Source of the DNA: Actinomycetota bacterium | GTDB taxonomy: Bacteria > Actinomycetota > Acidimicrobiia > Acidimicrobiales > UBA8592 | Direction of reading: 5' to 3' | Assembly: GCA_902565595.1 (NCBI GenBank) | Contig: CACFFD010000002.1 | Span: 1-64,000, forward strand | Length of the DNA stretch: 64,000 bases | In this document: in pieces, positions 1 through 64,000 of the stretch | How the letters are laid out: each line of letters opens with the position of its first letter | Numbering within the stretch: the first letter of the stretch is position 1 | Notes under the pieces: generated by a model | The model's input: only the letters and a program-made list of their open reading frames with translations | What the model was told of the DNA's origin: nothing | The model's database searches: none | Translations under genes and position numbers: made by a program

Positions 1-1371
1 GTTGAGACCTTGCCGAAGTCGATTGAAAATACTGACGAACTTGAAACACAAGTCTTCTCAATTCGGCGGACTCCAGAGTTATTAAGCTCCCCATTAGAGC
101 TAGAAGCTCTCGATAAAGATTTAGACTTATTGATGTCTTCTGTTCCAAGTAGCTCTTGTCTGGTCGTTGCAGTAGGTGGAGAGCCTGTGTTCAGCGTCAG
201 AGAGAATATTCCTCTTTCTTCAGGGACAAACGCAAAAGTTATTACTGCGGCATCCGCGCTTTTGGAATTAGGGCCTGAGTTTACATATGAAACTATCCTT
301 GCAGCTGAACGGGAACCTAATGAAGATGGGTCATTGCTTAGTACTGATCTTTATATCTTCGGAGGTGGTGACCCAGTCCTTATGACGAATTCATACATCG
401 AGTTATTGCCTGAGAATTTCAGTACGATACATACAAGCGCCGATCAGTTGGCAGATCTTACTGTCGGAATGAACATATTGTTTATTCAAGGGGCAGTTCT
501 TGTAAATGAATCAAGATACGACGAAAGCCGAACAGTCGAAAGTTGGAGCGAAGATATACAGGAACAATCGCTAATTGGGTCTCTGAGCGCCTCACTCCTT
601 GACCAAGGATATGACGGTTTAAAAAACAACTACAATTCTCAACGCGGGGTGGAGGACCCACCACCCTTAACTCCATCACGTGACCCGGCGATTAGATTTG
701 CTGCTAGTTTCGATGATCTACTCGAAGCTCGGAATGTGATAATTCTTGAATCTGGTCGTGAATTTTCTGGGATCTTACCAGACGACCTTGTCGTGCTGCT
801 CTCAATAGAATCGCCTCCCATGAGTCAAATTGTTAAACAAATGCTTGTTAACGATGACTCTATGACGGCAGAAATGCTAGTTAAAGAGATAGGGTATTCT
901 CGCTCTGGAGAGGGGAAGTCCAGTTCAGGCACCACTGGAATTACAGAAATTATTCGAGGAGCTGGCCTACCCGAAACTGGTTTACTAGTGGTAGATGGAT
1001 CTGGCATCAGCACGGGGAATCAAGCAACCTGTGGAATTATGCAGGGCATTGCAGACCATGAACCAGTCAAAGCGTTTCTCTTCGAGGCCTTTCCAGTGGC
1101 TGGTGTAGAAGGAACGATAGCGCAAGAATTTCAAAATTCTGTATTTAATGGGAACTTAAACGCCAAGGTGTCCTATACGGAAACAACAGTGGCCCTTGTA
1201 GGTTATTTTACGGCGGACTCTGGAGAAGAAATGACTATCAGCTTCATGGTAAACCATGACGAATCTGATGATTGGATTGAAACTGAAATAGATTCATTTT
1301 ACATAAGCCTGGGAAACGCCTTACGCACATTTAGTTCCGGACTTCCCATAGAACTCTTTGAGCCGAAGTAG
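1..1371 (+). CDS. PBP4/DacB-like (peptidase S13) protein, probable pseudoenzyme, 5' end missing
   Basis: Homologous to D-alanyl-D-alanine carboxypeptidases of family S13, which trim peptidoglycan stem peptides outside the membrane. Family landmarks are present: GGGDP near residue 118 and VVDGSGIS near 327 (numbered from the TTG at 10). All three catalytic motifs are altered. SxxK reads T73-N-A-K76, SxN reads D282-D-S284, and KTG reads K386-V-S388. The protein therefore probably lacks normal acyl-serine activity. No signal peptide is visible, and the frame is open from base 1, so the N-terminus very likely lies upstream of the window. The Lon-domain gene follows after 30 bp. Family placement is firm; loss of activity is inferred. 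Confidence 0.85.
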   Translation, partial: VETLPKSIENTDELETQVFSIRRTPELLSSPLELEALDKDLDLLMSSVPSSSCLVVAVGGEPVFSVRENIPLSSGTNAKVITAASALLELGPEFTYETILAAEREPNEDGSLLSTDLYIFGGGDPVLMTNSYIELLPENFSTIHTSADQLADLTVGMNILFIQGAVLVNESRYDESRTVESWSEDIQEQSLIGSLSASLLDQGYDGLKNNYNSQRGVEDPPPLTPSRDPAIRFAASFDDLLEARNVIILESGREFSGILPDDLVVLLSIESPPMSQIVKQMLVNDDSMTAEMLVKEIGYSRSGEGKSSSGTTGITEIIRGAGLPETGLLVVDGSGISTGNQATCGIMQGIADHEPVKAFLFEAFPVAGVEGTIAQEFQNSVFNGNLNAKVSYTETTVALVGYFTADSGEEMTISFMVNHDESDDWIETEIDSFYISLGNALRTFSSGLPIELFEPK

Positions 1372-1401
1372 GCAACCGATTATCGGTTAACGAGGAATGA
1401 A

Positions 1402-2031
1402 ATGACTATATTTCCAATGTTCCCACTTAGCATGGTTGTTTTCCCTGGTACTAAATTTACGCTACGTGTTTTTGAGTATCGATATCTGGAACTTGTTGAG
1501 TATTGTCTCGAGACAGGAGAAAGCTTTGGCGTTTGCCTTATAGAAAGAGGGCACGAAGTAGGCGGAGGGGACCAACGGCATGAGTATGGAACTCTTTCAA
1601 AAATAGAACAAATGGTTGAGACTGGAGATGGCAAGCTCGCAATTAGTTGCATCGGAGAGAAGCGTTTTCGTGTATTAGATTGGTTATTGGATGACCCGTA
1701 TCCAAAAGCAGATATAGAAATCGGAGAAGTCGCTGAGACGGGATTAATAAGTCGTCAGCGTCTGGATGAGATTGAAATTATTGAATCTGAAATTGCCAAG
1801 ACTATTTCTGAGCTATCTGGAAAGCAGATAGGTAGGACTACGCCAAAAAATTCAAATGTAATTGAAGAGTTGTACAATATTGCTGATCGTAGCTTTCTTG
1901 GGGCATATGACAAATATAGAATTCTTTCCTCGCATAATTTAGAAGCAAGGTTCGAACTTTTAAGACAACTGTTACACGAAACATATGAAATCTATAGACG
2001 AGAACTGAATCTGAGAAACCGACCAGATTAG
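1402..2031 (+). CDS. Stand-alone Lon substrate-binding (LAN/PUA-like) domain protein
   Basis: A 209-residue protein matching the N-terminal substrate-binding domain of Lon protease (PF02190). It opens with the typical PMFPLSMVVFPG segment, then an F-E-x-R-Y motif near residue 27, and later a G-x-x-R-F-R-V strand. The AAA+ and protease domains of Lon are absent, as in many actinobacterial homologues of this size. Residues 115-200 are helical and charged. The ATG is preceded by GAGGA. Role unknown; it may bind proteins or peptides in the cytoplasm. Confidence 0.85.
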   Translation: MTIFPMFPLSMVVFPGTKFTLRVFEYRYLELVEYCLETGESFGVCLIERGHEVGGGDQRHEYGTLSKIEQMVETGDGKLAISCIGEKRFRVLDWLLDDPYPKADIEIGEVAETGLISRQRLDEIEIIESEIAKTISELSGKQIGRTTPKNSNVIEELYNIADRSFLGAYDKYRILSSHNLEARFELLRQLLHETYEIYRRELNLRNRPD

Positions 2032-2081
2032 CTTGTAGTGCATATAGGAATCTCGCAGTAGTGTAATTGTTAAGGAGATAT

Positions 2082-2393
2082 ATGTTTGATTTTGGTATCA
2101 AGGATTCTGTTGGGAGAAAACTGACAGACCTTAAGGACACATTAGTGCAGTATGGTAAGCAGGAAGTCCGCGACCCACTAATTTCCTTGTTGAAATGGAC
2201 AGGATATGGATTAGTTGGGCTTATCTTTATAACCGCTGGCCTGGGTCACCTTAGCCTTGGTATCCTACGATTGCTTCAGTCTGAAGTTACGGCCCTTGAT
2301 GGCGGCCTTTCGTTTCTTCCTTACTTTATTATTTTTGCATTTCTTCTTCTTATCGCTACCCTCTCATACCGCTCAATTAAAAGCCGCCAGTGA
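2082..2393 (+). CDS. Holin-X-like (DUF1469-type) small membrane protein
   Basis: A protein of about 103 residues with a charged amphipathic N-terminus and two hydrophobic segments (about 37-60 and 75-95) ending in a basic tail. This resembles the actinobacterial holin-X/DUF1469 family, a name that does not imply lysis function. The ATG at 2082 is chosen over an upstream TTG because AAGGAG lies at 2072-2077. It overlaps the next small membrane gene by GTGA, suggesting coupled translation. Function unknown. Confidence 0.75.
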   Translation: MFDFGIKDSVGRKLTDLKDTLVQYGKQEVRDPLISLLKWTGYGLVGLIFITAGLGHLSLGILRLLQSEVTALDGGLSFLPYFIIFAFLLLIATLSYRSIKSRQ

Positions 2394-2614
2394 AATCCAT
2401 GCCCGATAAAGAATCACTTATCAGTCGTCAAGACATAGAGAAAAAATTCACTGAACTCAAAGAGGAGACAGATGAATTTAGTGGGCCGACCGTTTTGTCT
2501 CGTCGGATATTTGCAGTCGGTGGAGCAATTCTGGCTCTTTTGATGGTCTACTACGCAGGCAAAAGACGAGGTGAAAGAACTAAAACATTCGTAGAAGTAA
2601 TCAGGGCTGAGTGA
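2390..2614 (+). CDS. Small single-pass membrane protein (DUF3618-like)
   Basis: A 74-residue protein with a charged N-terminus containing SRQDIEKKFTELKEE and one transmembrane segment near residues 43-58, followed by KRRGERTKT. Size, layout and position after a holin-X-like gene recall actinobacterial DUF3618 proteins. The GTG start overlaps the upstream stop (GTGA); an ATG at 2399 is an alternative. Function unknown. Confidence 0.65.
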   Translation: MKSMPDKESLISRQDIEKKFTELKEETDEFSGPTVLSRRIFAVGGAILALLMVYYAGKRRGERTKTFVEVIRAE

Positions 2615-2621
2615 GGACCAC

Positions 2622-2846
2622 ATGAAGTGGGGGAATAAGGTGAGCAGATTTCTTATTATAAAGTTTCTGAAAGAAGGAATTCTTAGAGGTAGTTATATGT
2701 GGCTCTTTATTGGTGTCTTTACCACTTTTTTAAAGATCATTTCTATCGTCGGCTTGATAGAGAAAAAACGAAAATATTTTACCAGTGAACTAAAAGTGGG
2801 TGACCGTATCAATCTTCTTCAGTCGCCTCGAACAGCAGCGGAGTAA
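2622..2846 (+). CDS. Small membrane protein of unknown function
   Basis: A 74-residue ORF preceded by GAGGA with good spacing to its ATG. It has a basic N-terminus, a hydrophobic stretch at about residues 25-45, and a polar C-terminus containing ELKVGDRINLL. No family recognised. It is the third consecutive small membrane gene in the same orientation and ends 7 bp before trmI, so it is probably cotranscribed with its neighbours. Coding status rests on the ribosome binding site and context. Confidence 0.5.
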   Translation: MKWGNKVSRFLIIKFLKEGILRGSYMWLFIGVFTTFLKIISIVGLIEKKRKYFTSELKVGDRINLLQSPRTAAE

Positions 2847-2853
2847 TTTAAGT

Positions 2854-3630
2854 ATGGCTGCGCTCAAATACGGCGACTTAGTTCTATTAGTTGACTCCAA
2901 GGATCGACGTTACCTGATAACGATTACTCCGGATGGTGAGTTCCACACTCATTCGGGGTTTCTACGTCATAGTGACTTGCTGAAAACTAAAGAAGGGGAA
3001 TATGTAGAACTCTCATCAGGCAAATCGTATCTTGTTGTTAAACCGACAATGAGTGATGTAATTCTGAAAATGCCGAGAGCTGCTCAGATTATCTACCCGA
3101 AAGATATTGGCCACATACTGCTCGCTGCTGACGTATATCCAGGCGTTAAAATTTTGGAGTCAGGTGTCGGTTCGGGTGCGCTTTCTATAGCAATGTTAAG
3201 GGCTGGAGCAAACATAACTGGATATGAGCTTCGGGAGGATTTTGCAAATAGGGCCAAAAAGAATGTCTTAAATTTTTTTGGCGAGGAGATACTTGAGAAC
3301 TATGAAATCTCGATAAATGATATCTATGAAGGCATCAATGATACAGATTTTGAACGAGTTGTCTTAGACCTGCCCGAACCTTGGAAAGCTGTGCCACATC
3401 TTTCAGCCTGCATGGTCTCTGGAGGAATACTTGTTGCGTATACTCCGAGCATCACTCAAGCTATGAGACTTAGAGAGTCCCTAAAATCATCCGAGTTCGT
3501 TATGGAAGAAACATTTGAAGTTAGTAGAAGAGCATGGCACATTGAAGGTCAAGCTGTCCGCCCAGAACATCGGATGGTAGCCCACACAGGATTTATCACT
3601 CAAGCTAGATATGCAGGAAGCTTAAGTTAA
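2854..3630 (+). CDS. trmI: tRNA (adenine-58-N1)-methyltransferase
   Basis: Class I SAM-dependent methyltransferase that forms m1A58 in the T-loop of tRNAs. The N-terminal small domain (residues 1-85) precedes a Rossmann fold with motif I ILESGVGSGALS (about 103-114) and the TrmI motif DLPEPW (about 172-177). The ATG at 2854 is preferred to an upstream ATG at 2800, which adds a non-conserved extension overlapping the previous gene. In mycobacteria trmI also lies just upstream of the proteasome ATPase gene, so the synteny fits. The 3' end overlaps the convergent ferredoxin gene by four bases (TTAA). Confidence 0.93.
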   Translation: MAALKYGDLVLLVDSKDRRYLITITPDGEFHTHSGFLRHSDLLKTKEGEYVELSSGKSYLVVKPTMSDVILKMPRAAQIIYPKDIGHILLAADVYPGVKILESGVGSGALSIAMLRAGANITGYELREDFANRAKKNVLNFFGEEILENYEISINDIYEGINDTDFERVVLDLPEPWKAVPHLSACMVSGGILVAYTPSITQAMRLRESLKSSEFVMEETFEVSRRAWHIEGQAVRPEHRMVAHTGFITQARYAGSLS

Positions 3631-3860
3631 ACCTCGATAAAGATGCATTCTCCTGGACACTCTTCGGCAGATTCGATAGTGGCTTCTTCTTGCCCATCGG
3701 GGACAGCAGCAAGTCCTTCAGGCCCTCCTGGATCTGCGAAGACTTTATCGCCTTCTTTAACATAAGCAAGGCCATCGTCCAATAAGGTAAATACATCTGG
3801 AGCTATCTCTTCACAGAGGCCATCGCCAGTGCACAAATCCTGATCAATCCAGACTTTCAT
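3627..3860 (-). CDS. Small ferredoxin with a CxxDxxC cluster motif
   Basis: A 77-residue ferredoxin. Candidate ligands are C10, D13 and C16 in DLCTGDGLC, plus C68 in EECPGEC. The pattern Cys-x2-Asp-x2-Cys...Cys-Pro matches ferredoxins in which Asp replaces one cluster Cys, as in Pyrococcus furiosus ferredoxin, so it may bind a [4Fe-4S] cluster convertible to [3Fe-4S]. C72 is extra. Likely an electron donor to an oxygenase or reductase that is not adjacent. The start at 3860 has a strong upstream AGAGGAAG; upstream codons in the same frame are rejected. Confidence 0.88.
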   Translation of the reverse strand: MKVWIDQDLCTGDGLCEEIAPDVFTLLDDGLAYVKEGDKVFADPGGPEGLAAVPDGQEEATIESAEECPGECIFIEV

Positions 3861-4036
3861 AACTTCCTCTTTGACAAACAAACAAATTAATGTCCATGGG
3901 ACGAAAAATATTCTAGCAAATTTCAGAGAGAATTTCGCTACACACATAAAATTATCCACTGTCATTTAAAAGAAACCAGTAACCCTATTTCCTAGTTTGA
4001 TCTGTTCTTCGGATAAGGTCTCTATAAGGAGAAGAA

Positions 4037-5788
4037 ATGAACGAATCATCTGCGAAGTCTGAATTAACGAATGCGCTTAATGAGTTAAAAGAACTTAAGG
4101 CCCACGCTGATTTGTTAGCTGAACGCAATGCCCAACTTCGTGAGGTCAACAATCTTGCTCCTCGTAGGATTAGTCTTCTAGAAGAGAAGCTGAAAGAGAC
4201 AAAAAAATTACTCACAAAGGCTGCTTCAGAAAACCAAAATCTAGTTACTCTGCTAAAGGAAACACGTTCTCAAATTGCACAATTAAAGACGGAAGTTGAG
4301 AAGCTAAGTAAGCCGCCATCAGGCTATGGAGTCTTTCTGGGGGAAAATACTGATGGGACAGTGGACATACAATCTGCTGGGCGAAAAATCAGAGTTGAGC
4401 TTCATCCAGATATAAATGCCAAAGAACTTCGGACGGGGCAAGAAGTTCTTTTGAATGAGTCCTTGAATGTAGTTTCGGCGCGCGATGGTGAAAAGACTGG
4501 TGAAATTGTAACCCTGAAAGAGATTCTCTTTGATGGGAAAAGGGCTCTAGTTAAAGGGAGAACAGATCAGGAAAGAGTGGTAGATCTTTGCGACGACCTG
4601 CAGGGCGTTCAGATGGATCAAGGAACCTTATTATTATGCGCAACCAATGCCGACATACTTACTGAAATCATTCCAGAGCCCGAATTGGAAGATCATGTGT
4701 TGGTAGAAGTCCCATCGGTCACTTACAGCGATATTGGTGGTTTGGATAATCAAATTTCACAGATTACTGATGCTATTGAACTCCCATATCTCCATAAAGA
4801 TCTTTATGATGAACATGATCTTCCATCTCCAAAGGGAATGTTATTGTATGGCCCTCCTGGTTGTGGGAAGACGCTTATAGCCAAAGCGGTAGCAAACTCT
4901 TTGGCAACAAAAATCCAAGAGAATTCAGATGAGTCAAAACCCAAGAGTTACTTCTTCAACATCAAGGGACCGGAACTCCTAAACAAATACGTAGGAGAAA
5001 CTGAACGCCATATTCGACTGATTTTTGAAAATGCTCGACAAAAGTCAGAAGAAGGATGGCCTGTAATTATCTTTTTTGACGAAATGGAATCGCTGTTTAG
5101 AATACGCGGGAGTGGTATCAGCTCGGATATGGAGTCAACAGTTGTACCACAATTATTGGCCGAAATTGATGGTGTTGAAGCACTTAGAAATGTAATAATA
5201 ATCGGCGCATCTAACCGCGAAGACCTTATCGACCCAGCTATCCTTCGGCCTGGAAGACTAGACCTAAAAATTCGAATTGACCGGCCAAATCAGGATTCGG
5301 CTGTTGCGATATTCGGCCACTACGTCAATGAGAGAATTCCTATCTCCGCTGAAGTTGTCGACGAATTAGGCGGAGGAGATGGGGATAAAGCCTTAAGGGT
5401 ACTAGTAGAAAAATCAGTAGAAGAGATGTACGCGATAGAAGATCGCAATCAATTTCTTGAAGTAACATATCAAAACGGAGATAAGGAAGTTATGTACTTC
5501 AAAGATTTTGCTTCAGGAGCAATGATTGAAAATATTGTTAGGCGTGCGAAAAAACTAGCAATAAAACGTTTTCTCTCTACAGGGGAGAAAGGCTTAAATC
5601 TCGAAGACTTCATCAGCTCTATTCGACAGGAATTCCACGAGCACGAAGATTTGCCGAACACAACGAACCCCGATGACTGGGCAAAGATTTCAGGTAAAAA
5701 AGGTGAACGCATTACCTTTATCCGGACACTATTCAGTGATACTGATGAGCAACCTGCCAGGAAATCCATCTCAGGCCAATACCTGTAA
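4037..5788 (+). CDS. mpa: Proteasome-activating AAA+ ATPase (ARC/Mpa)
   Basis: Hexameric ATPase that binds pupylated proteins through its N-terminal coiled coil, unfolds them and feeds them to the 20S core. The coiled coil spans residues 1-95, an OB-type interdomain about 98-200, and the AAA+ module follows with Walker A GPPGCGKT near 272, Walker B IIFFDE near 345 and ASNRED near 390. The extreme C-terminus GQYL is the Tyr-containing tail that docks on the proteasome alpha ring. Length (583 aa) fits the family. AGGAGAAG precedes the ATG. First gene of the locus, with dop 9 bp downstream. Confidence 0.97.
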
Positions 5789-5797
5789 GATTCACAT

Positions 5798-7309
5798 ATG
5801 GCAGTAAAAAAAATCTGCGGAATCGAAACTGAGTATTCCATTATCCACAAAGGTGTTGAAGACCCAAACCCTATTTGGGCTTCGTCTATGTTGATAACAT
5901 CATATGTTCAAGGGAACGAACAGGGGTTTCAAACTGGAATCGCCGATTCGGTTGTATGGGATTTTCAAGACGAAACTCCTGCGAATGACGCGAGAGGATT
6001 TGCTCCGGTCGGGTCTTTGCCTCCTATTGTTGAGACTCATTTAGTTAATGCAGTTTTAACTAATGGTGCTCGCTTTTACGTAGACCATGCACATCCTGAG
6101 CTCTCAACTCCGGAATGCCATAATGCTCTAGAAGTCGTACGATACGACAAGTCTGGTGAAGTTATCCTCCGGGAAGCTATGAAAGCAGCCAAATCATTTC
6201 TGCCGGACGGTGAAGAGCTTGTGGTGTACAAAGATAACTCTGATGGTAAGGGGAATTCTTATGGATGTCATGAAAACTATCTCATGGATCGCTCTACACC
6301 ATTTGGGGATGTAATTCGGCATGGAATAGCCCACTTAATTACTAGGCAGATATACACCGGCTCAGGAAAAATTGGATGCGAGGTAATCGGTAGCGATCCA
6401 GATGCTGTTAGCTACCAGATAACTCAAAGGGCTGACTTTTTCGAAGAAGAGGTCGGACTAGAAACAACTTTGAAGAGACCCATTATTAACACACGCGATG
6501 AGCCCCATTCAGACTCTGATCGCTATCGACGTCTCCATGTCATCTGTGGCGATGCCAACATGAGTGAATTTGCTACCTTTTTAAAGGTTGGCGCTACATG
6601 TTTTGTCTTAGCAATGGTGGAAGACAACTATATTGAAGAAGAATTCCTCTTCGATAATCCTGTTCAGGCGATGAAAGACATTTCCTACGACTTAACACTT
6701 TCACGACCTATTCAAAGAACAAACGGAAAATCCATAACTGCTCTTGAAGTTCAAAGCTATCTGTATGAAAGAGCAGAAGAATACGCAGAAAAAGGGGGAT
6801 TAGAATATGTGGGTGGAGACATAGGAGCCGACGTCTTAAGAGCTTGGAAAGAAGTTCTCATCGGTTTGGCATCAGACTTAAATGGTTTACACACGAGAAT
6901 AGATTGGATAGCAAAAAAGCGCCTTTTGGACAGTTTTGCTGAACGCCACAATTTGTCTTTTTTTGATGCACGGACACGATCCCTAGCAGTTCAGTATCAC
7001 GATATTAGAGATGAATTCAGCATCTTCAACAAATTAGAAATGGAGGAACTGACTGAGGCAAGCGGAGTAGAAGATGGTGTTGTTAACCCACCAAGTGAGA
7101 CGCGTGCTTACTTTCGAGGTAAGTGTTTACAGAAATGGCCAGAACAGATAATTTCAGCTAATTGGGATTCAATTGTATTTAAACTAGATGGAACAACTGT
7201 TAAGAGAATTCCGGTCTTAGATCCGCTAAAGGGAACTAAGAAAGATGTCGAGCAACTTATAGCAGAATGTGATACTCCTGCGGAATTAATCAATGCTATA
7301 GGGATTTAG
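5798..7309 (+). CDS. dop: Depupylase/deamidase of Pup
   Basis: Glutamine-synthetase-like enzyme that converts C-terminal Gln of Pup to Glu and removes Pup from substrates. The N-terminal ICGIETEYSI carries the nucleotide/metal-binding Glu residues. The insertion after residue 35 (WASSMLITSYV...) is the Dop-loop region that separates Dop from PafA. A conserved [11 protein letters not shown] segment lies near 227-237. Length (503 aa) is typical. It lies between arc and pup in the standard actinobacterial order. Deamidation is needed here because Pup ends in Gln. Confidence 0.96.
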   Translation: MAVKKICGIETEYSIIHKGVEDPNPIWASSMLITSYVQGNEQGFQTGIADSVVWDFQDETPANDARGFAPVGSLPPIVETHLVNAVLTNGARFYVDHAHPELSTPECHNALEVVRYDKSGEVILREAMKAAKSFLPDGEELVVYKDNSDGKGNSYGCHENYLMDRSTPFGDVIRHGIAHLITRQIYTGSGKIGCEVIGSDPDAVSYQITQRADFFEEEVGLETTLKRPIINTRDEPHSDSDRYRRLHVICGDANMSEFATFLKVGATCFVLAMVEDNYIEEEFLFDNPVQAMKDISYDLTLSRPIQRTNGKSITALEVQSYLYERAEEYAEKGGLEYVGGDIGADVLRAWKEVLIGLASDLNGLHTRIDWIAKKRLLDSFAERHNLSFFDARTRSLAVQYHDIRDEFSIFNKLEMEELTEASGVEDGVVNPPSETRAYFRGKCLQKWPEQIISANWDSIVFKLDGTTVKRIPVLDPLKGTKKDVEQLIAECDTPAELINAIGI

Positions 7310-7349
7310 CTCTATCATAGAGTTGAGGCTTATTTGTGAGGAGTTAGTG

Positions 7350-7556
7350 ATGGAAAATCAAAAATACTATGAATCAGATGATGAATCGGATTCACCACAA
7401 TCGACTGAAGATAAGGTCAATCTAGAAAAAGGCAGTCAGGTCAATACGAATGAGCTGTCGAGTGATTTGGATGATTTACTTGACGAAATCGATCAGGTTC
7501 TAGAGTCAAATGCAGAAGAATTCGTTAAATCCTATGTCCAAAAAGGCGGACAGTAG
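7350..7556 (+). CDS. pup: Prokaryotic ubiquitin-like protein Pup
   Basis: A 68-residue acidic, mostly disordered modifier ending in GGQ. The C-terminal Gln is deamidated by Dop before ligation to lysines by PafA. The helical Mpa-binding core is DLDDLLDEIDQVLESNAEEFVKS. The ATG at 7350 is chosen because GAGGAG lies at 7338-7343; an in-frame upstream ATG at 7323 lacks a comparable site. The 3' end overlaps the start region of prcB. Confidence 0.96.
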   Translation: MENQKYYESDDESDSPQSTEDKVNLEKGSQVNTNELSSDLDDLLDEIDQVLESNAEEFVKSYVQKGGQ

Positions 7557-8385
7557 TGGCAGCATACCTATAGCCGATACGATCAGTAGGATGACACTAC
7601 CAAGATTTACTCCAGAACAAGACCCTGGGCCAAACTTCCTTGCTCTTGTTGATGATGTGGGTATCCAGAATGCAGTTCGAAGTAGCCTGATAGATGACCT
7701 TCCTCACGGAACTACATGTGTCGCTATAAAGTATGACTCTGGCGTGATACTCGCTGGAGATAGAAGGGCGACCAGCGGTCACCAGATTAGCCATCGAACT
7801 ATGGAAAAAGTCTTTCCCGCTGATCAATACTCAGGTATCGCAATTGCTGGGGCGGCAGGTCCTGCTCTAGAAATGGTCCGTCTTTTCCAATTGCAACTTG
7901 AACATTACGAGAAAGTAGAGGGGAAGTCCCTAAGTCTCGACGGAAAGGCTAATCAACTTAGTCAAATGATTAGGCAAAACCTTCCTCAGGCGATGCAGGG
8001 GTTAGCTGTAATTCCCATATTCGCTGGATTCGACCTTCGTCAATCTACTGGAAGGCTATTTCAATTCGATGTCACTGGCGGTCGTTATGAAGAGGCAAAT
8101 TATGCCTCCACTGGATCGGGGAGCGTCCACGCAACCACAGTCATCAAAATGGGATACGAAGATCAACTTCAAGAATCTCAAGCAGTTGAACTGGCCGCAA
8201 ATGCAATTTTTGAAGCAGCTGATGAAGACTCTGCAACGGGCGGTCCTGATTTAATTAGAGACCTGTATCCGATCATTGCAAAAATTAGTGTAGATGGATA
8301 CGAGGCCGTCCCGACAAATGATGTGTCGACTATTTTCGGAACGATTATTGATAGCAGACGTTCCAAAGTATCGGGAGGTGAGTGA
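7534..8385 (+). CDS. prcB: 20S proteasome beta subunit
   Basis: N-terminal-nucleophile protease forming the catalytic inner rings of the 20S core. The propeptide is removed before Thr1, encoded at 7711-7713 in the motif LPHGTTCVAIKY. Core motifs AGDRRATSG and DEDSATGGPDL are conserved. The start is uncertain: ATG 7534 overlaps the pup 3' end, while ATG 7591 would give a shorter 40-residue propeptide. Neither has a strong ribosome binding site, so translational coupling to pup is likely. It ends 1 bp before the prcA start codon. Confidence 0.95.
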   Translation: MSKKADSSGSIPIADTISRMTLPRFTPEQDPGPNFLALVDDVGIQNAVRSSLIDDLPHGTTCVAIKYDSGVILAGDRRATSGHQISHRTMEKVFPADQYSGIAIAGAAGPALEMVRLFQLQLEHYEKVEGKSLSLDGKANQLSQMIRQNLPQAMQGLAVIPIFAGFDLRQSTGRLFQFDVTGGRYEEANYASTGSGSVHATTVIKMGYEDQLQESQAVELAANAIFEAADEDSATGGPDLIRDLYPIIAKISVDGYEAVPTNDVSTIFGTIIDSRRSKVSGGE

Positions 8386-8386
8386 A

Positions 8387-9073
8387 ATGAGTATGCCTTT
8401 CTATGTAGCTCCTGAACAACTTATGGAAGATCGTGCTGACTATGCAAGAAAAGGCATAGCACGCGGAAGGTCGTTAATTGGGGTGACTTACGAAGAGGGA
8501 ATATTGATCGTTGCGGAAAACGCTTCGAACACTCTTCGAAAGGTTAGTGAAATATACGACCGAATAGCATTTGCTGGGGTCGGCAAATATAACGAATTTG
8601 ATCAATTGCGGATTGCAGGAGTAAGGCATGCTGATTTAAAAGGGTATTCATTCAGTAGAGATGATGTTGATGCTAGAAGTCTGGCAAATCAATATGCGCA
8701 GATGCTAGGTCAAATCTTCACTCACGAGATGAAACCGATGGAAGTTGAGATTCTTGTTGCGGAAATCAATCAAGAAGGAGGATCTCCTTCTGGGCAGTTA
8801 TTTCATATTCTTTATGATGGGACAGTAAAGGATCACTCGGACTTTGCCGTACTCGGAGGAGATGCAGAAGTTATCTTTGAACGGTTTTCAAAAACTTACA
8901 GTGATAGTTTGACCCTTCGTGACGGAATTCAATCGGCTATCAACGCTCTTGCAGGGCCAGACCGAATTCTAGAGCCAGATGATTTAGAAGTCGCAGAGTT
9001 ATCTCATGTAAACGGACGAAGAGCGTTTCGAAGAATAGAAGGCGATGAACTTTTAGGGTTAATGCCGAGCTAA
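8387..9073 (+). CDS. prcA: 20S proteasome alpha subunit
   Basis: Forms the outer rings and gate of the 20S core and receives the ARC C-terminal tail. MSMPFYVAPEQLMEDRADYA is followed by RKGIARGRS, the characteristic N-terminal gate and H0 helix of actinobacterial PrcA. It also contains ENASNTLRKVSEIYDRIAFAGVGK-type core sequence. The start at 8387 is set by homology and by GGGAGGTGAG immediately upstream. The stop of prcB is one base away, indicating coupled expression and matched stoichiometry. Confidence 0.96.
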   Translation: MSMPFYVAPEQLMEDRADYARKGIARGRSLIGVTYEEGILIVAENASNTLRKVSEIYDRIAFAGVGKYNEFDQLRIAGVRHADLKGYSFSRDDVDARSLANQYAQMLGQIFTHEMKPMEVEILVAEINQEGGSPSGQLFHILYDGTVKDHSDFAVLGGDAEVIFERFSKTYSDSLTLRDGIQSAINALAGPDRILEPDDLEVAELSHVNGRRAFRRIEGDELLGLMPS

Positions 9074-9124
9074 AGAAGTTCTATAATGCTTGGGTCTGAG
9101 CCGAGTCTAATCTAGTGTTATCCC

Positions 9125-10483
9125 ATGGACCGGCGTATCTTTGGAATTGAAAGTGAATATGGAGTTACCTGTGTTCTTAATGGCCAGCGACGGTTGAGCC
9201 CAGATGAAGTGGCTCGGTATATGTTCCGGAGGGTGGTTTCATGGGGGAGAAGCAGTAATGTTTTTTTAGCAAATGGATCTAGGCTCTATTTAGACGTCGG
9301 ATCTCACCCTGAATATGCGACACCAGAGTGTGATTCAATCTACGACGTGGTAGCGCATGACAAAGCTGGAGAAAGAATCCTAAATCAACTTTTATTAGGC
9401 GCCGAAGAGAGATTGTCTGAAGAAGGAATACATGGGCAACTCTATTTATTCAAAAACAACACTGACTCCGCAGGAAATTCGTATGGTTGCCACGAAAATT
9501 TCTGTACTGTTCGAGATGACAATACTGCGGTATATGACGAAACTCTGATTCCATTTTTTGTGACTAGGCAAATTTATGCTGGCTCTGGGAAAGTTCTCCA
9601 AACAGCGAGAGGCGCTACTTACTGTATTAGTCAAAGAGCAGAGCATATTTGGGAAGGGATTTCCAGTGCTACAACTAGAAGTAGGCCGATAATAAACACT
9701 CGAGATGAGCCACACGCAGATGCAGAAAAATATCGCCGATTGCATGTAATTGTCGGAGACTCAAATATGAATGAATATGCATCATTTTTGAAGATCGGGG
9801 CTGCATCCTTGATCTTAAGGATGCTTGAAGAGCGAACTGTCTTTATGGGCGATATGACCTTAGAAAACCCGATACGAGCTATACGGGAAATAAGCCACGA
9901 CATTAGTTGCACCCGAAAAGTGAGACTCGCCAGCGGAAGAGAGCTGAGCGCTCTTGATATTCAATCAGAATTTCTGGAAAAGGCCTTAAAGTTTGCTGAT
10001 AGGCGAGAGCTATCACCAGAGGAAAAACAGTCTCTAAACATGTGGGAACACTGTATTACAGGCCTAAAGAAAGATCCGTTGAGCCTTTCGCGGGAATGTG
10101 ATTGGGTGACGAAGTTTCACCTAATTGAAAGATATAGAAATAAGTATGGTTTAGGCCTCTCTGATCCAAAAGTTTCGTTAATTGATCTTCAGTACCATGA
10201 TGTCAATCGGCAAAGAGGACTCTTCTATATTCTTCAAGCTAATGGAAAGCTAGAAAGAATTTGTAGCGACGAAGACATAGCACATGCAGTTGAGTATCCA
10301 CCACAAACGACCAGAGCCAAATTACGAGGAGATTTTATTCGAAGGGCGAAAGAACGCAATCGCGATTACACAGTGGATTGGGTTCATCTTAAGTTGAATG
10401 ATCAAGCTCAGCGCACAGTTCTTTGCAAAGATCCATTTATTTCTACAGACGAGCGAGTGGAAAAGTTGATTGAGAGCTTGTGA
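9125..10483 (+). CDS. pafA: Pup--protein ligase
   Basis: ATP-dependent ligase that joins deamidated Pup to lysine side chains; glutamine-synthetase fold, paralogous to Dop. It begins [16 protein letters not shown], lacks the Dop-loop insertion, and retains [10 protein letters not shown] near 118-127 and [11 protein letters not shown]. The length of 452 residues equals that usual for the family. The 51-bp gap after prcA contains no strong ribosome binding site. It is followed by pafB after 42 bp. Confidence 0.96.
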
Positions 10484-10525
10484 GTTGAAGATTAGTGCTG
10501 ACAAAAAGATTAAGGCGATTAAGTA

Positions 10526-11461
10526 ATGACTTCAAAGAAACTCGAGAGGACTTTAAATTTACTTGCTGAACTATTAAATTCAGACATACCAAAATCAGCT
10601 TCAGAATTAAAATCCCGCGTTGGAATGTATCCAGACGATTTAGCAGCATTCCGCAGAACATTTGACAGGGACAAAAATGCGTTAAGGGATATGGGGGTTC
10701 AACTGGAATTAACAACTGTTCCTGGAACTAATCCTCCAGTCGAAGGCTACTTCATTAATAAATCAACCTATTATCTTGATGATTTAAATCTCACTGAAGA
10801 AGAACTCACTGCTTTGAATTTTGCAATTGCCAGTATCAAAGTTCTAGATGGGATCAGTGAAATTGAAGCCATGCGTAAATTGGGTGGGTACGAAGGGAGC
10901 GTCACATCAAATGTTTTAAAATTGGAAGATTACGATGTGAGCAACGTTGCAGAGCTATTTGAGTCAATTTCTCACCGTAGGAAAGCCTCGTTTAATTACG
11001 GTGGAAAAAGTAGGAATATTGAACCATGGCGTTTGGAATTTGCTAATGGAAGGTGGTATCTAACTGGTAACAGTGTGCAGGAGGAAGCAGTAAAAACGTT
11101 CCGAGTGGACAAAGTTTCTGAACTTGTATTGGACGAAGTATTTGGTTCATATGAAATTCCCGATCATCCACCACGAGTGAATCTTAAACCATGGAGTTAT
11201 GGAAGCCAGCAAGCTGTGGAAACAACTATCCGCATTGACAGTGAATTGTTGGAATGGGCACGAACAAGTCTTGAAACTCCCATCCAAATTGAGGATAACG
11301 GATCTGGGGTCGCCACGATTTCGGTAAGCAATAAGGAAGCCTTCTTTCATCGGTTAACGCTGCTGCTGGACCATGCTGAGATTATTTCCCCTCAAGAAAT
11401 GAGAAGCCAATATCTTGAATATATTGGGCGATACATTGAGGAATCCAATGGGGAAACTTAA
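10526..11461 (+). CDS. pafB: WYL-domain transcriptional regulator PafB
   Basis: N-terminal winged HTH (about 1-60) and WYL domain (about 140-210), with RNIEPWRLEFANGRWYLTG as the WYL signature. In mycobacteria PafB and PafC form a heterodimeric activator of the RecA-independent DNA-damage response. Encoded directly after pafA and overlapping pafC by 14 bp, indicating coupled translation as expected for heterodimer partners. The DNA-damage role here is inferred from family and synteny. Confidence 0.93.
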   Translation: MTSKKLERTLNLLAELLNSDIPKSASELKSRVGMYPDDLAAFRRTFDRDKNALRDMGVQLELTTVPGTNPPVEGYFINKSTYYLDDLNLTEEELTALNFAIASIKVLDGISEIEAMRKLGGYEGSVTSNVLKLEDYDVSNVAELFESISHRRKASFNYGGKSRNIEPWRLEFANGRWYLTGNSVQEEAVKTFRVDKVSELVLDEVFGSYEIPDHPPRVNLKPWSYGSQQAVETTIRIDSELLEWARTSLETPIQIEDNGSGVATISVSNKEAFFHRLTLLLDHAEIISPQEMRSQYLEYIGRYIEESNGET

Positions 11462-12413
11462 AGCAGTAGAGAAACTCGAACGCTTACTTGCAATGATCCC
11501 ATGGATAATGAGTAACGATGGACCGACGCTAGAGTCAATTGCCCAGCGATTCGAATACCCTGAGCCATTACTTTTAGACGACTTGACTAAAGTTCTTTTC
11601 ATGGTGGGCCCCTACCCACACACCCCGGATACACTCATCGAGGTTCTGGTTGAAGATGGTCGCGTATGGATTGATCAGGCCGATTGGCTTGCTCGCCCGA
11701 TACGTCTTACGCCTGAGCAAGGATTTCTGGTTCTTAGAAAGGCTAAGACCCTGGCAATTATTCAAGGAAAAAATGATTCCTATGCATTAAATAGCGCAAT
11801 TGAAAAACTGGAAAAGTGTCTCGGCCAAAGTGGAGATACTTTTGACTTGGATATTGCCGAATTTCAAAATCAAGATTTATCTGAGATTAATAAATCAATA
11901 GAGACTGGAACGCAGCTTCGTATTCGATATTACGCTTATAGTAAGGACGAGAGCACAACTCGAACGGTTCATCCGATAGAGATAGTGAATCGTGACCACT
12001 CACATTATCTACATGCATACTGCAACACGGCTAGAGACTACCGGCTCTTTAGATTGGATCGTATTTTAGAAGCTCGTGGAACAAGTAAAATTAACAACCT
12101 CCCCGATGAAGAAGCAGAGTCAATCTTGAATGGTGAGAAATGGGATTTAGAATCAGAAGGCAGTCCGGTGACTTTAGTAATATCACAAGAGGATTCCTGG
12201 ATCTTATCGACTTATCCCATTCAGAATTATTCATCTACTGATGATGGCGGCTTTGAAGTCGAGCTAATAGTCACTGGAATAGCCTGGTTGAAGCGCTTGC
12301 TTCTTCGTCTTTCACCAAATACAAAGATCCTAAAATCTCCAGACTATATTCCAGCAGATTTGGCTAAGCAGACTGCAATAGCAATTACTGATAGGTATAA
12401 ACAAAACTTGTGA
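11448..12413 (+). CDS. pafC: WYL-domain transcriptional regulator PafC
   Basis: Paralogue and presumed partner of PafB. HTH region at about residues 1-65, WYL domain about 150-225 containing TVHPIEIVNRDHSHYLHAYC and YRLFRLDRI, and a C-terminal WCX-like extension. The ATG at 11448 inside the pafB 3' end is chosen; an upstream in-frame ATG at 11415 would overlap pafB further without support. Followed after 39 bp by lepB. Confidence 0.92.
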   Translation: MGKLKAVEKLERLLAMIPWIMSNDGPTLESIAQRFEYPEPLLLDDLTKVLFMVGPYPHTPDTLIEVLVEDGRVWIDQADWLARPIRLTPEQGFLVLRKAKTLAIIQGKNDSYALNSAIEKLEKCLGQSGDTFDLDIAEFQNQDLSEINKSIETGTQLRIRYYAYSKDESTTRTVHPIEIVNRDHSHYLHAYCNTARDYRLFRLDRILEARGTSKINNLPDEEAESILNGEKWDLESEGSPVTLVISQEDSWILSTYPIQNYSSTDDGGFEVELIVTGIAWLKRLLLRLSPNTKILKSPDYIPADLAKQTAIAITDRYKQNL

Positions 12414-12452
12414 TGAGACGTATAGTAGCGATCTCGGCTAACCTCCGGTTTT

Positions 12453-13322
12453 GTGGTTGAGAAAGACGATAAGGAAGCGTTCGGCGAACAGTGGGTTGAT
12501 GATGTAGTGGCTAAAGCTGTTGAACGCTCTCTCGAGAACTCTCCGGAGTTCTCACCAACTGACACAGAGAATGACTGCGGAACTGATGAGGAAGTGCCCT
12601 ATCAAGCTAGTTCTGTAGAGAACCAAGATTATATTGCAGAAGAAGATGCGGCCGAAGCGGAGCGGATGTCACTGAGTAGCCCATACCCTGACGAAGATTT
12701 CAGCAACAATGTGGAAGAGGATGGTGGAGAGCAGCAAGGAAAAAAATCTATGAAAAGCTTTCTCGAATGGGGAGCCGTAATACTCGGAGCGCTGCTAGTC
12801 GCTTTTCTTATTAAGACATTCCTAATGCAAGCGTACTACATTCCATCTTCTTCAATGACTCCGACTCTTCAGGTGGGAGACCGAGTCTTAGTCAACAAAT
12901 TAAGCTATAAAGTTGGCGATATAGGGCGAGGAGACTTGGTAGTTTTCAAGCGGCCCTCTAACGAAGACGTAGGTGACACTGACTTAATTAAACGAGTTAT
13001 TGGACTTGAAGGTGAACTCATAGAAATTATTGATGGCCGTATTTATATAACCGAATCAGGATCCTCTATACGTCAACTACTAGTTGAGCCTTATTTGTCA
13101 TCGAGCACTGCTACAGAGCTGCCAAATGGCTTTGAAGATGTAGCGTCATGTGAAGTCGCTACAGAAACTAGTTGTTTGATCCCTGATAACTATGTATTTG
13201 TTCTAGGAGATAATAGAGCCGGGTCTCGAGATTCAAGATTTTTTGGCCCAATCGAAGAAGAGATGGTGGTGGGCCGCGCCTTTATTCGATTATGGCCCAT
13301 CAGCAGCTTAAAATTTCTATAA
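12453..13322 (+). CDS. lepB: Signal peptidase I with long acidic N-terminal extension
   Basis: Membrane serine protease that removes signal peptides from Sec and Tat exported proteins. A very acidic cytoplasmic extension of about 95 residues precedes one transmembrane segment (about 105-126). The catalytic dyad is S134 (PSSSMTPTL) and K180 (DLIKRVIG); a GDNRAGSRDSR box lies near 252. GTG start. The gene sits between pafC and tatA; in mycobacteria that junction has no lepB. Proximity to tatAC suggests a shared export role. Confidence 0.94.
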   Translation: MVEKDDKEAFGEQWVDDVVAKAVERSLENSPEFSPTDTENDCGTDEEVPYQASSVENQDYIAEEDAAEAERMSLSSPYPDEDFSNNVEEDGGEQQGKKSMKSFLEWGAVILGALLVAFLIKTFLMQAYYIPSSSMTPTLQVGDRVLVNKLSYKVGDIGRGDLVVFKRPSNEDVGDTDLIKRVIGLEGELIEIIDGRIYITESGSSIRQLLVEPYLSSSTATELPNGFEDVASCEVATETSCLIPDNYVFVLGDNRAGSRDSRFFGPIEEEMVVGRAFIRLWPISSLKFL

Positions 13323-13453
13323 ATAACTCGACCCACTAAACGACCATGACAACAAAGAAAGCAGCCTTCGTGAAGTTTGGCTTTGCGGTTATGTTGCTGT
13401 GGTAATTGGTTCGTAGATTATTGATACTTCCATTCAGTGGATAGTCTTAGAGT

Positions 13454-13765
13454 GTGTTCAATATCGGTGGTGGTGAGGTGCTCGTTATTCTTGTTGTGGC
13501 TTTGATCTTTCTCGGCCCATCAAAACTTCCAGAGATAGCTCGTACTCTCGGAAAGACGACACAGGCAATTCGAAGAGTTAGCGATAGCTTTCGTTCTGAA
13601 TTGACTGCGGCTGTAGATGAAAGTACAGAGACTAAAGCACGCCAGCGCGGGAATGAATTAACGGGCAATGAAGCACCATCAAATGAAGTAGACACCTCGA
13701 CTAATAAATCGGGGTTTGCTATGGGCAATGAAAATAAATGCCAAGAAAATGAAAAGACGCAATAA
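13454..13765 (+). CDS. tatA: Sec-independent translocase subunit TatA (TatA/E type)
   Basis: Pore-forming component of the twin-arginine translocase. A short N-terminal transmembrane helix (residues 8-20) is followed by the FLGPSKLPEIAR hinge and an amphipathic helix, then a polar tail. GTG start at 13454. It follows a 131-bp gap after lepB, which may hold its promoter, and overlaps tatC by 17 bp. No separate tatB is in the window. Confidence 0.9.
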   Translation: MFNIGGGEVLVILVVALIFLGPSKLPEIARTLGKTTQAIRRVSDSFRSELTAAVDESTETKARQRGNELTGNEAPSNEVDTSTNKSGFAMGNENKCQENEKTQ

Positions 13766-14516
13766 CCAAAATCCTGAGGCGAAAATGGGCCTCCTTGAGC
13801 ATTTAGGTGAGTTAAGGACTCGTCTTATACGTTGCCTCACCGCCATTGCTGTGTGCTCGATAGTGGGTTGGGTTTTCTTCGATCAGATACTCGACTTCAT
13901 CCTTGACCCGTATTGTGAGACTTTGGGTGAGCGGTGTACTTTACGAGTAGATGAGCCATTGGAAGGTCTAAATACCCGATTTATGGTTTCGATATATACA
14001 GGAATAGGTCTTTCAATACCCGTTTTGCTCTGGCAGTCATGGAAATTTATAAGCCCTGGATTACACAAGCATGAGAAACGTCATGGGGCTTCATTCGTTC
14101 TTTCAGGAGTGATTCTCTTCGTGCTGGGTTGCGGGTTAGCGTTCTGGACCTTGCCTCGCGCCCTTGATTTCTTAATCGAAATTGGTGGCGAAGATCTATT
14201 GACCGAATTTAGAGCACGGGCATATATATCATTCATAATAAAAATGATGCTCGCATTTGGTATCGGGTTCGAGTTTCCCTTAGTCCTAATTTTACTTCAG
14301 AAGTTGGAAGTACTGTCCTACAAAACCTTACGAAAACAATGGCGCTATGCAGTGGTTGGAATAGTAATTTTGGTCGCAATTATTACCCCTAGCGGCGACC
14401 CAATTTCACTTCTTGCCTTGGCGGTTCCGATGTACCTATTTTATGAAGTCGCGGTCTTGTACGGATGGGCGAAGGAAAAGAAATCTTTGAAAGCACAGAA
14501 AGACACAACACCCTAA
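13749..14516 (+). CDS. tatC: Sec-independent translocase subunit TatC
   Basis: Polytopic receptor for twin-arginine signal peptides, with about six transmembrane helices. The family N-terminus NPEAKMGLLEHLGELRTRL and the conserved F-x-x-P region of the first periplasmic loop are present. The start at 13749 keeps the NPE-x-x-M segment common in actinobacterial TatC; ATG 13785 with GAGG upstream is a plausible shorter start. It overlaps the tatA 3' end. Confidence 0.93.
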   Translation: MKRRNNQNPEAKMGLLEHLGELRTRLIRCLTAIAVCSIVGWVFFDQILDFILDPYCETLGERCTLRVDEPLEGLNTRFMVSIYTGIGLSIPVLLWQSWKFISPGLHKHEKRHGASFVLSGVILFVLGCGLAFWTLPRALDFLIEIGGEDLLTEFRARAYISFIIKMMLAFGIGFEFPLVLILLQKLEVLSYKTLRKQWRYAVVGIVILVAIITPSGDPISLLALAVPMYLFYEVAVLYGWAKEKKSLKAQKDTTP

Positions 14517-14528
14517 AGAAACGAAATT

Positions 14529-15116
14529 ATGGATAGTTTGAATGATTGGGCGAAGCAAGTATCTATTGACAGATCTTTGCCTGTCGCTACTTCTGACTGG
14601 GAAATAGCAGAATTTGCTGCCGCAGGAGAGCCAATCATCAAACTTGAATCAGGAAATATTTTCCGAACATTAGGAGGTCGGAAGAATACAAACATACATT
14701 CATCCGCCGAAAATACTATGTGTGAAATCGACCTAGGAATAGTCTGGTTTCAGAGTAAGGAACTACTTTTTGCTAGTCATTGTTCTATACGGCGATCGTA
14801 TTTCAGCACGAAGGGGGCACTTGTGATGAATTCCCAATTTTACAAAAGTCGGAATCTGTCTGTCAGGGGACATCCCAGTGATGGAAAACTAGAGATGATT
14901 ACATCCCGACTCAGTATTCGACAATACTTGTTGGCAACAAAAAAATCTGAATCAGGATCGCACCTCCCTCACCCCGATATTGATACTAAATCTGCAGCTA
15001 CTCACACAATATCCAACGAAAGAGAACTGCGAATTTATTGTGATGGAAGGCTAGTCGGATGCAGCAAAGATGTAACTATTGGCGTAGATCCAAGATCAAT
15101 TAAAGTAGTTATCTAA
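14529..15116 (+). CDS. Stand-alone C-terminal lipid-kinase (DAGK/YegS-type) domain protein
   Basis: A 195-residue protein resembling only the C-terminal beta-sandwich domain of diacylglycerol/lipid kinases. Diagnostic segments are GHPSDGKLEMI (about 115-125), SGSHLPHPDI (about 142-151) and YCDGRLVG near 170-177. The N-terminal catalytic domain with a GGDGT nucleotide loop is missing and no such gene is adjacent. Full-length lipid-kinase genes are, as I recall, often found after tatC in actinobacteria, which supports the family link. Probably not a kinase by itself. Residues 1-70 are not recognised. Confidence 0.65.
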   Translation: MDSLNDWAKQVSIDRSLPVATSDWEIAEFAAAGEPIIKLESGNIFRTLGGRKNTNIHSSAENTMCEIDLGIVWFQSKELLFASHCSIRRSYFSTKGALVMNSQFYKSRNLSVRGHPSDGKLEMITSRLSIRQYLLATKKSESGSHLPHPDIDTKSAATHTISNERELRIYCDGRLVGCSKDVTIGVDPRSIKVVI

Positions 15117-15183
15117 TGGCAACCTATATCAATCTTTGCACCCTCCACACATTCAGTGAAAACGCGACGTATTCTCAAATGTC

Positions 15184-16794
15184 GTGAGTGCATATATAGC
15201 TGAAGAGTGGACAGATGAGGAAGCGGATGTGCTTCGTCGGTATTTTACTAATCTGGATCAACCGGTCTTCGCCCTTGTCAATCTTCCTGAGGTAGTTAAG
15301 GGTGCATTGTTTGCGAGATACAGTAGGTCAGCGAAAAGTCTAAGAAGGCTTTTCCTCGACGAATTTCTTGGCGACTTAGATATAGAAGGTGACCAAAGTA
15401 TCGATGCAACAATTGGCTTAAAACATGCAGAGACGTTATACCACAGGATTTTCTTTGAGTATGGCGATGATTCTGTCGCTCAATTAGGTGGTGTTCACTT
15501 AGCTTGCGAACAAGCATCCAACCTCCTCACAAAGGTCTTAGAATGGGGGAGGCTGATGAGCTATTTGGAGCAGTCAACCCGATACATCTCATATGGCAGT
15601 CGTCTTGGTGGTCGTTATCGCTACTACCGAGATCCTGAAATACTTAACTCCACCTACGGAACAAGATACGTGGGTGACATGGACCGTATTTTTGATATCT
15701 ATTCAGATCTGATATCTCCAATGCAAGAATTCGTCCGAGAGTCATTTCCCAAACACCCCGATGATTCAGACTTCGTGTATAGGCAGGCAGTTAAAGCGAA
15801 AGCATTCGATGCGTTACGGGGGCTTCTTCCAGCGTCTTCTCTTTCAAACGTAGGCATCTACGGAACTGGTCAGGCGTATGAGGCTCTCCTCCTACGCATG
15901 AGAGCCCATCCACTTCCTGAATCACGGTTCTATGCCGACCTTATGCTAACTGAATTACGTAAAGTGATTCCCTCTTTCCTCGAACGAGTTGATCTTGAGG
16001 ATAGAGGGGTTGTCTGGAGCGAATATATAGAAAATACGCGTGAAGACACCAAAGACGTTGTTCATTCTTTATTACAGGAGGGGACACCTATAGATCCTTC
16101 CCCTGTTGTCAAACTTGTTGACTTCGACCCTGATGGTGAATCAAAAATGTTAGCTTCCATGATGTACCAACATTCGAATTTACCTGAAGAGCAACTCCAA
16201 CGGCGTGTTGCAGGAATGAATACTGAGGACAAGCTTGCAATTGTCCGTGCGTACGTTGGCGATAGAACTAATAGGCGTCATAAGCCGGGACGCGCACTTG
16301 AAAGGCCCTTCTATCGGTTTGATGTTCTTGTCGATTATGGGGCATTCCGGGACCTGCAAAGACATCGTATGCTAACGATGGAATGGCAGCCGCTCAGTCC
16401 GACACATGGATATACTCGACCTCCTCTGATTGAAGCCGCTGGCATGACTGCAGCGTTCGACGAGGTGATGGAGCGGTCAGCGCTACTATACGATCTCTTA
16501 TTAGATGATTTCCCGGATCAAGCATCATATGCAGTGAGCCTGGCCTACAAAATCCGATTCAACATGAATATCAACGCACGTTCAGCGATGCACCTGATTG
16601 AGCTTCGGACGACTCCCCAAGGACACCCTTCTTATCGTGAAGTCGGACAGGAAATGTACCGACTCATCAAAGAAGAAGCTGGGCACCATCTGGTCTCAGA
16701 AATGATGAAATTTGTAGACCTAACCGATGAAACCGATCTTGAACGCCTCGCCAGTGAACGCCGTGCTGAGGAGAAGAGACAAACATCGCCTTAA
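15184..16794 (+). CDS. Tandem ThyX-like protein with a divided signature motif
   Basis: A 536-residue protein containing two ThyX (flavin-dependent thymidylate synthase) folds; canonical ThyX is about 220-250 residues. The ThyX signature RHRxxSxNExSxR is split. The N-terminal half has W-G-R123-L-M-S126-Y-L-E129-Q-S131-T-R133, keeping the dUMP-contacting ExSxR part. The C-terminal half has R393-H-R395 but then TMEWQPLS. Both halves keep the family C-terminal helix region (LLPASSLSNV near 214; NINARSAMHLIELR near 462). Thymidylate synthase activity is uncertain. GTG start, no clear ribosome binding site. Confidence 0.82.
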   Translation: MSAYIAEEWTDEEADVLRRYFTNLDQPVFALVNLPEVVKGALFARYSRSAKSLRRLFLDEFLGDLDIEGDQSIDATIGLKHAETLYHRIFFEYGDDSVAQLGGVHLACEQASNLLTKVLEWGRLMSYLEQSTRYISYGSRLGGRYRYYRDPEILNSTYGTRYVGDMDRIFDIYSDLISPMQEFVRESFPKHPDDSDFVYRQAVKAKAFDALRGLLPASSLSNVGIYGTGQAYEALLLRMRAHPLPESRFYADLMLTELRKVIPSFLERVDLEDRGVVWSEYIENTREDTKDVVHSLLQEGTPIDPSPVVKLVDFDPDGESKMLASMMYQHSNLPEEQLQRRVAGMNTEDKLAIVRAYVGDRTNRRHKPGRALERPFYRFDVLVDYGAFRDLQRHRMLTMEWQPLSPTHGYTRPPLIEAAGMTAAFDEVMERSALLYDLLLDDFPDQASYAVSLAYKIRFNMNINARSAMHLIELRTTPQGHPSYREVGQEMYRLIKEEAGHHLVSEMMKFVDLTDETDLERLASERRAEEKRQTSP

Positions 16795-16874
16795 AAAATT
16801 CACAAAAAATTAGATTTGTCACCCAAAGTGGGCGATAAAGGCCTATTATCCCCCTGATAAGGAAAAGTTTTACT

Positions 16875-17315
16875 ATGTCTGATGAATTAGAAGAGCAAGA
16901 CAAGAACGTCGAAGACGATGAACTTGCTGACGACTTCAGTGACGATATGCCAGATGATGATGAAATCGAAGATTCTGAAGACGGTGAAATATTCGACGAA
17001 GATGGTGAGATTTTCGATGAAGAGGACGATGATTTCGACGATGAAGAACCTTCTCCAAAGGATGAAAACGCCGACGATGATGAAGACGATGACGAAGTTG
17101 AAGCTGACTTGTCAGCTATTCTCCAAGAAAGAATCACTTCAGAAGACGATGAAGACGCTGAGGAAAAGGAACCACCGAAAGCAGATGAGTCTGATGAAGC
17201 AAACGTTGTCGCTAAACAAGAAGACGAAATAAACTGCCCGAGCTGTTTTCTATTGGTAAGTCAAGCAGCGTTAGAGAATGATGGGGAGTGCCCACATTGT
17301 GGCGCCCTGTCATAA
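16875..17315 (+). CDS. Highly acidic protein with C-terminal CxxC...CxxC zinc ribbon (DUF4193-like)
   Basis: A 146-residue protein whose first 115 residues are mostly Asp and Glu, with VEADLSAILQERI (about 75-87) and a C-terminal four-Cys knuckle: CPSC near 121-124 and CPHC near 139-142. Layout and the ADLxxIL-x-x-R segment match actinobacterial DUF4193-type proteins. Residues around 36-49 contain the 7-residue repeat DGEIFDE twice, encoded by a 21-nt direct repeat. Function unknown. The GNAT gene begins 8 bp later. Confidence 0.8.
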   Translation: MSDELEEQDKNVEDDELADDFSDDMPDDDEIEDSEDGEIFDEDGEIFDEEDDDFDDEEPSPKDENADDDEDDDEVEADLSAILQERITSEDDEDAEEKEPPKADESDEANVVAKQEDEINCPSCFLLVSQAALENDGECPHCGALS

Positions 17316-17323
17316 CCTTCTAA

Positions 17324-17791
17324 ATGGAGTATGAATCTGCTCGAATTGCTGAGCTGACTGACCGAGTCATCTTTGCAGCGCTCCATGAATCATCGCGAAA
17401 AGAAATAGAGAACCATAAAGGAGCGGACCTGTGGGAGAGGACAAGCGCTTTGAAGGGAACCTCCTTAGAAATATTCGATGAAGTCTCTCAGAGCGAAGAA
17501 TTTATTTGCGTACTCGGAATGTATAACGATTACCCGTTCGGATTTTTGATTGCGGAGTGGGTTTCAATTTACGATCGAAAATCAATCAATATTCGTGAAG
17601 TTTTTGTAACGACTGAAATGCGTTCCGTTGGAGTTGGAGAAGCGATGATGGACTATCTTCTCACTGAAGCTGAAAGGTCATCAGCTATCTCGATACTGGG
17701 TCGAGCCCTACCAGGTGATCGCGATTTAAAGAACTTCTTTGAGCGTTTCAAGATCACGGCGAGGGTAATTGAGGTAGAACGGAAACTCTAG
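17324..17791 (+). CDS. GNAT-family N-acetyltransferase
   Basis: A 155-residue acyltransferase fold. Motif A is REVFVTTEMRSVGVGEAMMDYLL (about 89-111), where R-S-V-G-V-G binds the acetyl-CoA pyrophosphate. Substrate unknown. ATG at 17324, with TGGAG overlapping the start region. Probably cotranscribed with the acidic zinc-ribbon gene. Convergent with the next gene across 22 bp. Confidence 0.85.
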   Translation: MEYESARIAELTDRVIFAALHESSRKEIENHKGADLWERTSALKGTSLEIFDEVSQSEEFICVLGMYNDYPFGFLIAEWVSIYDRKSINIREVFVTTEMRSVGVGEAMMDYLLTEAERSSAISILGRALPGDRDLKNFFERFKITARVIEVERKL

Positions 17792-17813
17792 TTTTACGCT
17801 CGTTCGAGGCTGA

Positions 17814-18950
17814 TTAATTTTTATCGCTAACAGTGATATCGAACAGCTTCGCTATATGAGGGATCCGATCTGCAACCTGTCTAACAGTGCTGGTAAGTCC
17901 TTCGGTTATGCGCTCAGGAATGCCAACCGGAATAACTTTCAACCGTACGGGCGAAAAAGCGACAGCCTGAATCACAACACTCCACCTGTGTGGGGTTACA
18001 TCACTAGCTAGTGCAGTGTTAGCGAGTTGAACCAGAGAAGTTGTGAGCGCCTCAGGAAGGGGAGTGCCGGGTTTAGGAGGGTGAGAGCTCAGATTAAGCG
18101 CTCTTACACATTTATCGTCCGCAATCGACTTCTCAATCTCCGAAAGCCACTTTTGATGCTCTCTGTCAATTCGCTCACGAAGGGCTTCCTCGAGGTCTCC
18201 CTTGAGAACCAAAAGCTCATCAGTCCTTGCCCATTGCCCACCCGCAGCAACTACTGACCTGAAATCACGTAAATCCAAGTCTTCAATACTGGCTAATACA
18301 GCATCAGCTCGATCATGCCATTCAGCGCTTTTCAACTCAATGTTTACCTTCTCTGCATATTGCAATATTTCAGCGTCAAACCCCTCAGGCAACTGCATCT
18401 TCTTAAGAGTCTTTCTCAAGTTCGGGATTCCTCTGCTGAGGATTTCTCGCGCCAGCGGTTTATGCAGTTCAGGTAGAGCTGCTATGACCTGATTCCTGTG
18501 AGATCGCTTAGCCTTAAGCCGCTTACCTCTTTGTGGGCTTCGAGCTGGACGCACTTTTCTAGTATCAGTTCTATTGTCCTGACTGTTCTTCCTGCGTCTA
18601 TCGCTATTCCGGTTTTCCGCCTGTCTTTTCCCCTTAGTAGCTCTTTTGTTTCGCTTCGCTTTTTTCTTCTTAACAAGTTGAGTGGTAACACCATATTTTT
18701 CGTTACCCGAGCCAAGAATTTCTAGCGTTTCCTGCTCTTTTCGTTCTTCACGTTTCGGCAGGACACGAATGATTTCAATTCCATCAATCAGAAAGTCGGC
18801 TTCTACACGAAAGGTATCACCGATTGAAACATCTGTGGGTAACAGCGATTTTATGATCGTTCCTTTAGGTTCCCTAGCGCCAAGAGCGCGCCATGTGAAC
18901 AGATCTGCATCAATTTCGCTAGTTAATTCAATTTCAATACGGCTTGACAT
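17814..18950 (-). CDS. Unrecognised protein with a long Lys/Arg-rich central linker
   Basis: A 378-residue protein of three parts: a beta-rich N-terminal domain (1-68, with SIGDTFRVEADFLIDGIEII), a strongly basic low-complexity region (about 92-150, runs of K and R), and a helical C-terminal domain (about 150-375, with ALPELHKPLAREILSRGIPN and DRADAVLASIEDLDLRDF). The basic linker suggests nucleic-acid or ribosome contact; this is inference. No family recognised. Transcribed away from the thiamine operon. Confidence 0.75.
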   Translation of the reverse strand: MSSRIEIELTSEIDADLFTWRALGAREPKGTIIKSLLPTDVSIGDTFRVEADFLIDGIEIIRVLPKREERKEQETLEILGSGNEKYGVTTQLVKKKKAKRNKRATKGKRQAENRNSDRRRKNSQDNRTDTRKVRPARSPQRGKRLKAKRSHRNQVIAALPELHKPLAREILSRGIPNLRKTLKKMQLPEGFDAEILQYAEKVNIELKSAEWHDRADAVLASIEDLDLRDFRSVVAAGGQWARTDELLVLKGDLEEALRERIDREHQKWLSEIEKSIADDKCVRALNLSSHPPKPGTPLPEALTTSLVQLANTALASDVTPHRWSVVIQAVAFSPVRLKVIPVGIPERITEGLTSTVRQVADRIPHIAKLFDITVSDKN

Positions 18951-19042
18951 GACTTAATACCGTACCTGCAGTTAGCGTTTTTAAGGACTTTAGTCCGCTA
19001 AGAAATTATGCATCAGTCAAAAAATATGGGCTAAGCTAGAGA

Positions 19043-19129
19043 CGACGGGGAGCTTGGAACGCCAGGCTGAGAAAGTGGTCATTTCACCACTGACCCTATA
19101 CCTGATCTGGATAATGCCAGCGGAGGGAA
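19043..19129 (+). promoter_or_regulatory. TPP riboswitch (THI element)
   Basis: Conserved THI-box segments in order: GGGGAGC, CCAGGCTGAGA, GACCCTATACCTGATCTGG and ATAATGCCAGCGGAGGGAA. Its 3' strand contains GGAGGG (19122-19127), spaced 8 nt from the thiB ATG. TPP binding would therefore be expected to hide the ribosome binding site, so control is probably translational. No terminator hairpin lies between it and the gene. Confidence 0.95.
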
Positions 19130-19135
19130 AGACAT

Positions 19136-20299
19136 ATGACACAACGCACACTTAGTCGCATTGGGTTGATATTAATATGCATTGTTGCAGCAATCTTAGG
19201 CCAGAACTGTTCAAACGATTCTCAATCAGCGTCGCCGAGCAGCCAAGGCAGACAAAGCAGTCATGAATGGAATGTTATCAGGAGCGAATGTTTTCAAGAT
19301 CCTAAATTACCGGAAATCGAAAAACCGGCTTCCTACGAAGGTGACCTTAGCGGGACAAGTATTGACTTAGTAACTTACGATGCCTTTCTCCCTCCAGAAG
19401 GAGCATTTGAAAGGTTCACTGCCGAAACAGGGATAACTGTCAACCTTCTCCAAAGTGCAGATACCGGAACTATGGTTTCTCAGGCAGTACTCACATCGGG
19501 CGACCCTATCGCTGATGTAATGTTCGGCATCGATAATACCTTTCTCTGCCGGGGGCTATCCAACAACATCTTCCATCCATACGAAGCATCCACTATTACC
19601 CAGCTTTCTAGTGACCTTCTTCTAGACCCTTATCATCGGGTTACCCCAGTCGATTATGGCGACATATGCGTAAATTATTGGATAGATGAAGTTGGCGAAG
19701 AACCAGCAACAATCACACAATTAACGTCTTCACAGTACGAAGGGCAATTTGTTACACAGAATCCTGAAACATCGGCACCTGGAATGGGCTTTTTGTTGGC
19801 TACCATTGCCTATTTCGGTGAAGATGGCTGGCAAGAGTTCTGGACAGACTTGCGTAAGAACGATGTAGTAATCGAATCGGGATGGACTGAATCCTATTAC
19901 GGTGACTTCATCGCAGGCGGAGGAGATCGATCTATTGTCACGAGCTATCTGACTAGCCCAATAGCGGAATTTATATACGCACCTGAACCTCTCGACACAC
20001 CACCAACAGCAGTCATTGCTGACTCTTGCTTTAGGTCAATCGAATTTGTCGGAATTCTCCGTGGGACAGATAAACCAATAGCTTCTGCTTTGCTCGTCGA
20101 TTTCCTCACATCAACCTACTTTCAGGAGCTTCTTCCAGAAACAAATTTCGTATTACCAGCAAATACAAAAGCTAAAATTCCGCAAGTCTTTCAGGATTTT
20201 ATCCCAACTAATATAGCTTCCTCGACCTTGACGCCAGAAGAAATCGATGCTGGGCGAGATCAATGGACTGAACAATGGACTAAAATTGTTCTACGATGA
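19136..20299 (+). CDS. thiB: Thiamine ABC transporter substrate-binding protein
   Basis: Periplasmic-binding-protein fold of the ThiB/TbpA and iron(III) binding-protein group; captures thiamine or its phosphates for ThiPQ. The TPP riboswitch directly upstream supports the substrate. The N-terminal hydrophobic signal (about 8-22) ends at GQNC, a poor lipobox, although Cys25 followed by a Ser-rich linker looks like a lipoprotein. The linker SNDSQSASPSSQ is encoded by DNA almost identical to part of the Liv binding-protein gene at 35,847-35,882. The mature domain contains SIDLVTYDAFLPPEGAFERF-type sequence. Confidence 0.9.
   Translation: MTQRTLSRIGLILICIVAAILGQNCSNDSQSASPSSQGRQSSHEWNVIRSECFQDPKLPEIEKPASYEGDLSGTSIDLVTYDAFLPPEGAFERFTAETGITVNLLQSADTGTMVSQAVLTSGDPIADVMFGIDNTFLCRGLSNNIFHPYEASTITQLSSDLLLDPYHRVTPVDYGDICVNYWIDEVGEEPATITQLTSSQYEGQFVTQNPETSAPGMGFLLATIAYFGEDGWQEFWTDLRKNDVVIESGWTESYYGDFIAGGGDRSIVTSYLTSPIAEFIYAPEPLDTPPTAVIADSCFRSIEFVGILRGTDKPIASALLVDFLTSTYFQELLPETNFVLPANTKAKIPQVFQDFIPTNIASSTLTPEEIDAGRDQWTEQWTKIVLR
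19211..19261 (+). repeat. Ser-rich linker repeat shared with the Liv binding-protein gene
   Basis: Bases 19211-19246 match the reverse complement of 35847-35882 at 35 of 36 positions; the one difference is a synonymous Ser codon. After a 9-nt insertion (GGCAGACAA) the unit tail AGCAGT resumes. It encodes SNDSQSASPSSQ right after the putative lipoprotein cysteine. Confidence 0.85.
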
Positions 20300-21959
20300 T
20301 GAATCCCGGAAGAATCGAAACACTACCGATCTGCGCATTAAAAACACAAAACTAGCAACAAGCGCCTCCATACTTTTAGTCGTCGGCTTTTTCTCTATTT
20401 TCTATTTCATTCCACTAGGAAAAATTCTCTGGTACGGGCTGTCACCCGATAACATCTCGACAGTTTTTGGTAGAAGCGGTACATGGAAAGTCATATGGTT
20501 CACATTATGGCAGGCCACCATATCAACTGTGCTCTCACTCTGCGTTGGAATATTTATCTCTAACATCCTTTCACGCTTTAACTTTCGAGGTAGAGGAGCA
20601 TTACGCGTGCTCGCGACTATTCCATTTGTAATGCCAACCGTTGTCGTAGCATCAGCGTTTCTCTCTTTAAACAAAATTTTCCAACTTGAACAAAGCATCT
20701 TTAATTTAGAGGGAACTCCCTTGGGGATTATTGTCGCGCACATATTTTTCAATACAGCAATAGTTGTAAGGACACTAGGTGGATGGTGGGGGCAGCTGAC
20801 TGTAGATCCAGAATGCGCTGCTAGAACCTTGGGGGCGGGGGCATTCAGAACGTTCTTTCTTGTAACCATGCCGCGTTTAAAACCCGCACTGATAGCAGCA
20901 GGGGCGTTAACATTCCTTTTTACGTTCACTTCCTTTGGAATCATTCTCATTCTCGGCTCACTGAAGCAGGCAACGCTAGAAACGGAAATCTGGAGATATG
21001 CCACGCAACGTACCGATATCAATACCGCAGCAGCTCTAGGGATTGCACAACTAGTGATTGTTGTTCTGATGCTGGTTGTAAATTCTCGTCTACGAAACAA
21101 ATACGGGACATCAGAACTCGGAGCAATCTCGGTGGCCAAGGGGGAGATATATGCATCACGCTTCAGAAAAACGAGGCTGTATTCAGGAATTCTATGTACG
21201 GTCATCTTTCTAGGAACCCCAGTTGGTTTATTGGTTGAGCGATCATTGCGAATCGCTAATGGATACTCATTCACGTACTATCAGCAAATATTCACCGAAA
21301 GCCAGTCAGGTCGATTCAGCATCTTTGAGACGAGAGCTGCAATTATCAACTCAATTACATGGGCCCTCTTCGCCATGGCAATTGCAACGCTAATCGGGTA
21401 CTTAGCGGCGATTCTTCTCTCATCACCGTCAGAGAAAATCAGTAAACCAGCAGATGTGCTTTTCTTGTTACCACTAGGCACATCTGGGGTGCTACTAGGA
21501 TTTGGGATTATCGTGACATTGAATAGCTCATTTTGGAACATTCGATCTAGCTGGTGGATTATTCCAGTAGCACAAGCAGTCTTGGGAATCGGATTAGTCG
21601 CACGAATGGTAGGTACAGCTCTGCGTGATATTGATCCTGAGATACGGAATGCAGCGAAAGTACTTGGAGCCTCTGATGCAAAGGTATGGAGACACGTAGA
21701 TTTACCCATTATCTCAAGGTCATTGATCGCTGGAGCAGCTTTTTCATTCGCTATCGCAATAGGGGAATTCGGTGCAACAGCATTTCTAGTCCGGCCTCAA
21801 CGGCCGACTATTCCCACAACAATCTTTAACTTACTAGGCAGGCCAGGTGCATCTACCTATGGACAAGCAATGGCGCTTTGCGTCGTATTGGCGGCCATAA
21901 CCGCAATATCGATGAGCCTGTTGGACCGAACTGGGTCGGTGATACGTGAGACAGCATAG
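20286..21959 (+). CDS. thiP: Thiamine ABC transporter permease
   Basis: Fused two-domain permease with about 12 transmembrane segments. Each half carries an EAA-type loop for the ATPase: DPECAARTLGAGAFRTFFLVTMPRLKPAL and DPEIRNAAKVLGASDAKVWRHVDLP contain the two copies. The start is uncertain: TTG 20286 overlaps the thiB 3' end by 14 bp, and ATG 20247 lies further inside thiB. Translation is probably coupled to thiB. It overlaps thiQ by 14 bp. Confidence 0.92.
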   Translation: MFYDDESRKNRNTTDLRIKNTKLATSASILLVVGFFSIFYFIPLGKILWYGLSPDNISTVFGRSGTWKVIWFTLWQATISTVLSLCVGIFISNILSRFNFRGRGALRVLATIPFVMPTVVVASAFLSLNKIFQLEQSIFNLEGTPLGIIVAHIFFNTAIVVRTLGGWWGQLTVDPECAARTLGAGAFRTFFLVTMPRLKPALIAAGALTFLFTFTSFGIILILGSLKQATLETEIWRYATQRTDINTAAALGIAQLVIVVLMLVVNSRLRNKYGTSELGAISVAKGEIYASRFRKTRLYSGILCTVIFLGTPVGLLVERSLRIANGYSFTYYQQIFTESQSGRFSIFETRAAIINSITWALFAMAIATLIGYLAAILLSSPSEKISKPADVLFLLPLGTSGVLLGFGIIVTLNSSFWNIRSSWWIIPVAQAVLGIGLVARMVGTALRDIDPEIRNAAKVLGASDAKVWRHVDLPIISRSLIAGAAFSFAIAIGEFGATAFLVRPQRPTIPTTIFNLLGRPGASTYGQAMALCVVLAAITAISMSLLDRTGSVIRETA

Positions 21960-22980
21960 CGGACTTAGAATCGAGAACATCAACGTGTCAATAGCTGGAC
22001 ACCAGATATTGCATGACGTTTCAATAGACGTTGAGCTAGGGGCTATAACCACGCTTCTAGGCCCTAGCGGATGTGGTAAAAGCACCCTCCTCAACGCAAT
22101 AGCTGGACTTCTTCCAGTAGACAACGGCAATGTGAGCCTGAACACAAAGAATCTGGTAACAATTCCAGCTCATAAGAGAGGGATAGGCCTCATGTTCCAA
22201 AATAACGCCCTATTTCCCCACATGAACGTAGAACGAAATGTTGCTTTTGGACTACAGATGCAGGGGCAAAAACCTGACCAATACAAAGAAACAGTATCAG
22301 AAATGCTGAACTTAGTAGGGTTGTCGGGATTCAACAAACGAGAGATAGGCACATTATCTGGAGGCGAAAGTCAACGTGTTGCTCTAGCTCGTGCGCTAGC
22401 CCCCAGCCCAAAAGCTCTGCTACTAGATGAGCCTTTCAATTCGTTAGATAGATCCCTCCGAACATCACTCCTTGAAGAAGTTCGCGATGTCCTAAAAACG
22501 TTAGATATCGCTGCAATCCATGTGACCCATGACTGGGATGAAGCGACACGCATCGCCGACAACATAGCGTTCATGGATCAGGGTCAAATCATTAGAACTG
22601 GCTCAATAGAGGAAATAGTAGAAAACCCCAAATACTCTATTGTGGCTGAGCTAATAGGAATGGAAAGCTGCTGGACCCCAGAACTCTTTGAATCAGAGGG
22701 AATCACATACTTCGAGACCCCGTGGGGAAGACGGGAACTCGATACGCCTAATCCAGGAAATATTTCCGCCCTGATAAGGCCGGAAAACATCCATGAAAAA
22801 TCAGATGGGGTCAAGGCAGTAATCCAGACAAAGAAATCCGTCTACGGTGAATGGATATACAAATGCAGGCTAGAAACAGCTTTCACCGTCTTCGTCAAAA
22901 CAACGAGAAACTATGCAATAGGGGAGAAGATCAGCCTTTACGCATCCGTCGACAATGTAGAGCTATTAGAAGTCCTTTAG
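21946..22980 (+). CDS. thiQ: Thiamine ABC transporter ATP-binding protein
   Basis: ABC ATPase with Walker A GPSGCGKST (about 38-46), signature LSGGESQR (about 134-141) and Walker B ALLLDEP, then H-loop HVTHDWDEA. Residues 245-344 form a TOBE-like C-terminal domain beginning at WGRRELDTPNPG, longer than E. coli ThiQ and similar to the CysA/FbpC layout. GTG start inside the thiP 3' end. Third gene of the riboswitch-controlled operon. The convergent neighbour stops 3 bp away. Confidence 0.92.
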   Translation: MRQHSGLRIENINVSIAGHQILHDVSIDVELGAITTLLGPSGCGKSTLLNAIAGLLPVDNGNVSLNTKNLVTIPAHKRGIGLMFQNNALFPHMNVERNVAFGLQMQGQKPDQYKETVSEMLNLVGLSGFNKREIGTLSGGESQRVALARALAPSPKALLLDEPFNSLDRSLRTSLLEEVRDVLKTLDIAAIHVTHDWDEATRIADNIAFMDQGQIIRTGSIEEIVENPKYSIVAELIGMESCWTPELFESEGITYFETPWGRRELDTPNPGNISALIRPENIHEKSDGVKAVIQTKKSVYGEWIYKCRLETAFTVFVKTTRNYAIGEKISLYASVDNVELLEVL

Positions 22981-22983
22981 CGG

Positions 22984-23982
22984 TCAACTATTGAAAGCTT
23001 CAGCAATCAGTTCGTATGAGCGAAGTCGCTGACTATGGCTATGGCAGATTGTTACCAGAAGTAGTTCTTCAGCGTCGTAAGTGTCCGCTATTGCGCAAAG
23101 TTGATCTTTGACATTCTCTGGCGTTCCAATAACCATAGGTCGACTAGGGGAGTGGAAGCGTAGATCGTTGAATTCTTCATTCACATCATTAATATTGCTT
23201 GTGTCTGGTATCGGACCACGAAGACCGGAGGACCTCCAGAGTTCAAGGCTTGACAACATCTGCTGCGCCTGCTTTTCAGTATCAGCGCACAAAACACTGA
23301 CACCAACACTGACAGATGGATCCGGATGCTCTTCGGAAGGGGAGTAGTGGCTCCGATAAAGGTCGCAGATAGGCGCTCCATTGCCGTTAATGAAATGTGC
23401 CCAGCTCAAAGGAAGTCCACAATGCGCAGCGACACTTGCAGACCCATCACTAGACGCTAGGAGCCACATCTCAGGAGCTGAAGCTGTAGTCGGTAGCGCC
23501 TCTACGCCAGAGAGGGGGCCAGTCTGAATTGGGTTTCCGTTCAACAGTTGTCTCAGCGCTAAAACTGATTCGAGATAATTTTCGGAGCCAGAAGCGTTTC
23601 CAGTCGACTGAAAAGCATACGCAGTCCTAGCATCAGACCCAGGGGCCCTACCCAATCCAAGGTCAATTCTATTCGGGTGTAAAGCTTCGAGCACCTTAAA
23701 ATTCTCAGCAACTTTCAAAGGAGAATAGTGGCTTAGCATCACACCGCCTGAGCCAACACGGATAGATTTAGTACTCTCGGCTATGTGGCCGATCAAGATT
23801 TCAGGGCTCGAACCGGCTAAACCATGCATTCCGTGATGCTCAGCGACCCAGTACCGGTAATATCCTAACTCATCGGCATGAGCGGCTAACTCAATAGAGT
23901 TACGTAGAGCCTCTGACGGGGTGGAGCCTTCGGAAACTGGGCTTTGGTCTAAGACAGATAGTCGCACAACATATAGTCCCAT
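22984..23982 (-). CDS. LLM-class flavin-dependent oxidoreductase (luciferase-like)
   Basis: A 332-residue TIM-barrel monooxygenase-like protein of the YhbW/bacterial luciferase group. It starts RLSVLDQSPVSEG, with YYRYWVAEHHG (about 42-52), GSGGVMLSHYSPLKVAENF (about 77-95) and LGLGRAPGSD (about 107-116). These are typical of FMN or F420-independent family members that use reduced flavin. A GTG at 23967 is an alternative start closer to RLSVLDQ. Substrate unknown. Confidence 0.9.
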   Translation of the reverse strand: MGLYVVRLSVLDQSPVSEGSTPSEALRNSIELAAHADELGYYRYWVAEHHGMHGLAGSSPEILIGHIAESTKSIRVGSGGVMLSHYSPLKVAENFKVLEALHPNRIDLGLGRAPGSDARTAYAFQSTGNASGSENYLESVLALRQLLNGNPIQTGPLSGVEALPTTASAPEMWLLASSDGSASVAAHCGLPLSWAHFINGNGAPICDLYRSHYSPSEEHPDPSVSVGVSVLCADTEKQAQQMLSSLELWRSSGLRGPIPDTSNINDVNEEFNDLRFHSPSRPMVIGTPENVKDQLCAIADTYDAEELLLVTICHSHSQRLRSYELIAEAFNS

Positions 23983-24017
23983 TAATGCATCATGAAGTCA
24001 CATCACGGAAGAAAACC

Positions 24018-24167
24018 ATGAAGGTTCAATCTCCTAGTAAACAGAATTGTGATAAGTATGTTAGGTATCTACTCAAGAAGCGCTTTACGCCTAAAAAGAT
24101 GGTCGATAGCCCCATGGAGGGCAGCAGCATAGATTATATAGAAACGCCGGAAATACACGTTATGTAA
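24018..24167 (+). CDS. Possible small basic protein in a 318-bp intergenic region
   Basis: The stretch 23983-24300 between divergent genes holds a 49-codon ORF starting at ATG 24018 with GGAAG at 24007-24011. The product is Lys-rich (KYVRYLLKKRFTPKKM) with an acidic end. No homologue recognised, and its base composition resembles the surrounding spacer. The rest of the gap (24168-24300) is AT-rich and probably holds the promoter of the next gene. Confidence 0.25.
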   Translation: MKVQSPSKQNCDKYVRYLLKKRFTPKKMVDSPMEGSSIDYIETPEIHVM

Positions 24168-24300
24168 AGTAAATATGTAACTTTTCCCTATATTTAAGGC
24201 TTAAGTTCGACTAATAACCGCGTTCTTGTTAATTTTAAGAGTAAGAAACCGCATCATTTATACACGATTGCATTGAAACAGAAAATTTAGAGGAGCTAAA

Positions 24301-26019
24301 GTGCTTGGCGAAAAATGGATAACAGATCGAACACCTACTGAGAAGTTCCCTCACTACACGCGAGCAAACGGTGCTGATGTTTTAGCTGATCCTGTTACTC
24401 CACTCGGATGGACCTGGTCATGGGAATCTGGTGTTGTTTTGGGTTGTCGAGATGGATTCGTATCATATGGCGTTTTCGATGCAGATGAATACGGCGACCC
24501 ACCTGAATCATTCGGATTGTTTGGCGGTTACTTTTATAACACCCTAACGCAGGCTCGGATGATGGGTGTTCGTCAACCAGGCGCTACTCCGGAGATGATT
24601 GATGATGCATATTTCGATGCCCACCCTGATGTTCCGCCCTATGTTGCCGAAGATTGGCACGAAAGTGAAGTTCATTCACAGCGATTAGAGAAAAATACTG
24701 CATACCTTCTTGAAACTGAATCTCATACACCTATAGAAGAGATGAAAGATATGGCACAGAGACTTAGAGACAGTAGGCCGGATTTATCGACTTTGACATT
24801 GTCGGAATTAGTCTCTAGAGCTCGAGAAATGCAAAATCCTACTGTGCAAATATTTGAACAACACGTTTGGGCTTCTTTAGCAGCTTCTAATGGTCCAGCA
24901 ATTTTAGGTGGCATCCTAGCTGAACTGGGACGTGAATCAGACGTAGTTAAATTAGTGACTGGAATAGGGAATGTTGACTCAGCAGAGATAGGCCGTGAAC
25001 TATGGTCTCTTTCAAGGATGATACGTAATTCAGAATCAATGACTGCGCATTTTGATGAGAACTCCCCAAATGTCAATCTCAATGAATTAACTGAAGAATT
25101 TAGAAACTCTTTAGATGATTTTCTCTACCGGCACGGTTCTCGCGGCCCTAATGAATGGGATCCGGGTTCTGATACTTACGAATCAAATCTATCCTTGACA
25201 TTTAACCAACTTGATCTCATTAGAAAACAAGATGATTCTGCTGATCCACTTATAGCGTTTGAACGCAATGCTTCTGAACGAGAACGGCTACGAGAAGAGT
25301 TCGAAGGAATTCTGGCTCAGAATGAAGAAGCGTTAGCTATGTTCAATGTGGGAATGAAAGCTGGAGAACTATGGATGGCGCTTAGAGAGCGAAACAAGTG
25401 CTCCGCTGTGAAACCGATTCATGAAGCGCGAATGTGCTTTAACGAAATTGCTGACCGGATGGTTGATGAAGGTCATCTCGATAATAGGAAACAGATATAC
25501 ATGCTCCTGGAAGACGAAGTTGATAGCTATATCAATGACCCATCCTCTTACACCGATCTACTTCGAGAAAGAGAAGCTGATTACAAACTTCTATTCGATT
25601 TGGACCCTCCATTTATTGTGAACACCGTCTGTCCGCCGCTTACCGAATGGCCAAAGAAATCAGATTTACAGTACTCCCCTGTCACTGCCGGAGAAATAAT
25701 GCAAGGAAATGCTTGTTCTCCGGGAACCTATACAGGGAAAGCTAGAGTCATTCTCGATGCCAGTGATCCTAGCGCCCTTGAACCAGGAGAAATTCTTGTA
25801 ACATTTAACACTGACCCTGCTTGGACACCACTATTTCTAGCTGCTGGTGCCGTGGTTGTTGACTTGGGAGCAGTTGCAAGTCATGCAAGCATTGTTAGCC
25901 GTGAACTTGGTATACCATGTGTTGCGTCGGCGACTGATGCAAGTAAGCGAATCCCTGACGGGGCCACAATAACGGTTGACGGAGCTGAAGGAACTGTAAC
26001 TATCCTTGAGCTTCCATAG
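24301..26019 (+). CDS. PEP-utilising enzyme mobile-domain (phosphohistidine swivel) protein without kinase domain
   Basis: A 572-residue protein. The C-terminal 85 residues are the swivelling phosphohistidine domain (PF00391): NACSPGTYTGKARVI, then GAVASHASIVSRELGIPCV with the phosphorylatable His, then GATITVDGAEGTV. The preceding 470 residues, mostly helical, resemble the middle substrate-binding region of rifampin-phosphotransferase-like proteins. The N-terminal ATP-grasp (PPDK_N) and the PEP-binding barrel are both absent. GTG start with GAGGAG upstream. An MFS gene starts 8 bp later. Confidence 0.82.
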   Translation: MLGEKWITDRTPTEKFPHYTRANGADVLADPVTPLGWTWSWESGVVLGCRDGFVSYGVFDADEYGDPPESFGLFGGYFYNTLTQARMMGVRQPGATPEMIDDAYFDAHPDVPPYVAEDWHESEVHSQRLEKNTAYLLETESHTPIEEMKDMAQRLRDSRPDLSTLTLSELVSRAREMQNPTVQIFEQHVWASLAASNGPAILGGILAELGRESDVVKLVTGIGNVDSAEIGRELWSLSRMIRNSESMTAHFDENSPNVNLNELTEEFRNSLDDFLYRHGSRGPNEWDPGSDTYESNLSLTFNQLDLIRKQDDSADPLIAFERNASERERLREEFEGILAQNEEALAMFNVGMKAGELWMALRERNKCSAVKPIHEARMCFNEIADRMVDEGHLDNRKQIYMLLEDEVDSYINDPSSYTDLLREREADYKLLFDLDPPFIVNTVCPPLTEWPKKSDLQYSPVTAGEIMQGNACSPGTYTGKARVILDASDPSALEPGEILVTFNTDPAWTPLFLAAGAVVVDLGAVASHASIVSRELGIPCVASATDASKRIPDGATITVDGAEGTVTILELP

Positions 26020-26027
26020 GCGGAGGC

Positions 26028-27455
26028 TTGTCAAGTAAATCTGAGGCAGAAACGAAGCCTGATAAACAAATACGAGGTTTAGTATTTGCTGCTCTTCTTG
26101 CAGGTTTTATCGGCGGATGGGACGCTTCATCGTCATTTTTCATTTTCCCAGACATCAAAGAGAGCATTGCGAATGGAGACGGTGCCAATGCCTCTTGGGT
26201 TCTATCAACCCCTAATATCGTTGGAGCTGCTCTTTTATTGCAATCAGGACGGCTAACTGATAAATACGGCCCTGAGCGCCTGTATCGATTCGGGGTTTTC
26301 TTTTACACATGTGGCGTTGTTCTTTGTACGGTCGCTCCTACTTTATGGACTCTTGTAGGAGCAAGGGTAATTTCTTCCTCGGGGCAAGCAGTAATGGGTC
26401 CGGCTGCCATAGCAGTAGTTTTACGGAATACCCCAGTAGGTAATAGAAGTGAGGCTGTAGGTAGATGGGGGTTTTACACGGCTGTTGCTGGAGCACTCTC
26501 CCCCATCGCTATCTCACAGTTAATTGATACTTTTTCATGGAGGGCGCTATTTGCGCTTCAAATACCACTGGGCCTCTTCGTGGTATATCTGTTATATGCA
26601 TACGGATCAAAACAAGTCATAAAAGCAGATTCGAGCGTTACTTTAAGGCCGTTTGATGCATTTTTAACAGTTGCAGGGTTAACAGCACTTATTTTACCTA
26701 TCGTAAAGGCAGAGTCTTGGGGGTGGTCTTCTGCGAGGACTATAGCGTTTTTTGTCATCTCGTTTATCCTTATTGGTGCTCTTTTAAAACGTTCCGATTC
26801 CTCATCATCCTCTCCGCTTCAACTACAGCTTTTTTCGAATAAGGGATTTTTGCTGTCTTCAGTAATGTCGATAACTGCAGGAGTAGCATTTTATGCGCAC
26901 TGGCTAGGAATGATCCTGTTCCTGACTGAAGTGTGGGAGTACAGCCTAGTTAAAGCAGGTTTGCTTTTGACCATTATGCCTGGAACTATGAGCTTGCTTT
27001 CAATCTATGCCGGAAAAATTGCTGACAGATATGGAGAACGTTGGGTTATGATCCCAGGGATTCTGGTATATACAGCTTTGTACGGCCTTTTTTGGGTACT
27101 TTGTGGAACGTCAGAAAATCTACTCCTCCTAATTTTAGCGTTACTTGGATCGGGAGTGGGCATGGCTGGTGTATGGCCAACGCTTACTTCTCTTGGAGCG
27201 CAAGGCATCGAGGAAAATCTAATTGGAAGCGCAACCGCTATTATTCATACGTTTCAAAGGATTGGAGGTGCATTTGGGATTGCAATTGTTCTGGCAGTTG
27301 TTGGTGAAGCAAGTGGTGTAGGAAGTTTCAACGCTCATCGAGATGGCGTTTTGGTAATAGCTGTAGGCGGCTTAACTACATTTCTTTGTAGTGTCTTTCT
27401 ATCAAGTAGAAATTCTGTGCGGAATTCTAAAAGCGCTGCAAGATCTCTTGGGTAA
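26028..27455 (+). CDS. MFS transporter, DHA2 (14-TM) drug-exporter type
   Basis: A 475-residue membrane protein with about 14 hydrophobic segments. Motif A-like GRLTDKYGPERLYRFG lies near 64-79, and the second-half copy GKIADRYGERWVMIPG near 330-345. Layout fits the DHA2 exporter group. TTG start with CGGAGG only 1-2 nt upstream, an unusually short spacing. Cotranscription with the swivel-domain gene suggests a linked role. Substrate unknown. The 3' end overlaps the convergent tesB-like gene by 29 bp. Confidence 0.88.
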   Translation: MSSKSEAETKPDKQIRGLVFAALLAGFIGGWDASSSFFIFPDIKESIANGDGANASWVLSTPNIVGAALLLQSGRLTDKYGPERLYRFGVFFYTCGVVLCTVAPTLWTLVGARVISSSGQAVMGPAAIAVVLRNTPVGNRSEAVGRWGFYTAVAGALSPIAISQLIDTFSWRALFALQIPLGLFVVYLLYAYGSKQVIKADSSVTLRPFDAFLTVAGLTALILPIVKAESWGWSSARTIAFFVISFILIGALLKRSDSSSSSPLQLQLFSNKGFLLSSVMSITAGVAFYAHWLGMILFLTEVWEYSLVKAGLLLTIMPGTMSLLSIYAGKIADRYGERWVMIPGILVYTALYGLFWVLCGTSENLLLLILALLGSGVGMAGVWPTLTSLGAQGIEENLIGSATAIIHTFQRIGGAFGIAIVLAVVGEASGVGSFNAHRDGVLVIAVGGLTTFLCSVFLSSRNSVRNSKSAARSLG

Positions 27456-28236
27456 CGGTAGCAAGATGCATCCCACCTTTAGAATAAATAGCTCCAGTTG
27501 CTAATCCTCGGTTTCCCATATGGGTTATTCCAATATGGTGATGAAACTGCCAGTCATAAGGATTTCCTCGTTGATGGAACCAGACGACGTGGTCGAGGCT
27601 AGCTCCGAAAAAACTTGGTGCTTCGTCGCTGTCCCATGTTCCATCGAATTTGGGATGGAGGCGGGCAGCAGCGTCGAACGGAGCATCGTCGCTCGCGTAA
27701 ACAAGTCCGAGATCAAAAGTAGAACTCTCGTTGTCAGCTTCCCCGTTCAGTCGAAGCCATACGCCATGTCCGGTTTCAAGGACTCCTGCTGGTACAACTT
27801 TTCTTTCCATGATCTCTGACCAGTTTTCAGATGGAATTTGTTCAGGGTCAGGCAAATTGCCAGGTAAGGAAAGGGTCTGGATTTTTTCACCAGATTCGTC
27901 TATTTGAAATGAAGCTGAGAGGTTTAGAATTGCACCTGCTGTTTGTAGCGCAACGACCCGACGTGTGACGAATGATCGTCCATCACGAAGCCTGTCTACT
28001 TCGAATTTTATAAGTTCGTCACTAGTTCCTCCACGGATAAAGTATGCATGTATTGAATGAACCTGGTATTTAGGGTCTACGGTCTGTTTTGCTGCATGTA
28101 GAGCTTGAGCGACGACTTGACCCCCGTATACCCTCCCCCAGTTGTATTGAGGGCTTCTCGCAGTAAATTTATTGTCCGAAATCGGAGTAAGAGAGATCAG
28201 TTTCTGGAAAGTGTCGATTTTTTCGGATGAATTCAC
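27427..28236 (-). CDS. Acyl-CoA thioesterase II (TesB-like)
   Basis: Double hot-dog fold thioesterase of 269 residues, hydrolysing acyl-CoA to fatty acid and CoA. Conserved GRVYGGQVVAQALHAA lies near 34-49, VHSIHAYFIRGG near 60-71, GRSFVTRRVVALQ near 86-98, and the C-terminal half has ASLDHVVWFH. Divergent from the SDR gene starting at 28291. Confidence 0.92.
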   Translation of the reverse strand: MNSSEKIDTFQKLISLTPISDNKFTARSPQYNWGRVYGGQVVAQALHAAKQTVDPKYQVHSIHAYFIRGGTSDELIKFEVDRLRDGRSFVTRRVVALQTAGAILNLSASFQIDESGEKIQTLSLPGNLPDPEQIPSENWSEIMERKVVPAGVLETGHGVWLRLNGEADNESSTFDLGLVYASDDAPFDAAARLHPKFDGTWDSDEAPSFFGASLDHVVWFHQRGNPYDWQFHHHIGITHMGNRGLATGAIYSKGGMHLATVTQEILQRF

Positions 28237-28290
28237 TTGCTGATCTTACTCTGATTTACGCTTTAATTGAGTAAGCACTACAGTTTTAGC

Positions 28291-29073
28291 ATGGTGAATA
28301 CGTATATCGTCACTGGGTCGTCAAGCGGCCTTGGATCTTCGGTAGTTAAATCCCTGACAGAAAATGGCTCTGACGTTATTGGTGTCGACTGGAAGGGACA
28401 GCCAGATATTAGGGCTGATCTGTCAGATAAGAATGAAGTTCTTAGAGCTATGGATATTGCCTTGTCGATGTGCCCAAATCCTGCTGGCGTAGTTTCTAAT
28501 GCAGGTCTTAGTCCCATACACGATGATTTGAGAGAGATAATTGAAGTTAACTGGTTTGCTGCGAAAGAAGTATTTGAACTGAGCCTTGAGGGCCTTTCGC
28601 TGCATAAGAATTCTGCAGCTGTTGCAGTCTGTTCTATCGGTTCAGCTCTTGGTGGCGATTCCACTTTGGAAAGTTATCTTCATGAAGAAGATCGGGAGGC
28701 GGCGTTCGAATATTTGGATTCTATTCACAGAAATGATCCGGATAGTGCTGGGATCGTGGCATATAGTTCTTGTAAAGCTGCTCTTGCGCGTTTCGTAAGG
28801 AGAAATGCTCAACGGTGGGGCGCCAAAGGCGTGAGACTTAATGCAGTCGCTCCGGGAAAAATGAACACGTCGATGCTGGACGGCTTATTAAACGACCCTG
28901 TTTTATCTCCTGGTATCACTAACTTGCCGTTTGGTGTTACGGAAACGGGACAGCCTGAGCAGGTCGCTGATGTAGTGGAATATTTGTTATCTCCTAAGTC
29001 GTCTTTTGTTCATGGACAAGTTATTTATGTTGACGGTGGTTCAGAAGCGATTATGAGACCAGATTTGGTATAA
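28291..29073 (+). CDS. Short-chain dehydrogenase/reductase (hydroxysteroid-dehydrogenase-like)
   Basis: Rossmann-fold oxidoreductase with nucleotide-binding TGSSSGLGSS, the structural NAG in VVSNAGLSP, and catalytic YSSCK (Y-x3-K). The short cofactor-region insert and the HLHEEDREAAFEYLDSI-type segment before the catalytic Tyr resemble bacterial 3-alpha-hydroxysteroid dehydrogenases. ATG 28291 places the glycine motif at the usual distance from the N-terminus. Substrate unknown. Confidence 0.88.
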   Translation: MVNTYIVTGSSSGLGSSVVKSLTENGSDVIGVDWKGQPDIRADLSDKNEVLRAMDIALSMCPNPAGVVSNAGLSPIHDDLREIIEVNWFAAKEVFELSLEGLSLHKNSAAVAVCSIGSALGGDSTLESYLHEEDREAAFEYLDSIHRNDPDSAGIVAYSSCKAALARFVRRNAQRWGAKGVRLNAVAPGKMNTSMLDGLLNDPVLSPGITNLPFGVTETGQPEQVADVVEYLLSPKSSFVHGQVIYVDGGSEAIMRPDLV

Positions 29074-29124
29074 CTTTATCTTTAGATCCACCACTTCTTG
29101 AGTTCACGAAGGAACAATAGGCAC

Positions 29125-29454
29125 ATGGCATTTCAACCTACTTCATTAAGTGACCTTGACCCAGAGATTTTGGATAATCTTCCCTTGGATATACGTGACA
29201 AGATAAGTTCTGGCGAAATAGATAAATTACCAGATAATATTCTGGATGCGATCCCGGATTCACTTTCTAGCAAAATACCACCATCGCTCATTGAAGCAGC
29301 GAATTCGAACCCTACTCTTACTTTTGTACTTGTCGTCGCTGGGACTATCGGTGTGATTGGTTTTGCTTATGGGGTAATGAAAAGCGGATTTAAGTCAGCG
29401 TTTTTCTTTGGAGCTGTTGCTATTGCTGCTTGGACGTATTATGCGTTGCTTTGA
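29125..29454 (+). CDS. Small membrane protein with N-terminal LPxxI-type helical repeats
   Basis: About 109 residues. The N-terminal half has short repeated helical units (EILDNLPLDIRDKI, EIDKLPDNILDAIP, DSLSSKIPPSLIEA) with Pro at regular spacing. The C-terminal half holds two transmembrane segments. A TTG at 29098 is an alternative start; ATG 29125 has AAGGA about 11 nt upstream. The stop directly abuts the convergent SDR stop in the palindrome TGATCA. Unknown function. Confidence 0.65.
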   Translation: MAFQPTSLSDLDPEILDNLPLDIRDKISSGEIDKLPDNILDAIPDSLSSKIPPSLIEAANSNPTLTFVLVVAGTIGVIGFAYGVMKSGFKSAFFFGAVAIAAWTYYALL

Positions 29455-30165
29455 TCAGCTTTGGGGGCTTCCTGAGCCTAGACCCCCATCTACATCTATG
29501 ATCTGTCCTGTGACATAGCTCGCTTCCTCAGAAACCAGAAACGCTGCCACATTAGCAATATCAACCGCCTCCCCCACTCTCTTCAACGGGACTACATTTG
29601 CGCGTCTTTCTTTCATTTCACCTTGATAATTCTCTTCAGTTCCCTCTGTGAGGATTAATCCTGGTGCAATAGCATTTACTCGGATAGGGGCAATTTCCAC
29701 TGCCCACTGCTTTGTAAGGGTCTCAATTGCAGATTTTGATGCTGCGTATAGGCCAAGCCCAGGAGATTTAGTTCGTGCTGCAAGAGAGGAGAAATTAACT
29801 ATATTTCCACGTGAAGAGTTACTTAAAGACGGTAGCGCTGCCTTAGTACATATAAGTGTTCCAATGAGATTTACGTTTACGACGTCTTCTTGATCCCGAA
29901 TGCGTATTTCTTCTAATTGTTGAGGACGCCATATGCCTGCATTGTTTATAAGGGCGTCAAAGCTCACTATCTGTGAAAAGAACTGTTCGACTGACTTTTG
30001 GTCTGTGACGTCTATCAGGGCATAATCGCAATGGAGTTCATTTGATGCTTTTTTTAGCTTGTGGCTATTTATGTCCAGTATGGTAACGTCCCACCCCAGT
30101 GACAACAGTTTTTCAGCGCAAGCATAGCCGATGCCCTGTGCTCCTCCTGTTATGACGGCGTGCAT
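29455..30165 (-). CDS. Short-chain dehydrogenase/reductase
   Basis: A 236-residue classical SDR: TGGAQGIG (7-14), INNAGIW, catalytic Ser in NFSSLAA, Tyr and Lys in YAASK, and the C-terminal YVTGQIIDVDGG. Resembles FabG-type 3-oxoacyl reductases but substrate cannot be assigned. Its ATG overlaps the stop of the upstream small membrane gene by one base, so it is the likely last gene of the Liv transporter transcript. Confidence 0.88.
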   Translation of the reverse strand: MHAVITGGAQGIGYACAEKLLSLGWDVTILDINSHKLKKASNELHCDYALIDVTDQKSVEQFFSQIVSFDALINNAGIWRPQQLEEIRIRDQEDVVNVNLIGTLICTKAALPSLSNSSRGNIVNFSSLAARTKSPGLGLYAASKSAIETLTKQWAVEIAPIRVNAIAPGLILTEGTEENYQGEMKERRANVVPLKRVGEAVDIANVAAFLVSEEASYVTGQIIDVDGGLGSGSPQS

Positions 30166-30509
30166 CAGTTGTAGTCTTCTCTGGATCTATTTTCGTAGAT
30201 ACTTCTGATAAGCCAAAAACGTAGAAATCTCGTAATGCTAGACTTTAGAAACAGGGCGGCACCTGCGACAGTGACTGAGATTCCGCAGATTGCAAGAACA
30301 ATGTGTTCATTGTGTTTGATGTTATCAACTGCTAGATCTCCGCTGTTTTGGGCGCCAGCAACGAAGTACGCTATAAATGCAATTACGATGCCAGCGCACA
30401 TGAGTAGAGCACCAAGCCACTGGTAAATTTTGTCACGATCTGGTGTCCCAGTCTTTGCGTTCAATGATTCTACTGCTTCTCGAAATTCATTTACCCTTGG
30501 TCTTTCCAT
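30165..30509 (-). CDS. Small membrane protein of unknown function
   Basis: A 114-residue protein with two transmembrane segments (about 34-55 and 72-92), a polar N-terminus and a basic C-terminus. Start at 30509 chosen for the AAGGAAG just upstream; an in-frame GTG at 30527 is less likely. It lies between livF and an SDR in an apparent operon. No family recognised. Confidence 0.65.
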   Translation of the reverse strand: MERPRVNEFREAVESLNAKTGTPDRDKIYQWLGALLMCAGIVIAFIAYFVAGAQNSGDLAVDNIKHNEHIVLAICGISVTVAGAALFLKSSITRFLRFWLIRSIYENRSREDYN

Positions 30510-30527
30510 AGTCTTCCTTTTTTTCAC

Positions 30528-31223
30528 TTACCCAAGGTAAGCGTGCTTTAGGTCTTTTTGTATACTTTCTGGCCTGCCCTCGTTAACTAGTCTGCCGTTC
30601 AGCATGATCCCAGCTGTGTCAGCGATTTCTAAGGCAGTTCTTGCAAATTGTTCAACAATTAGTATTGCCACTCCCCCTGATGCTACTTGTTTTACGATTT
30701 CATATAATTGTCCAACAATAAGTGGCGCTAGCCCCATTGACAATTCATCTAGGAGTAATATGGCGGGGTTAGTAGCGAGAGCTCTGGTCATGGCGAGCAT
30801 TTGTTGCTCGCCGCCAGATAGTGTTCCAGCTGTTTGACGTGCTCGCGAAGAAAGTTGTGGGAATCGTTGGTATGCGACTTCTTCGATATCTTCAGAAGGG
30901 ATTCCAGACTTAGACATCATTATGAGATTGTCTCTGACAGTTAGATTTGGGAATATCCCTTTACCTTCAGGAATTGTGCAAATTCCTGCACGAGCTAAAG
31001 TGCTGGGATTGCTTTTGGTCATTGGCTTTCCTGCGATAATGAGGTCACCAGAAGTAGGAGTTAGTTGGCCGGAACATACTTTGAGAGTTGTTGATTTTCC
31101 CCCTCCATTAGGCCCGAGTAAAGCGTAGATTTTTCCAGGGTAAAGAGAAAGTGATACATCATGCAGGACGGGTATTTCCGCGTAACCAGCGTTAATTCTA
31201 TGCAGGGACAGTAAAGGGGTCAT
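30528..31223 (-). CDS. livF: Branched-chain-amino-acid-type ABC transporter ATP-binding protein LivF
   Basis: ABC ATPase of 231 residues: Walker A GPNGGGKST (about 36-44), signature LSGGEQQML (about 134-142) and Walker B AILLLDE, with HAYLG at the C-terminus as usual in LivF. Note GGGKS in place of the common GAGKS. It overlaps livG by 4 bp. The imported substrate is not certain; Liv systems also take up amides, urea and other compounds. Confidence 0.92.
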   Translation of the reverse strand: MTPLLSLHRINAGYAEIPVLHDVSLSLYPGKIYALLGPNGGGKSTTLKVCSGQLTPTSGDLIIAGKPMTKSNPSTLARAGICTIPEGKGIFPNLTVRDNLIMMSKSGIPSEDIEEVAYQRFPQLSSRARQTAGTLSGGEQQMLAMTRALATNPAILLLDELSMGLAPLIVGQLYEIVKQVASGGVAILIVEQFARTALEIADTAGIMLNGRLVNEGRPESIQKDLKHAYLG

Positions 31224-31969
31224 TGTTTTTTTGCCCCTAAGTATGCTTCGATAACTAATTCGTGTTCCTGAATCTCTGTTGGTGTTCCTTTTGCAATAAT
31301 GCTTCCGAAATCAAGAACATTTACTTCATCACATGTGTTCATGACGAGGGCCATGTCATGTTCAACTAGAAAGATTGAAACTCCAGACTCGCATATTTTT
31401 CGTAAAAGTAACCCAAACGTTTCAGTTTCTTGGTCATTTTGCCCGGAAGCAGGTTCGTCTAGAAGAAGAATTTTTGGTTGCAGGATAAGGGCACGTGCTA
31501 ATTCAACTAGGCGTGCTTGCCCCGTGGGGATTTCAGTCGCCATGGTATTGCGAACTGAATCTAGGCCTGTAATGTCAAGGACCCTACTGATCTCTGCTTT
31601 TGTAAATGGTTCATCTTGGTATGGTCGGATGTGCCCCCATTGGTTAGATATTTCAATTGAAACTCGTATGTTGTCGATAACTGACAAGCTGTTGAATAGT
31701 TCTAATCTTTGGAAAGTGCGGCCGATGCCAAGTCTAGCCCTTTTGTGGGGGGCCAAACTAGTAATGTCTTGATCCATGAAGTGGACACTTCCATCGGTGG
31801 GCGTAAGTAGGCCGCTAATGACATTGAATAGCGTTGTTTTCCCAGCCCCATTAGGACCTATGAGTCCAGTTATTGTTCCTGGTTTCACGCTCAGTGACAC
31901 ATCATTTACAGCAATATGCCCGCCGAACTGAACAGATATATTGTCTACTGCAAGAACGTCATTCGTCAT
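31220..31969 (-). CDS. livG: Branched-chain-amino-acid-type ABC transporter ATP-binding protein LivG
   Basis: ABC ATPase of 249 residues: Walker A GPNGAGKTT (about 37-45), the family segment RLGIGRTFQRLELF, and Walker B KILLLDEPASG. The usual LSGGQ signature reads PTGQARLVELARAL: the first signature Ser/Gly pair is altered relative to typical LivG (YGQQRRLEIARAL), but the overall fit is good. It overlaps the permease gene by 11 bp. Confidence 0.92.
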   Translation of the reverse strand: MTNDVLAVDNISVQFGGHIAVNDVSLSVKPGTITGLIGPNGAGKTTLFNVISGLLTPTDGSVHFMDQDITSLAPHKRARLGIGRTFQRLELFNSLSVIDNIRVSIEISNQWGHIRPYQDEPFTKAEISRVLDITGLDSVRNTMATEIPTGQARLVELARALILQPKILLLDEPASGQNDQETETFGLLLRKICESGVSIFLVEHDMALVMNTCDEVNVLDFGSIIAKGTPTEIQEHELVIEAYLGAKKQ

Positions 31970-34427
31970 TGTTCCTGCTTTCTTTCCACATGGGGTTACT
32001 CGGTATCGAAAGTTCCTTATCTATGAACGAGATAAATTCGTCGCTAAATTGAAAATCAATTCCGGCCATTTCAATTGATTTATCTTTGCTTTGATCCCTG
32101 TCACGTGTGTTTGCATCACCGAGCAGTGGCATAAGGAAGAGAATTGGTAGTGATGTCATTATGAATATCCAACCGTTATAGACATCGATGACTCTTAAAA
32201 ACCAGCTGAAAGCTATAAGCAAGCTTCCGATGCCAATAATTCCTTTGTTCTCTCGTTTTCGTAGGATGCGGAATCCGTCGAATATCTGGCTTGCGACTCC
32301 ACTTGGATTTCTTCCAAGCCCTATTCCAGCTAAAGCTGGACCAAGGAGTAAGAAGAAGTCCTGCAGGAATGTGAATAGCCAATCGAAACTCCTCCAGTCT
32401 TCTGCTAGTTTTCCCCAAAAATCTCCCATTACTATGAATGCGCAAGCATAAATTATTCCACCAAAAAGTGCTCCGCTTATATAGCCGATTCCTCCTACAA
32501 CGGTAAGCATGAAGAGCGCTAGCCCTTCCCAAATAGTAAATGGGTAATCTTCTTGAATAGTTCGGAGATTAGATGCATGAAGTGCACCGCCGAAACCGGC
32601 TATGGCAGCAGCCAGTGTGAAGACAGATAACTTGAGTCGACGCATGTTCATGCCAAGAGTCGCACATGCTGCTGGACTATCTTTCATTGCGGTGAGCTGC
32701 CTGCCATATGAACTTTTTCGTAGTTGAATTAGCGCAACTGAAATACAGCAGAAGATTATTGACACGAATATGAGCATCGCCCATTGTTTTTCTCCGAAGT
32801 CTATTCCCCAGAATTTAGGTCTAGGTATATTGAGCGCTCCGTTATTGAAGAGGTTTATCGACAGGTCTTCGCTGTCCCCTATCAAGGGGATATCAAACGT
32901 GAGGGTTTCTCTTTGCTTATAGACCATTTTGTCAACGAAAATGGCAAATGCGAAAGTCGCAAGTGCTAGATACAGCCCCCTGAGTCTAATTGCCGGTAGA
33001 GCAACTGTTGCTCCTACAGAGGCAGTAATAAGAGCTGCAACTACTAGGCCAGATAATGACATACTTTCTCTACTTGCAATGCCTGTTCCGGTTGTACCGT
33101 CGAAGAAAACGACAAGGATGAATACAAATAATGAAAAGGCAGTCACAGCAATAAATAAACGCCGTTTCACTAGTCCAAATGCTGGGAAAACAAGGAAGCC
33201 AAATCCGACTGCTAGAAGAGTCGCCAACGTTGCGAATCCAGGACCAGTTTCAACTGTGGAGCCTACATCAAATTGAAATGCTGCTATTGCTCCAATCCCC
33301 GCAAAGGCCAACGGAGCTAAATTAAGTTCACCGGCGTAGCCAGTTAGTAGAACCATCGAAAGCCCGATTATGGCCATAGTTAGGCCTCGAGTAAGGAGCG
33401 CCTCCCATTTACTTGAAATTATTAGGCTCAATCCAGAGATTATTGAAACTAAGGCGAAACTCCAAAGAATAGTCGCTCTAATGGATGGGACCCTAAATTG
33501 TTCGCGGAGTGATTCTGGACGATTGCCACGTAATCGGTCTTGTGGTAGCAGCAATAGCACGCAGAAGAGAATAACGATGGGTAGAGTCGTTCGAAGTTCA
33601 GATAACCAAGGCCATTTTTGGCCGGTTTTGGAGATCCAGTTCCAATAAGAAACCGATAATCCGATTACGAGACCTCCGATAAAAGTGAGAGGAAGGTTCT
33701 TTAGTCTTCCGAAGATAGCGGCTGCATAGGCATTTACGACAAGTAATGTGAGTGCTAAGACTCCTAACCCGCCGAGTAAGGGGGAAATGAGAACACCTGC
33801 TATGGCCGCCATTATTGAGCCGATTGCCCAACTTTGCATGGCAGAGCGATTTGGGCGGCCACCATTTAGTTCAACAAGCTCCGGATTGTCTACAACTGCT
33901 CGCATTGTCACACCAATTTTGGTATTAAATAAGAGGAACCTTAAAGCGATCGCCAAACCGATTGCGGCGATGACGATTATTGTTTGATGCCAAGTTATGT
34001 ACGCGTCCCCAATGGACCATTTAGCATTGCGGCCAAAAAATGGTTTAGGTATTCTTTGTTCAGCCCCTTGCCACACCCAATTGGTGATCCCAATAAATGC
34101 GAGCATTACCGCTATGGGTATGACAAGTTTGGTTGTTTCGCTTGTTCCTTCTAAGCCTCTCATAACAATGAGTTGAAGAAGGATTCCTATTATGGGGGCA
34201 GCTATAAAGAGAACAAAGACCAGAGCTATTGGCGCAGGCCAAAATCCTCCCCATCCTTCGTCCCATCGTAGTTGCCAATAGAGAAATGCTGAAAACATTC
34301 CGATAGCACCATGAGCGAAATTGAAAATGCCCGATGTAGTGTATGTGACAACTAGTCCAGCAGAGGCTATTGAATATATAGCTCCTGTAGCTAAGCCTAC
34401 GACCGTGAATGTAAGAAATTCGGTCAT
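31959..34427 (-). CDS. Fused LivH-LivM ABC transporter permease
   Basis: An 822-residue membrane protein. Residues 1-290 are LivH-like, starting with GLATGAIYSIASAGLVVTYT and IFNFAHGAIG. Residues about 310-690 are LivM-like, with LTGYAGELNLAPLAFAGIGA and LRGLYLALATFAFAIF. After the LivM part there is an extra region with two or more transmembrane segments and a polar tail (about 690-822). The two half-permeases are usually separate genes, although fusions occur in actinobacteria. Third gene after the binding protein, overlapping livG. Confidence 0.92.
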   Translation of the reverse strand: MTEFLTFTVVGLATGAIYSIASAGLVVTYTTSGIFNFAHGAIGMFSAFLYWQLRWDEGWGGFWPAPIALVFVLFIAAPIIGILLQLIVMRGLEGTSETTKLVIPIAVMLAFIGITNWVWQGAEQRIPKPFFGRNAKWSIGDAYITWHQTIIVIAAIGLAIALRFLLFNTKIGVTMRAVVDNPELVELNGGRPNRSAMQSWAIGSIMAAIAGVLISPLLGGLGVLALTLLVVNAYAAAIFGRLKNLPLTFIGGLVIGLSVSYWNWISKTGQKWPWLSELRTTLPIVILFCVLLLLPQDRLRGNRPESLREQFRVPSIRATILWSFALVSIISGLSLIISSKWEALLTRGLTMAIIGLSMVLLTGYAGELNLAPLAFAGIGAIAAFQFDVGSTVETGPGFATLATLLAVGFGFLVFPAFGLVKRRLFIAVTAFSLFVFILVVFFDGTTGTGIASRESMSLSGLVVAALITASVGATVALPAIRLRGLYLALATFAFAIFVDKMVYKQRETLTFDIPLIGDSEDLSINLFNNGALNIPRPKFWGIDFGEKQWAMLIFVSIIFCCISVALIQLRKSSYGRQLTAMKDSPAACATLGMNMRRLKLSVFTLAAAIAGFGGALHASNLRTIQEDYPFTIWEGLALFMLTVVGGIGYISGALFGGIIYACAFIVMGDFWGKLAEDWRSFDWLFTFLQDFFLLLGPALAGIGLGRNPSGVASQIFDGFRILRKRENKGIIGIGSLLIAFSWFLRVIDVYNGWIFIMTSLPILFLMPLLGDANTRDRDQSKDKSIEMAGIDFQFSDEFISFIDKELSIPSNPMWKESRNNDE

Positions 34428-34445
34428 TTTCTATCGTGGTGTCTC

Positions 34446-35969
34446 TTAATCTGTGAATTGATGCGAAACTCGATTTTCATCAAGTTTTGCCTGCTCGCTC
34501 CATTCGGTAGTGAAAGACGCAGACCATGAATCGTTGCACGCGTATGTGCCAGGTTCCTCTGGGAATACTCGCCTGTAAGAATCATTGACTAACTCCATCA
34601 CTAGCCCGCATGGAGGTGTTTCGTTAACTCCTGGATCACTTGGAACGTGCATACCACCGCCAGTCCATTCATCGATTGCGGCTGCTTCTTGCAACACGCA
34701 TTCTCTAGTTAATTCGGAGCCGCAAGATTTAGCTGCAGTTGCCCAAAGTAGAAAAGCCGAAGCTGTTTGCATGCCGAGTAAAGCTACTTCACCACCTGTG
34801 TTTTCCATAATTGTTAAATAGTCATCGACAGCTTTAGACGAACTCCTTTCTTCAAATGGTATATAGGCGCTTCGTATATAGGTGTTATTCATAACGCCAT
34901 CAGAGTTAGCACGTCTACAGGTGTCTTCGTAGAAATTAGGGTCGACTGAATAGATAGCATCAAAATCGTTCACCGCTGCTGCTGCTCTAAAAGCTTGATA
35001 ATTGGGGAGACAAGTTCCGGTGAAGTAAACATGCTGAATTCCTGCTTCTTTCAGGGATAACACAAATGGCGTCCAGTCGTCTTCGCCGTTTATGTTGTAT
35101 TCCAGATCAACATCGAATTCGAAGCCTATTTGTGGGTAGGAAGCGAGTACCTTATCTTTATTCTCAATTGTCGCTCCGAAGTTTCCATAAACGGTTGCGG
35201 AAGCGGCAATTGTCTCAGGGAAAGTGTCTGAAATCCATGATGCTATTGAAAGAGACATGCGGTCAGCAGGATTCGGGACTGGTTGGATCATCCACGGGCC
35301 ATGTGCAGCAGCAGCTGAAACAGTCCATGCTGGGATGTGAGCGAGTTGACATTGCACTCTTGTCTCCTCACCAAACCCATCTACTGCGAATCCTTCCCCA
35401 ACCATCATAAACATTCGAGGGCAGGCATCTAGCCAGACTGAGGACACTTCAAATATCTTCGCGTCGTATAGCTCAACAACTATTTCTCTACCGAGAATAC
35501 CTCCCATATCATTGCAGACATCGACGAATGCCTGGATGGTATCAGTTTGAGTGATATTGAGTCCGAGGGAACCAACGAACCCTCGGTCATCTCCTCCACC
35601 AATAAGTATTTGAGTGTCGGTTACACCCTGATCAGTGGCTCCAGATGCAGAACCGGGACCACATGGCCATTCAATGTCGCCAAATGTAGGGATTACTGGC
35701 TCAGGTGTGCTTTCTTCAATCGGATCGTCTGCCGATTCGTTGGAACTGGTAGTCGCCTGATCGTCAGGTTGATCACTGTCTTGTGATGAGTCGTTATTAC
35801 TGCTTTGGCTGTTCGGAGACGCTGAGTGGGAATCGTTATTGCTGCTTTGGCTGCTCGGCGACGCTGATTGGGAATCGTTTGAGCTAGATGATCTATCGCT
35901 TCCGCCACACGCAGCAGCGAATAAAGCGAGCAAAACCCAAGGAGATACCAGTTTTATGACTTTACGCAT
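34446..35969 (-). CDS. Liv-type ABC transporter substrate-binding lipoprotein
   Basis: A 507-residue protein of the Peripla_BP_6 family. A clear lipoprotein signal (LFAAACGGS, Cys21) is followed by a Ser/Asn/Gln/Asp-rich linker (about 24-95) built partly from 14-residue tandem repeats. The binding domain starts near residue 115 (TDTQILIGGG). One linker unit is nearly identical in DNA to the thiB linker. Located 18 bp upstream of the fused permease gene. Substrate unknown. Confidence 0.92.
   Translation of the reverse strand: MRKVIKLVSPWVLLALFAAACGGSDRSSSSNDSQSASPSSQSSNNDSHSASPNSQSSNNDSSQDSDQPDDQATTSSNESADDPIEESTPEPVIPTFGDIEWPCGPGSASGATDQGVTDTQILIGGGDDRGFVGSLGLNITQTDTIQAFVDVCNDMGGILGREIVVELYDAKIFEVSSVWLDACPRMFMMVGEGFAVDGFGEETRVQCQLAHIPAWTVSAAAAHGPWMIQPVPNPADRMSLSIASWISDTFPETIAASATVYGNFGATIENKDKVLASYPQIGFEFDVDLEYNINGEDDWTPFVLSLKEAGIQHVYFTGTCLPNYQAFRAAAAVNDFDAIYSVDPNFYEDTCRRANSDGVMNNTYIRSAYIPFEERSSSKAVDDYLTIMENTGGEVALLGMQTASAFLLWATAAKSCGSELTRECVLQEAAAIDEWTGGGMHVPSDPGVNETPPCGLVMELVNDSYRRVFPEEPGTYACNDSWSASFTTEWSEQAKLDENRVSHQFTD
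35799..35882 (-). repeat. Two 42-bp tandem linker repeats in the Liv binding-protein gene
   Basis: Unit 1 (35841-35882) encodes SNDSQSASPSSQSS and unit 2 (35799-35840) encodes NNDSHSASPNSQSS; they agree at 35 of 42 bases. A degenerate third unit begins NNDSSQDS. Unit 1 is closer to the thiB linker (35 of 36) than to its own neighbour. Confidence 0.85.
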
Positions 35970-36072
35970 TTAGTCCCCGATGTAGTTCAACCTATTGGTC
36001 GTACATTACACGAGTTTACAACTCAGGTCAGATTCAAACGGGACTTAGAAAGAATTTGAATTAGTCCGGTAG

Positions 36073-36828
36073 CTATTTGGTATTTCTTTTACCTTCTAGA
36101 AATTCTTGCCGTGCTCTATGGCCCTCGCCTGCGAGATTTAGCTGAAACGTAAAGCCTTGTTCGTATCGATAGCTTTTTCGAATATCTTGAGTATCTATAC
36201 CAATAGCGGAACGTTTTGCGGCGCGAATAGTCTCAGGTTGCTTTGCTGCGATCTTAGAAGCAAGGGTAAGTGCTGAGGATTGAAGTTCATCGAGATCAAC
36301 ACATTGGTATACGGTTCCATATCCATGAAGCTCCAATGCTGTTGCTGTATCACATGTATAAAGCATTTGACGAGCGCGCTGTCGAGGTACGATTCTTTCG
36401 AGGTGGGTAAGTGCACCGAGGGCTCCATTGTCAACTTCTGGTAAACCAAATTGGGCGTCACTAACAGAAATGATGATATCTGAACAGCCAACGAGCCCTA
36501 TGCCAGTGCCAAGACAATAATCGTTTACAGCGGCTATTACAGGTACATCACATTCATATACCGCTCTGAATGCCTGATAACAGGCCTCATTAATTTCGAG
36601 TATTCCTTCATGGCCATCTCTGTTTTCGAGTTCTTTGATGTCAACGCCTGCGCAAAATCCTTTTCCAGTTGCAGTCAGTATGACCACTGTTACTTCTGAT
36701 TTGTGCCTGATCGAGTCGCAAATAGAAGCGATTTCGAACGTGTCGTCAATGTTAAGAGCATTGACTGGAGGATTATCCATAGTTATCTGAAGGACACCAT
36801 TATCATGAGTTTCTAAATGAATTGTCAC
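36073..36828 (-). CDS. Enoyl-CoA hydratase/isomerase (crotonase) family protein
   Basis: A 251-residue crotonase: GKGFCAGVDIKEL (about 55-67) forms the first oxyanion-hole strand, AVNDYCLGTGIGLVGCSDI (about 104-122) the second, and FGLPEVDNGALGA follows with a Glu in the usual active-site region. Catalyses hydration, isomerisation or related chemistry on acyl-CoA; substrate unknown. It starts 1 bp after the thiolase-like stop, so the three-gene cassette is one transcript. Confidence 0.88.
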   Translation of the reverse strand: MTIHLETHDNGVLQITMDNPPVNALNIDDTFEIASICDSIRHKSEVTVVILTATGKGFCAGVDIKELENRDGHEGILEINEACYQAFRAVYECDVPVIAAVNDYCLGTGIGLVGCSDIIISVSDAQFGLPEVDNGALGALTHLERIVPRQRARQMLYTCDTATALELHGYGTVYQCVDLDELQSSALTLASKIAAKQPETIRAAKRSAIGIDTQDIRKSYRYEQGFTFQLNLAGEGHRARQEFLEGKRNTK

Positions 36829-36829
36829 A

Positions 36830-38026
36830 TTATCTCCTTGCTATAACCGAACTACCGTGACCGAACATCCCGTAATTGATCGACATGCCTACACTTGCGT
36901 CGTCTACCTGACGTTCGCCTGCCTCCCCACGGAGTTGCCACGTCAATTCACAAACCTGAGCTATCGCTTGAGCTGGAATAGCTTCTCCAAACGCACCTAG
37001 CCCTCCTGAAGGATTAACCGGTATTCTCCCACCAATTGCTGTATCTCCGTTATGAAGAAGATTGCGAGCCATTCCAGGTTCGCACAAGCCGATGTGTTCA
37101 TACCAATCGAGCTCGTATGCAGAGCTAAGGTCGTAAACCTCCGCGAAATCTAAATCTTTTGCTGAAATGTTTGCCTCTGTATAAGCGTGTTGAGCTATCT
37201 GATTTTTAAATGTATGGGAAGCGTCACCTGAAACTGACCATGAGTCAGAAGCAAGATACGGCATATCAATTATTGAATTCGGGTATGTGGGTCCAACTGT
37301 GGAAATTCCGGTCACTCGAACAGGGTCCTTAATTCCCTTTTTCTTAGCGTAGTCAATGCTCGATACTACGATCGCCGCTCCCCCATCGCTAGTAGTACAG
37401 ATTTCAAGCAAACGTAATGGATCTGCTACGACAGGTGATGCCTCAACATCCTCGACAGTAAATGTCTTTGTAAATCTTGCATTCGGGTTCTTAGATCCAT
37501 GAAGTGAGTTCTTCACCTTAACAGCAGCGAAATCTTCCTCTGTGTCCCCGTGTAAGGCCATTCTCCTTCTAGCGAAAAGTCCAAAGTAAGCTGGGTTTGA
37601 AAGTCCAAGTAAGCGAAAACGTAACCAATCTACATCCTGTGGGCGATCACCCGGAACCGGAGCAAACATGCCTTTCGGGACTTGATCGGCACCGATAACG
37701 AGAGCGACTTCACAAACACCAGAAAGTATCTGAGCGCGAGCTATCGATAATGCTGTAACCCCTGATGCGCATGCGGCATAGCTTGAAGCAAGCTGCGCTC
37801 CTTGAAATCCAAGCGCATTTGCGAACGTAGATCCAGAAACCCATCCTGGGTATCCGTTACGGACAGTATTCGCCCCAGAAACGAATTGTATTTCGCCCCA
37901 TTCTACATTTGCATCCTTGAGAGCTGCGTTTGCAGCGTGAACTCCGAGATCAACGAATGACTTACCGACAAATTTACCCCATGGGTGCATTCCTACACCG
38001 AGTATTGCTACCTCTCCTACGCCCAT
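36830..38026 (-). CDS. Thiolase-like / lipid-transfer-protein (Ltp) family enzyme, possible acyl-CoA aldolase subunit
   Basis: A 398-residue thiolase-fold protein of the SCP-x/Ltp group. Cys86 (AACASG) is at the thiolase nucleophile position. The C-terminal catalytic His motif G-H-P is replaced by G347-E348-A (in NPSGGLGAFGEA), and the final Cys motif is MFGHGSS. True thiolase activity is therefore doubtful. Its partner gene, overlapping by one base, encodes an OB-fold DUF35 protein; such pairs form acyl-CoA aldolases in steroid side-chain degradation (Ltp2-ChsH2). Substrate here unknown. Confidence 0.85.
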   Translation of the reverse strand: MGVGEVAILGVGMHPWGKFVGKSFVDLGVHAANAALKDANVEWGEIQFVSGANTVRNGYPGWVSGSTFANALGFQGAQLASSYAACASGVTALSIARAQILSGVCEVALVIGADQVPKGMFAPVPGDRPQDVDWLRFRLLGLSNPAYFGLFARRRMALHGDTEEDFAAVKVKNSLHGSKNPNARFTKTFTVEDVEASPVVADPLRLLEICTTSDGGAAIVVSSIDYAKKKGIKDPVRVTGISTVGPTYPNSIIDMPYLASDSWSVSGDASHTFKNQIAQHAYTEANISAKDLDFAEVYDLSSAYELDWYEHIGLCEPGMARNLLHNGDTAIGGRIPVNPSGGLGAFGEAIPAQAIAQVCELTWQLRGEAGERQVDDASVGMSINYGMFGHGSSVIARR

Positions 38027-38469
38027 TAGTTATCCCTTCTAAGGGGTTCCCATTTCCAAACCAAATATTGTGATTCATCGTCTTCATACAAAACGTCTAA
38101 GGCAACTTGAACTTCCATGCCGACTTGCATATCGGATATTTCAATACCGGGCATCATCTGGCCACAAATGACCATGCTTTCCTTCTCTAGCTCTACAGCT
38201 GCAATCACAAACGGCCGAAAAGGTTCCTCGGTAATTACATATGGTAACGCTGGAGGGTAATCAGCTGATGTGTAACTCCAAACTTTTCCTTTGTTACTAA
38301 GGGTTACTTCTTCCCTATCCCTGTCCGAGACTGCTTCGGGGTCATTTCCGCCGAGGTCCTTTGGAAAGTAATAACTTCCGGAAACAGTGGATCTTCCGCC
38401 AATTAACGCAGGGCTAGAATGGTCCATAGTAAACATCCCCTCTACGGCTGGAACCCTCTTCTTTCCCAT
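38026..38469 (-). CDS. OB-fold (DUF35/ChsH2-type) protein lacking the zinc-ribbon cysteines
   Basis: A 147-residue protein aligning with Zn-ribbon OB-fold acyl-CoA-associated proteins. The family rubredoxin-like segment, normally GGRCxxCGxxxFP...CPxC, here reads GGRSTVSGSYYFPKDLGGND, with every zinc cysteine replaced. The OB fold follows (GKVWSYTSADYPP, PFVIAAVELEKESMVICGQM). Likely partner of the thiolase-like protein. Divergent from the HAD gene. Confidence 0.82.
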   Translation of the reverse strand: MGKKRVPAVEGMFTMDHSSPALIGGRSTVSGSYYFPKDLGGNDPEAVSDRDREEVTLSNKGKVWSYTSADYPPALPYVITEEPFRPFVIAAVELEKESMVICGQMMPGIEISDMQVGMEVQVALDVLYEDDESQYLVWKWEPLRRDN

Positions 38470-38540
38470 TTCAACATTCTAGAGGTAGATCTATCAGCTT
38501 TGTGGTGACTTTGTCTTATAGGGGCTTGTACAATCTAGGG

Positions 38541-39347
38541 GTGAACATTGAAACCCTTGTTGTTACTGACTTAGATGGGACACTGTGGTTCAACGGAGAG
38601 GAAATCCATTCCGACTCATTGGCTGCTGTAAAAGAATTAAAGAGAAGAAATATCCCCCTATTAGTTGCAACAGGTAGACGACTACGGAGTGTTGTTGAGG
38701 CATTCCGTCGATACGAATTCAGAGGGCAAGCGGTACTTTTAAATGGGTCACTCGGATATTGTTTTAAGAGATCTGAACCGTTCTTCCTTAGTGACTTTCC
38801 AGATGCCAATGAAACACGATTAAGGGAAATCTTTAATGCATGTTCGCTTTCGCCCTGCTTGTATGCCGATGACAGTTACGTTTACGTGTCTTCACCTACA
38901 ACTAGTATCGGACACCTTGAAGCAATAGGAGCCGATTTAATCGAAATGGACAATTTGGGTTTATTCCCAAAGGATAGGAAAGTTCTCAGTTTCTGCATTC
39001 TTGGTATCGAAAAATCCCTCCTTCAAGAAGCAGAAAGCATTATCTCGACAGAATCTCTAGGGACTGTAGCGTATTACGAAGACAAGCTTTTTGGTGAGCA
39101 CTCGTTGATGGTTCAGCCACCGTTCACATCCAAATGGACAGGCGTTGAGAAATGGTGTCAGTACTACGATATTGTCCCATCACAAGTTATTGCGCTCGGA
39201 GATGCTGGGAATGATAAGGAACTCCTTAAGGGCGCAGATATAGCAATGGTAGTAGAAGACTCAGAAGACTATCTGATGGAGATGGCGGACTATGTCATCC
39301 CTCCCCCATCGAAAGGCGGATGGGCGAAAATACTTGATTTAGTTTAG
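38541..39347 (+). CDS. HAD-superfamily phosphatase, Cof type
   Basis: Motif I DLDGTLWFNG, motif II ATGRR, and motif III/IV GDAGNDKELL with the C2-type cap, as in Cof/YidA phosphatases. They hydrolyse sugar phosphates or cofactor phosphates; substrate unknown. The GTG at 38541 puts the nucleophile Asp at residue 10, the usual distance; GTG codons at 38502 and 38505 are alternatives. It stops 10 bp before a convergent gene. Confidence 0.86.
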   Translation: MNIETLVVTDLDGTLWFNGEEIHSDSLAAVKELKRRNIPLLVATGRRLRSVVEAFRRYEFRGQAVLLNGSLGYCFKRSEPFFLSDFPDANETRLREIFNACSLSPCLYADDSYVYVSSPTTSIGHLEAIGADLIEMDNLGLFPKDRKVLSFCILGIEKSLLQEAESIISTESLGTVAYYEDKLFGEHSLMVQPPFTSKWTGVEKWCQYYDIVPSQVIALGDAGNDKELLKGADIAMVVEDSEDYLMEMADYVIPPPSKGGWAKILDLV

Positions 39348-39357
39348 TGGGGCTAAA

Positions 39358-40152
39358 TTAGATATCGTTTTCCTGATCAGCCAGCCACTCTTTCTTCACT
39401 TTCCTCCAAGCTTCGTCAGTGTGGTTTCTTCGCCAATAAGGAGAAATGGATGAAGTCTCTAGATCCAGTGACTTTTCGCCTACTAGATACTTTCTCAATT
39501 CTCTCACTTCACCTGCCTCTCCATGGACAAAAGCGTCGTACGTTCCCTCTAAGAAGTCGAAGTTCCTAACTGCAGCCAAAAGTAGAGATGATGGATCAGT
39601 TGAGTTGTCTCTATGAAGCCATTTCAGGTCAAGTGTTGCATCGGTATGGATCGGGACTTCAAACTCGTGACTGTCCACTACGATAAAGACGACACAATGA
39701 CTCCCAGATCCCAATGATTCAACAGATGCACTAATACCAGGTATCGCTGTCTCATCACCAGCGAACAAATGCCAGTCAACTTCGGGATTGGGCGAATAGC
39801 CACCATTAGGGCCTTTAAATTGAAGCTTGTCACCAGGTACTGCGCGTTTAGCCCAAGGACCGGCAAAGCCAACATCGCCATGTATTACGAAGTCAATTGT
39901 CAGTTTCTTTGCTTCTTCATCCCACTTTCGGACTGTAAAACGTCTCGGCCTAGGCCTTAACTCATCACCCAGGGTACGGACTTCATCTAGGTCAAATGGA
40001 ACTGGGTAAGTTGCATCAGGTGGTACAAAATAGCCATTAATATACTGATCAGTGTACTCAGTTGATTCAAATGCATGAAGATCTCCTCCACCGAATCGAA
40101 CTCGTATAAGTCCAGGCGTAATACGCTCTACGTCTAATACTTCAGCAAACAT
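39358..40152 (-). CDS. Siderophore-interacting FAD-binding protein
   Basis: A 264-residue flavoprotein of the ViuB/SIP family, which reduces ferric siderophores. The FAD motif RPRRFTVRKW lies near 67-76, GPWAKRAVPGD near 98-108, FAGDETAIPGISA near 130-142, and the C-terminal SIP segment FVHGEAGEVRELRKYL then SPYWRRNHTDEAW near 239-251. Start supported by GAAGGAAA upstream. No siderophore synthesis gene is nearby. Confidence 0.92.
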   Translation of the reverse strand: MFAEVLDVERITPGLIRVRFGGGDLHAFESTEYTDQYINGYFVPPDATYPVPFDLDEVRTLGDELRPRPRRFTVRKWDEEAKKLTIDFVIHGDVGFAGPWAKRAVPGDKLQFKGPNGGYSPNPEVDWHLFAGDETAIPGISASVESLGSGSHCVVFIVVDSHEFEVPIHTDATLDLKWLHRDNSTDPSSLLLAAVRNFDFLEGTYDAFVHGEAGEVRELRKYLVGEKSLDLETSSISPYWRRNHTDEAWRKVKKEWLADQENDI

Positions 40153-40258
40153 AATTTCCTTCTCATCCCCAACTCAATTTTAGTAATCCCTAAACCGATG
40201 GTCTAGTCCTATTACTCAGTTTATGGAATGTTTTGCCTGGCGATTTCAACATATTTTC

Positions 40259-40286
40259 TTGACCATATACCATCAATCCGTACATA
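40259..40286 (+). promoter_or_regulatory. Candidate sigma-70-type promoter
   Basis: TTGACC (40259-40264) and TACATA (40281-40286) are separated by 16 bp and lie 24 bp upstream of the ATG at 40311. The rest of the 158-bp divergent spacer shows no other clear signal. Confidence 0.4.
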
Positions 40287-40310
40287 AAGATCAAACACAT
40301 TGGAGGAGAA

Positions 40311-41411
40311 ATGGCGATTTCATCATGGGATGATTTCCCAGTACACCAAACATCAGAATATGTTCGCCATCCAGCGACTAGCGATCGGAACTTCTACGAC
40401 AGGTACTATTTCAACTTACATGGATCAAGCGATGAGGTTATGGCGATATTCGGTATAGGGCAATACCCTAATCTCGGTGTTACTGATGGATTTCTGGCTA
40501 TAGGAACTAAAGACGACCATCGAGTTATTCGAGCTTCAAGGCCCATAGCAGACAGATCAAATTTGAAGGTTGGCCCTCTTGAAATCGAAATCATTGAACC
40601 TTTAGAGATGATTAGAGTTACGTGCGAAGATAACGAATGGGGTGTGAGTATGAATGTCGAATGGCAAGGGTCGCACCGGCCTCTAGAAGAACCAAGACAG
40701 TTCTTACGGAGAGAAGGTAAAGTTGTATTTGATACGCAACGTTTCGCACAAATGGGCCGCTGGAGTGGAAATCTTTCAATACCTGGTTCGAGTTGGACTG
40801 TAACCTCCGATAAGTGGGGAGGCAGCCGCGATCGGTCTTGGGGAATTAGACCAGTAGGGGAAAAAGAGTCGGACGGAATAAGACAAAATGTTTCCGTGAT
40901 GGAAGGCCTATGGAACTATTTTCCAATTGATTTTGGCGATCACTCAATTATCTACATGCTTCAAGAAACTAACGATGGTATTCGAGAACTAGAAGAAGCG
41001 ATGCGTGTATGGAAGGACCCACAGAAGGAAAATGAATGGCTCGGCACGCCGGAATACGACCATGACAGGATTCCAGGCACAAGAATGCTCAACGGATCAG
41101 TCATTACGTTTCCGGAATCGAACATTGTGATGAAGTGCACCCCGCTGCTAGCAAACTATGTGGCTATCGGTACTGGGTACGGTATCGAAGATGACTGGCG
41201 GCATGGAATGTACCAAGGGCCTGAAACTGTCGTTCAGGGCCTACATTACAAAGTTGAAGATATAAAGGGCATTGGTCAATATGGTGTCGTAGACCACGTC
41301 GGGAGATTCGAATACGACGACCAAGTCGGTTACGGACTATACGAACATGGATTCTGGGGGCGATTTGAGAAGTATGGTTTATCTGATCGTGCTGCTGTTT
41401 TTCCAGAATAG
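40311..41411 (+). CDS. Conserved hypothetical protein, probable lipocalin-like (AttH/DUF7065-type) fold
   Basis: A 366-residue soluble protein, no signal peptide. Features include RYYFNLHGSSDEVMAIFGIGQYP (about 27-49), a GSRDRSWGIRPVG motif (about 171-183) and repeated Gly/Trp-containing beta strands near the C-terminus. These recall carotenoid-hydratase/AttH-like double-lipocalin proteins common in actinobacteria. Strong GGAGGAG before the ATG. Divergent from the siderophore-interacting protein. Family assignment from memory, function unknown. Confidence 0.75.
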   Translation: MAISSWDDFPVHQTSEYVRHPATSDRNFYDRYYFNLHGSSDEVMAIFGIGQYPNLGVTDGFLAIGTKDDHRVIRASRPIADRSNLKVGPLEIEIIEPLEMIRVTCEDNEWGVSMNVEWQGSHRPLEEPRQFLRREGKVVFDTQRFAQMGRWSGNLSIPGSSWTVTSDKWGGSRDRSWGIRPVGEKESDGIRQNVSVMEGLWNYFPIDFGDHSIIYMLQETNDGIRELEEAMRVWKDPQKENEWLGTPEYDHDRIPGTRMLNGSVITFPESNIVMKCTPLLANYVAIGTGYGIEDDWRHGMYQGPETVVQGLHYKVEDIKGIGQYGVVDHVGRFEYDDQVGYGLYEHGFWGRFEKYGLSDRAAVFPE

Positions 41412-41438
41412 AAAATTCATTTCGTCAAAGCCGTGACA

Positions 41439-41478
41439 TTTTGATATGAATCGAGCTAGTCTAACATTGGTCAATGTT
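41439..41478 (+). promoter_or_regulatory. Candidate gcvP promoter with overlapping perfect palindrome
   Basis: TTTTGA (41439-41444), a 17-bp spacer and TAACAT (41462-41467) form a plausible promoter. The palindrome AACATTG-GT-CAATGTT (41463-41478) has perfect 7-bp arms and overlaps the -10 box. It ends 3 bp before the glycine riboswitch. Confidence 0.45.
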
Positions 41479-41480
41479 TG

Positions 41481-41643
41481 ACACGGGAGAGTTCAACTTA
41501 GTTGGCGCCGAAGGAGCAAGGGTCCCCCCGAATCTCTCAGGCAAAGGTACCGTTTAAAGCGACCGATCTGGAAAGAATGTTCAATCATTCACCGAAGGGG
41601 AAAGGCAAAGCCGAAGCTCTCAGGTATCAAGACAGAGGGGGAC
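41481..41643 (+). promoter_or_regulatory. Tandem glycine riboswitch
   Basis: Two consecutive aptamers. The first contains GGCGCCGAAGGAGCAAGG and CTCTCAGGCAAAGG; the second CACCGAAGGGGAAAGGC, GCTCTCAGG and GACAGAGGGGG. Between aptamer 2 and the start codon there are only 26 nt including AAGGAAG. No U-tract terminator is evident there, so control may act on ribosome access. Glycine binding would be expected to raise gcvP expression. Confidence 0.95.
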
Positions 41644-41669
41644 ATAACTCTTAATATCGGAAGGAAGTT

Positions 41670-44498
41670 ATGTCTAACCCAGCTGAATTCGCTCGAAGAC
41701 ACATAGGCCTCAATCAGGAGAATCAGCAGGCCATGCTCGACTTTCTTAGTTTGAGTTCCATTGATGAACTTATAGAGAAAACAGTCCCAAAGTCCATACG
41801 GGACCTATCAGAGAGTATTAACTTACCGGACAAATTCAGTGAAGTTCAGGCTATCGATCGGCTGCAGCAAATCGCTGCTCTTAACGTCGTGCATACATCG
41901 ATGATCGGCCTTGGATACTACAACACTCATCTCCCGCCAGTAATACAGAGAAATATTCTCGAAAATCCTGCTTGGTATACCGCCTACACGCCATACCAAG
42001 CTGAAATATCTCAAGGAAGACTAGAAGCCCTACTAAATTTTCAAACGATGGTTTGTGATTTAACCGGTTGTGACATCGCCAATTCCTCCCTACTAGACGA
42101 AGCAACGGCTGCTGCTGAGGCAATGACAATGCTCAAGCGACTACACGGTGGTTCCGAGAATGTGTTCTTCGTTGACTCTGAATGTTTTCCACAAACAATC
42201 TCAGTTGTCCAAACCAGAGCGGCAGCTATGGGCATCCAAGTAGAGGTAGGCGATCCGGACAAAGCACACGACAAATGTTTTGGAGTTTTATACCAGTACC
42301 CAGGTGCATCTGGGCATGTAGCAAATTTATCTCAGCCAATAGTCGACCATCACGAAGCTGGCCGCCTAGTCGCCGTGGCAGCAGATCTTTTGTCACTGTG
42401 CATTCTTAGTCCCCCTGGAGAATTAGGCGCAGATGTAGTCATAGGCAGCGCCCAGCGGTTTGGGGTTCCATTAGGATTTGGTGGTCCGCACGCAGCATAC
42501 ATTGCAACAAAGCATGAAAATAGGCGAACCATTCCAGGGCGGATTGTTGGAGTGTCACTTGACGCACATGGAAATAATGCATTGCGACTAGCCCTGCAAA
42601 CGCGAGAGCAACACATCAGAAGAGAGAAAGCCACTAGCAATATTTGCACAGCCCAAGTTTTACTGGCAGTAATCGCTGGCGCATATGCCGTGTATCATGG
42701 CCCCAATGGGCTGCGATCAATCGCAACAAACGTTCATAATTTGACTAGCAAACTCGTCGCCAACTTACGCTCTAACGGGTTTGGCGTTCCAAATTTAACT
42801 TGGTTCGACACCATTACAGTGAATGTTTCAGGTGAAGCTCGAGATATATGCACACGTGCACAAGAGTTTGGCATCAACTTTCGTATGGTAGATGAAGACA
42901 GTATCACTATCTCTTTTGACGAAACAACAACAAGTGCCGACCTACTAAGAACACTGAATGCCTTCGGGATATCGGACCATAGTCATGACATTCCATCACC
43001 TCTGCATGGACCCTTACTAAGGGAGAGTTCCTACTGTACGCACCCAGTTTTTAATAGTTACCACACCGAAACAGAAATGCTTCGGTACCTTCGCACTCTT
43101 GCTGATCGGGATCTAGCCCTCGACCGGACAATGATTCCACTTGGATCCTGCACAATGAAACTAAATGCCACGACTGAAATGCTGCCAGTAACCTGGCCAG
43201 AGTTTTCTGACATTCATCCCTTCGTTCCTCAAGAGCAGCGCAAAGGATACGACATCCTAATTTCAGAATTAGAAGAATGGTTAATCGACATAACTGGATA
43301 TTCAGCAATTAGTCTTCAGCCAAATGCGGGCTCGCAAGGTGAACTGGCTGGCCTATTGGCTATACAAAAATATCATCACTCACGCGGAGACTCTGGAAGG
43401 AATATCTGCCTTATACCAGCTTCTGCCCATGGAACAAATGCAGCAAGTGCTGCAATGGCAGGAATGAAAGTCGTAGTCGTAGAGTGCGACCAGAATGGGA
43501 ATGTAGATCTGATAGACCTTGAGAATAAATGTGTCGCTAACCGAGATTCATTAAGCTCAATAATGGTTACATACCCATCGACACATGGAGTCTTTGAAGA
43601 ATCGATTACACAGATTTGTGAACTGGTTCATCAGCACGGAGGGCAGGTATACCTTGACGGGGCAAATTTAAATGCTCTAGTAGGGATAGCTCAGCCAGGA
43701 AAGTTCGGTGCCGACGTGTCGCACCTCAACTTGCATAAAACTTTCTGCATCCCACATGGAGGTGGAGGCCCAGGTGTAGGACCAGTTGCAGTAGCAGAAC
43801 ACCTAGCACCCTATTTGCCGAATCATCCACTTGTAGAAGATGCAGGTCCTTCCTCAGGTATAGGCCCAATAAGTGCTAGCCCCTGGGGCTCGGCGAGCAT
43901 ATTGCCAATTTCATGGGCTTATATCGCCATGATGGGAGATGACGATCTATTACGCGCTACTCAAATAGCAATTCTAAGCGCTAATTATGTTGCAAAGAAA
44001 CTCTCATCTCACTTCCCCATCTTATTCACGGGAACAGACGGATTTGTTGCACACGAATGCATAATTGACATTAGGCCTCTGACGCAAAGCGCCGGAGTTA
44101 ATGCTGACGATATTGCGAAAAGGCTCATGGACTATGGCTTCCATGCTCCTACTATGTCATTCCCAGTTGCTGGAACATTGATGATAGAGCCTACCGAATC
44201 TGAATCCCTCTCAGAAATCGATAGATTCTGCACAGCCATGATAAAGATACGGGAGGAAATCTCACAGATTGAAGATGGAAAAATTGATTATGTAAATTCT
44301 ATGCTTCACAATGCCCCCCACACCGCCGCTCACGTCTGTAGCGATGAATGGAACGAGAAATACAGCAGATCTAATGCTGCGTATCCAGTTGACTTCGTTC
44401 AGAAAAATAAGTATTGGCCTCCGGTAGGACGCATAGACGGCGTTCATGGAGACAAGAATTTAATGTGTAGTTGTCCTGATCTAAACGAATACCGTTAG
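41670..44498 (+). CDS. gcvP: Glycine dehydrogenase (decarboxylating), single-chain P protein
   Basis: PLP enzyme of the glycine cleavage system; decarboxylates glycine and passes the aminomethyl group to lipoylated GcvH. At 942 residues it is the fused form. The N-terminal ARRHIG start, [22 protein letters not shown], and the PLP lysine Lys690 in [16 protein letters not shown] are clear. Directly controlled by the glycine riboswitch. gcvT and gcvH lie 5-9 kb downstream on the opposite strand rather than in an operon. Confidence 0.97.
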
Positions 44499-44537
44499 TG
44501 TTCTATATCATCTAGTTTCATAAGAAAAGAGAGAATT

Positions 44538-45338
44538 ATGCCTGATGCATTAGTGGAGCGTGACGGACACATTATGACTGTTACGTTAAATCGTCCTAAA
44601 AGGATGAATGCCATCTCCGGTCCGATGATTGTTCGAATGTATGACGCTTTCGTTGAAGCTTCGGAAGATGATCAAATCCGTTGCATAATTGTCACTGGAG
44701 CAGATGGAAATTTTTCATCTGGGGCCGATCTGAAAGCCATGTCAGGCAACGCTGATGATGCAGACACTGAAATTGATATGAAGCAACGGTCTGCTGAAGA
44801 TCCGGAAATTCACTGGAAAGGGCTTTTGCGATCATACCGACCTACAAAGCCCATAATCGCAGCGGTTGAAGGTGTTGCTATCGCTGGAGGGACAGAGATA
44901 CTCCAAGCAATGGATATCAGAGTAGCTGGCGAAAGTGCAAAATTTGGAATCTCTGAAGCTCGATGGAGCTTGTACCCAATGGGAGGTTCTGCAGTTCGTT
45001 TAAGACGTCAAGTCCCCTACACAGTGGCTGCTGACTTACTTCTGACTGGAAGACATATTGGAGCTGCAGAAGCTAAAGAAATCGGATTAATCGGACACGT
45101 TGTACCCGATGGCCAAGCGCTGAGTAAAGCTAGAGAAATTGCTGAAACCATATGTGAAAATGGGCCTATCGCTGTTGAAGCGATACTTAAAACTTTGCAT
45201 GAAACTGATGGAATGACTGAGAAAGAAGCTCTAGACCACGAATTTAGCTATGGATGGTCAGTCTTTTCGAGCGAAGATGCTAAAGAAGGACCTCTGGCTT
45301 TTTCCCAGAAGCGGAAACCGGACTTTCAAAGAAAATAA
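44538..45338 (+). CDS. Enoyl-CoA hydratase/isomerase (crotonase) family protein
   Basis: A 266-residue crotonase: [11 protein letters not shown] (about 55-65), [20 protein letters not shown] (about 114-133) and [16 protein letters not shown] (about 141-156). It lies 39 bp after gcvP in the same direction and may be read through from it. AAGAGAG precedes the ATG. Substrate unknown. Its TAA directly abuts the convergent stop, forming TAATTA. Confidence 0.9.
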
Positions 45339-46376
45339 TTAACTATCCCTATTTACAACGTTGGTAAGTGCCTTCCCTTGCAGGAATCGTTTCGCGTTCT
45401 CGACTAGTAACGACACGGCGTTCTCTTCGTAACTATCGAACGAAACCGAACAATGAGGGGAAAGGTACATATTCCTTGCAGACCATATCGGGCTTTCGTC
45501 TGGTAACGGCTCAGTTCTAGCAACATCAAGGATTGCAGCGGCAAGGTGGCCGCTATTTAACGCTTCGACGAGGTCGTCTTCTACAACGTGCATACCTCTG
45601 GCGATGTTACAGAAAATAGTTCCAGGTTTCATTAGTGCAAATCGTTTTTCATTAAACATGTCACGAGTCTCTTCAGTAGCCGGAGCTGCCATAACTACTA
45701 CATCAGACATTGCGATCATTTTGTCAACTTCATCTGCGGGGAAAAGGAAATCAGCATCCACATCAGTTCGTTCTTTAGTTATTGACTTTCTTGTTGCTAA
45801 TACTGTCATTCCAAAGGCCCGTGCTCGAGTAGCGATTTCCTTACCTATCGATCCGAATCCGACTATTCCCATGGTTTTTCCATTTGCTTCAGTGCCGAAT
45901 CGCACTCTCCAGGTTTTTTCGTCCTGTTGTTGGTCGAGTACTCGTAGCCCTTTCCAGATCTGTAATAATCTCGCAAATACAAATTCCGCGATCGATGGAG
46001 AGGCAATACCTCTTGCACTGGTCTGCACTACTCCCATAGCAGTCAAAGCATCAGTATCAATATGGTCATACCCTGCAGAAACACCTTGGAACCATTGTAA
46101 ATTTGGGAACAAAACCTTTGGATTGCTAGGTAAATCCATTGAAATTATTGCGTTACATTGACGCCACTGATCCAACGTGAATTGCTCAACATTCGGTTCT
46201 TCATACCGATGAGGATTTCTACCGCTATTTAACCCTCTAGACGACCTAAGTTCATTTGATTCGATATATGGTGCTCGAATAATTTCTACTGGGAAATCTC
46301 TACATAGCTGATTAAGGGTTTCGTGATCTTTCCGAAAGGGGAAAAGTAGCCCGATGTTTAAATTTTTGCTAACCAT
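45339..46376 (-). CDS. D-2-hydroxyacid dehydrogenase family protein
   Basis: A 345-residue NAD(P)-dependent dehydrogenase. Nucleotide motif GIVGFGSIGKEIA (about 169-181); catalytic Arg in ARGMHV, Glu in TEPLPDESPIW and His in LSPHCS. Resembles glyoxylate/hydroxypyruvate reductase-type proteins; substrate uncertain. Proximity to gcvP makes glyoxylate metabolism possible but unproven. Divergent from the SDR gene. Confidence 0.9.
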   Translation of the reverse strand: MVSKNLNIGLLFPFRKDHETLNQLCRDFPVEIIRAPYIESNELRSSRGLNSGRNPHRYEEPNVEQFTLDQWRQCNAIISMDLPSNPKVLFPNLQWFQGVSAGYDHIDTDALTAMGVVQTSARGIASPSIAEFVFARLLQIWKGLRVLDQQQDEKTWRVRFGTEANGKTMGIVGFGSIGKEIATRARAFGMTVLATRKSITKERTDVDADFLFPADEVDKMIAMSDVVVMAAPATEETRDMFNEKRFALMKPGTIFCNIARGMHVVEDDLVEALNSGHLAAAILDVARTEPLPDESPIWSARNMYLSPHCSVSFDSYEENAVSLLVENAKRFLQGKALTNVVNRDS

Positions 46377-46443
46377 GGTTACCTCTTAGCGTCATTGCCC
46401 ATCTTAGGGGTATTCTTCGCTTAGGAGAATTAGTGAGGTTAGC

Positions 46444-47316
46444 GTGAAAAATCAGGTTGCAGTTATAACAGGTGGTGCTAGTGGGATAGGAAAGGCACTC
46501 GCCTATCGGTATGGTCGTGCAGGTTGCCGAATCTGTATTGGGGATATAGAAGAACCTGCCTTGGAACGGACAATAGATGAGTTAAACAAGGAAGGGATTG
46601 CAGCAAATGGTTATCTTCTAGATGTTTCTAGCGAAGCTTCAAATCATAGTTTTAAAGAACAGATAGTTAGCCAAATAGGAACCCCTGGAATTGTGTGCTT
46701 AAATGCAGGTGTTGGTGCTGGTGGCCCTATCGAATCTACATCGACTAAGGATTGGGAGTGGATTCTTGCCGTTAACTTGTGGGGTGTTATCTATGGGATC
46801 CAATCTTTCTTACCTGTTTTAAAGCAGGAGAATGATGGCCACATTCTAGTTACTTCATCGATTGCCGGTCACCTCTCATATCCTGGAATGGGTCCCTACA
46901 ACGCAAGTAAACACGCTGTTCTAACAATTGCTGAGACCCTCTACTTTGAGTTAGAGCAAGATAACTCCGGAGTAGGGATAAGTGCTTTATGCCCAGGTCT
47001 TGTTAGAACCGGCATTCTGGACAGCAATAGAAACCGCCATGAAAAATATCAACCCCACGCACTTCATCAGGAAGACGACCTAAGCGACCGAAAGGAGTTA
47101 ATAGAGGAGATCTATGCGAATTCATTATCCCCAGACGTCGTTGCAGACCTGGTCTTTGAGGGCATCCAAGAGAAGAAGTTCTACATATTTACTGACAATG
47201 CTCACCATGATCATATGAAAGTTCGTCACCAAATGATCGAATCAGGTTCCAATCCTTCCCTTGACGGAAATTTAATTGATCACATCGCAACTGGAATCAA
47301 TGATCGAGAGAACTAG
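46444..47316 (+). CDS. Short-chain dehydrogenase/reductase
   Basis: A 290-residue classical SDR: TGGASGIGKAL (9-19), CLNAGVGAGG, catalytic TSSIAG with YNASKHA (Y-x3-K). The extended C-terminus is His- and Asn-rich. GTG start. The stop overlaps the GTG start of the mycothione reductase gene by one base, suggesting coupled expression. Substrate unknown. Confidence 0.88.
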   Translation: MKNQVAVITGGASGIGKALAYRYGRAGCRICIGDIEEPALERTIDELNKEGIAANGYLLDVSSEASNHSFKEQIVSQIGTPGIVCLNAGVGAGGPIESTSTKDWEWILAVNLWGVIYGIQSFLPVLKQENDGHILVTSSIAGHLSYPGMGPYNASKHAVLTIAETLYFELEQDNSGVGISALCPGLVRTGILDSNRNRHEKYQPHALHQEDDLSDRKELIEEIYANSLSPDVVADLVFEGIQEKKFYIFTDNAHHDHMKVRHQMIESGSNPSLDGNLIDHIATGINDREN

Positions 47317-48701
47317 TGCCTGCAGAACTTGAAGAGTATGACCTTGTGATTATCGGTACTGGTAGTGGTAACACTATTATCACCCCAGAGTTTGATTCAT
47401 GGAAAATTGCCATTATTGAAAAGGGTGTATTTGGTGGAACTTGTTTAAATCGTGGGTGCATCCCTTCCAAAATGCTTGTCCATATAGCCAACACAATTTA
47501 TGAAATAGAAACTTGCGAGATGTTAGGTATCGACGCCTCGGTCACCGATATTCGATGGAGCGACATACAGCAAAGAATATTTAATCGAATCGACCCAATA
47601 TCAGAGTCGGGTGAGAGCTATAGGGCGGGATTGTCAAACGTTACCTTATACAAAGGACATGCACGATTTCTCGACAATACGAAATTGGAAGTAGACGGGA
47701 AGCAATTAGTAGCGAAAAATATCGTTATCGCCACAGGGGCCAAACCGGTATTACCAGAAATACCAGGACTTCTTGAGACTGCTTTCCATACTTCCGATTC
47801 GATTATGAGAATAGATACTCTTCCTGAATCCTTAGTTGTCGTTGGTGGCGGCTACATTGCAACAGAGATGGCTTATATATTTTCCTCTCTAGGATGTAAA
47901 GTCACAATAATTGCCCGAAGCGGACAGCTGTTGAAAGCGCAAGATGGCGAAATAAGCGAGAAATTCACTGAAGCCTTTACAAAAAATGTAGGAGTGCACC
48001 TTGAGACTCACGTCGAGCTTGTCTCTGAAGATGAAGACGGAAGAATTCAACTTACTTGCACAACACCAACTGGCAGTATCTCACTGTGCAGTGACATGCT
48101 TCTAATTGCAACAGGACGAGCACCTGCTACTGACGATTTGAATCTTGTCGAAACAGACATTGCAGTCAAAAACGGGTACATAATAACTGATGAACAAATG
48201 CGAACCAATGTTCCTGGAGTCTTTGCATTAGGTGATGTGACAAATCCAAACCAGTTGAAACATGCCGCAAACGCCGAAGCGAGAATTGTGTCACATAACC
48301 TCATCAACTCATCTGAGCCCATGACCGTAGATCTTGATCCACTTCCGTACGCTATATTTACCAACCCTCAAATAGCAGCAGTCGGTGCGACAGAAGAAGA
48401 GTTGCAAAGGCTAGGCAAGCAGTACGTGAAGGGCTGTGCACAATACTCGCATGTAGCATATGGGTGGGCTATGGAAAACAGTGATGGGTTCTGTAAAGTT
48501 CTTGCTGATCCTAAGAATGGAAATATATTAGGTGCGCACATTATGGGGCCCCATGCTTCGACGCTTATCCATCAACTAGTTCAAGGAATGAAGTTTGGTC
48601 AAAATATCAAAGATTTGGCTAGGGGTATGCTCTATGTTCATCCGGCATTAAGCGAGGTTGTTGAAAATGCACTACTTGCAGCCTGCGATGCTTGTCGATG
48701 A
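47316..48701 (+). CDS. mtr: Mycothione reductase
   Basis: FAD/NADPH disulfide oxidoreductase that regenerates mycothiol, the actinobacterial thiol buffer. Redox Cys pair C43-x4-C48 in GGTCLNRGCIPSK; FAD motif IIGTGSGN at 12-19; NADPH motif VVGGGYIATE; C-terminal catalytic HPALSEVVENALL. Mtr-specific segments HTSDSIMRI and VAYGWAMENSDG match the mycobacterial enzyme closely. A dihydrolipoamide dehydrogenase is the alternative but these features favour Mtr. GTG start. Confidence 0.9.
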   Translation: MPAELEEYDLVIIGTGSGNTIITPEFDSWKIAIIEKGVFGGTCLNRGCIPSKMLVHIANTIYEIETCEMLGIDASVTDIRWSDIQQRIFNRIDPISESGESYRAGLSNVTLYKGHARFLDNTKLEVDGKQLVAKNIVIATGAKPVLPEIPGLLETAFHTSDSIMRIDTLPESLVVVGGGYIATEMAYIFSSLGCKVTIIARSGQLLKAQDGEISEKFTEAFTKNVGVHLETHVELVSEDEDGRIQLTCTTPTGSISLCSDMLLIATGRAPATDDLNLVETDIAVKNGYIITDEQMRTNVPGVFALGDVTNPNQLKHAANAEARIVSHNLINSSEPMTVDLDPLPYAIFTNPQIAAVGATEEELQRLGKQYVKGCAQYSHVAYGWAMENSDGFCKVLADPKNGNILGAHIMGPHASTLIHQLVQGMKFGQNIKDLARGMLYVHPALSEVVENALLAACDACR

Positions 48702-48764
48702 GTGAGTGGCGATGTTATAGAAATACCCACACTCTAGGGAGAGATCTGATCTATCCTCAGAGGT

Positions 48765-49856
48765 ATGAGTAGTTCATTTGGCTCCATTTTTCGCATCCAT
48801 ACTTTCGGCGAGTCCCACGGCCCTGCTGTTGGAGTTGTCATCGATGGTTGTCCTCCACGCCTCCCGTTAACAGTCGAAGATATTCAAACGGACCTTGATA
48901 GGCGTCGTCCTGGCCAAAGCAACCTAGTGACTCAGCGCGATGAATCCGACACTATAGAAATTTTAAGTGGCGTATACGAGGGAAAAACTTTAGGAACCCC
49001 GATCGCATTGAGTGTTCGCAATATAGATCATCAGAGTGGCGCATACGACCATTTAAAGGATGTATATAGGCCTTCTCACGCTGACTTTACTACCGACACA
49101 AAGTACGGAATAAGAGCACACGAGGGTGGCGGAAGATCAAGCGCACGAGAGACTGTAGGTAGAGTAGCTGCTGGTGCTGTAGCTAGGAAACTTCTTAAGC
49201 AATACTGCGGTGTTGATGTTCTAGGATGGGTTCAAAAAGTTCATCTTATCGAATCAACCACTGACCCATCTGATGTCACCCTTCCCATGGTGGAAGCCGA
49301 CCCCACTCGCTGTCCAGATAGTACAGCTGCTGCTGCTATATCTGATGCGATTACTAAAGCCCGTAAAGAAGGCAATAGTCTGGGGGGTGTAGTCCAATGC
49401 ATTGCTCGGAATGTACCAGTTGGGCTCGGTGATCCTGTTTTTGACAAGTTGGAAGCTGACCTAGCAAAGGGAATTATGAGCCTTCCTGCATCTAAAGGAT
49501 TCGAAGTGGGCAGTGGTTTCGCCGGAGCAGAAATGACCGGAAGAGAACACAATGACCTGTTCGAAATCGGGGAAAACGGAAATACACGTACTCGTACTAA
49601 CAATTCAGGCGGTATTCAAGGCGGAATTTCAAACGGAGAAGACATTATTATCCGAGTAGCGTTCAAGCCAACTGCTACAATCGCATCGGCACAAGAAACA
49701 GTGGATAAGGATGGCAATGCGGTTGAACTTTCAGCTAAAGGTCGCCATGACCCATGCGTACTTCCGAGGGCCGTTCCTATGGTTGAAGCCATGACTTGCC
49801 TCGTTCTTTGTGACGCGCTGCTTCGCCAGATTTCCATCAATATTTTAGATGAGTGA
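48765..49856 (+). CDS. aroC: Chorismate synthase
   Basis: Converts EPSP to chorismate with reduced FMN, the last step of the shikimate pathway. Signatures: [17 protein letters not shown] (15-31), [39 protein letters not shown] and [17 protein letters not shown]. The length of 363 residues is standard. It stands alone here, without other aro genes, convergent with gcvT across 8 bp. Confidence 0.96.
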
Positions 49857-49864
49857 CTTCAACT

Positions 49865-50935
49865 TCATTTCGGCCGGTAAAAAGGTAATTTAGTTACCTC
49901 TGCTTCACTGTCACTCTTCGTTCCGCGAATTAGAACAGGGGAACCAACTTCTACGTCTGGGTCTATGAAGCCCATAGCGATTCCTTTCCCTAGGGTTGGG
50001 GAGAAATTACCGCTTGTTACATGGCCAATAACTTCATCATTCATCAATATCTCATGCCCATGTCTGAGTGGCCTACGACTATTTGATAGAAATCCTCGCA
50101 ATATGCGACTGGGGCCTGCTTTGAGCTCCGACAGAATTGACTCCTTGCCCATGAAGTCTCCCTTATCTATAGCTACAACCCATTTCATATTGGCTTGATT
50201 TGGTGTGATGCCCTCCCCTAGTTCATGGCCGTGTAATGGTAAACCAGCTTCAAGTCGAAGTGTATCCCTGGCTCCCAAGCCTGCCGGAATAGAACCATAC
50301 TCCAACATTAGGTTCCACACAGTTGACGCTGACTCTTTAGGGACACTTAACTCAACACCATCTTCACCGGTGTAGCCAGTTCCAGCAACAGTAACTGGAA
50401 TACCGCGAATCATAGTTTTACTAACATGGAATCTTTCAACAGTTGCTGCATCTTTAGACAAACGCTTAAGTATATTTCGAGCAGATGGGCCTTGCACTGC
50501 CAAAACTGCACGGGTTTCCGTAACATTATTGACTTTGATCTTTTTCCCTCGCTGAAGTAAAGCCATTTCGACGCGTTTGGTATTTGAAGCGTTGGGCATA
50601 ATTTCAAACTGCTGTTCACCTGTCCACCAGATAATCACGTCATCAATTACGTGGCCATTATTATTCAATAAGTGGGAGTACTGTGCGCGGCCTGGTTGGA
50701 TTCGGGAAAGATCATTAGTGAAAGCGTACTGAAGCTCATCAAATGCCTCTCGACCTTCTACAAGGACTGACCCTAAATGTGAAACATCAAACGTTACACA
50801 CCCTTTTCTGCACTGGCGGTGCTCTTCAAGAGTACCGGTCGGATACGAAATTGGCATTTCCCAGCCTGCGAAATCTACTAGTTTTGCAGAAAGTTCTTTA
50901 TGTTCCGCGTGGAGTGGTGACCGCTTTAACGACAT
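49865..50935 (-). CDS. gcvT: Aminomethyltransferase (glycine cleavage T protein)
   Basis: Transfers the methylene group from GcvH-bound aminomethyl to tetrahydrofolate. The N-terminal HxELxAKLVDFAGWEMPISY segment, NNNGHVIDDVIIW with the catalytic Asp, YTGEDGVELSVP and GLGARDTLRLEAGLPLHGHE are all present. 356 residues. It begins 14 bp after the MerR gene, so the regulator and gcvT are likely cotranscribed. Confidence 0.95.
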   Translation of the reverse strand: MSLKRSPLHAEHKELSAKLVDFAGWEMPISYPTGTLEEHRQCRKGCVTFDVSHLGSVLVEGREAFDELQYAFTNDLSRIQPGRAQYSHLLNNNGHVIDDVIIWWTGEQQFEIMPNASNTKRVEMALLQRGKKIKVNNVTETRAVLAVQGPSARNILKRLSKDAATVERFHVSKTMIRGIPVTVAGTGYTGEDGVELSVPKESASTVWNLMLEYGSIPAGLGARDTLRLEAGLPLHGHELGEGITPNQANMKWVVAIDKGDFMGKESILSELKAGPSRILRGFLSNSRRPLRHGHEILMNDEVIGHVTSGNFSPTLGKGIAMGFIDPDVEVGSPVLIRGTKSDSEAEVTKLPFYRPK

Positions 50936-50949
50936 CGCCTTGGTCTAAA

Positions 50950-51438
50950 CTAATTACCAAATGCTGTTTGATCGTTGATTGTCGTTTCTACATCAAAAGT
51001 ATCCAGTTCTGGATGGAGCTCGACAATTGCAGCATCGATCTCTTCTTTGACGTTCGAAAGTGGCAAGATATTTAAAACGCCCTGACCTTTTTGGAGTAAA
51101 TCAATTATCTCTTCGCCACTTTTGACTAGAACCGATCTATTACCTGAGATCACTAGATTCGCTGACGCAACATCTTCACCTAGATTTTCCTTAAGATAGG
51201 TAAAGACTTCACGGACAAGCTCTAATTTGATTCCAGCGTCAAGTAGATCCTTCACCACCCTAAGTTCGAGAAGATCCTTATACGAGTAAGCTCTTCGGCT
51301 CCCGCTACCCTTCGCAGTTTCTAATGATGGGACGATAAGCCCAGTTCGTGTCCAATAATCTAGCTGCCGGTATGTTATTCCAACAATCTCGGAAGCTCTG
51401 GTACCGCTATAGGACTCAGTAGGATTTTTATCTGCCAT
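50950..51438 (-). CDS. MerR-family regulator (mycobacterial Rv1830-like by synteny)
   Basis: A 162-residue regulator: winged HTH with VGITYRQLDYWTRTGLIVPS (about 19-38) and KGSGSRRAYSYKDLLEL, followed by a helix and a small C-terminal domain. Start 51438 is set by the excellent AGGAGG upstream; the longer frame is rejected. The gene order gcvH-garA-MerR-DUF151-MerR matches mycobacteria, where the last one is a cell-cycle-related regulator. Here it leads directly into gcvT. Confidence 0.9.
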   Translation of the reverse strand: MADKNPTESYSGTRASEIVGITYRQLDYWTRTGLIVPSLETAKGSGSRRAYSYKDLLELRVVKDLLDAGIKLELVREVFTYLKENLGEDVASANLVISGNRSVLVKSGEEIIDLLQKGQGVLNILPLSNVKEEIDAAIVELHPELDTFDVETTINDQTAFGN

Positions 51439-51456
51439 TTGTACCCTCCTAACCAA

Positions 51457-51472
51457 AAGTGAAAATACACTT
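51457..51472. promoter_or_regulatory. Inverted repeat in the MerR leader, possible operator
   Basis: AAGTG-AAAATA-CACTT lies 19 bp upstream of the MerR start codon. CACTTAA occurs here (51468) and again near 51494. Regulators of this family often bind dyads near their own promoters. The rest of the 138-bp gap 51439-51576 shows nothing else recognisable. Confidence 0.3.
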
Positions 51473-51576
51473 AAGAAATTACGGACATGTAACCACTTAA
51501 ATGGTATGTGCACAATTCTCTATCCACAACTTTCCGCTGTTTTTGTGAAGAAAACGCAGTATTCTAGAGGATTTTG

Positions 51577-52077
51577 TTATTTGCTGTCTCCTAGAAAGTC
51601 ATCTGGTGTGACTTCATCAAGGAAATCTCTAAATTCAGCTAAAACATGTTCTTCATGACCGCCGTCTTCATCATCCGGTATATGGTACCCAGCTTGCTGG
51701 AGCACTTCATCCACTACACAAATCGGAGTTTCCAATCTCAGTGCAATAGCTATTGCATCGCTAGGCCGACATGAAATCTTTCGCTGCCCTCTGCTGTCTC
51801 TAATATGGAGTTCAGCAAAGAACGTTTTCTCCCTAATTTCCGTTACTACGACACGCTGTAATTCAGCGTCAAGTGATTGAAGGACTGATACTAGTAGGTC
51901 ATGAGTCATTGGCCTTGGGGCTTCGACTTTATCCATAGCAAGTGCAATCGATGTCGCTTCGGCACTCCCCACAAAGATCGGAAGGAAAAGTCCTCGATCC
52001 GAAGACTCACGAAGCAGGACAATCGGAGCAGATGCGGGAAGTTCTACCCTCACACCCACTAACTCCATTTCGATCAT
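51577..52077 (-). CDS. Bifunctional nuclease family protein (DUF151)
   Basis: A 166-residue protein of the DUF151 family. Typical segments are MELVGVRVELPA, PIFVGSAEATSIALAMDKV, RPMTHDLL and RPSDAIAIALRLETPICV. Some plant and archaeal members have nuclease activity, but the bacterial role is unclear. An alternative start at 52068 gives MELVG. Sits between two MerR genes as in mycobacteria (Rv1829). Confidence 0.93.
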   Translation of the reverse strand: MIEMELVGVRVELPASAPIVLLRESSDRGLFLPIFVGSAEATSIALAMDKVEAPRPMTHDLLVSVLQSLDAELQRVVVTEIREKTFFAELHIRDSRGQRKISCRPSDAIAIALRLETPICVVDEVLQQAGYHIPDDEDGGHEEHVLAEFRDFLDEVTPDDFLGDSK

Positions 52078-52145
52078 ATGTAGAACATAACTGTGTTTTC
52101 AGAAAATAACTCATTCGAATCCACCATTTTTGAAGAGTTGATAAA

Positions 52146-52808
52146 TCAGTGAATAAGTCTTCTTACCAGTAAAGACTTCAATTCATATCCAAGATGAGAA
52201 ATCTCCGTTACGGCGTAATTCGCTTCATCACCAACTAAGCCAACTAATCTCTGGTCCAAAAGAGCCGCTTCACTGTCGGCGGCTCTACGGTATGCACGGA
52301 GATGTCGGGGCTCAATACCGTATCCGAGAAATCTTGAGACTATTTGTGCGATAAGAAGGTCATCCGCATTGTATGTTTCACCAGTTACTTCATTTCTTTT
52401 GGGTAATAACCCAAACTGTTCCATAGCTGCAAATTCAGCTTCTGAGAGTCCACTACGTTGAAGTATTTCAGATTTTGCAAACTCTAAAGACTCATCTGGT
52501 GGTAAAGCAGGGTCCACATCATGAAAATTATTACCTCTTCCAAGCTTCTCTTCAGATTTTCTTTTTTCTGAGCTCAAACGTTCTCGTATAACTCGTAATG
52601 GCAGAAAGTGTTCTCTTTGTTGTCGAAGAACCCACCGGAGTTGATCAAGGTCGCTTTGTGAATACTTTCGGTACCCGGACTTTGTCCTATTTGGATCAAC
52701 CAGACCTTTGGATTCCAAATACCTTACTTTTGAGATTGTAAGCCCAGAGAATTCACCCTGAAGAGTCTCAACTACTTCTCCGATGGTGTAATCGGATTTT
52801 TCATTCAC
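52146..52808 (-). CDS. MerR-family regulator (FtsR/Rv1828-like)
   Basis: A 221-residue regulator: DYTIGEVVETLQGEFSGLTISKVRYLESKGLV HTH with KSGYRKYSQSDL wing, a linker, and a C-terminal domain (AEFAAMEQFGLLP... RHLRAYRRAADSEAALL). By synteny and layout it is the orthologue of mycobacterial Rv1828 and corynebacterial FtsR, an activator of ftsZ. GTG 52808 chosen, with AGGA upstream; it overlaps the garA stop by 8 bp. Confidence 0.9.
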   Translation of the reverse strand: MNEKSDYTIGEVVETLQGEFSGLTISKVRYLESKGLVDPNRTKSGYRKYSQSDLDQLRWVLRQQREHFLPLRVIRERLSSEKRKSEEKLGRGNNFHDVDPALPPDESLEFAKSEILQRSGLSEAEFAAMEQFGLLPKRNEVTGETYNADDLLIAQIVSRFLGYGIEPRHLRAYRRAADSEAALLDQRLVGLVGDEANYAVTEISHLGYELKSLLVRRLIH

Positions 52809-53178
52809 TACTAGTGTCCTGAAAGAATACCAATTTAAATTTACCAATTTGCAGCGTGTCACCAGGGGCGATTATTACCTCATCGTCAATCTGAGACATA
52901 TTTATGTATGTTCCATTCAAAGAACCCACATCACGCACGCTTGTACTGCTTCCCGAGACTTTAACTTCTGCATGCCTACGTGAAACTGTGATGTCATCAA
53001 AAAAAAGGTCGCTTTTGGGGTGCCTTCCGAGCGTTGAAACCTTTCGATCAAGTAAAAATCTTGACCCTGCTAATGGACCTTCGGTTACAACAAATCCGAT
53101 TCCAGTGCTTGGCGTTGAACGTTCTCCGTCAGCACTATCTGAAATGAAGTAAGTTTCCGTTGGCTCATCAGAATCCAT
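52801..53178 (-). CDS. garA: FHA-domain protein GarA-like
   Basis: A 125-residue protein, mostly an FHA domain with GRHPKSDLFFDDITVSRRHAE and DVGSLNGTYIN, which bind phosphothreonine. In mycobacteria GarA controls glutamate and TCA metabolism, switched off by phosphorylation of an N-terminal ETTSVF motif. Here the N-terminus is shorter (about 25 residues before the domain) and has only E8-T9-Y10-F11 instead. It follows gcvH by 2 bp. Confidence 0.9.
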   Translation of the reverse strand: MDSDEPTETYFISDSADGERSTPSTGIGFVVTEGPLAGSRFLLDRKVSTLGRHPKSDLFFDDITVSRRHAEVKVSGSSTSVRDVGSLNGTYINMSQIDDEVIIAPGDTLQIGKFKLVFFQDTSSE

Positions 53179-53180
53179 AG

Positions 53181-53561
53181 TTAACTCTCTATTAATTCTC
53201 CGTATTGTTCAGCGGTCAACAATTCAGATACTAGAGAATTGTCGACCATTTCTATTGCACAAATCCACCCTTCACCGTATGGGTCATCATTCAATAGTTC
53301 AGGTGAATCTACTAAATCATGATTAACTTCAACAATTTTCCCAGGTATAGGGGCATAAATATCTGATACTGATTTAGTTGATTCAACCTCTGTAATGCTT
53401 TGACCCGAATCGACCATTCCTCCAATATTTGGGAGGTCCACAAAAACCACATCGCCAAGGGCATCTTGAGCGTAATCAGTAATTCCAATGATTGCTTTGT
53501 TATCTTCTAAACGAACCCATTCGTGGTCAGATGAATATAGCAAATTCTCTGGAATGTTCAT
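53181..53561 (-). CDS. gcvH: Glycine cleavage system H protein
   Basis: Lipoylated carrier shuttling the aminomethyl intermediate between GcvP, GcvT and the L protein. The lipoyl lysine is Lys63 in VESTKSVSD. HEWVRLEDNKAIIGITDYAQDALGDVVFVDLP is typical. 126 residues, standard length. First gene of the gcvH-garA-merR-DUF151 string. A 17-bp dyad lies just upstream of its start. Confidence 0.96.
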   Translation of the reverse strand: MNIPENLLYSSDHEWVRLEDNKAIIGITDYAQDALGDVVFVDLPNIGGMVDSGQSITEVESTKSVSDIYAPIPGKIVEVNHDLVDSPELLNDDPYGEGWICAIEMVDNSLVSELLTAEQYGELIES

Positions 53562-53568
53562 ATCCCGA

Positions 53569-53585
53569 CTTTACACCCTGTGAAG
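53569..53585. promoter_or_regulatory. Imperfect dyad in the gcvH leader
   Basis: Read on the gcvH strand: CTTCACA-GGG-TGTAAAG, arms matching at 6 of 7 positions, 7 bp upstream of the gcvH start codon. It could be an operator or a small hairpin near the ribosome binding site. Confidence 0.25.
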
Positions 53586-53604
53586 TTAAATTTCCTCTCA
53601 GATA

Positions 53605-54216
53605 TTATTCAAGAGATTCCCTATGTAAATTTAAGGCATTTCGAGCGAGGGGGATGTACCCAAAGGCGGCATAGTAGTGGAGTATGAGCGAAGGTACTCC
53701 GATGCAGTAGGCAAGGATTTCGTATATGCCTGATTGAATTCCTGTAGTTGCTGCCGACAATAAATAAAGAGGAAATACGAACATCAAACCGAAACTACTT
53801 GTTTTTCCTAGCCATGTAACCTGTAAGGCTTTTGCTCCTAATCCTGCCAAGATTAGAGCTGCAATAGCTACGACTGATTCTCGTATCAAAGTTAGAACTC
53901 CGAACCAGATCGGCACCGAACCATCTATAAGCATCGAAAATATCGCTACCAAGAACATGATCCGGTCTGCTGTAGGATCGAGTATCTTTCCCAGCTCAGA
54001 TACTTGATTAAATTTACGAGCGACCCACCCATCAACCCAATCGGTTGCTCCTAGAGTTCCAAGTAGAATTGCTGCCGCTAGCCTTCGCTCTTCGCCTAAA
54101 AGTAACCAGACGAATACGGGAACCGCCCCGAGTCTTCCGACCGAGATAAAATTTGGAATTGTGTAAATATTGCTTCGCCAGTTTTCATCTTCTGCTGAAT
54201 CAAAATTTTCTTCCAT
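53605..54216 (-). CDS. CDP-alcohol phosphatidyltransferase, PgsA-like
   Basis: Membrane enzyme that joins CDP-diacylglycerol to an alcohol acceptor such as glycerol-3-phosphate. The full family motif D-G-x2-A-R-x8-G-x3-D-x3-D is present in DWVDGWVARKF...LGKILDPTADR (about 60-85). About six transmembrane segments; 203 residues fits PgsA. The exact alcohol (glycerophosphate or other) is not certain. Divergent from the HIT gene. Confidence 0.9.
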   Translation of the reverse strand: MEENFDSAEDENWRSNIYTIPNFISVGRLGAVPVFVWLLLGEERRLAAAILLGTLGATDWVDGWVARKFNQVSELGKILDPTADRIMFLVAIFSMLIDGSVPIWFGVLTLIRESVVAIAALILAGLGAKALQVTWLGKTSSFGLMFVFPLYLLSAATTGIQSGIYEILAYCIGVPSLILHYYAAFGYIPLARNALNLHRESLE

Positions 54217-54254
54217 TGGTTGCCTCTTAGTCTATTATGGGTCAGGAGGTAAGT

Positions 54255-54674
54255 ATGAGTTCTGTCTTTACAAAGATTATCAATGGCGAGCTTCCTGGTC
54301 ATTTTGTGTGGGAGGATGATATATGCGTCTCCTTTCTATCGATTAATCCAATTTCTAACGGACATGCACTCGTCGTACCTAAGTCAGAAGTCGACCATTG
54401 GCTCGACCTGCCAGCCCATGTCAACAGTCATCTAATAAAAGTCGGACAAATCATCGGCCAAGCACAAATGGCCGTCTTTCGTCCACTGCGAATTGGCATG
54501 ATCATCGCTGGTCTCGAGGTTCCCCACACGCATCTGCATATAATCCCGATGGATGGCATGCAAGACCTTGATTTCTCCAGAGCAGCAGAAACTGTTAGAC
54601 AATCTTCATTAGCAGCGTTTGCCGAGGATCTTAAAAATGCAGTCCAGGCCAATGGCAATATCACCGGAATTTAA
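54255..54674 (+). CDS. HIT-family nucleotide-binding hydrolase
   Basis: A 139-residue HIT protein. The histidine triad is HTHLHII near 91-97, after SINPISNGHALVVPKSEVDHWLDL. Such enzymes hydrolyse nucleoside phosphoramidates or dinucleoside polyphosphates. ATG 54255 is chosen because AGGAGG lies at 54243-54248; the upstream in-frame ATG 54237 precedes that site. Confidence 0.93.
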   Translation: MSSVFTKIINGELPGHFVWEDDICVSFLSINPISNGHALVVPKSEVDHWLDLPAHVNSHLIKVGQIIGQAQMAVFRPLRIGMIIAGLEVPHTHLHIIPMDGMQDLDFSRAAETVRQSSLAAFAEDLKNAVQANGNITGI

Positions 54675-54676
54675 CA

Positions 54677-56209
54677 TTACTCCGGCGCTAAGGATTCTAG
54701 GCCTAGTCTTTCGGCTTCCTCAGGAGTCACGTAAGCTTCAATTCCCGCATTACTATACACTTGGACGAATCTCTGGCCGACGCGAATATCAGCTTGAAAA
54801 TCTAATATATCCACACCAATCCAGCCTGGAGGAACTTCACTCCTATCGAAAATAAACCAATTTACGTTTCGAACTACTTCGGCGCCTAGCCTGTCATCAT
54901 ATTCTTCAGGTGGTGAAAATTCTAGTAGAGCAACACGTTCGCTCAATAGCGGTAGCATTTTCTCTGAAGCACGTACCACAGCATCATCTGGTACTAGGTC
55001 AGCTAGCTCTAAACGTGCTATATCAACTGGATTCTGCCTCCCCCATCCCCATGGTTCTTCGTAGGGTGAAGTAACCGAATTAGCAGTAAAAAAGACTACC
55101 GACGTAAATAGAAGAGCGCCGATAATTGCCCTATCAACATTTACTCTCTGGACGATGATGCTTCCGGTTTTTGCTAATGCGAACACTAAAGCAACAAATA
55201 TGAATGCAGTCATAGGAATATTTTGGCTTGCTTCTGCCAACTCTCCCTCTTGAACATCAGCAGTTAAATACAAAGCGAAAAGGGGTATGGCTGGAATCAG
55301 GTATCGTGGAGCTACCACTGGCAGAAACAAGACCGGAGCCAACAGTGACACTCCGACGATAAAGTTTGCTTCAGAAAAAAGTTCTCCTAAAAATGCCAGA
55401 GGGCTGATAATGATTCCCCAAACGATCTCAAAAGGGTTTCCACCTCCATACTCTGAAAATGCTTCAACATGGGGATAATGTCCTGCATTGTACAATGGCT
55501 GAACGCCGAGGATAAAAATAGTTGCCCACGCAAGACCGAAGCTTATTGTCTGATAGCCGATCTTTCGCCTACCTTCTATGAGCCAAAGAACTCCTAGTCC
55601 CGCTATAGCGATACCTAAATCTGCACGAGCTAAGAGAGCAACGATAATAAGTATCCAGTACTTCCATGTTTTCTCTAAAAACCCTGAATACACTGCGGAC
55701 AGTAGTAGCGGAAGAGCAAGAGCCTCTAAGTGGAACCCCGCTATATTTACTGCGTGAACAGCACTATATAGGCTGTACACAATCAATATTGAGGTACTTG
55801 CACCAGTACGAAGATGGGCTATGTTACGACTCATTCGCCATAGAGGGACAGCAGTCAACGCTAAAGCTCCTGATTGTATAATAATCAAAGTAATTGCAGT
55901 TGGAAACAACTTTGTTAGCCCAGCAATTGGATATATTAAGAAGCCTCCTTGTAGAGAAAGATAATTTTGACCAAGTAGAGACGCATCAGGAGTGAAACCT
56001 TCTCCTATAAGCCACACAGATTGCATGAACGCTGCCAATCCAGCATCTTGACTCAATTCTCGAGATCTTGCTAGAGCTAATAGTGCAAAGACCGCCCACA
56101 GAAGGGCTACGCAGCACCACGGAAAGAATCGATCAAAAGCTGCACTCTCGAAACGGGCTTGCCACTTTAAAAGTTTGTATTCAAGGCGTTTTCGCCAATG
56201 TAAAGTCAT
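54677..56209 (-). CDS. DUF2079 multi-spanning membrane protein
   Basis: A 510-residue protein with roughly ten transmembrane segments. The N-terminal LALARSRELSQDAGLAAFMQSVW and GFHLEALALPLLL segments are typical of DUF2079, related to GT-C glycosyltransferase folds. A periplasmic C-terminal domain (about 400-510) contains VRASEKMLPLLSER. Possibly involved in cell-envelope glycan transfer; inference from the fold. Isolated gene. Confidence 0.85.
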   Translation of the reverse strand: MTLHWRKRLEYKLLKWQARFESAAFDRFFPWCCVALLWAVFALLALARSRELSQDAGLAAFMQSVWLIGEGFTPDASLLGQNYLSLQGGFLIYPIAGLTKLFPTAITLIIIQSGALALTAVPLWRMSRNIAHLRTGASTSILIVYSLYSAVHAVNIAGFHLEALALPLLLSAVYSGFLEKTWKYWILIIVALLARADLGIAIAGLGVLWLIEGRRKIGYQTISFGLAWATIFILGVQPLYNAGHYPHVEAFSEYGGGNPFEIVWGIIISPLAFLGELFSEANFIVGVSLLAPVLFLPVVAPRYLIPAIPLFALYLTADVQEGELAEASQNIPMTAFIFVALVFALAKTGSIIVQRVNVDRAIIGALLFTSVVFFTANSVTSPYEEPWGWGRQNPVDIARLELADLVPDDAVVRASEKMLPLLSERVALLEFSPPEEYDDRLGAEVVRNVNWFIFDRSEVPPGWIGVDILDFQADIRVGQRFVQVYSNAGIEAYVTPEEAERLGLESLAPE

Positions 56210-56275
56210 TGTCTACTAAATTAGCAGAATAGAAACTAGATCATAAATATCGACCGCTAGATCCAGTTTTCCTTA

Positions 56276-59200
56276 TTATTGATATGAGAGATAGTAGAAG
56301 GCTCCGGCGGCACTTTCCCCAGATACGTTCCTCCCTGGAGCTCCGATAATTAAGTCTCCATTTATTGGTGCGAAGCTATACCCGAATAGTGCTTGAGCCT
56401 GAGAATTTCCACTTATTGACGATTGGTATGGGTAGAGGATCTGATCGTTACCGGTTGAAATTTCTCCATTTAATCCTGGCAGAATTGCTACTGCTCCTGC
56501 ATTTAACTTTTTGGAGATTGACTCTCCGGGAACACCAATGATTAGGTCTAAAGAGTCGTCATCGATCAAGTCCGCTACTTGGATATAGTGTCCAAATCGA
56601 TCTCCACTTTCAACTCTATTTTTTATGCCTCTAGCATTTTGATAGAGAGTTTGCACCTTCACTTCTGATTCAGACCACTCCCCTGGGTTGTAACGGACTT
56701 GAACCTGGCCCGCATTTTCGTATTGTCCGAGGTCTTCTCCCGGTATGCCAACAATAAGATCACCGATTCCGTCATTATCGATATCCCCTATGGCCAATGC
56801 GGAAGCGAATCTGTCACCTGTCTCTGCCCTTCCCGGCCAGTTAGGTGAATTTTGGTAATACCAGTGACTACCTTGTCCAGATACGCCATCAGTAGATCCA
56901 TAGAGAATATGCAAAGCACCAGCTTCATACTTAGTTCTAGCGCCCCAACCAACAGTCTCTCCCGGAACGCCAATGGCTATATCGTCGTATTGATCACCGT
57001 TAATGTTCCCTACAGCAATAGCTTCTCCGAAAGCGTCGTCAACTTCAGGTTTACTGCGGACTCTTCGTGTGTATTGGTGAAGTGTTGTACTCCCTTCTCC
57101 ACTCAATCCAGATTCAGACCCGTAAATTACATGGACTAAACCTGCGCGTTCCTGTCTCGCTACTCCTTCTCCAGGCACTCCAACTACTAAGTCATCATAC
57201 GAATCTCCATTTATATCTCCAGTTGCTAGGGAGTAGCCGAATAAGTCCCCGACTTCTGAGTCTGTACCGACGCCAGGACTATATTGGTGTATTGCTGATG
57301 GATTTGCCAGTCCAGAAGTACTTCCATAGAGGACAGTGACCATACCAGCATCAACAAGCTGATTATTTCCGCCCAAGTCTTCATATGGAGTTCCAATAAC
57401 TAAGTCGTCAAAGCCATCATTATTGAAATCTCCAGAAGTAAGTGAAGCTCCGAAACTATCACCGCCTTCAGGGTCTGAATGAAATCCCTCAGTTCCTTGT
57501 GTGAAGATAGCTACTGATGCGAGGTTTAGTGTTCCGTTAAATACATATACTGCGCCAGCTTCATCATTTCCATTCACAGTAGCTCCTGTGGCCCCTACGG
57601 CTACGTCATCGACACCGTCTCCATTAAAATCTCCTATAGTCATCGCTGCTCCGAAATTGTCATCTCGGATTGGCCCTGAATCTTCGGGAACTAAACGCCT
57701 GTCAATCTGTGTACCTGATGTCGGGGTTGGAGTAACGGGAGATGAACTTGTTGACGCAGAACTTTCCCCTATTGGATTCTCTGCAACAACCGTAAACGTG
57801 TAACTAGCACCATTAACTAAGCTATTAATAATACATTGTAAGGACGTGGTTGAGCAGGAAGCACCAGCTGGGGTGCTTGTCACCCTATATGAAGTGATTG
57901 GCAAACCTCCATCTGATAAAGGAGCGTCCCAAGAAATACTCGCAGATCCATTTGTTGCTACAGCAGCTATATTTGTTGGCGCATCAGGGACTGAAGCTGT
58001 TGTCATAGTATGAAACGCCCAATCTCCATATCCCGTAGAATTTTGTGCACGAATCCTAAAGGCATATAGTTGGCCATCTGAAAGACCTGAGATTACTTGA
58101 GAATTGTCAGCTTCCGAGTTCAGAGTAACCCACGATTGCCCTATATATGAACTTACCCAGTCCGTATAGGAGGATACTCGTGTATAGACTCCAGGGTAAG
58201 AGCTCTGAGCGCACCCTTCGCCCCAACTGACTATCCCTACTAGGTAGAGAATTCCAGAATAATTACCAACTAAGGGTCCGCCACTATCCCCTTGACAGCT
58301 GTCGTTACCCTGACCGCCAGCGCATATCATTTTGGAATCTATAACAGGTATTAAAGTTGGACCGGGATATGATCCACACGATTCGTCTACAAAAACTAGA
58401 GCTCCACGTAATACTTCCGAAGCACTACCGCCAGAAGAAGTTCTACCCCACCCTGTAACAAATAGTGGATCGTCGTCTTCCGGCTGAGAATTTAAATCAA
58501 GAAGAGGTAATGATCGGCCCTCTATAGGGGTTGCAAGATGTACTAAACCTATATCGTTTTCCATCGTGTTCCTATTCCAGTCAGGGTGAATATGAACTTG
58601 ATCAGCAGAAATGTAGCTACTAGCAGGAAGAGAAGTAATCCCATACGCAACACTGACTGAGGTCGCTGTTACATATGCAGAACCTCCATTGGGTAAATAT
58701 TCAAGGCAATGTGCAGCTGTAACTATCCATTCGGGCGTTAGTATTGTCCCCCCACACGACATTACCCACCCGGGATCAGTTGCTATCTCCAGTGACACCT
58801 GATACGGGTGATCAGAAATAGACACTGGACTTCCTCCAACAATTTCAGGATAAATAACTGTTGAATTTCCGGAAAGTGGAAGCCATTCTCCCGCTGGAGA
58901 TTCAATTATGCGATGTTGTATCTCATAGCCGGTGATTGCTGTGCCACCGTTATTAGGTGTAATCCATGCTGCTTCAATTTCTCCGGATGATATGGAAGTA
59001 ATTGTAAAGTCGGTTGGGGTATCGGGTACCGCTAAGGGGATTACTTCGTTTGAGGTTAGTGATTGACTGCTCTCACCTACCGCATTAGACGCAGAAACTA
59101 CAAAGACATAAGCGGTTCCGTTCGCTAGCCCTTCTACCGTGCAACTAAGTGCCTCAGTTGTGCAGGTCAGGCCTCCAGGTGAAGACGTGACTGTATAGCT

Positions 59201-61999
59201 AGTAATTGATGAGCCCCCGTTACTAGCGGGCTCTTGCCATGTTATGGCTGCTTCTCCAGAAGTGGCGGTAGCTACAACAGAAAGTGGAGGACTAGGAGGA
59301 CTTGCTGGAACAATTGGTGAAGTTGATGCACTTGGCTCGCTTGAGTTACCCGCAGAATAATCCGCGACTACAGAAAAGGTATAGGAAGTTCCGTTAACTA
59401 GACCATTAATTATGCAGTTATTCCCTGTTGTTGAGCAACTACCATTTGGAATGCCAGTCACTGTATACCCCTCAAGATTCGTTAGGTCTAAAAGCGGTGG
59501 GTTATCCCAACTTATAGTTGCCGAAGAGTTTCCTGCAACTGCATTCACATTAGTTGGAGGGGGATATTGAATTGTTTCTTCGAGAACTACTAGCCCCTGA
59601 GACCACGAGTCACCAAGTGTGGTACCCGAGAATCCGAGACGATAACTACCTGCAATGTTAGGTAAGATTTCTTCAGGAATCTGCCATCCATATGTCTCAG
59701 TAGGTAGTAGTTGATTTTCATTCACAATCATTACTTGTGAATTTACGGTCTCGAGTGTCAGCCGACCACAGAAAAATATTCCCTGATCCCAGTCCCAATC
59801 GTCTACTATTCTAAGCGTCCAATCTCCTGACGTTTGTTTACCATTAAATGCTGACAGGGCTTCTCTTGGTCTTGATTTTCCAACGTACGGAGGTGTCCGG
59901 TCTGAGATTGATTCTGCAGCACTGTCAGTGAAGTAGGCTAGATTGCCAGAGCAATCTTGACTGCCGTCACCATAGTTATTTTGAGATCCCCCATTGCGCC
60001 TTGCGAGCAGTACCTCCGTGCCATCGGGGTGAATAAGGGAAATATTCAAATCTGCCACATATGAATGGTCGAATCTTAAACCCACTTCCACACTCTGAAC
60101 TGTGTCATTCTCAGTAATTGAGAATGTGAACTCACTAATATCATCTTGCCCACCGATATCTGGCATTGAATAGTTGCCTTCTACTTGTGCGAAGGCAACG
60201 GATTGCGCGATTAAGTTTGATGTCTCTCCATCTGGGCCATCCCAAATCCACGATGATTGGATCACATCTCCAGGATCAGGAACGATAAGTGCTTGCGGAT
60301 GAACGAATTCAAACGTCCTTTCTTGTACATTAAACGTGGCAGAGCTCCGTATTGTAATTCCAGAAGTATCGTTCACTTCCGCAGTTAATCGGAGCAAGCC
60401 TATATCGCCCGTGATGTGCGTTAAAGTTGCTCCTGTTCCAAGAGTGTTCCCAGACACATCTTTCCACGTAACAGTTGATGAGACATCTGTACCATCAGAT
60501 TGTATTGCAAGGGCAGTAATCTGAATCAGGTCGTTCTGATAGACATCCGCCCCAGGAGTGTGGCCGGGAAATGTTATTGAGCCAGATGATATAGAAAGTT
60601 CGACGGCTGCTTGAGCATCTAGCTCTCCGCCAAAAAGCACTGCACCGTTCAAAACACTTGTGGGACGAGCAGAATCACTTAATATCTGAATAATCTCTTG
60701 AGGTGTAGATTGAGGTCGCATACCAAGGATCAATGCTGCAACACCAGCGACATGTGGACTTGCCATTGAAGTCCCATTTAGTGATGCATAACAATCAGCT
60801 CCACTTCCCTGACCGCAGTATTGATGAGAGATAGATGAAAGTATCGAAACGCCAGGAGCTGCTATATCTACAGTGTTCAAGCCATAATTTGAAAAGCTTG
60901 CTAAATCCCCAGATGAATTAATTGCAGCGACACTGATAATATTTGAATTGCTATATGCAGCAGGGTAAGAGGGGTTTAGGTCTATATTTGTGCCAGCATT
61001 CCCAGCTGCAGCTACGAATGTATGACCCGCCTGATTTGCTGCTTCGATCGCATTAAATAAACTAGTGCTGTAGCCTCCGCCTCCCCAAGAATTATTCGAA
61101 ATTTGGGCCCCGTTAGCAACAGCGTACTCTAAAGCAGATATAGCGTTATTTGTAAATCCGTTGCCAGATGAGTCCAAAAACCTCAGCGGCATAATCTTTA
61201 TATTGTCGGCTACACCTGCTACACCAATGTTGTTATTTCTAACAGCGGCGATAGTTCCAGCGACATGAGTTCCATGTCCGTTACCGTCTTCAGGTGAGTT
61301 ATCATTAAATGCAAAGTCCCATCCGTTTCTGTCATCGATATACCCATTACCATCATCATCTATGCCGTTTCCGGGTATTTCATCTTCATTATCCCAGATA
61401 ACACTCGCTAAATCTGGGTGCGCTATATCGACGCCTGAATCTATAACTGCAACGATTACTTCTGTAGCTGAGCCTGAGAGTTCCCACGCTCCTGCAGCTC
61501 CAATTCCATTATCTCCAGATAGGCCCCACAATTCATTTACACGGGGATCATTGGAGATATCGTCAGCTCTAACAACTCGATCGAACTCTACAAAGTCTAC
61601 AAGAATTGATTCGGAGAGATAGTTCTTTGCATTTACGTTACCTTGGACGGTTTCAACTAGATACATGCGCAACTCGGGGAAGTAATCCACTACTCCTGCC
61701 CCTATTTCAGATAGCAATTCATTAATCTCTTCAGTTGAAGCATTTGGATGAAATACGACTAATACTGCATAGGGGTTCGTTTGTAATTTTGGAAATTGCT
61801 CCAACATCTCACTTGCGTAGTCTCGCGCCCACTTCCCTTCGGACTGGACTAAAGACTGTGCATCTTCATTAGTATCTTGAGGTTGCCCTATATTATTCTG
61901 ATCATTTATTGCTCCCACAGATGAGGGAAATAGAAATGAAGCAACTAACGAGGCAGCTAAAATTGCAAATATCAATCTGGGAATCTTAGTTCTTCTCAT
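56276..61999 (-). CDS. Giant secreted protein: subtilisin + P domain + Fn3 + nested trypsin + FG-GAP propeller
   Basis: 1907 residues. Signal peptide 1-30; I9-like propeptide about 73-146; S8 subtilisin about 157-465 with Asp187 (AVIDSG), His242 (GHGTHVAG) and Ser411 (GTSMASPH); Ig-like about 470-560; proprotein-convertase P domain about 610-750; Fn3 repeats from 813 to 990; a third Fn3 (992-1337) interrupted by a complete S1 trypsin domain 1053-1287 with His1097 (TAAHC), Asp1149 (ENDIGL), Ser1239 (GDSGGP) and Asp1233 in the specificity pocket; a fourth Fn3 to 1425; then seven FG-GAP repeats 1440-1907 with DxDxDG-type calcium loops. Both triads intact. No sorting signal or C-terminal anchor seen. 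Confidence 0.93.
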   Translation of the reverse strand: MRRTKIPRLIFAILAASLVASFLFPSSVGAINDQNNIGQPQDTNEDAQSLVQSEGKWARDYASEMLEQFPKLQTNPYAVLVVFHPNASTEEINELLSEIGAGVVDYFPELRMYLVETVQGNVNAKNYLSESILVDFVEFDRVVRADDISNDPRVNELWGLSGDNGIGAAGAWELSGSATEVIVAVIDSGVDIAHPDLASVIWDNEDEIPGNGIDDDGNGYIDDRNGWDFAFNDNSPEDGNGHGTHVAGTIAAVRNNNIGVAGVADNIKIMPLRFLDSSGNGFTNNAISALEYAVANGAQISNNSWGGGGYSTSLFNAIEAANQAGHTFVAAAGNAGTNIDLNPSYPAAYSNSNIISVAAINSSGDLASFSNYGLNTVDIAAPGVSILSSISHQYCGQGSGADCYASLNGTSMASPHVAGVAALILGMRPQSTPQEIIQILSDSARPTSVLNGAVLFGGELDAQAAVELSISSGSITFPGHTPGADVYQNDLIQITALAIQSDGTDVSSTVTWKDVSGNTLGTGATLTHITGDIGLLRLTAEVNDTSGITIRSSATFNVQERTFEFVHPQALIVPDPGDVIQSSWIWDGPDGETSNLIAQSVAFAQVEGNYSMPDIGGQDDISEFTFSITENDTVQSVEVGLRFDHSYVADLNISLIHPDGTEVLLARRNGGSQNNYGDGSQDCSGNLAYFTDSAAESISDRTPPYVGKSRPREALSAFNGKQTSGDWTLRIVDDWDWDQGIFFCGRLTLETVNSQVMIVNENQLLPTETYGWQIPEEILPNIAGSYRLGFSGTTLGDSWSQGLVVLEETIQYPPPTNVNAVAGNSSATISWDNPPLLDLTNLEGYTVTGIPNGSCSTTGNNCIINGLVNGTSYTFSVVADYSAGNSSEPSASTSPIVPASPPSPPLSVVATATSGEAAITWQEPASNGGSSITSYTVTSSPGGLTCTTEALSCTVEGLANGTAYVFVVSASNAVGESSQSLTSNEVIPLAVPDTPTDFTITSISSGEIEAAWITPNNGGTAITGYEIQHRIIESPAGEWLPLSGNSTVIYPEIVGGSPVSISDHPYQVSLEIATDPGWVMSCGGTILTPEWIVTAAHCLEYLPNGGSAYVTATSVSVAYGITSLPASSYISADQVHIHPDWNRNTMENDIGLVHLATPIEGRSLPLLDLNSQPEDDDPLFVTGWGRTSSGGSASEVLRGALVFVDESCGSYPGPTLIPVIDSKMICAGGQGNDSCQGDSGGPLVGNYSGILYLVGIVSWGEGCAQSSYPGVYTRVSSYTDWVSSYIGQSWVTLNSEADNSQVISGLSDGQLYAFRIRAQNSTGYGDWAFHTMTTASVPDAPTNIAAVATNGSASISWDAPLSDGGLPITSYRVTSTPAGASCSTTSLQCIINSLVNGASYTFTVVAENPIGESSASTSSSPVTPTPTSGTQIDRRLVPEDSGPIRDDNFGAAMTIGDFNGDGVDDVAVGATGATVNGNDEAGAVYVFNGTLNLASVAIFTQGTEGFHSDPEGGDSFGASLTSGDFNNDGFDDLVIGTPYEDLGGNNQLVDAGMVTVLYGSTSGLANPSAIHQYSPGVGTDSEVGDLFGYSLATGDINGDSYDDLVVGVPGEGVARQERAGLVHVIYGSESGLSGEGSTTLHQYTRRVRSKPEVDDAFGEAIAVGNINGDQYDDIAIGVPGETVGWGARTKYEAGALHILYGSTDGVSGQGSHWYYQNSPNWPGRAETGDRFASALAIGDIDNDGIGDLIVGIPGEDLGQYENAGQVQVRYNPGEWSESEVKVQTLYQNARGIKNRVESGDRFGHYIQVADLIDDDSLDLIIGVPGESISKKLNAGAVAILPGLNGEISTGNDQILYPYQSSISGNSQAQALFGYSFAPINGDLIIGAPGRNVSGESAAGAFYYLSYQ
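58139..58843 (-). other. Trypsin-like (S1) domain inserted in an Fn3 domain of the giant protease
   Basis: Encodes residues 1053-1287, from IVGGSPVS to SSYIG. Preceding Fn3 sequence (ITGYEIQHRI... EWLPLSGNST) and following sequence (SWVTLNSEADNSQVISGLSDGQLYAFRIRAQN) together make one Fn3 module. The residue before IVGG is Glu1052, not Arg or Lys. Confidence 0.8.
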
Positions 62000-62112
62000 A
62001 GTTCAAGCAATTTGTTCTAAAAAAACACGGTTACGTTGCCTATCCTAACTCATAGTTTTCAATATTGGGCATCGCCCCGCAGCACGGATCTACTGCTTAC
62101 TATGCTTAAGAG

Positions 62113-62805
62113 ATGTCCTTTAATGCAGTCCTGTTTGATCTTGACTATACACTTTTCGATTCTGCAACTTCAGAAAGAGAGGCTTTGAGTAAGTCACTAA
62201 TAGAAAACAGGATATTGCCTACTGAAATCATAATTGAGCAATATAAGGCTATTAATGGGGCACTCTGGAAGATGCTTGAACGAGAGGAGATAGACCTTGA
62301 ATATCTTCGAGTAAATCGGTTTGAGCAGCTGTTACAAATTTTGAATGAAAAAAGGGACCCACACGAACTTGCAGAAAGCTACTCAATTAATTTAGGTACG
62401 TGTGGAATGTTTTATCCAGAAGTGAGGCCACTTCTCGAACGGCTCCAACATCAGACGAAATTAGCCATTGTTACCAATGGAGTAAGCAAAACACAAAGAC
62501 TAAGGCTAGAGATTCATGATTACACAAGATATTTCGATGCGATTGTTATTTCAGGCGAGTTTGGTATTCCAAAACCAAATCCCGCTATATTCAATCAAGC
62601 ACTTAATCTGCTCGGGCTAAGCAAAGATGAAAACGTCATGATGGTTGGAGATAGCCTCACCTCTGATATGGAAGGGGCAAGGCTTTCAGGCTTAGTTTCG
62701 TGTTGGTTTAATCCAGAAAGTGATCGAGATAACAATAATGTAGAGGTTGATTACACAATTCAGTCTCTGAGTGACCTGGTAGAAATTCTAAATATCGACA
62801 ACTGA
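62113..62805 (+). CDS. HAD-superfamily hydrolase, YjjG-like
   Basis: A 230-residue HAD phosphatase: motif I DLDYTLFDS (8-16), motif II VTNGVSKTQ, motif III KPNPAIF with Lys, motif IV VGDSLTSDMEGA. The C1 helical cap and the D-Y-T in motif I resemble YjjG/5'-nucleotidase members that act on nucleoside monophosphates. Substrate not proven. Overlaps the convergent acyl-CoA synthetase gene by 18 bp. Confidence 0.9.
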   Translation: MSFNAVLFDLDYTLFDSATSEREALSKSLIENRILPTEIIIEQYKAINGALWKMLEREEIDLEYLRVNRFEQLLQILNEKRDPHELAESYSINLGTCGMFYPEVRPLLERLQHQTKLAIVTNGVSKTQRLRLEIHDYTRYFDAIVISGEFGIPKPNPAIFNQALNLLGLSKDENVMMVGDSLTSDMEGARLSGLVSCWFNPESDRDNNNVEVDYTIQSLSDLVEILNIDN

Positions 62806-64000
62806 AGTATTGGTAATCGTTTCACGCAGCTCTCTCTTTAATATTTTTCCAGATGCATTTCTCGGTAATGGATCAGTAACTATGGTTATAACTTCTGGAA
62901 TTTTAAACGAGGCAATCTGACCTTGCAGCGCAGACGCTACTTGTTTAGCGGTTAACGAATCTCCTTGGCGAACCATGATATGGCAGGCGACTTTTTCACC
63001 TAGTCGCTCATCTGGAATCCCGTAGACGGAGCATTCATACACTTCAGAAATCTCATATAGTACTGCTTCGACTTCGGCACAATATATATTCTCTCCACCT
63101 CTTAGGACCATGTCCTTTACGCGATCACTAACAAAAACTCTTCCATCTTTATCTATGTGCCCAATGTCGCCTGACCTCAACCATCCATCTACTATCGACT
63201 CTGCTGTTGCCTCGGGCCGATTCCAATACTCAGTGATTATTGTGGGTCCGTTAAACCATAATTCACCTTTCTCCCCTGCGTTAACAACTTTTCCACTTGA
63301 GTCCGTAACGCGTAATTGCATGATTGGAACTGGTCTTCCCGTAGATGTTGGGTGATCAAGAAACTCTTTACCAGTATTTTGCGGACCGTAAGCGTTTGTT
63401 TCTGTCATTCCATATCCTAAGCCGGGTTTACCTCGTTGGAAGTTTTCGTCTATCCGCTTCACAAGCTCTGGTGGCATTGGCGCTCCTCCACCACCAACAG
63501 ACCGCAATGAGGACGTATCCCTCGAATTGAAGGTCTCAGCTTCAAGTAAATCCCAGCTCATAGTAGGAACCCCAATGAAATGTGTTACATCTTCACTCTC
63601 TATCAGTTCAAGAGCTCGATCAGGATCCCATTTGTGCATCATTACGAGTTTTGATTGACCAACGAAAGATCCAAGCATTACAGGTATTAGACCCGTTACA
63701 TGAAATAACGGGACGCACAACATAAACGAATTTCTTGCTGGTTTGTCGCTGTCGTTCTTTTGAGGTTCTACCAGTTCTGCTACTTGTGCTCTGGCTGAGA
63801 ATCCCAACAGAGCGCTTAAGATAGCTCGATGCGAGCTCACTGCGCCTTTGGGCGTTCCTGTCGTGCCAGAAGTGTACAAAATTGTAGCGTTGTCATCAGG
63901 ATCAATCTGGACTTCTGGCATTGTTGATTCTGATTTGAGTAGAGCTTCAAGTCGGATGCTTGAGTCGTTCCCTTTGGAGGTTGATCTTACATTGACGATT
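62788..64000 (-). CDS. Acyl-CoA synthetase (AMP-forming), 5' end beyond the window
   Basis: ANL-superfamily ligase: P-loop-like YTSGTTGTPKGAV, YGMTETN, GELWFNGPTIITEYWNRPEAT, SGDIGHIDKDGRV, DRVKDMVLRGGENIYCAEVE and the C-terminal catalytic Lys in NASGKILKREL. The frame stays open upstream of the ATG at 63921 to the window end, and full-length members have about 500 residues, so the gene is truncated by the window edge. Activates a fatty or aromatic acid with CoA; substrate unknown. Confidence 0.9.
   Translation of the reverse strand, partial: IVNVRSTSKGNDSSIRLEALLKSESTMPEVQIDPDDNATILYTSGTTGTPKGAVSSHRAILSALLGFSARAQVAELVEPQKNDSDKPARNSFMLCVPLFHVTGLIPVMLGSFVGQSKLVMMHKWDPDRALELIESEDVTHFIGVPTMSWDLLEAETFNSRDTSSLRSVGGGGAPMPPELVKRIDENFQRGKPGLGYGMTETNAYGPQNTGKEFLDHPTSTGRPVPIMQLRVTDSSGKVVNAGEKGELWFNGPTIITEYWNRPEATAESIVDGWLRSGDIGHIDKDGRVFVSDRVKDMVLRGGENIYCAEVEAVLYEISEVYECSVYGIPDERLGEKVACHIMVRQGDSLTAKQVASALQGQIASFKIPEVITIVTDPLPRNASGKILKRELRETITNTSVVDI

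Follow-up and report, generated by a model that had tools for sequence, protein, structure and literature searches.

Trypsins are made as zymogens that become active once the chain is cut before Ile16, and many animal multidomain trypsins tether the cut N-terminal part through a disulfide. TMPRSS2 and plasma kallikrein, both among the PDB matches of the trypsin described here, are of this kind and carry an S1 domain with Ile16 activation C-terminal to accessory domains. Several serine protease domains per chain are also found in the human polyserases (PMC1435904). Among prokaryotic serine proteases, a survey of 2008 listed the architectures Tryp-FG-GAP, Subt-P_proprotein and Subt-fn3; Streptomyces avermitilis NP_825221.1, for example, combines an S1 trypsin with FG-GAP repeats C-terminal to it (PMC2605481). 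Deseasin MCP-01 of Pseudoalteromonas is a secreted marine exoenzyme of S8, P and PKD domains, with the P domain and a beta domain that binds the substrate lying behind the catalytic domain; it degrades collagen with a P1 preference for Pro or basic residues (PMC11294657).

The stretch of 64,000 nucleotides analysed here as a whole (the window), from a member of the Acidimicrobiales, contains a gene in which modules of several of these kinds are joined. It is a single unbroken open reading frame on the minus strand with ATG start and TAA stop, and its parts are arranged as follows (residue numbers refer to the 1907-residue translation).

56276–61999, minus strand: whole gene, 1907-residue secreted two-protease protein (ORF, Pfam, orthologues)
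61910–61999, minus strand: N-terminal signal peptide, residues 1–30, MRRTKIPRLIFAILAASLVASFLFPSSVGA, judged by eye (basic start, hydrophobic core, A-x-A-like end)
61565–61909, minus strand: S8 prodomain region, 31–145; sub-threshold similarity to Fervidolysin_NPro-like (PF22148) at 79–130, E 0.005, kept in orthologues
60575–61564, minus strand: S8 subtilase catalytic domain, 146–475, with D187/H242/N334/S411; Pfam 206 bits, best solved homologue 3vv3 (1.2e-72)
60275–60574, minus strand: conserved region 476–575, without Pfam match; alignable throughout the homologues and roughly 30% identical to chains of family f34
59774–60097, minus strand: P domain, 635–742; Pfam PF01483, 41 bits
59315–59566, minus strand: Fn3-1, 812–895, with the pair Cys855/Cys862; Pfam fn3 stretches and alignment
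59045–59308, minus strand: Fn3-2, 898–985, with the pair Cys946/Cys953; Pfam fn3 at 902–982
58862–59038, minus strand: N-terminal half of Fn3-3 (strands A, B, C), 988–1046; fn3 model positions 1–40, 23.1 bits alone, strands at pLDDT 71–85
58841–58846, minus strand: trypsin activation bond Glu1052–Ile1053; Asp in three orthologues, Gln or His in f34 chains
58145–58843, minus strand: S1 trypsin domain nested in Fn3-3, 1053–1285; Pfam 172.5 bits, H1097/D1149/S1239, Asp1233 (189), Asp1238 (194), six cysteines
57998–58138, minus strand: C-terminal half of Fn3-3 (C′ to G), 1288–1334, starting after the GxxW junction; fn3 model positions 43–79, 19.7 bits alone, pLDDT 68–94
57725–57991, minus strand: Fn3-4, 1337–1425, with the pair Cys1382/Cys1389; fn3 48.1 bits, pLDDT about 86–95
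56279–57682, minus strand: seven-repeat FG-GAP propeller, integrin-alpha-like, 1440–1907; Pfam 169 bits, PDB fold matches all integrin alpha

All Pfam assignments lie over the gathering cut-off, namely Peptidase_S8 (180–445), P_proprotein (635–742), fn3 (128.7 bits in five stretches), Trypsin (1053–1282) and FG-GAP, and they bear out the order of S8, P domain, Fn3, S1 and FG-GAP propeller in one 1907-residue chain which the original prediction had read from the sequence; the residues it had named for the two triads (D187/H242/S411 and H1097/D1149/S1239) and D1233 were all found correct on the translation. To judge from its signal-like N terminus, read by eye, the chain looks like a secreted one. 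Region 476–575 may form an Ig-like sandwich. Fn3-1, Fn3-2 and Fn3-4 each contain a cysteine pair, and the split Fn3-3 contains none.

The subtilase possesses the features of the S8 family, with a clear profile match, the complete triad and the oxyanion residue N334, and a homologue search of the PDB identified MCP-01 as its closest solved relative. The chain also shares the succession of S8 and P domain with the deseasins; a PKD domain, their C-terminal hallmark, was not found in a Pfam scan over its full length.

The segments before and after the trypsin correspond to portions of the fn3 model that complement each other, and each scores below the fn3 cut-off of 25 bits when alone; joined with the trypsin left out, they reach 47.1 bits. 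The split point at about fn3 position 40–43 recurs in one f34 chain and one chain of family f54, and a Gly-x-x-Trp motif at the trypsin exit is invariant in all 11 nested chains aligned. By these profile matches one Fn3 domain is split, the trypsin being inserted between its strands C and C′, and a simple end-to-end order of modules like beads on a string is ruled out. An AlphaFold (AF2) model of the nested region, built from only four sequences, gives both Fn3-3 halves confidently with three plus four strands and the trypsin with a pLDDT below 50. The halves may pack into one sandwich, as this model supports; a Foldseek search with it matched Fn3 tandems, which is no proof of split packing.

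The nested domain is a regular S1A protease, as judged from its profile score, the triad H1097, D1149 and S1239, and the Ile16/Asp194 pair represented by I1053 and D1238. D1233 aligns with chymotrypsin Asp189, so that the predicted cleavage after Lys or Arg, deduced originally from this residue, holds on the alignment. The same prediction had envisaged a self-activating enzyme, and for the trypsin this part does not stand. The residue before IVGG is Glu in the window chain, Asp in its three orthologues, Gln in seven chains of f34 that combine S8 and S1, and His in one. Thus, none of the 12 S8+S1 chains offers Lys or Arg at this position, which is not required for S1A membership, and Asp189 is kept in all 12. 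As the residue before the cut is non-basic while an Asp189 trypsin wants Lys or Arg, trypsin self-activation is disfavoured in the S8-bearing chains, and the sequences suggest that activation would fall to another protease. As a possible activator, the subtilase on the same chain is the first to come into consideration. However, the P1 preference of MCP-01 does not predict a cut after Glu or Asp, and the activator may be another enzyme. Moreover, non-basic residues precede the mature N terminus in many further trypsins of the order, also where an S8 partner is lacking, so the pattern alone is no proof of activation in cis; in nested chains without S8 the residue varies (R, A, Q, V, M, S, T, L, N). 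The trypsin domain contains exactly six cysteines, the number expected for the three core disulfides, and consequently no spare cysteine for a tether.

At the C-terminal end, seven FG-GAP-like repeats are readable in 1449–1907, five by regular expression and two more by eye; Pfam detects five stretches, and the seventh repeat is degenerate and devoid of the acidic loop. The best 50 PDB matches of the modelled propeller are all integrin alpha propellers, at a moderate model confidence (pTM 0.67, mean pLDDT 52), in agreement with the seven-repeat integrin-like propeller proposed originally. Propellers of the same kind occur in the same genus at the C terminus of M23 peptidases (722–725 residues) and SpoIID proteins (932–950 residues), and at the N-terminal side of an Amidase_3 protein of 841 residues in the window's own genome. 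In annotated f34 chains SLH domains occupy the propeller's place. This replacement, together with the propellers on cell-wall hydrolases, favours a retention or binding role, for which attachment to the cell surface would be at least as fitting as the binding of particles. Fusions of FG-GAP repeats with cell-wall hydrolases were recorded at L043 755–3280 (own genome, contig C1), L045 3781–5949, L036 4410–9498 and L049 7–2805, and three FG-GAP-tailed secreted proteins (S8, M23 and SpoIID) stand in tandem at L036 1–9498 (G002:C17). The head of an M23+FG-GAP gene and an FG-GAP tail are each found at a contig end in the window's genome (L044, start of own C24; L042, start of own C29) and are probably one gene broken by the assembly.

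A protein search in 60 relatives yielded full-length collinear orthologues of 74% identity in G010, G015 and G012, on the contigs PBMJ01000035.1, PBIQ01000042.1 and PBPU01000098.1 of marine MAGs labelled Acidimicrobiaceae, the last belonging to the Tara Red Sea set. A contig scan of the genome collection, which relied on narrow peptide patterns, matched only these three and three weak partial sequences. An upstream HAD hydrolase gene with an AMP-ligase gene beyond it is common to all, and a gene for a DUF2079 membrane protein lies downstream wherever the contig extends that far. The latter gene (window 54677–56209, minus strand) follows directly on the same strand, also adjoins the protease gene in G010, G015 and G005, and might encode a functional partner. 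G010 and G015 were the only pair in which silent sites were unsaturated. Here dN/dS amounts to 0.08 for S8, 0.07 for S1 and 0.09 for the propeller, against higher values in the prodomain (0.26) and the N-terminal half of Fn3-3 (0.31); on these ratios, purifying selection keeps both catalytic domains and the propeller. Strong trypsin matches (above 170 bits) in the window's genus were confined to this chain, in 4 of 18 genomes, and the weaker ones are, by their sequences, probably HtrA-like. In G001 and G005 the gene is cut by contig ends and not informative on the trypsin. G002 of the same genus encodes S8, P, Fn3 and FG-GAP without trypsin, and in the syntenic gene of G009 Fn3 passes straight into FG-GAP, with no trypsin in the part readable before the contig ends in the first FG-GAP repeat. 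The trypsin is thus dispensable; the S8 tree has no resolution at the G002/G009 fork, and gain and loss both fit. Concerning a mobile origin, no nucleotide match among phages and no plasmid record covering 80% of the protein were obtained. IMG/VR viral contigs encode S1 trypsin-like proteins at 68 loci (L156–L223), the better full-domain matches being 35–42% identical; these marine viral matches cover essentially the catalytic part only, and a phage or plasmid origin was rejected on these results.

Beyond the genus, profiles of the nested region were compared with overlapping sets of 397 (order), 395 (class) and 396 (phylum) genomes and with the families f34 (51), f59 (39) and f54 (48). Matches spanning both Fn3 halves occurred only inside the order, in the window's genus, f34, f54 and one f59 genome. 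The 12 S8+S1 chains belong to four genera of two families, four to the window's genus and eight to f34 (g78, g517, g519). The f34 chains (e.g. L093, L094, L095, L249, L252) share S8, P domain, Fn3, Fn3-nested S1 and a further Fn3 with the window chain and differ in having one Fn3 fewer and an SLH end instead of the propeller; P domain, Fn3 and SLH are annotated in L093, L094, L249, L252 and L253. Three aligned f34 chains are collinear with the window chain from the prodomain to Fn3-4, with identities of 57–59% in S8, 44–46% in S1 and 34–36% in the P region. The simplest reading of this collinearity is that the architecture common to the window's genus and f34 was inherited. In the trypsin tree a clade with support values of 98/91 unites the nested domains of the window's genus, f34 and G148, and those of f54 lie outside it; a single origin of both clades is not rejected (p-AU 0.24). 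Among trypsin matches in long ORFs outside the order, an S8 domain was not seen in those examined (L147–L155). The Fn3-nested trypsin is also present in chains without subtilisin and in chains with two trypsins. The f54 genus g526 encodes an 1183-residue chain of the latter type (L281 665–4213, plus strand; also L282, L283 and L284), in which one Fn3 appears to be split by a PD40 beta-propeller together with the first trypsin; in G1084 the motif of the second trypsin is GDGGGP, the catalytic Ser being replaced. In L097–L102 and f54 relatives the nested S1 domain has Gly instead of Asp at position 189, which implies a specificity different from that of trypsin.

Based on the sequences, we propose that the protein is a retained or substrate-bound secreted exoprotease of marine Acidimicrobiia in which two specificities are coupled in one chain, a reading to which we give about even chances. 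After export, the subtilase would mature by cutting off its own prodomain, as S8 enzymes do. The trypsin would be made as a zymogen and be switched on by a cut just before Ile1053, performed by the attached subtilase or another extracellular protease, since the preceding residue is acidic. Such a cut would sever the backbone between subtilase and trypsin, the latter lacking the tethering cysteine of many animal multidomain trypsins; if the two Fn3-3 halves keep a joint sandwich fold from which the trypsin loops out, the severed pieces might nevertheless be held together. The propeller, or SLH in the related family, would anchor the enzyme to the cell envelope or to its substrate, and broad subtilisin cuts and Lys/Arg-specific cuts would be made at the same place, most likely for feeding on particulate or surface protein. 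The degradative or adhesive machine for polymer particles foreseen in the original prediction is plausible. A more specific version, offered tentatively and with rather more doubt than belief, is a one-chain cascade with a built-in clamp, in which the subtilisin would cut the acidic bond in cis and the split Fn3 would take the place of the disulfide tether of the animal enzymes.

Other explanations weigh the same observations differently. The gene might encode a string of independent modules, in which both proteases function without regulatory coupling, any protease activates the trypsin and the cut Fn3 is no tether. The non-basic residues in many trypsins of the order lacking an S8 partner agree with this, as does the rife shuffling manifested in the exchange of FG-GAP and SLH, the extra Fn3 and the absence of the trypsin from G002 and G009; however, several families retain both the nesting point and the GxxW junction, and S8+S1 pairing in 12 chains of four genera is more than loose shuffling would suggest, so that we consider such independence possible, if somewhat unlikely. 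The enzyme might instead be fixed to its own surface by propeller or SLH and trim or shed surface proteins there rather than digest food. SLH, a cell-wall-binding module, at the propeller's place in f34 and the same propeller on M23, SpoIID and Amidase_3 proteins, which are expected to act on the own wall, would suit envelope processing. Against it, proteins from outside the cell are the substrates of the closest characterised subtilase relatives (PMC11294657), a cell would run a risk in displaying two broad proteases on itself, and no target was identified, which leaves this role rather improbable. Finally, the prediction itself had named a mis-assembly joining two genes as its refutation, and the genome is indeed a fragmented MAG of 77 contigs and 63% completeness. 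The three full-length collinear orthologues, with identical architecture and gene context in other MAGs, and the eight S8+S1 chains of another family would demand the same error in 12 assemblies, and mis-assembly is thereby ruled out for all practical purposes.

Should the coupled exoprotease also work as a cascade with clamp, the Fn3-nested trypsin would count as a device general to the Acidimicrobiales. Its location within an Fn3 sandwich suggests how a zymogen could be activated by cleavage and still remain attached, and, if the subtilisin is the activator, the chain would provide a compact model for protease cascades in bacteria. The exchange of propeller and SLH and the propellers on cell-wall hydrolases make the role of bacterial FG-GAP domains testable as surface retention versus substrate binding.

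All parts of the protein belong to known families; their arrangement is new to us within the part of the literature searched. There, with the genomes compared being those of Actinomycetota, neither an Fn3-nested trypsin nor a chain of S8, S1 and FG-GAP was found described, in line with the original claim that no such example was known, and a chain with subtilase and trypsin together was not found in the 2008 survey (PMC2605481). Within the material searched, it is rare for one secreted chain to combine two serine proteases of unrelated fold. Compared to the window chain, NP_825221.1 has three to four repeats (the survey gives both numbers) and no subtilase, and nesting in Fn3 is not described for it (PMC2605481). 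MCP-01 contains PKD and has neither trypsin nor Fn3 array nor propeller. The protease domains of the polyserases are all S1 and in tandem, whereas the window chain joins the unrelated S8 and S1 folds with S1 nested (PMC1435904). Unlike TMPRSS2 and plasma kallikrein, the window trypsin has six cysteines only, and the chain runs on through the remainder of the split Fn3-3 and through Fn3-4 to the propeller.
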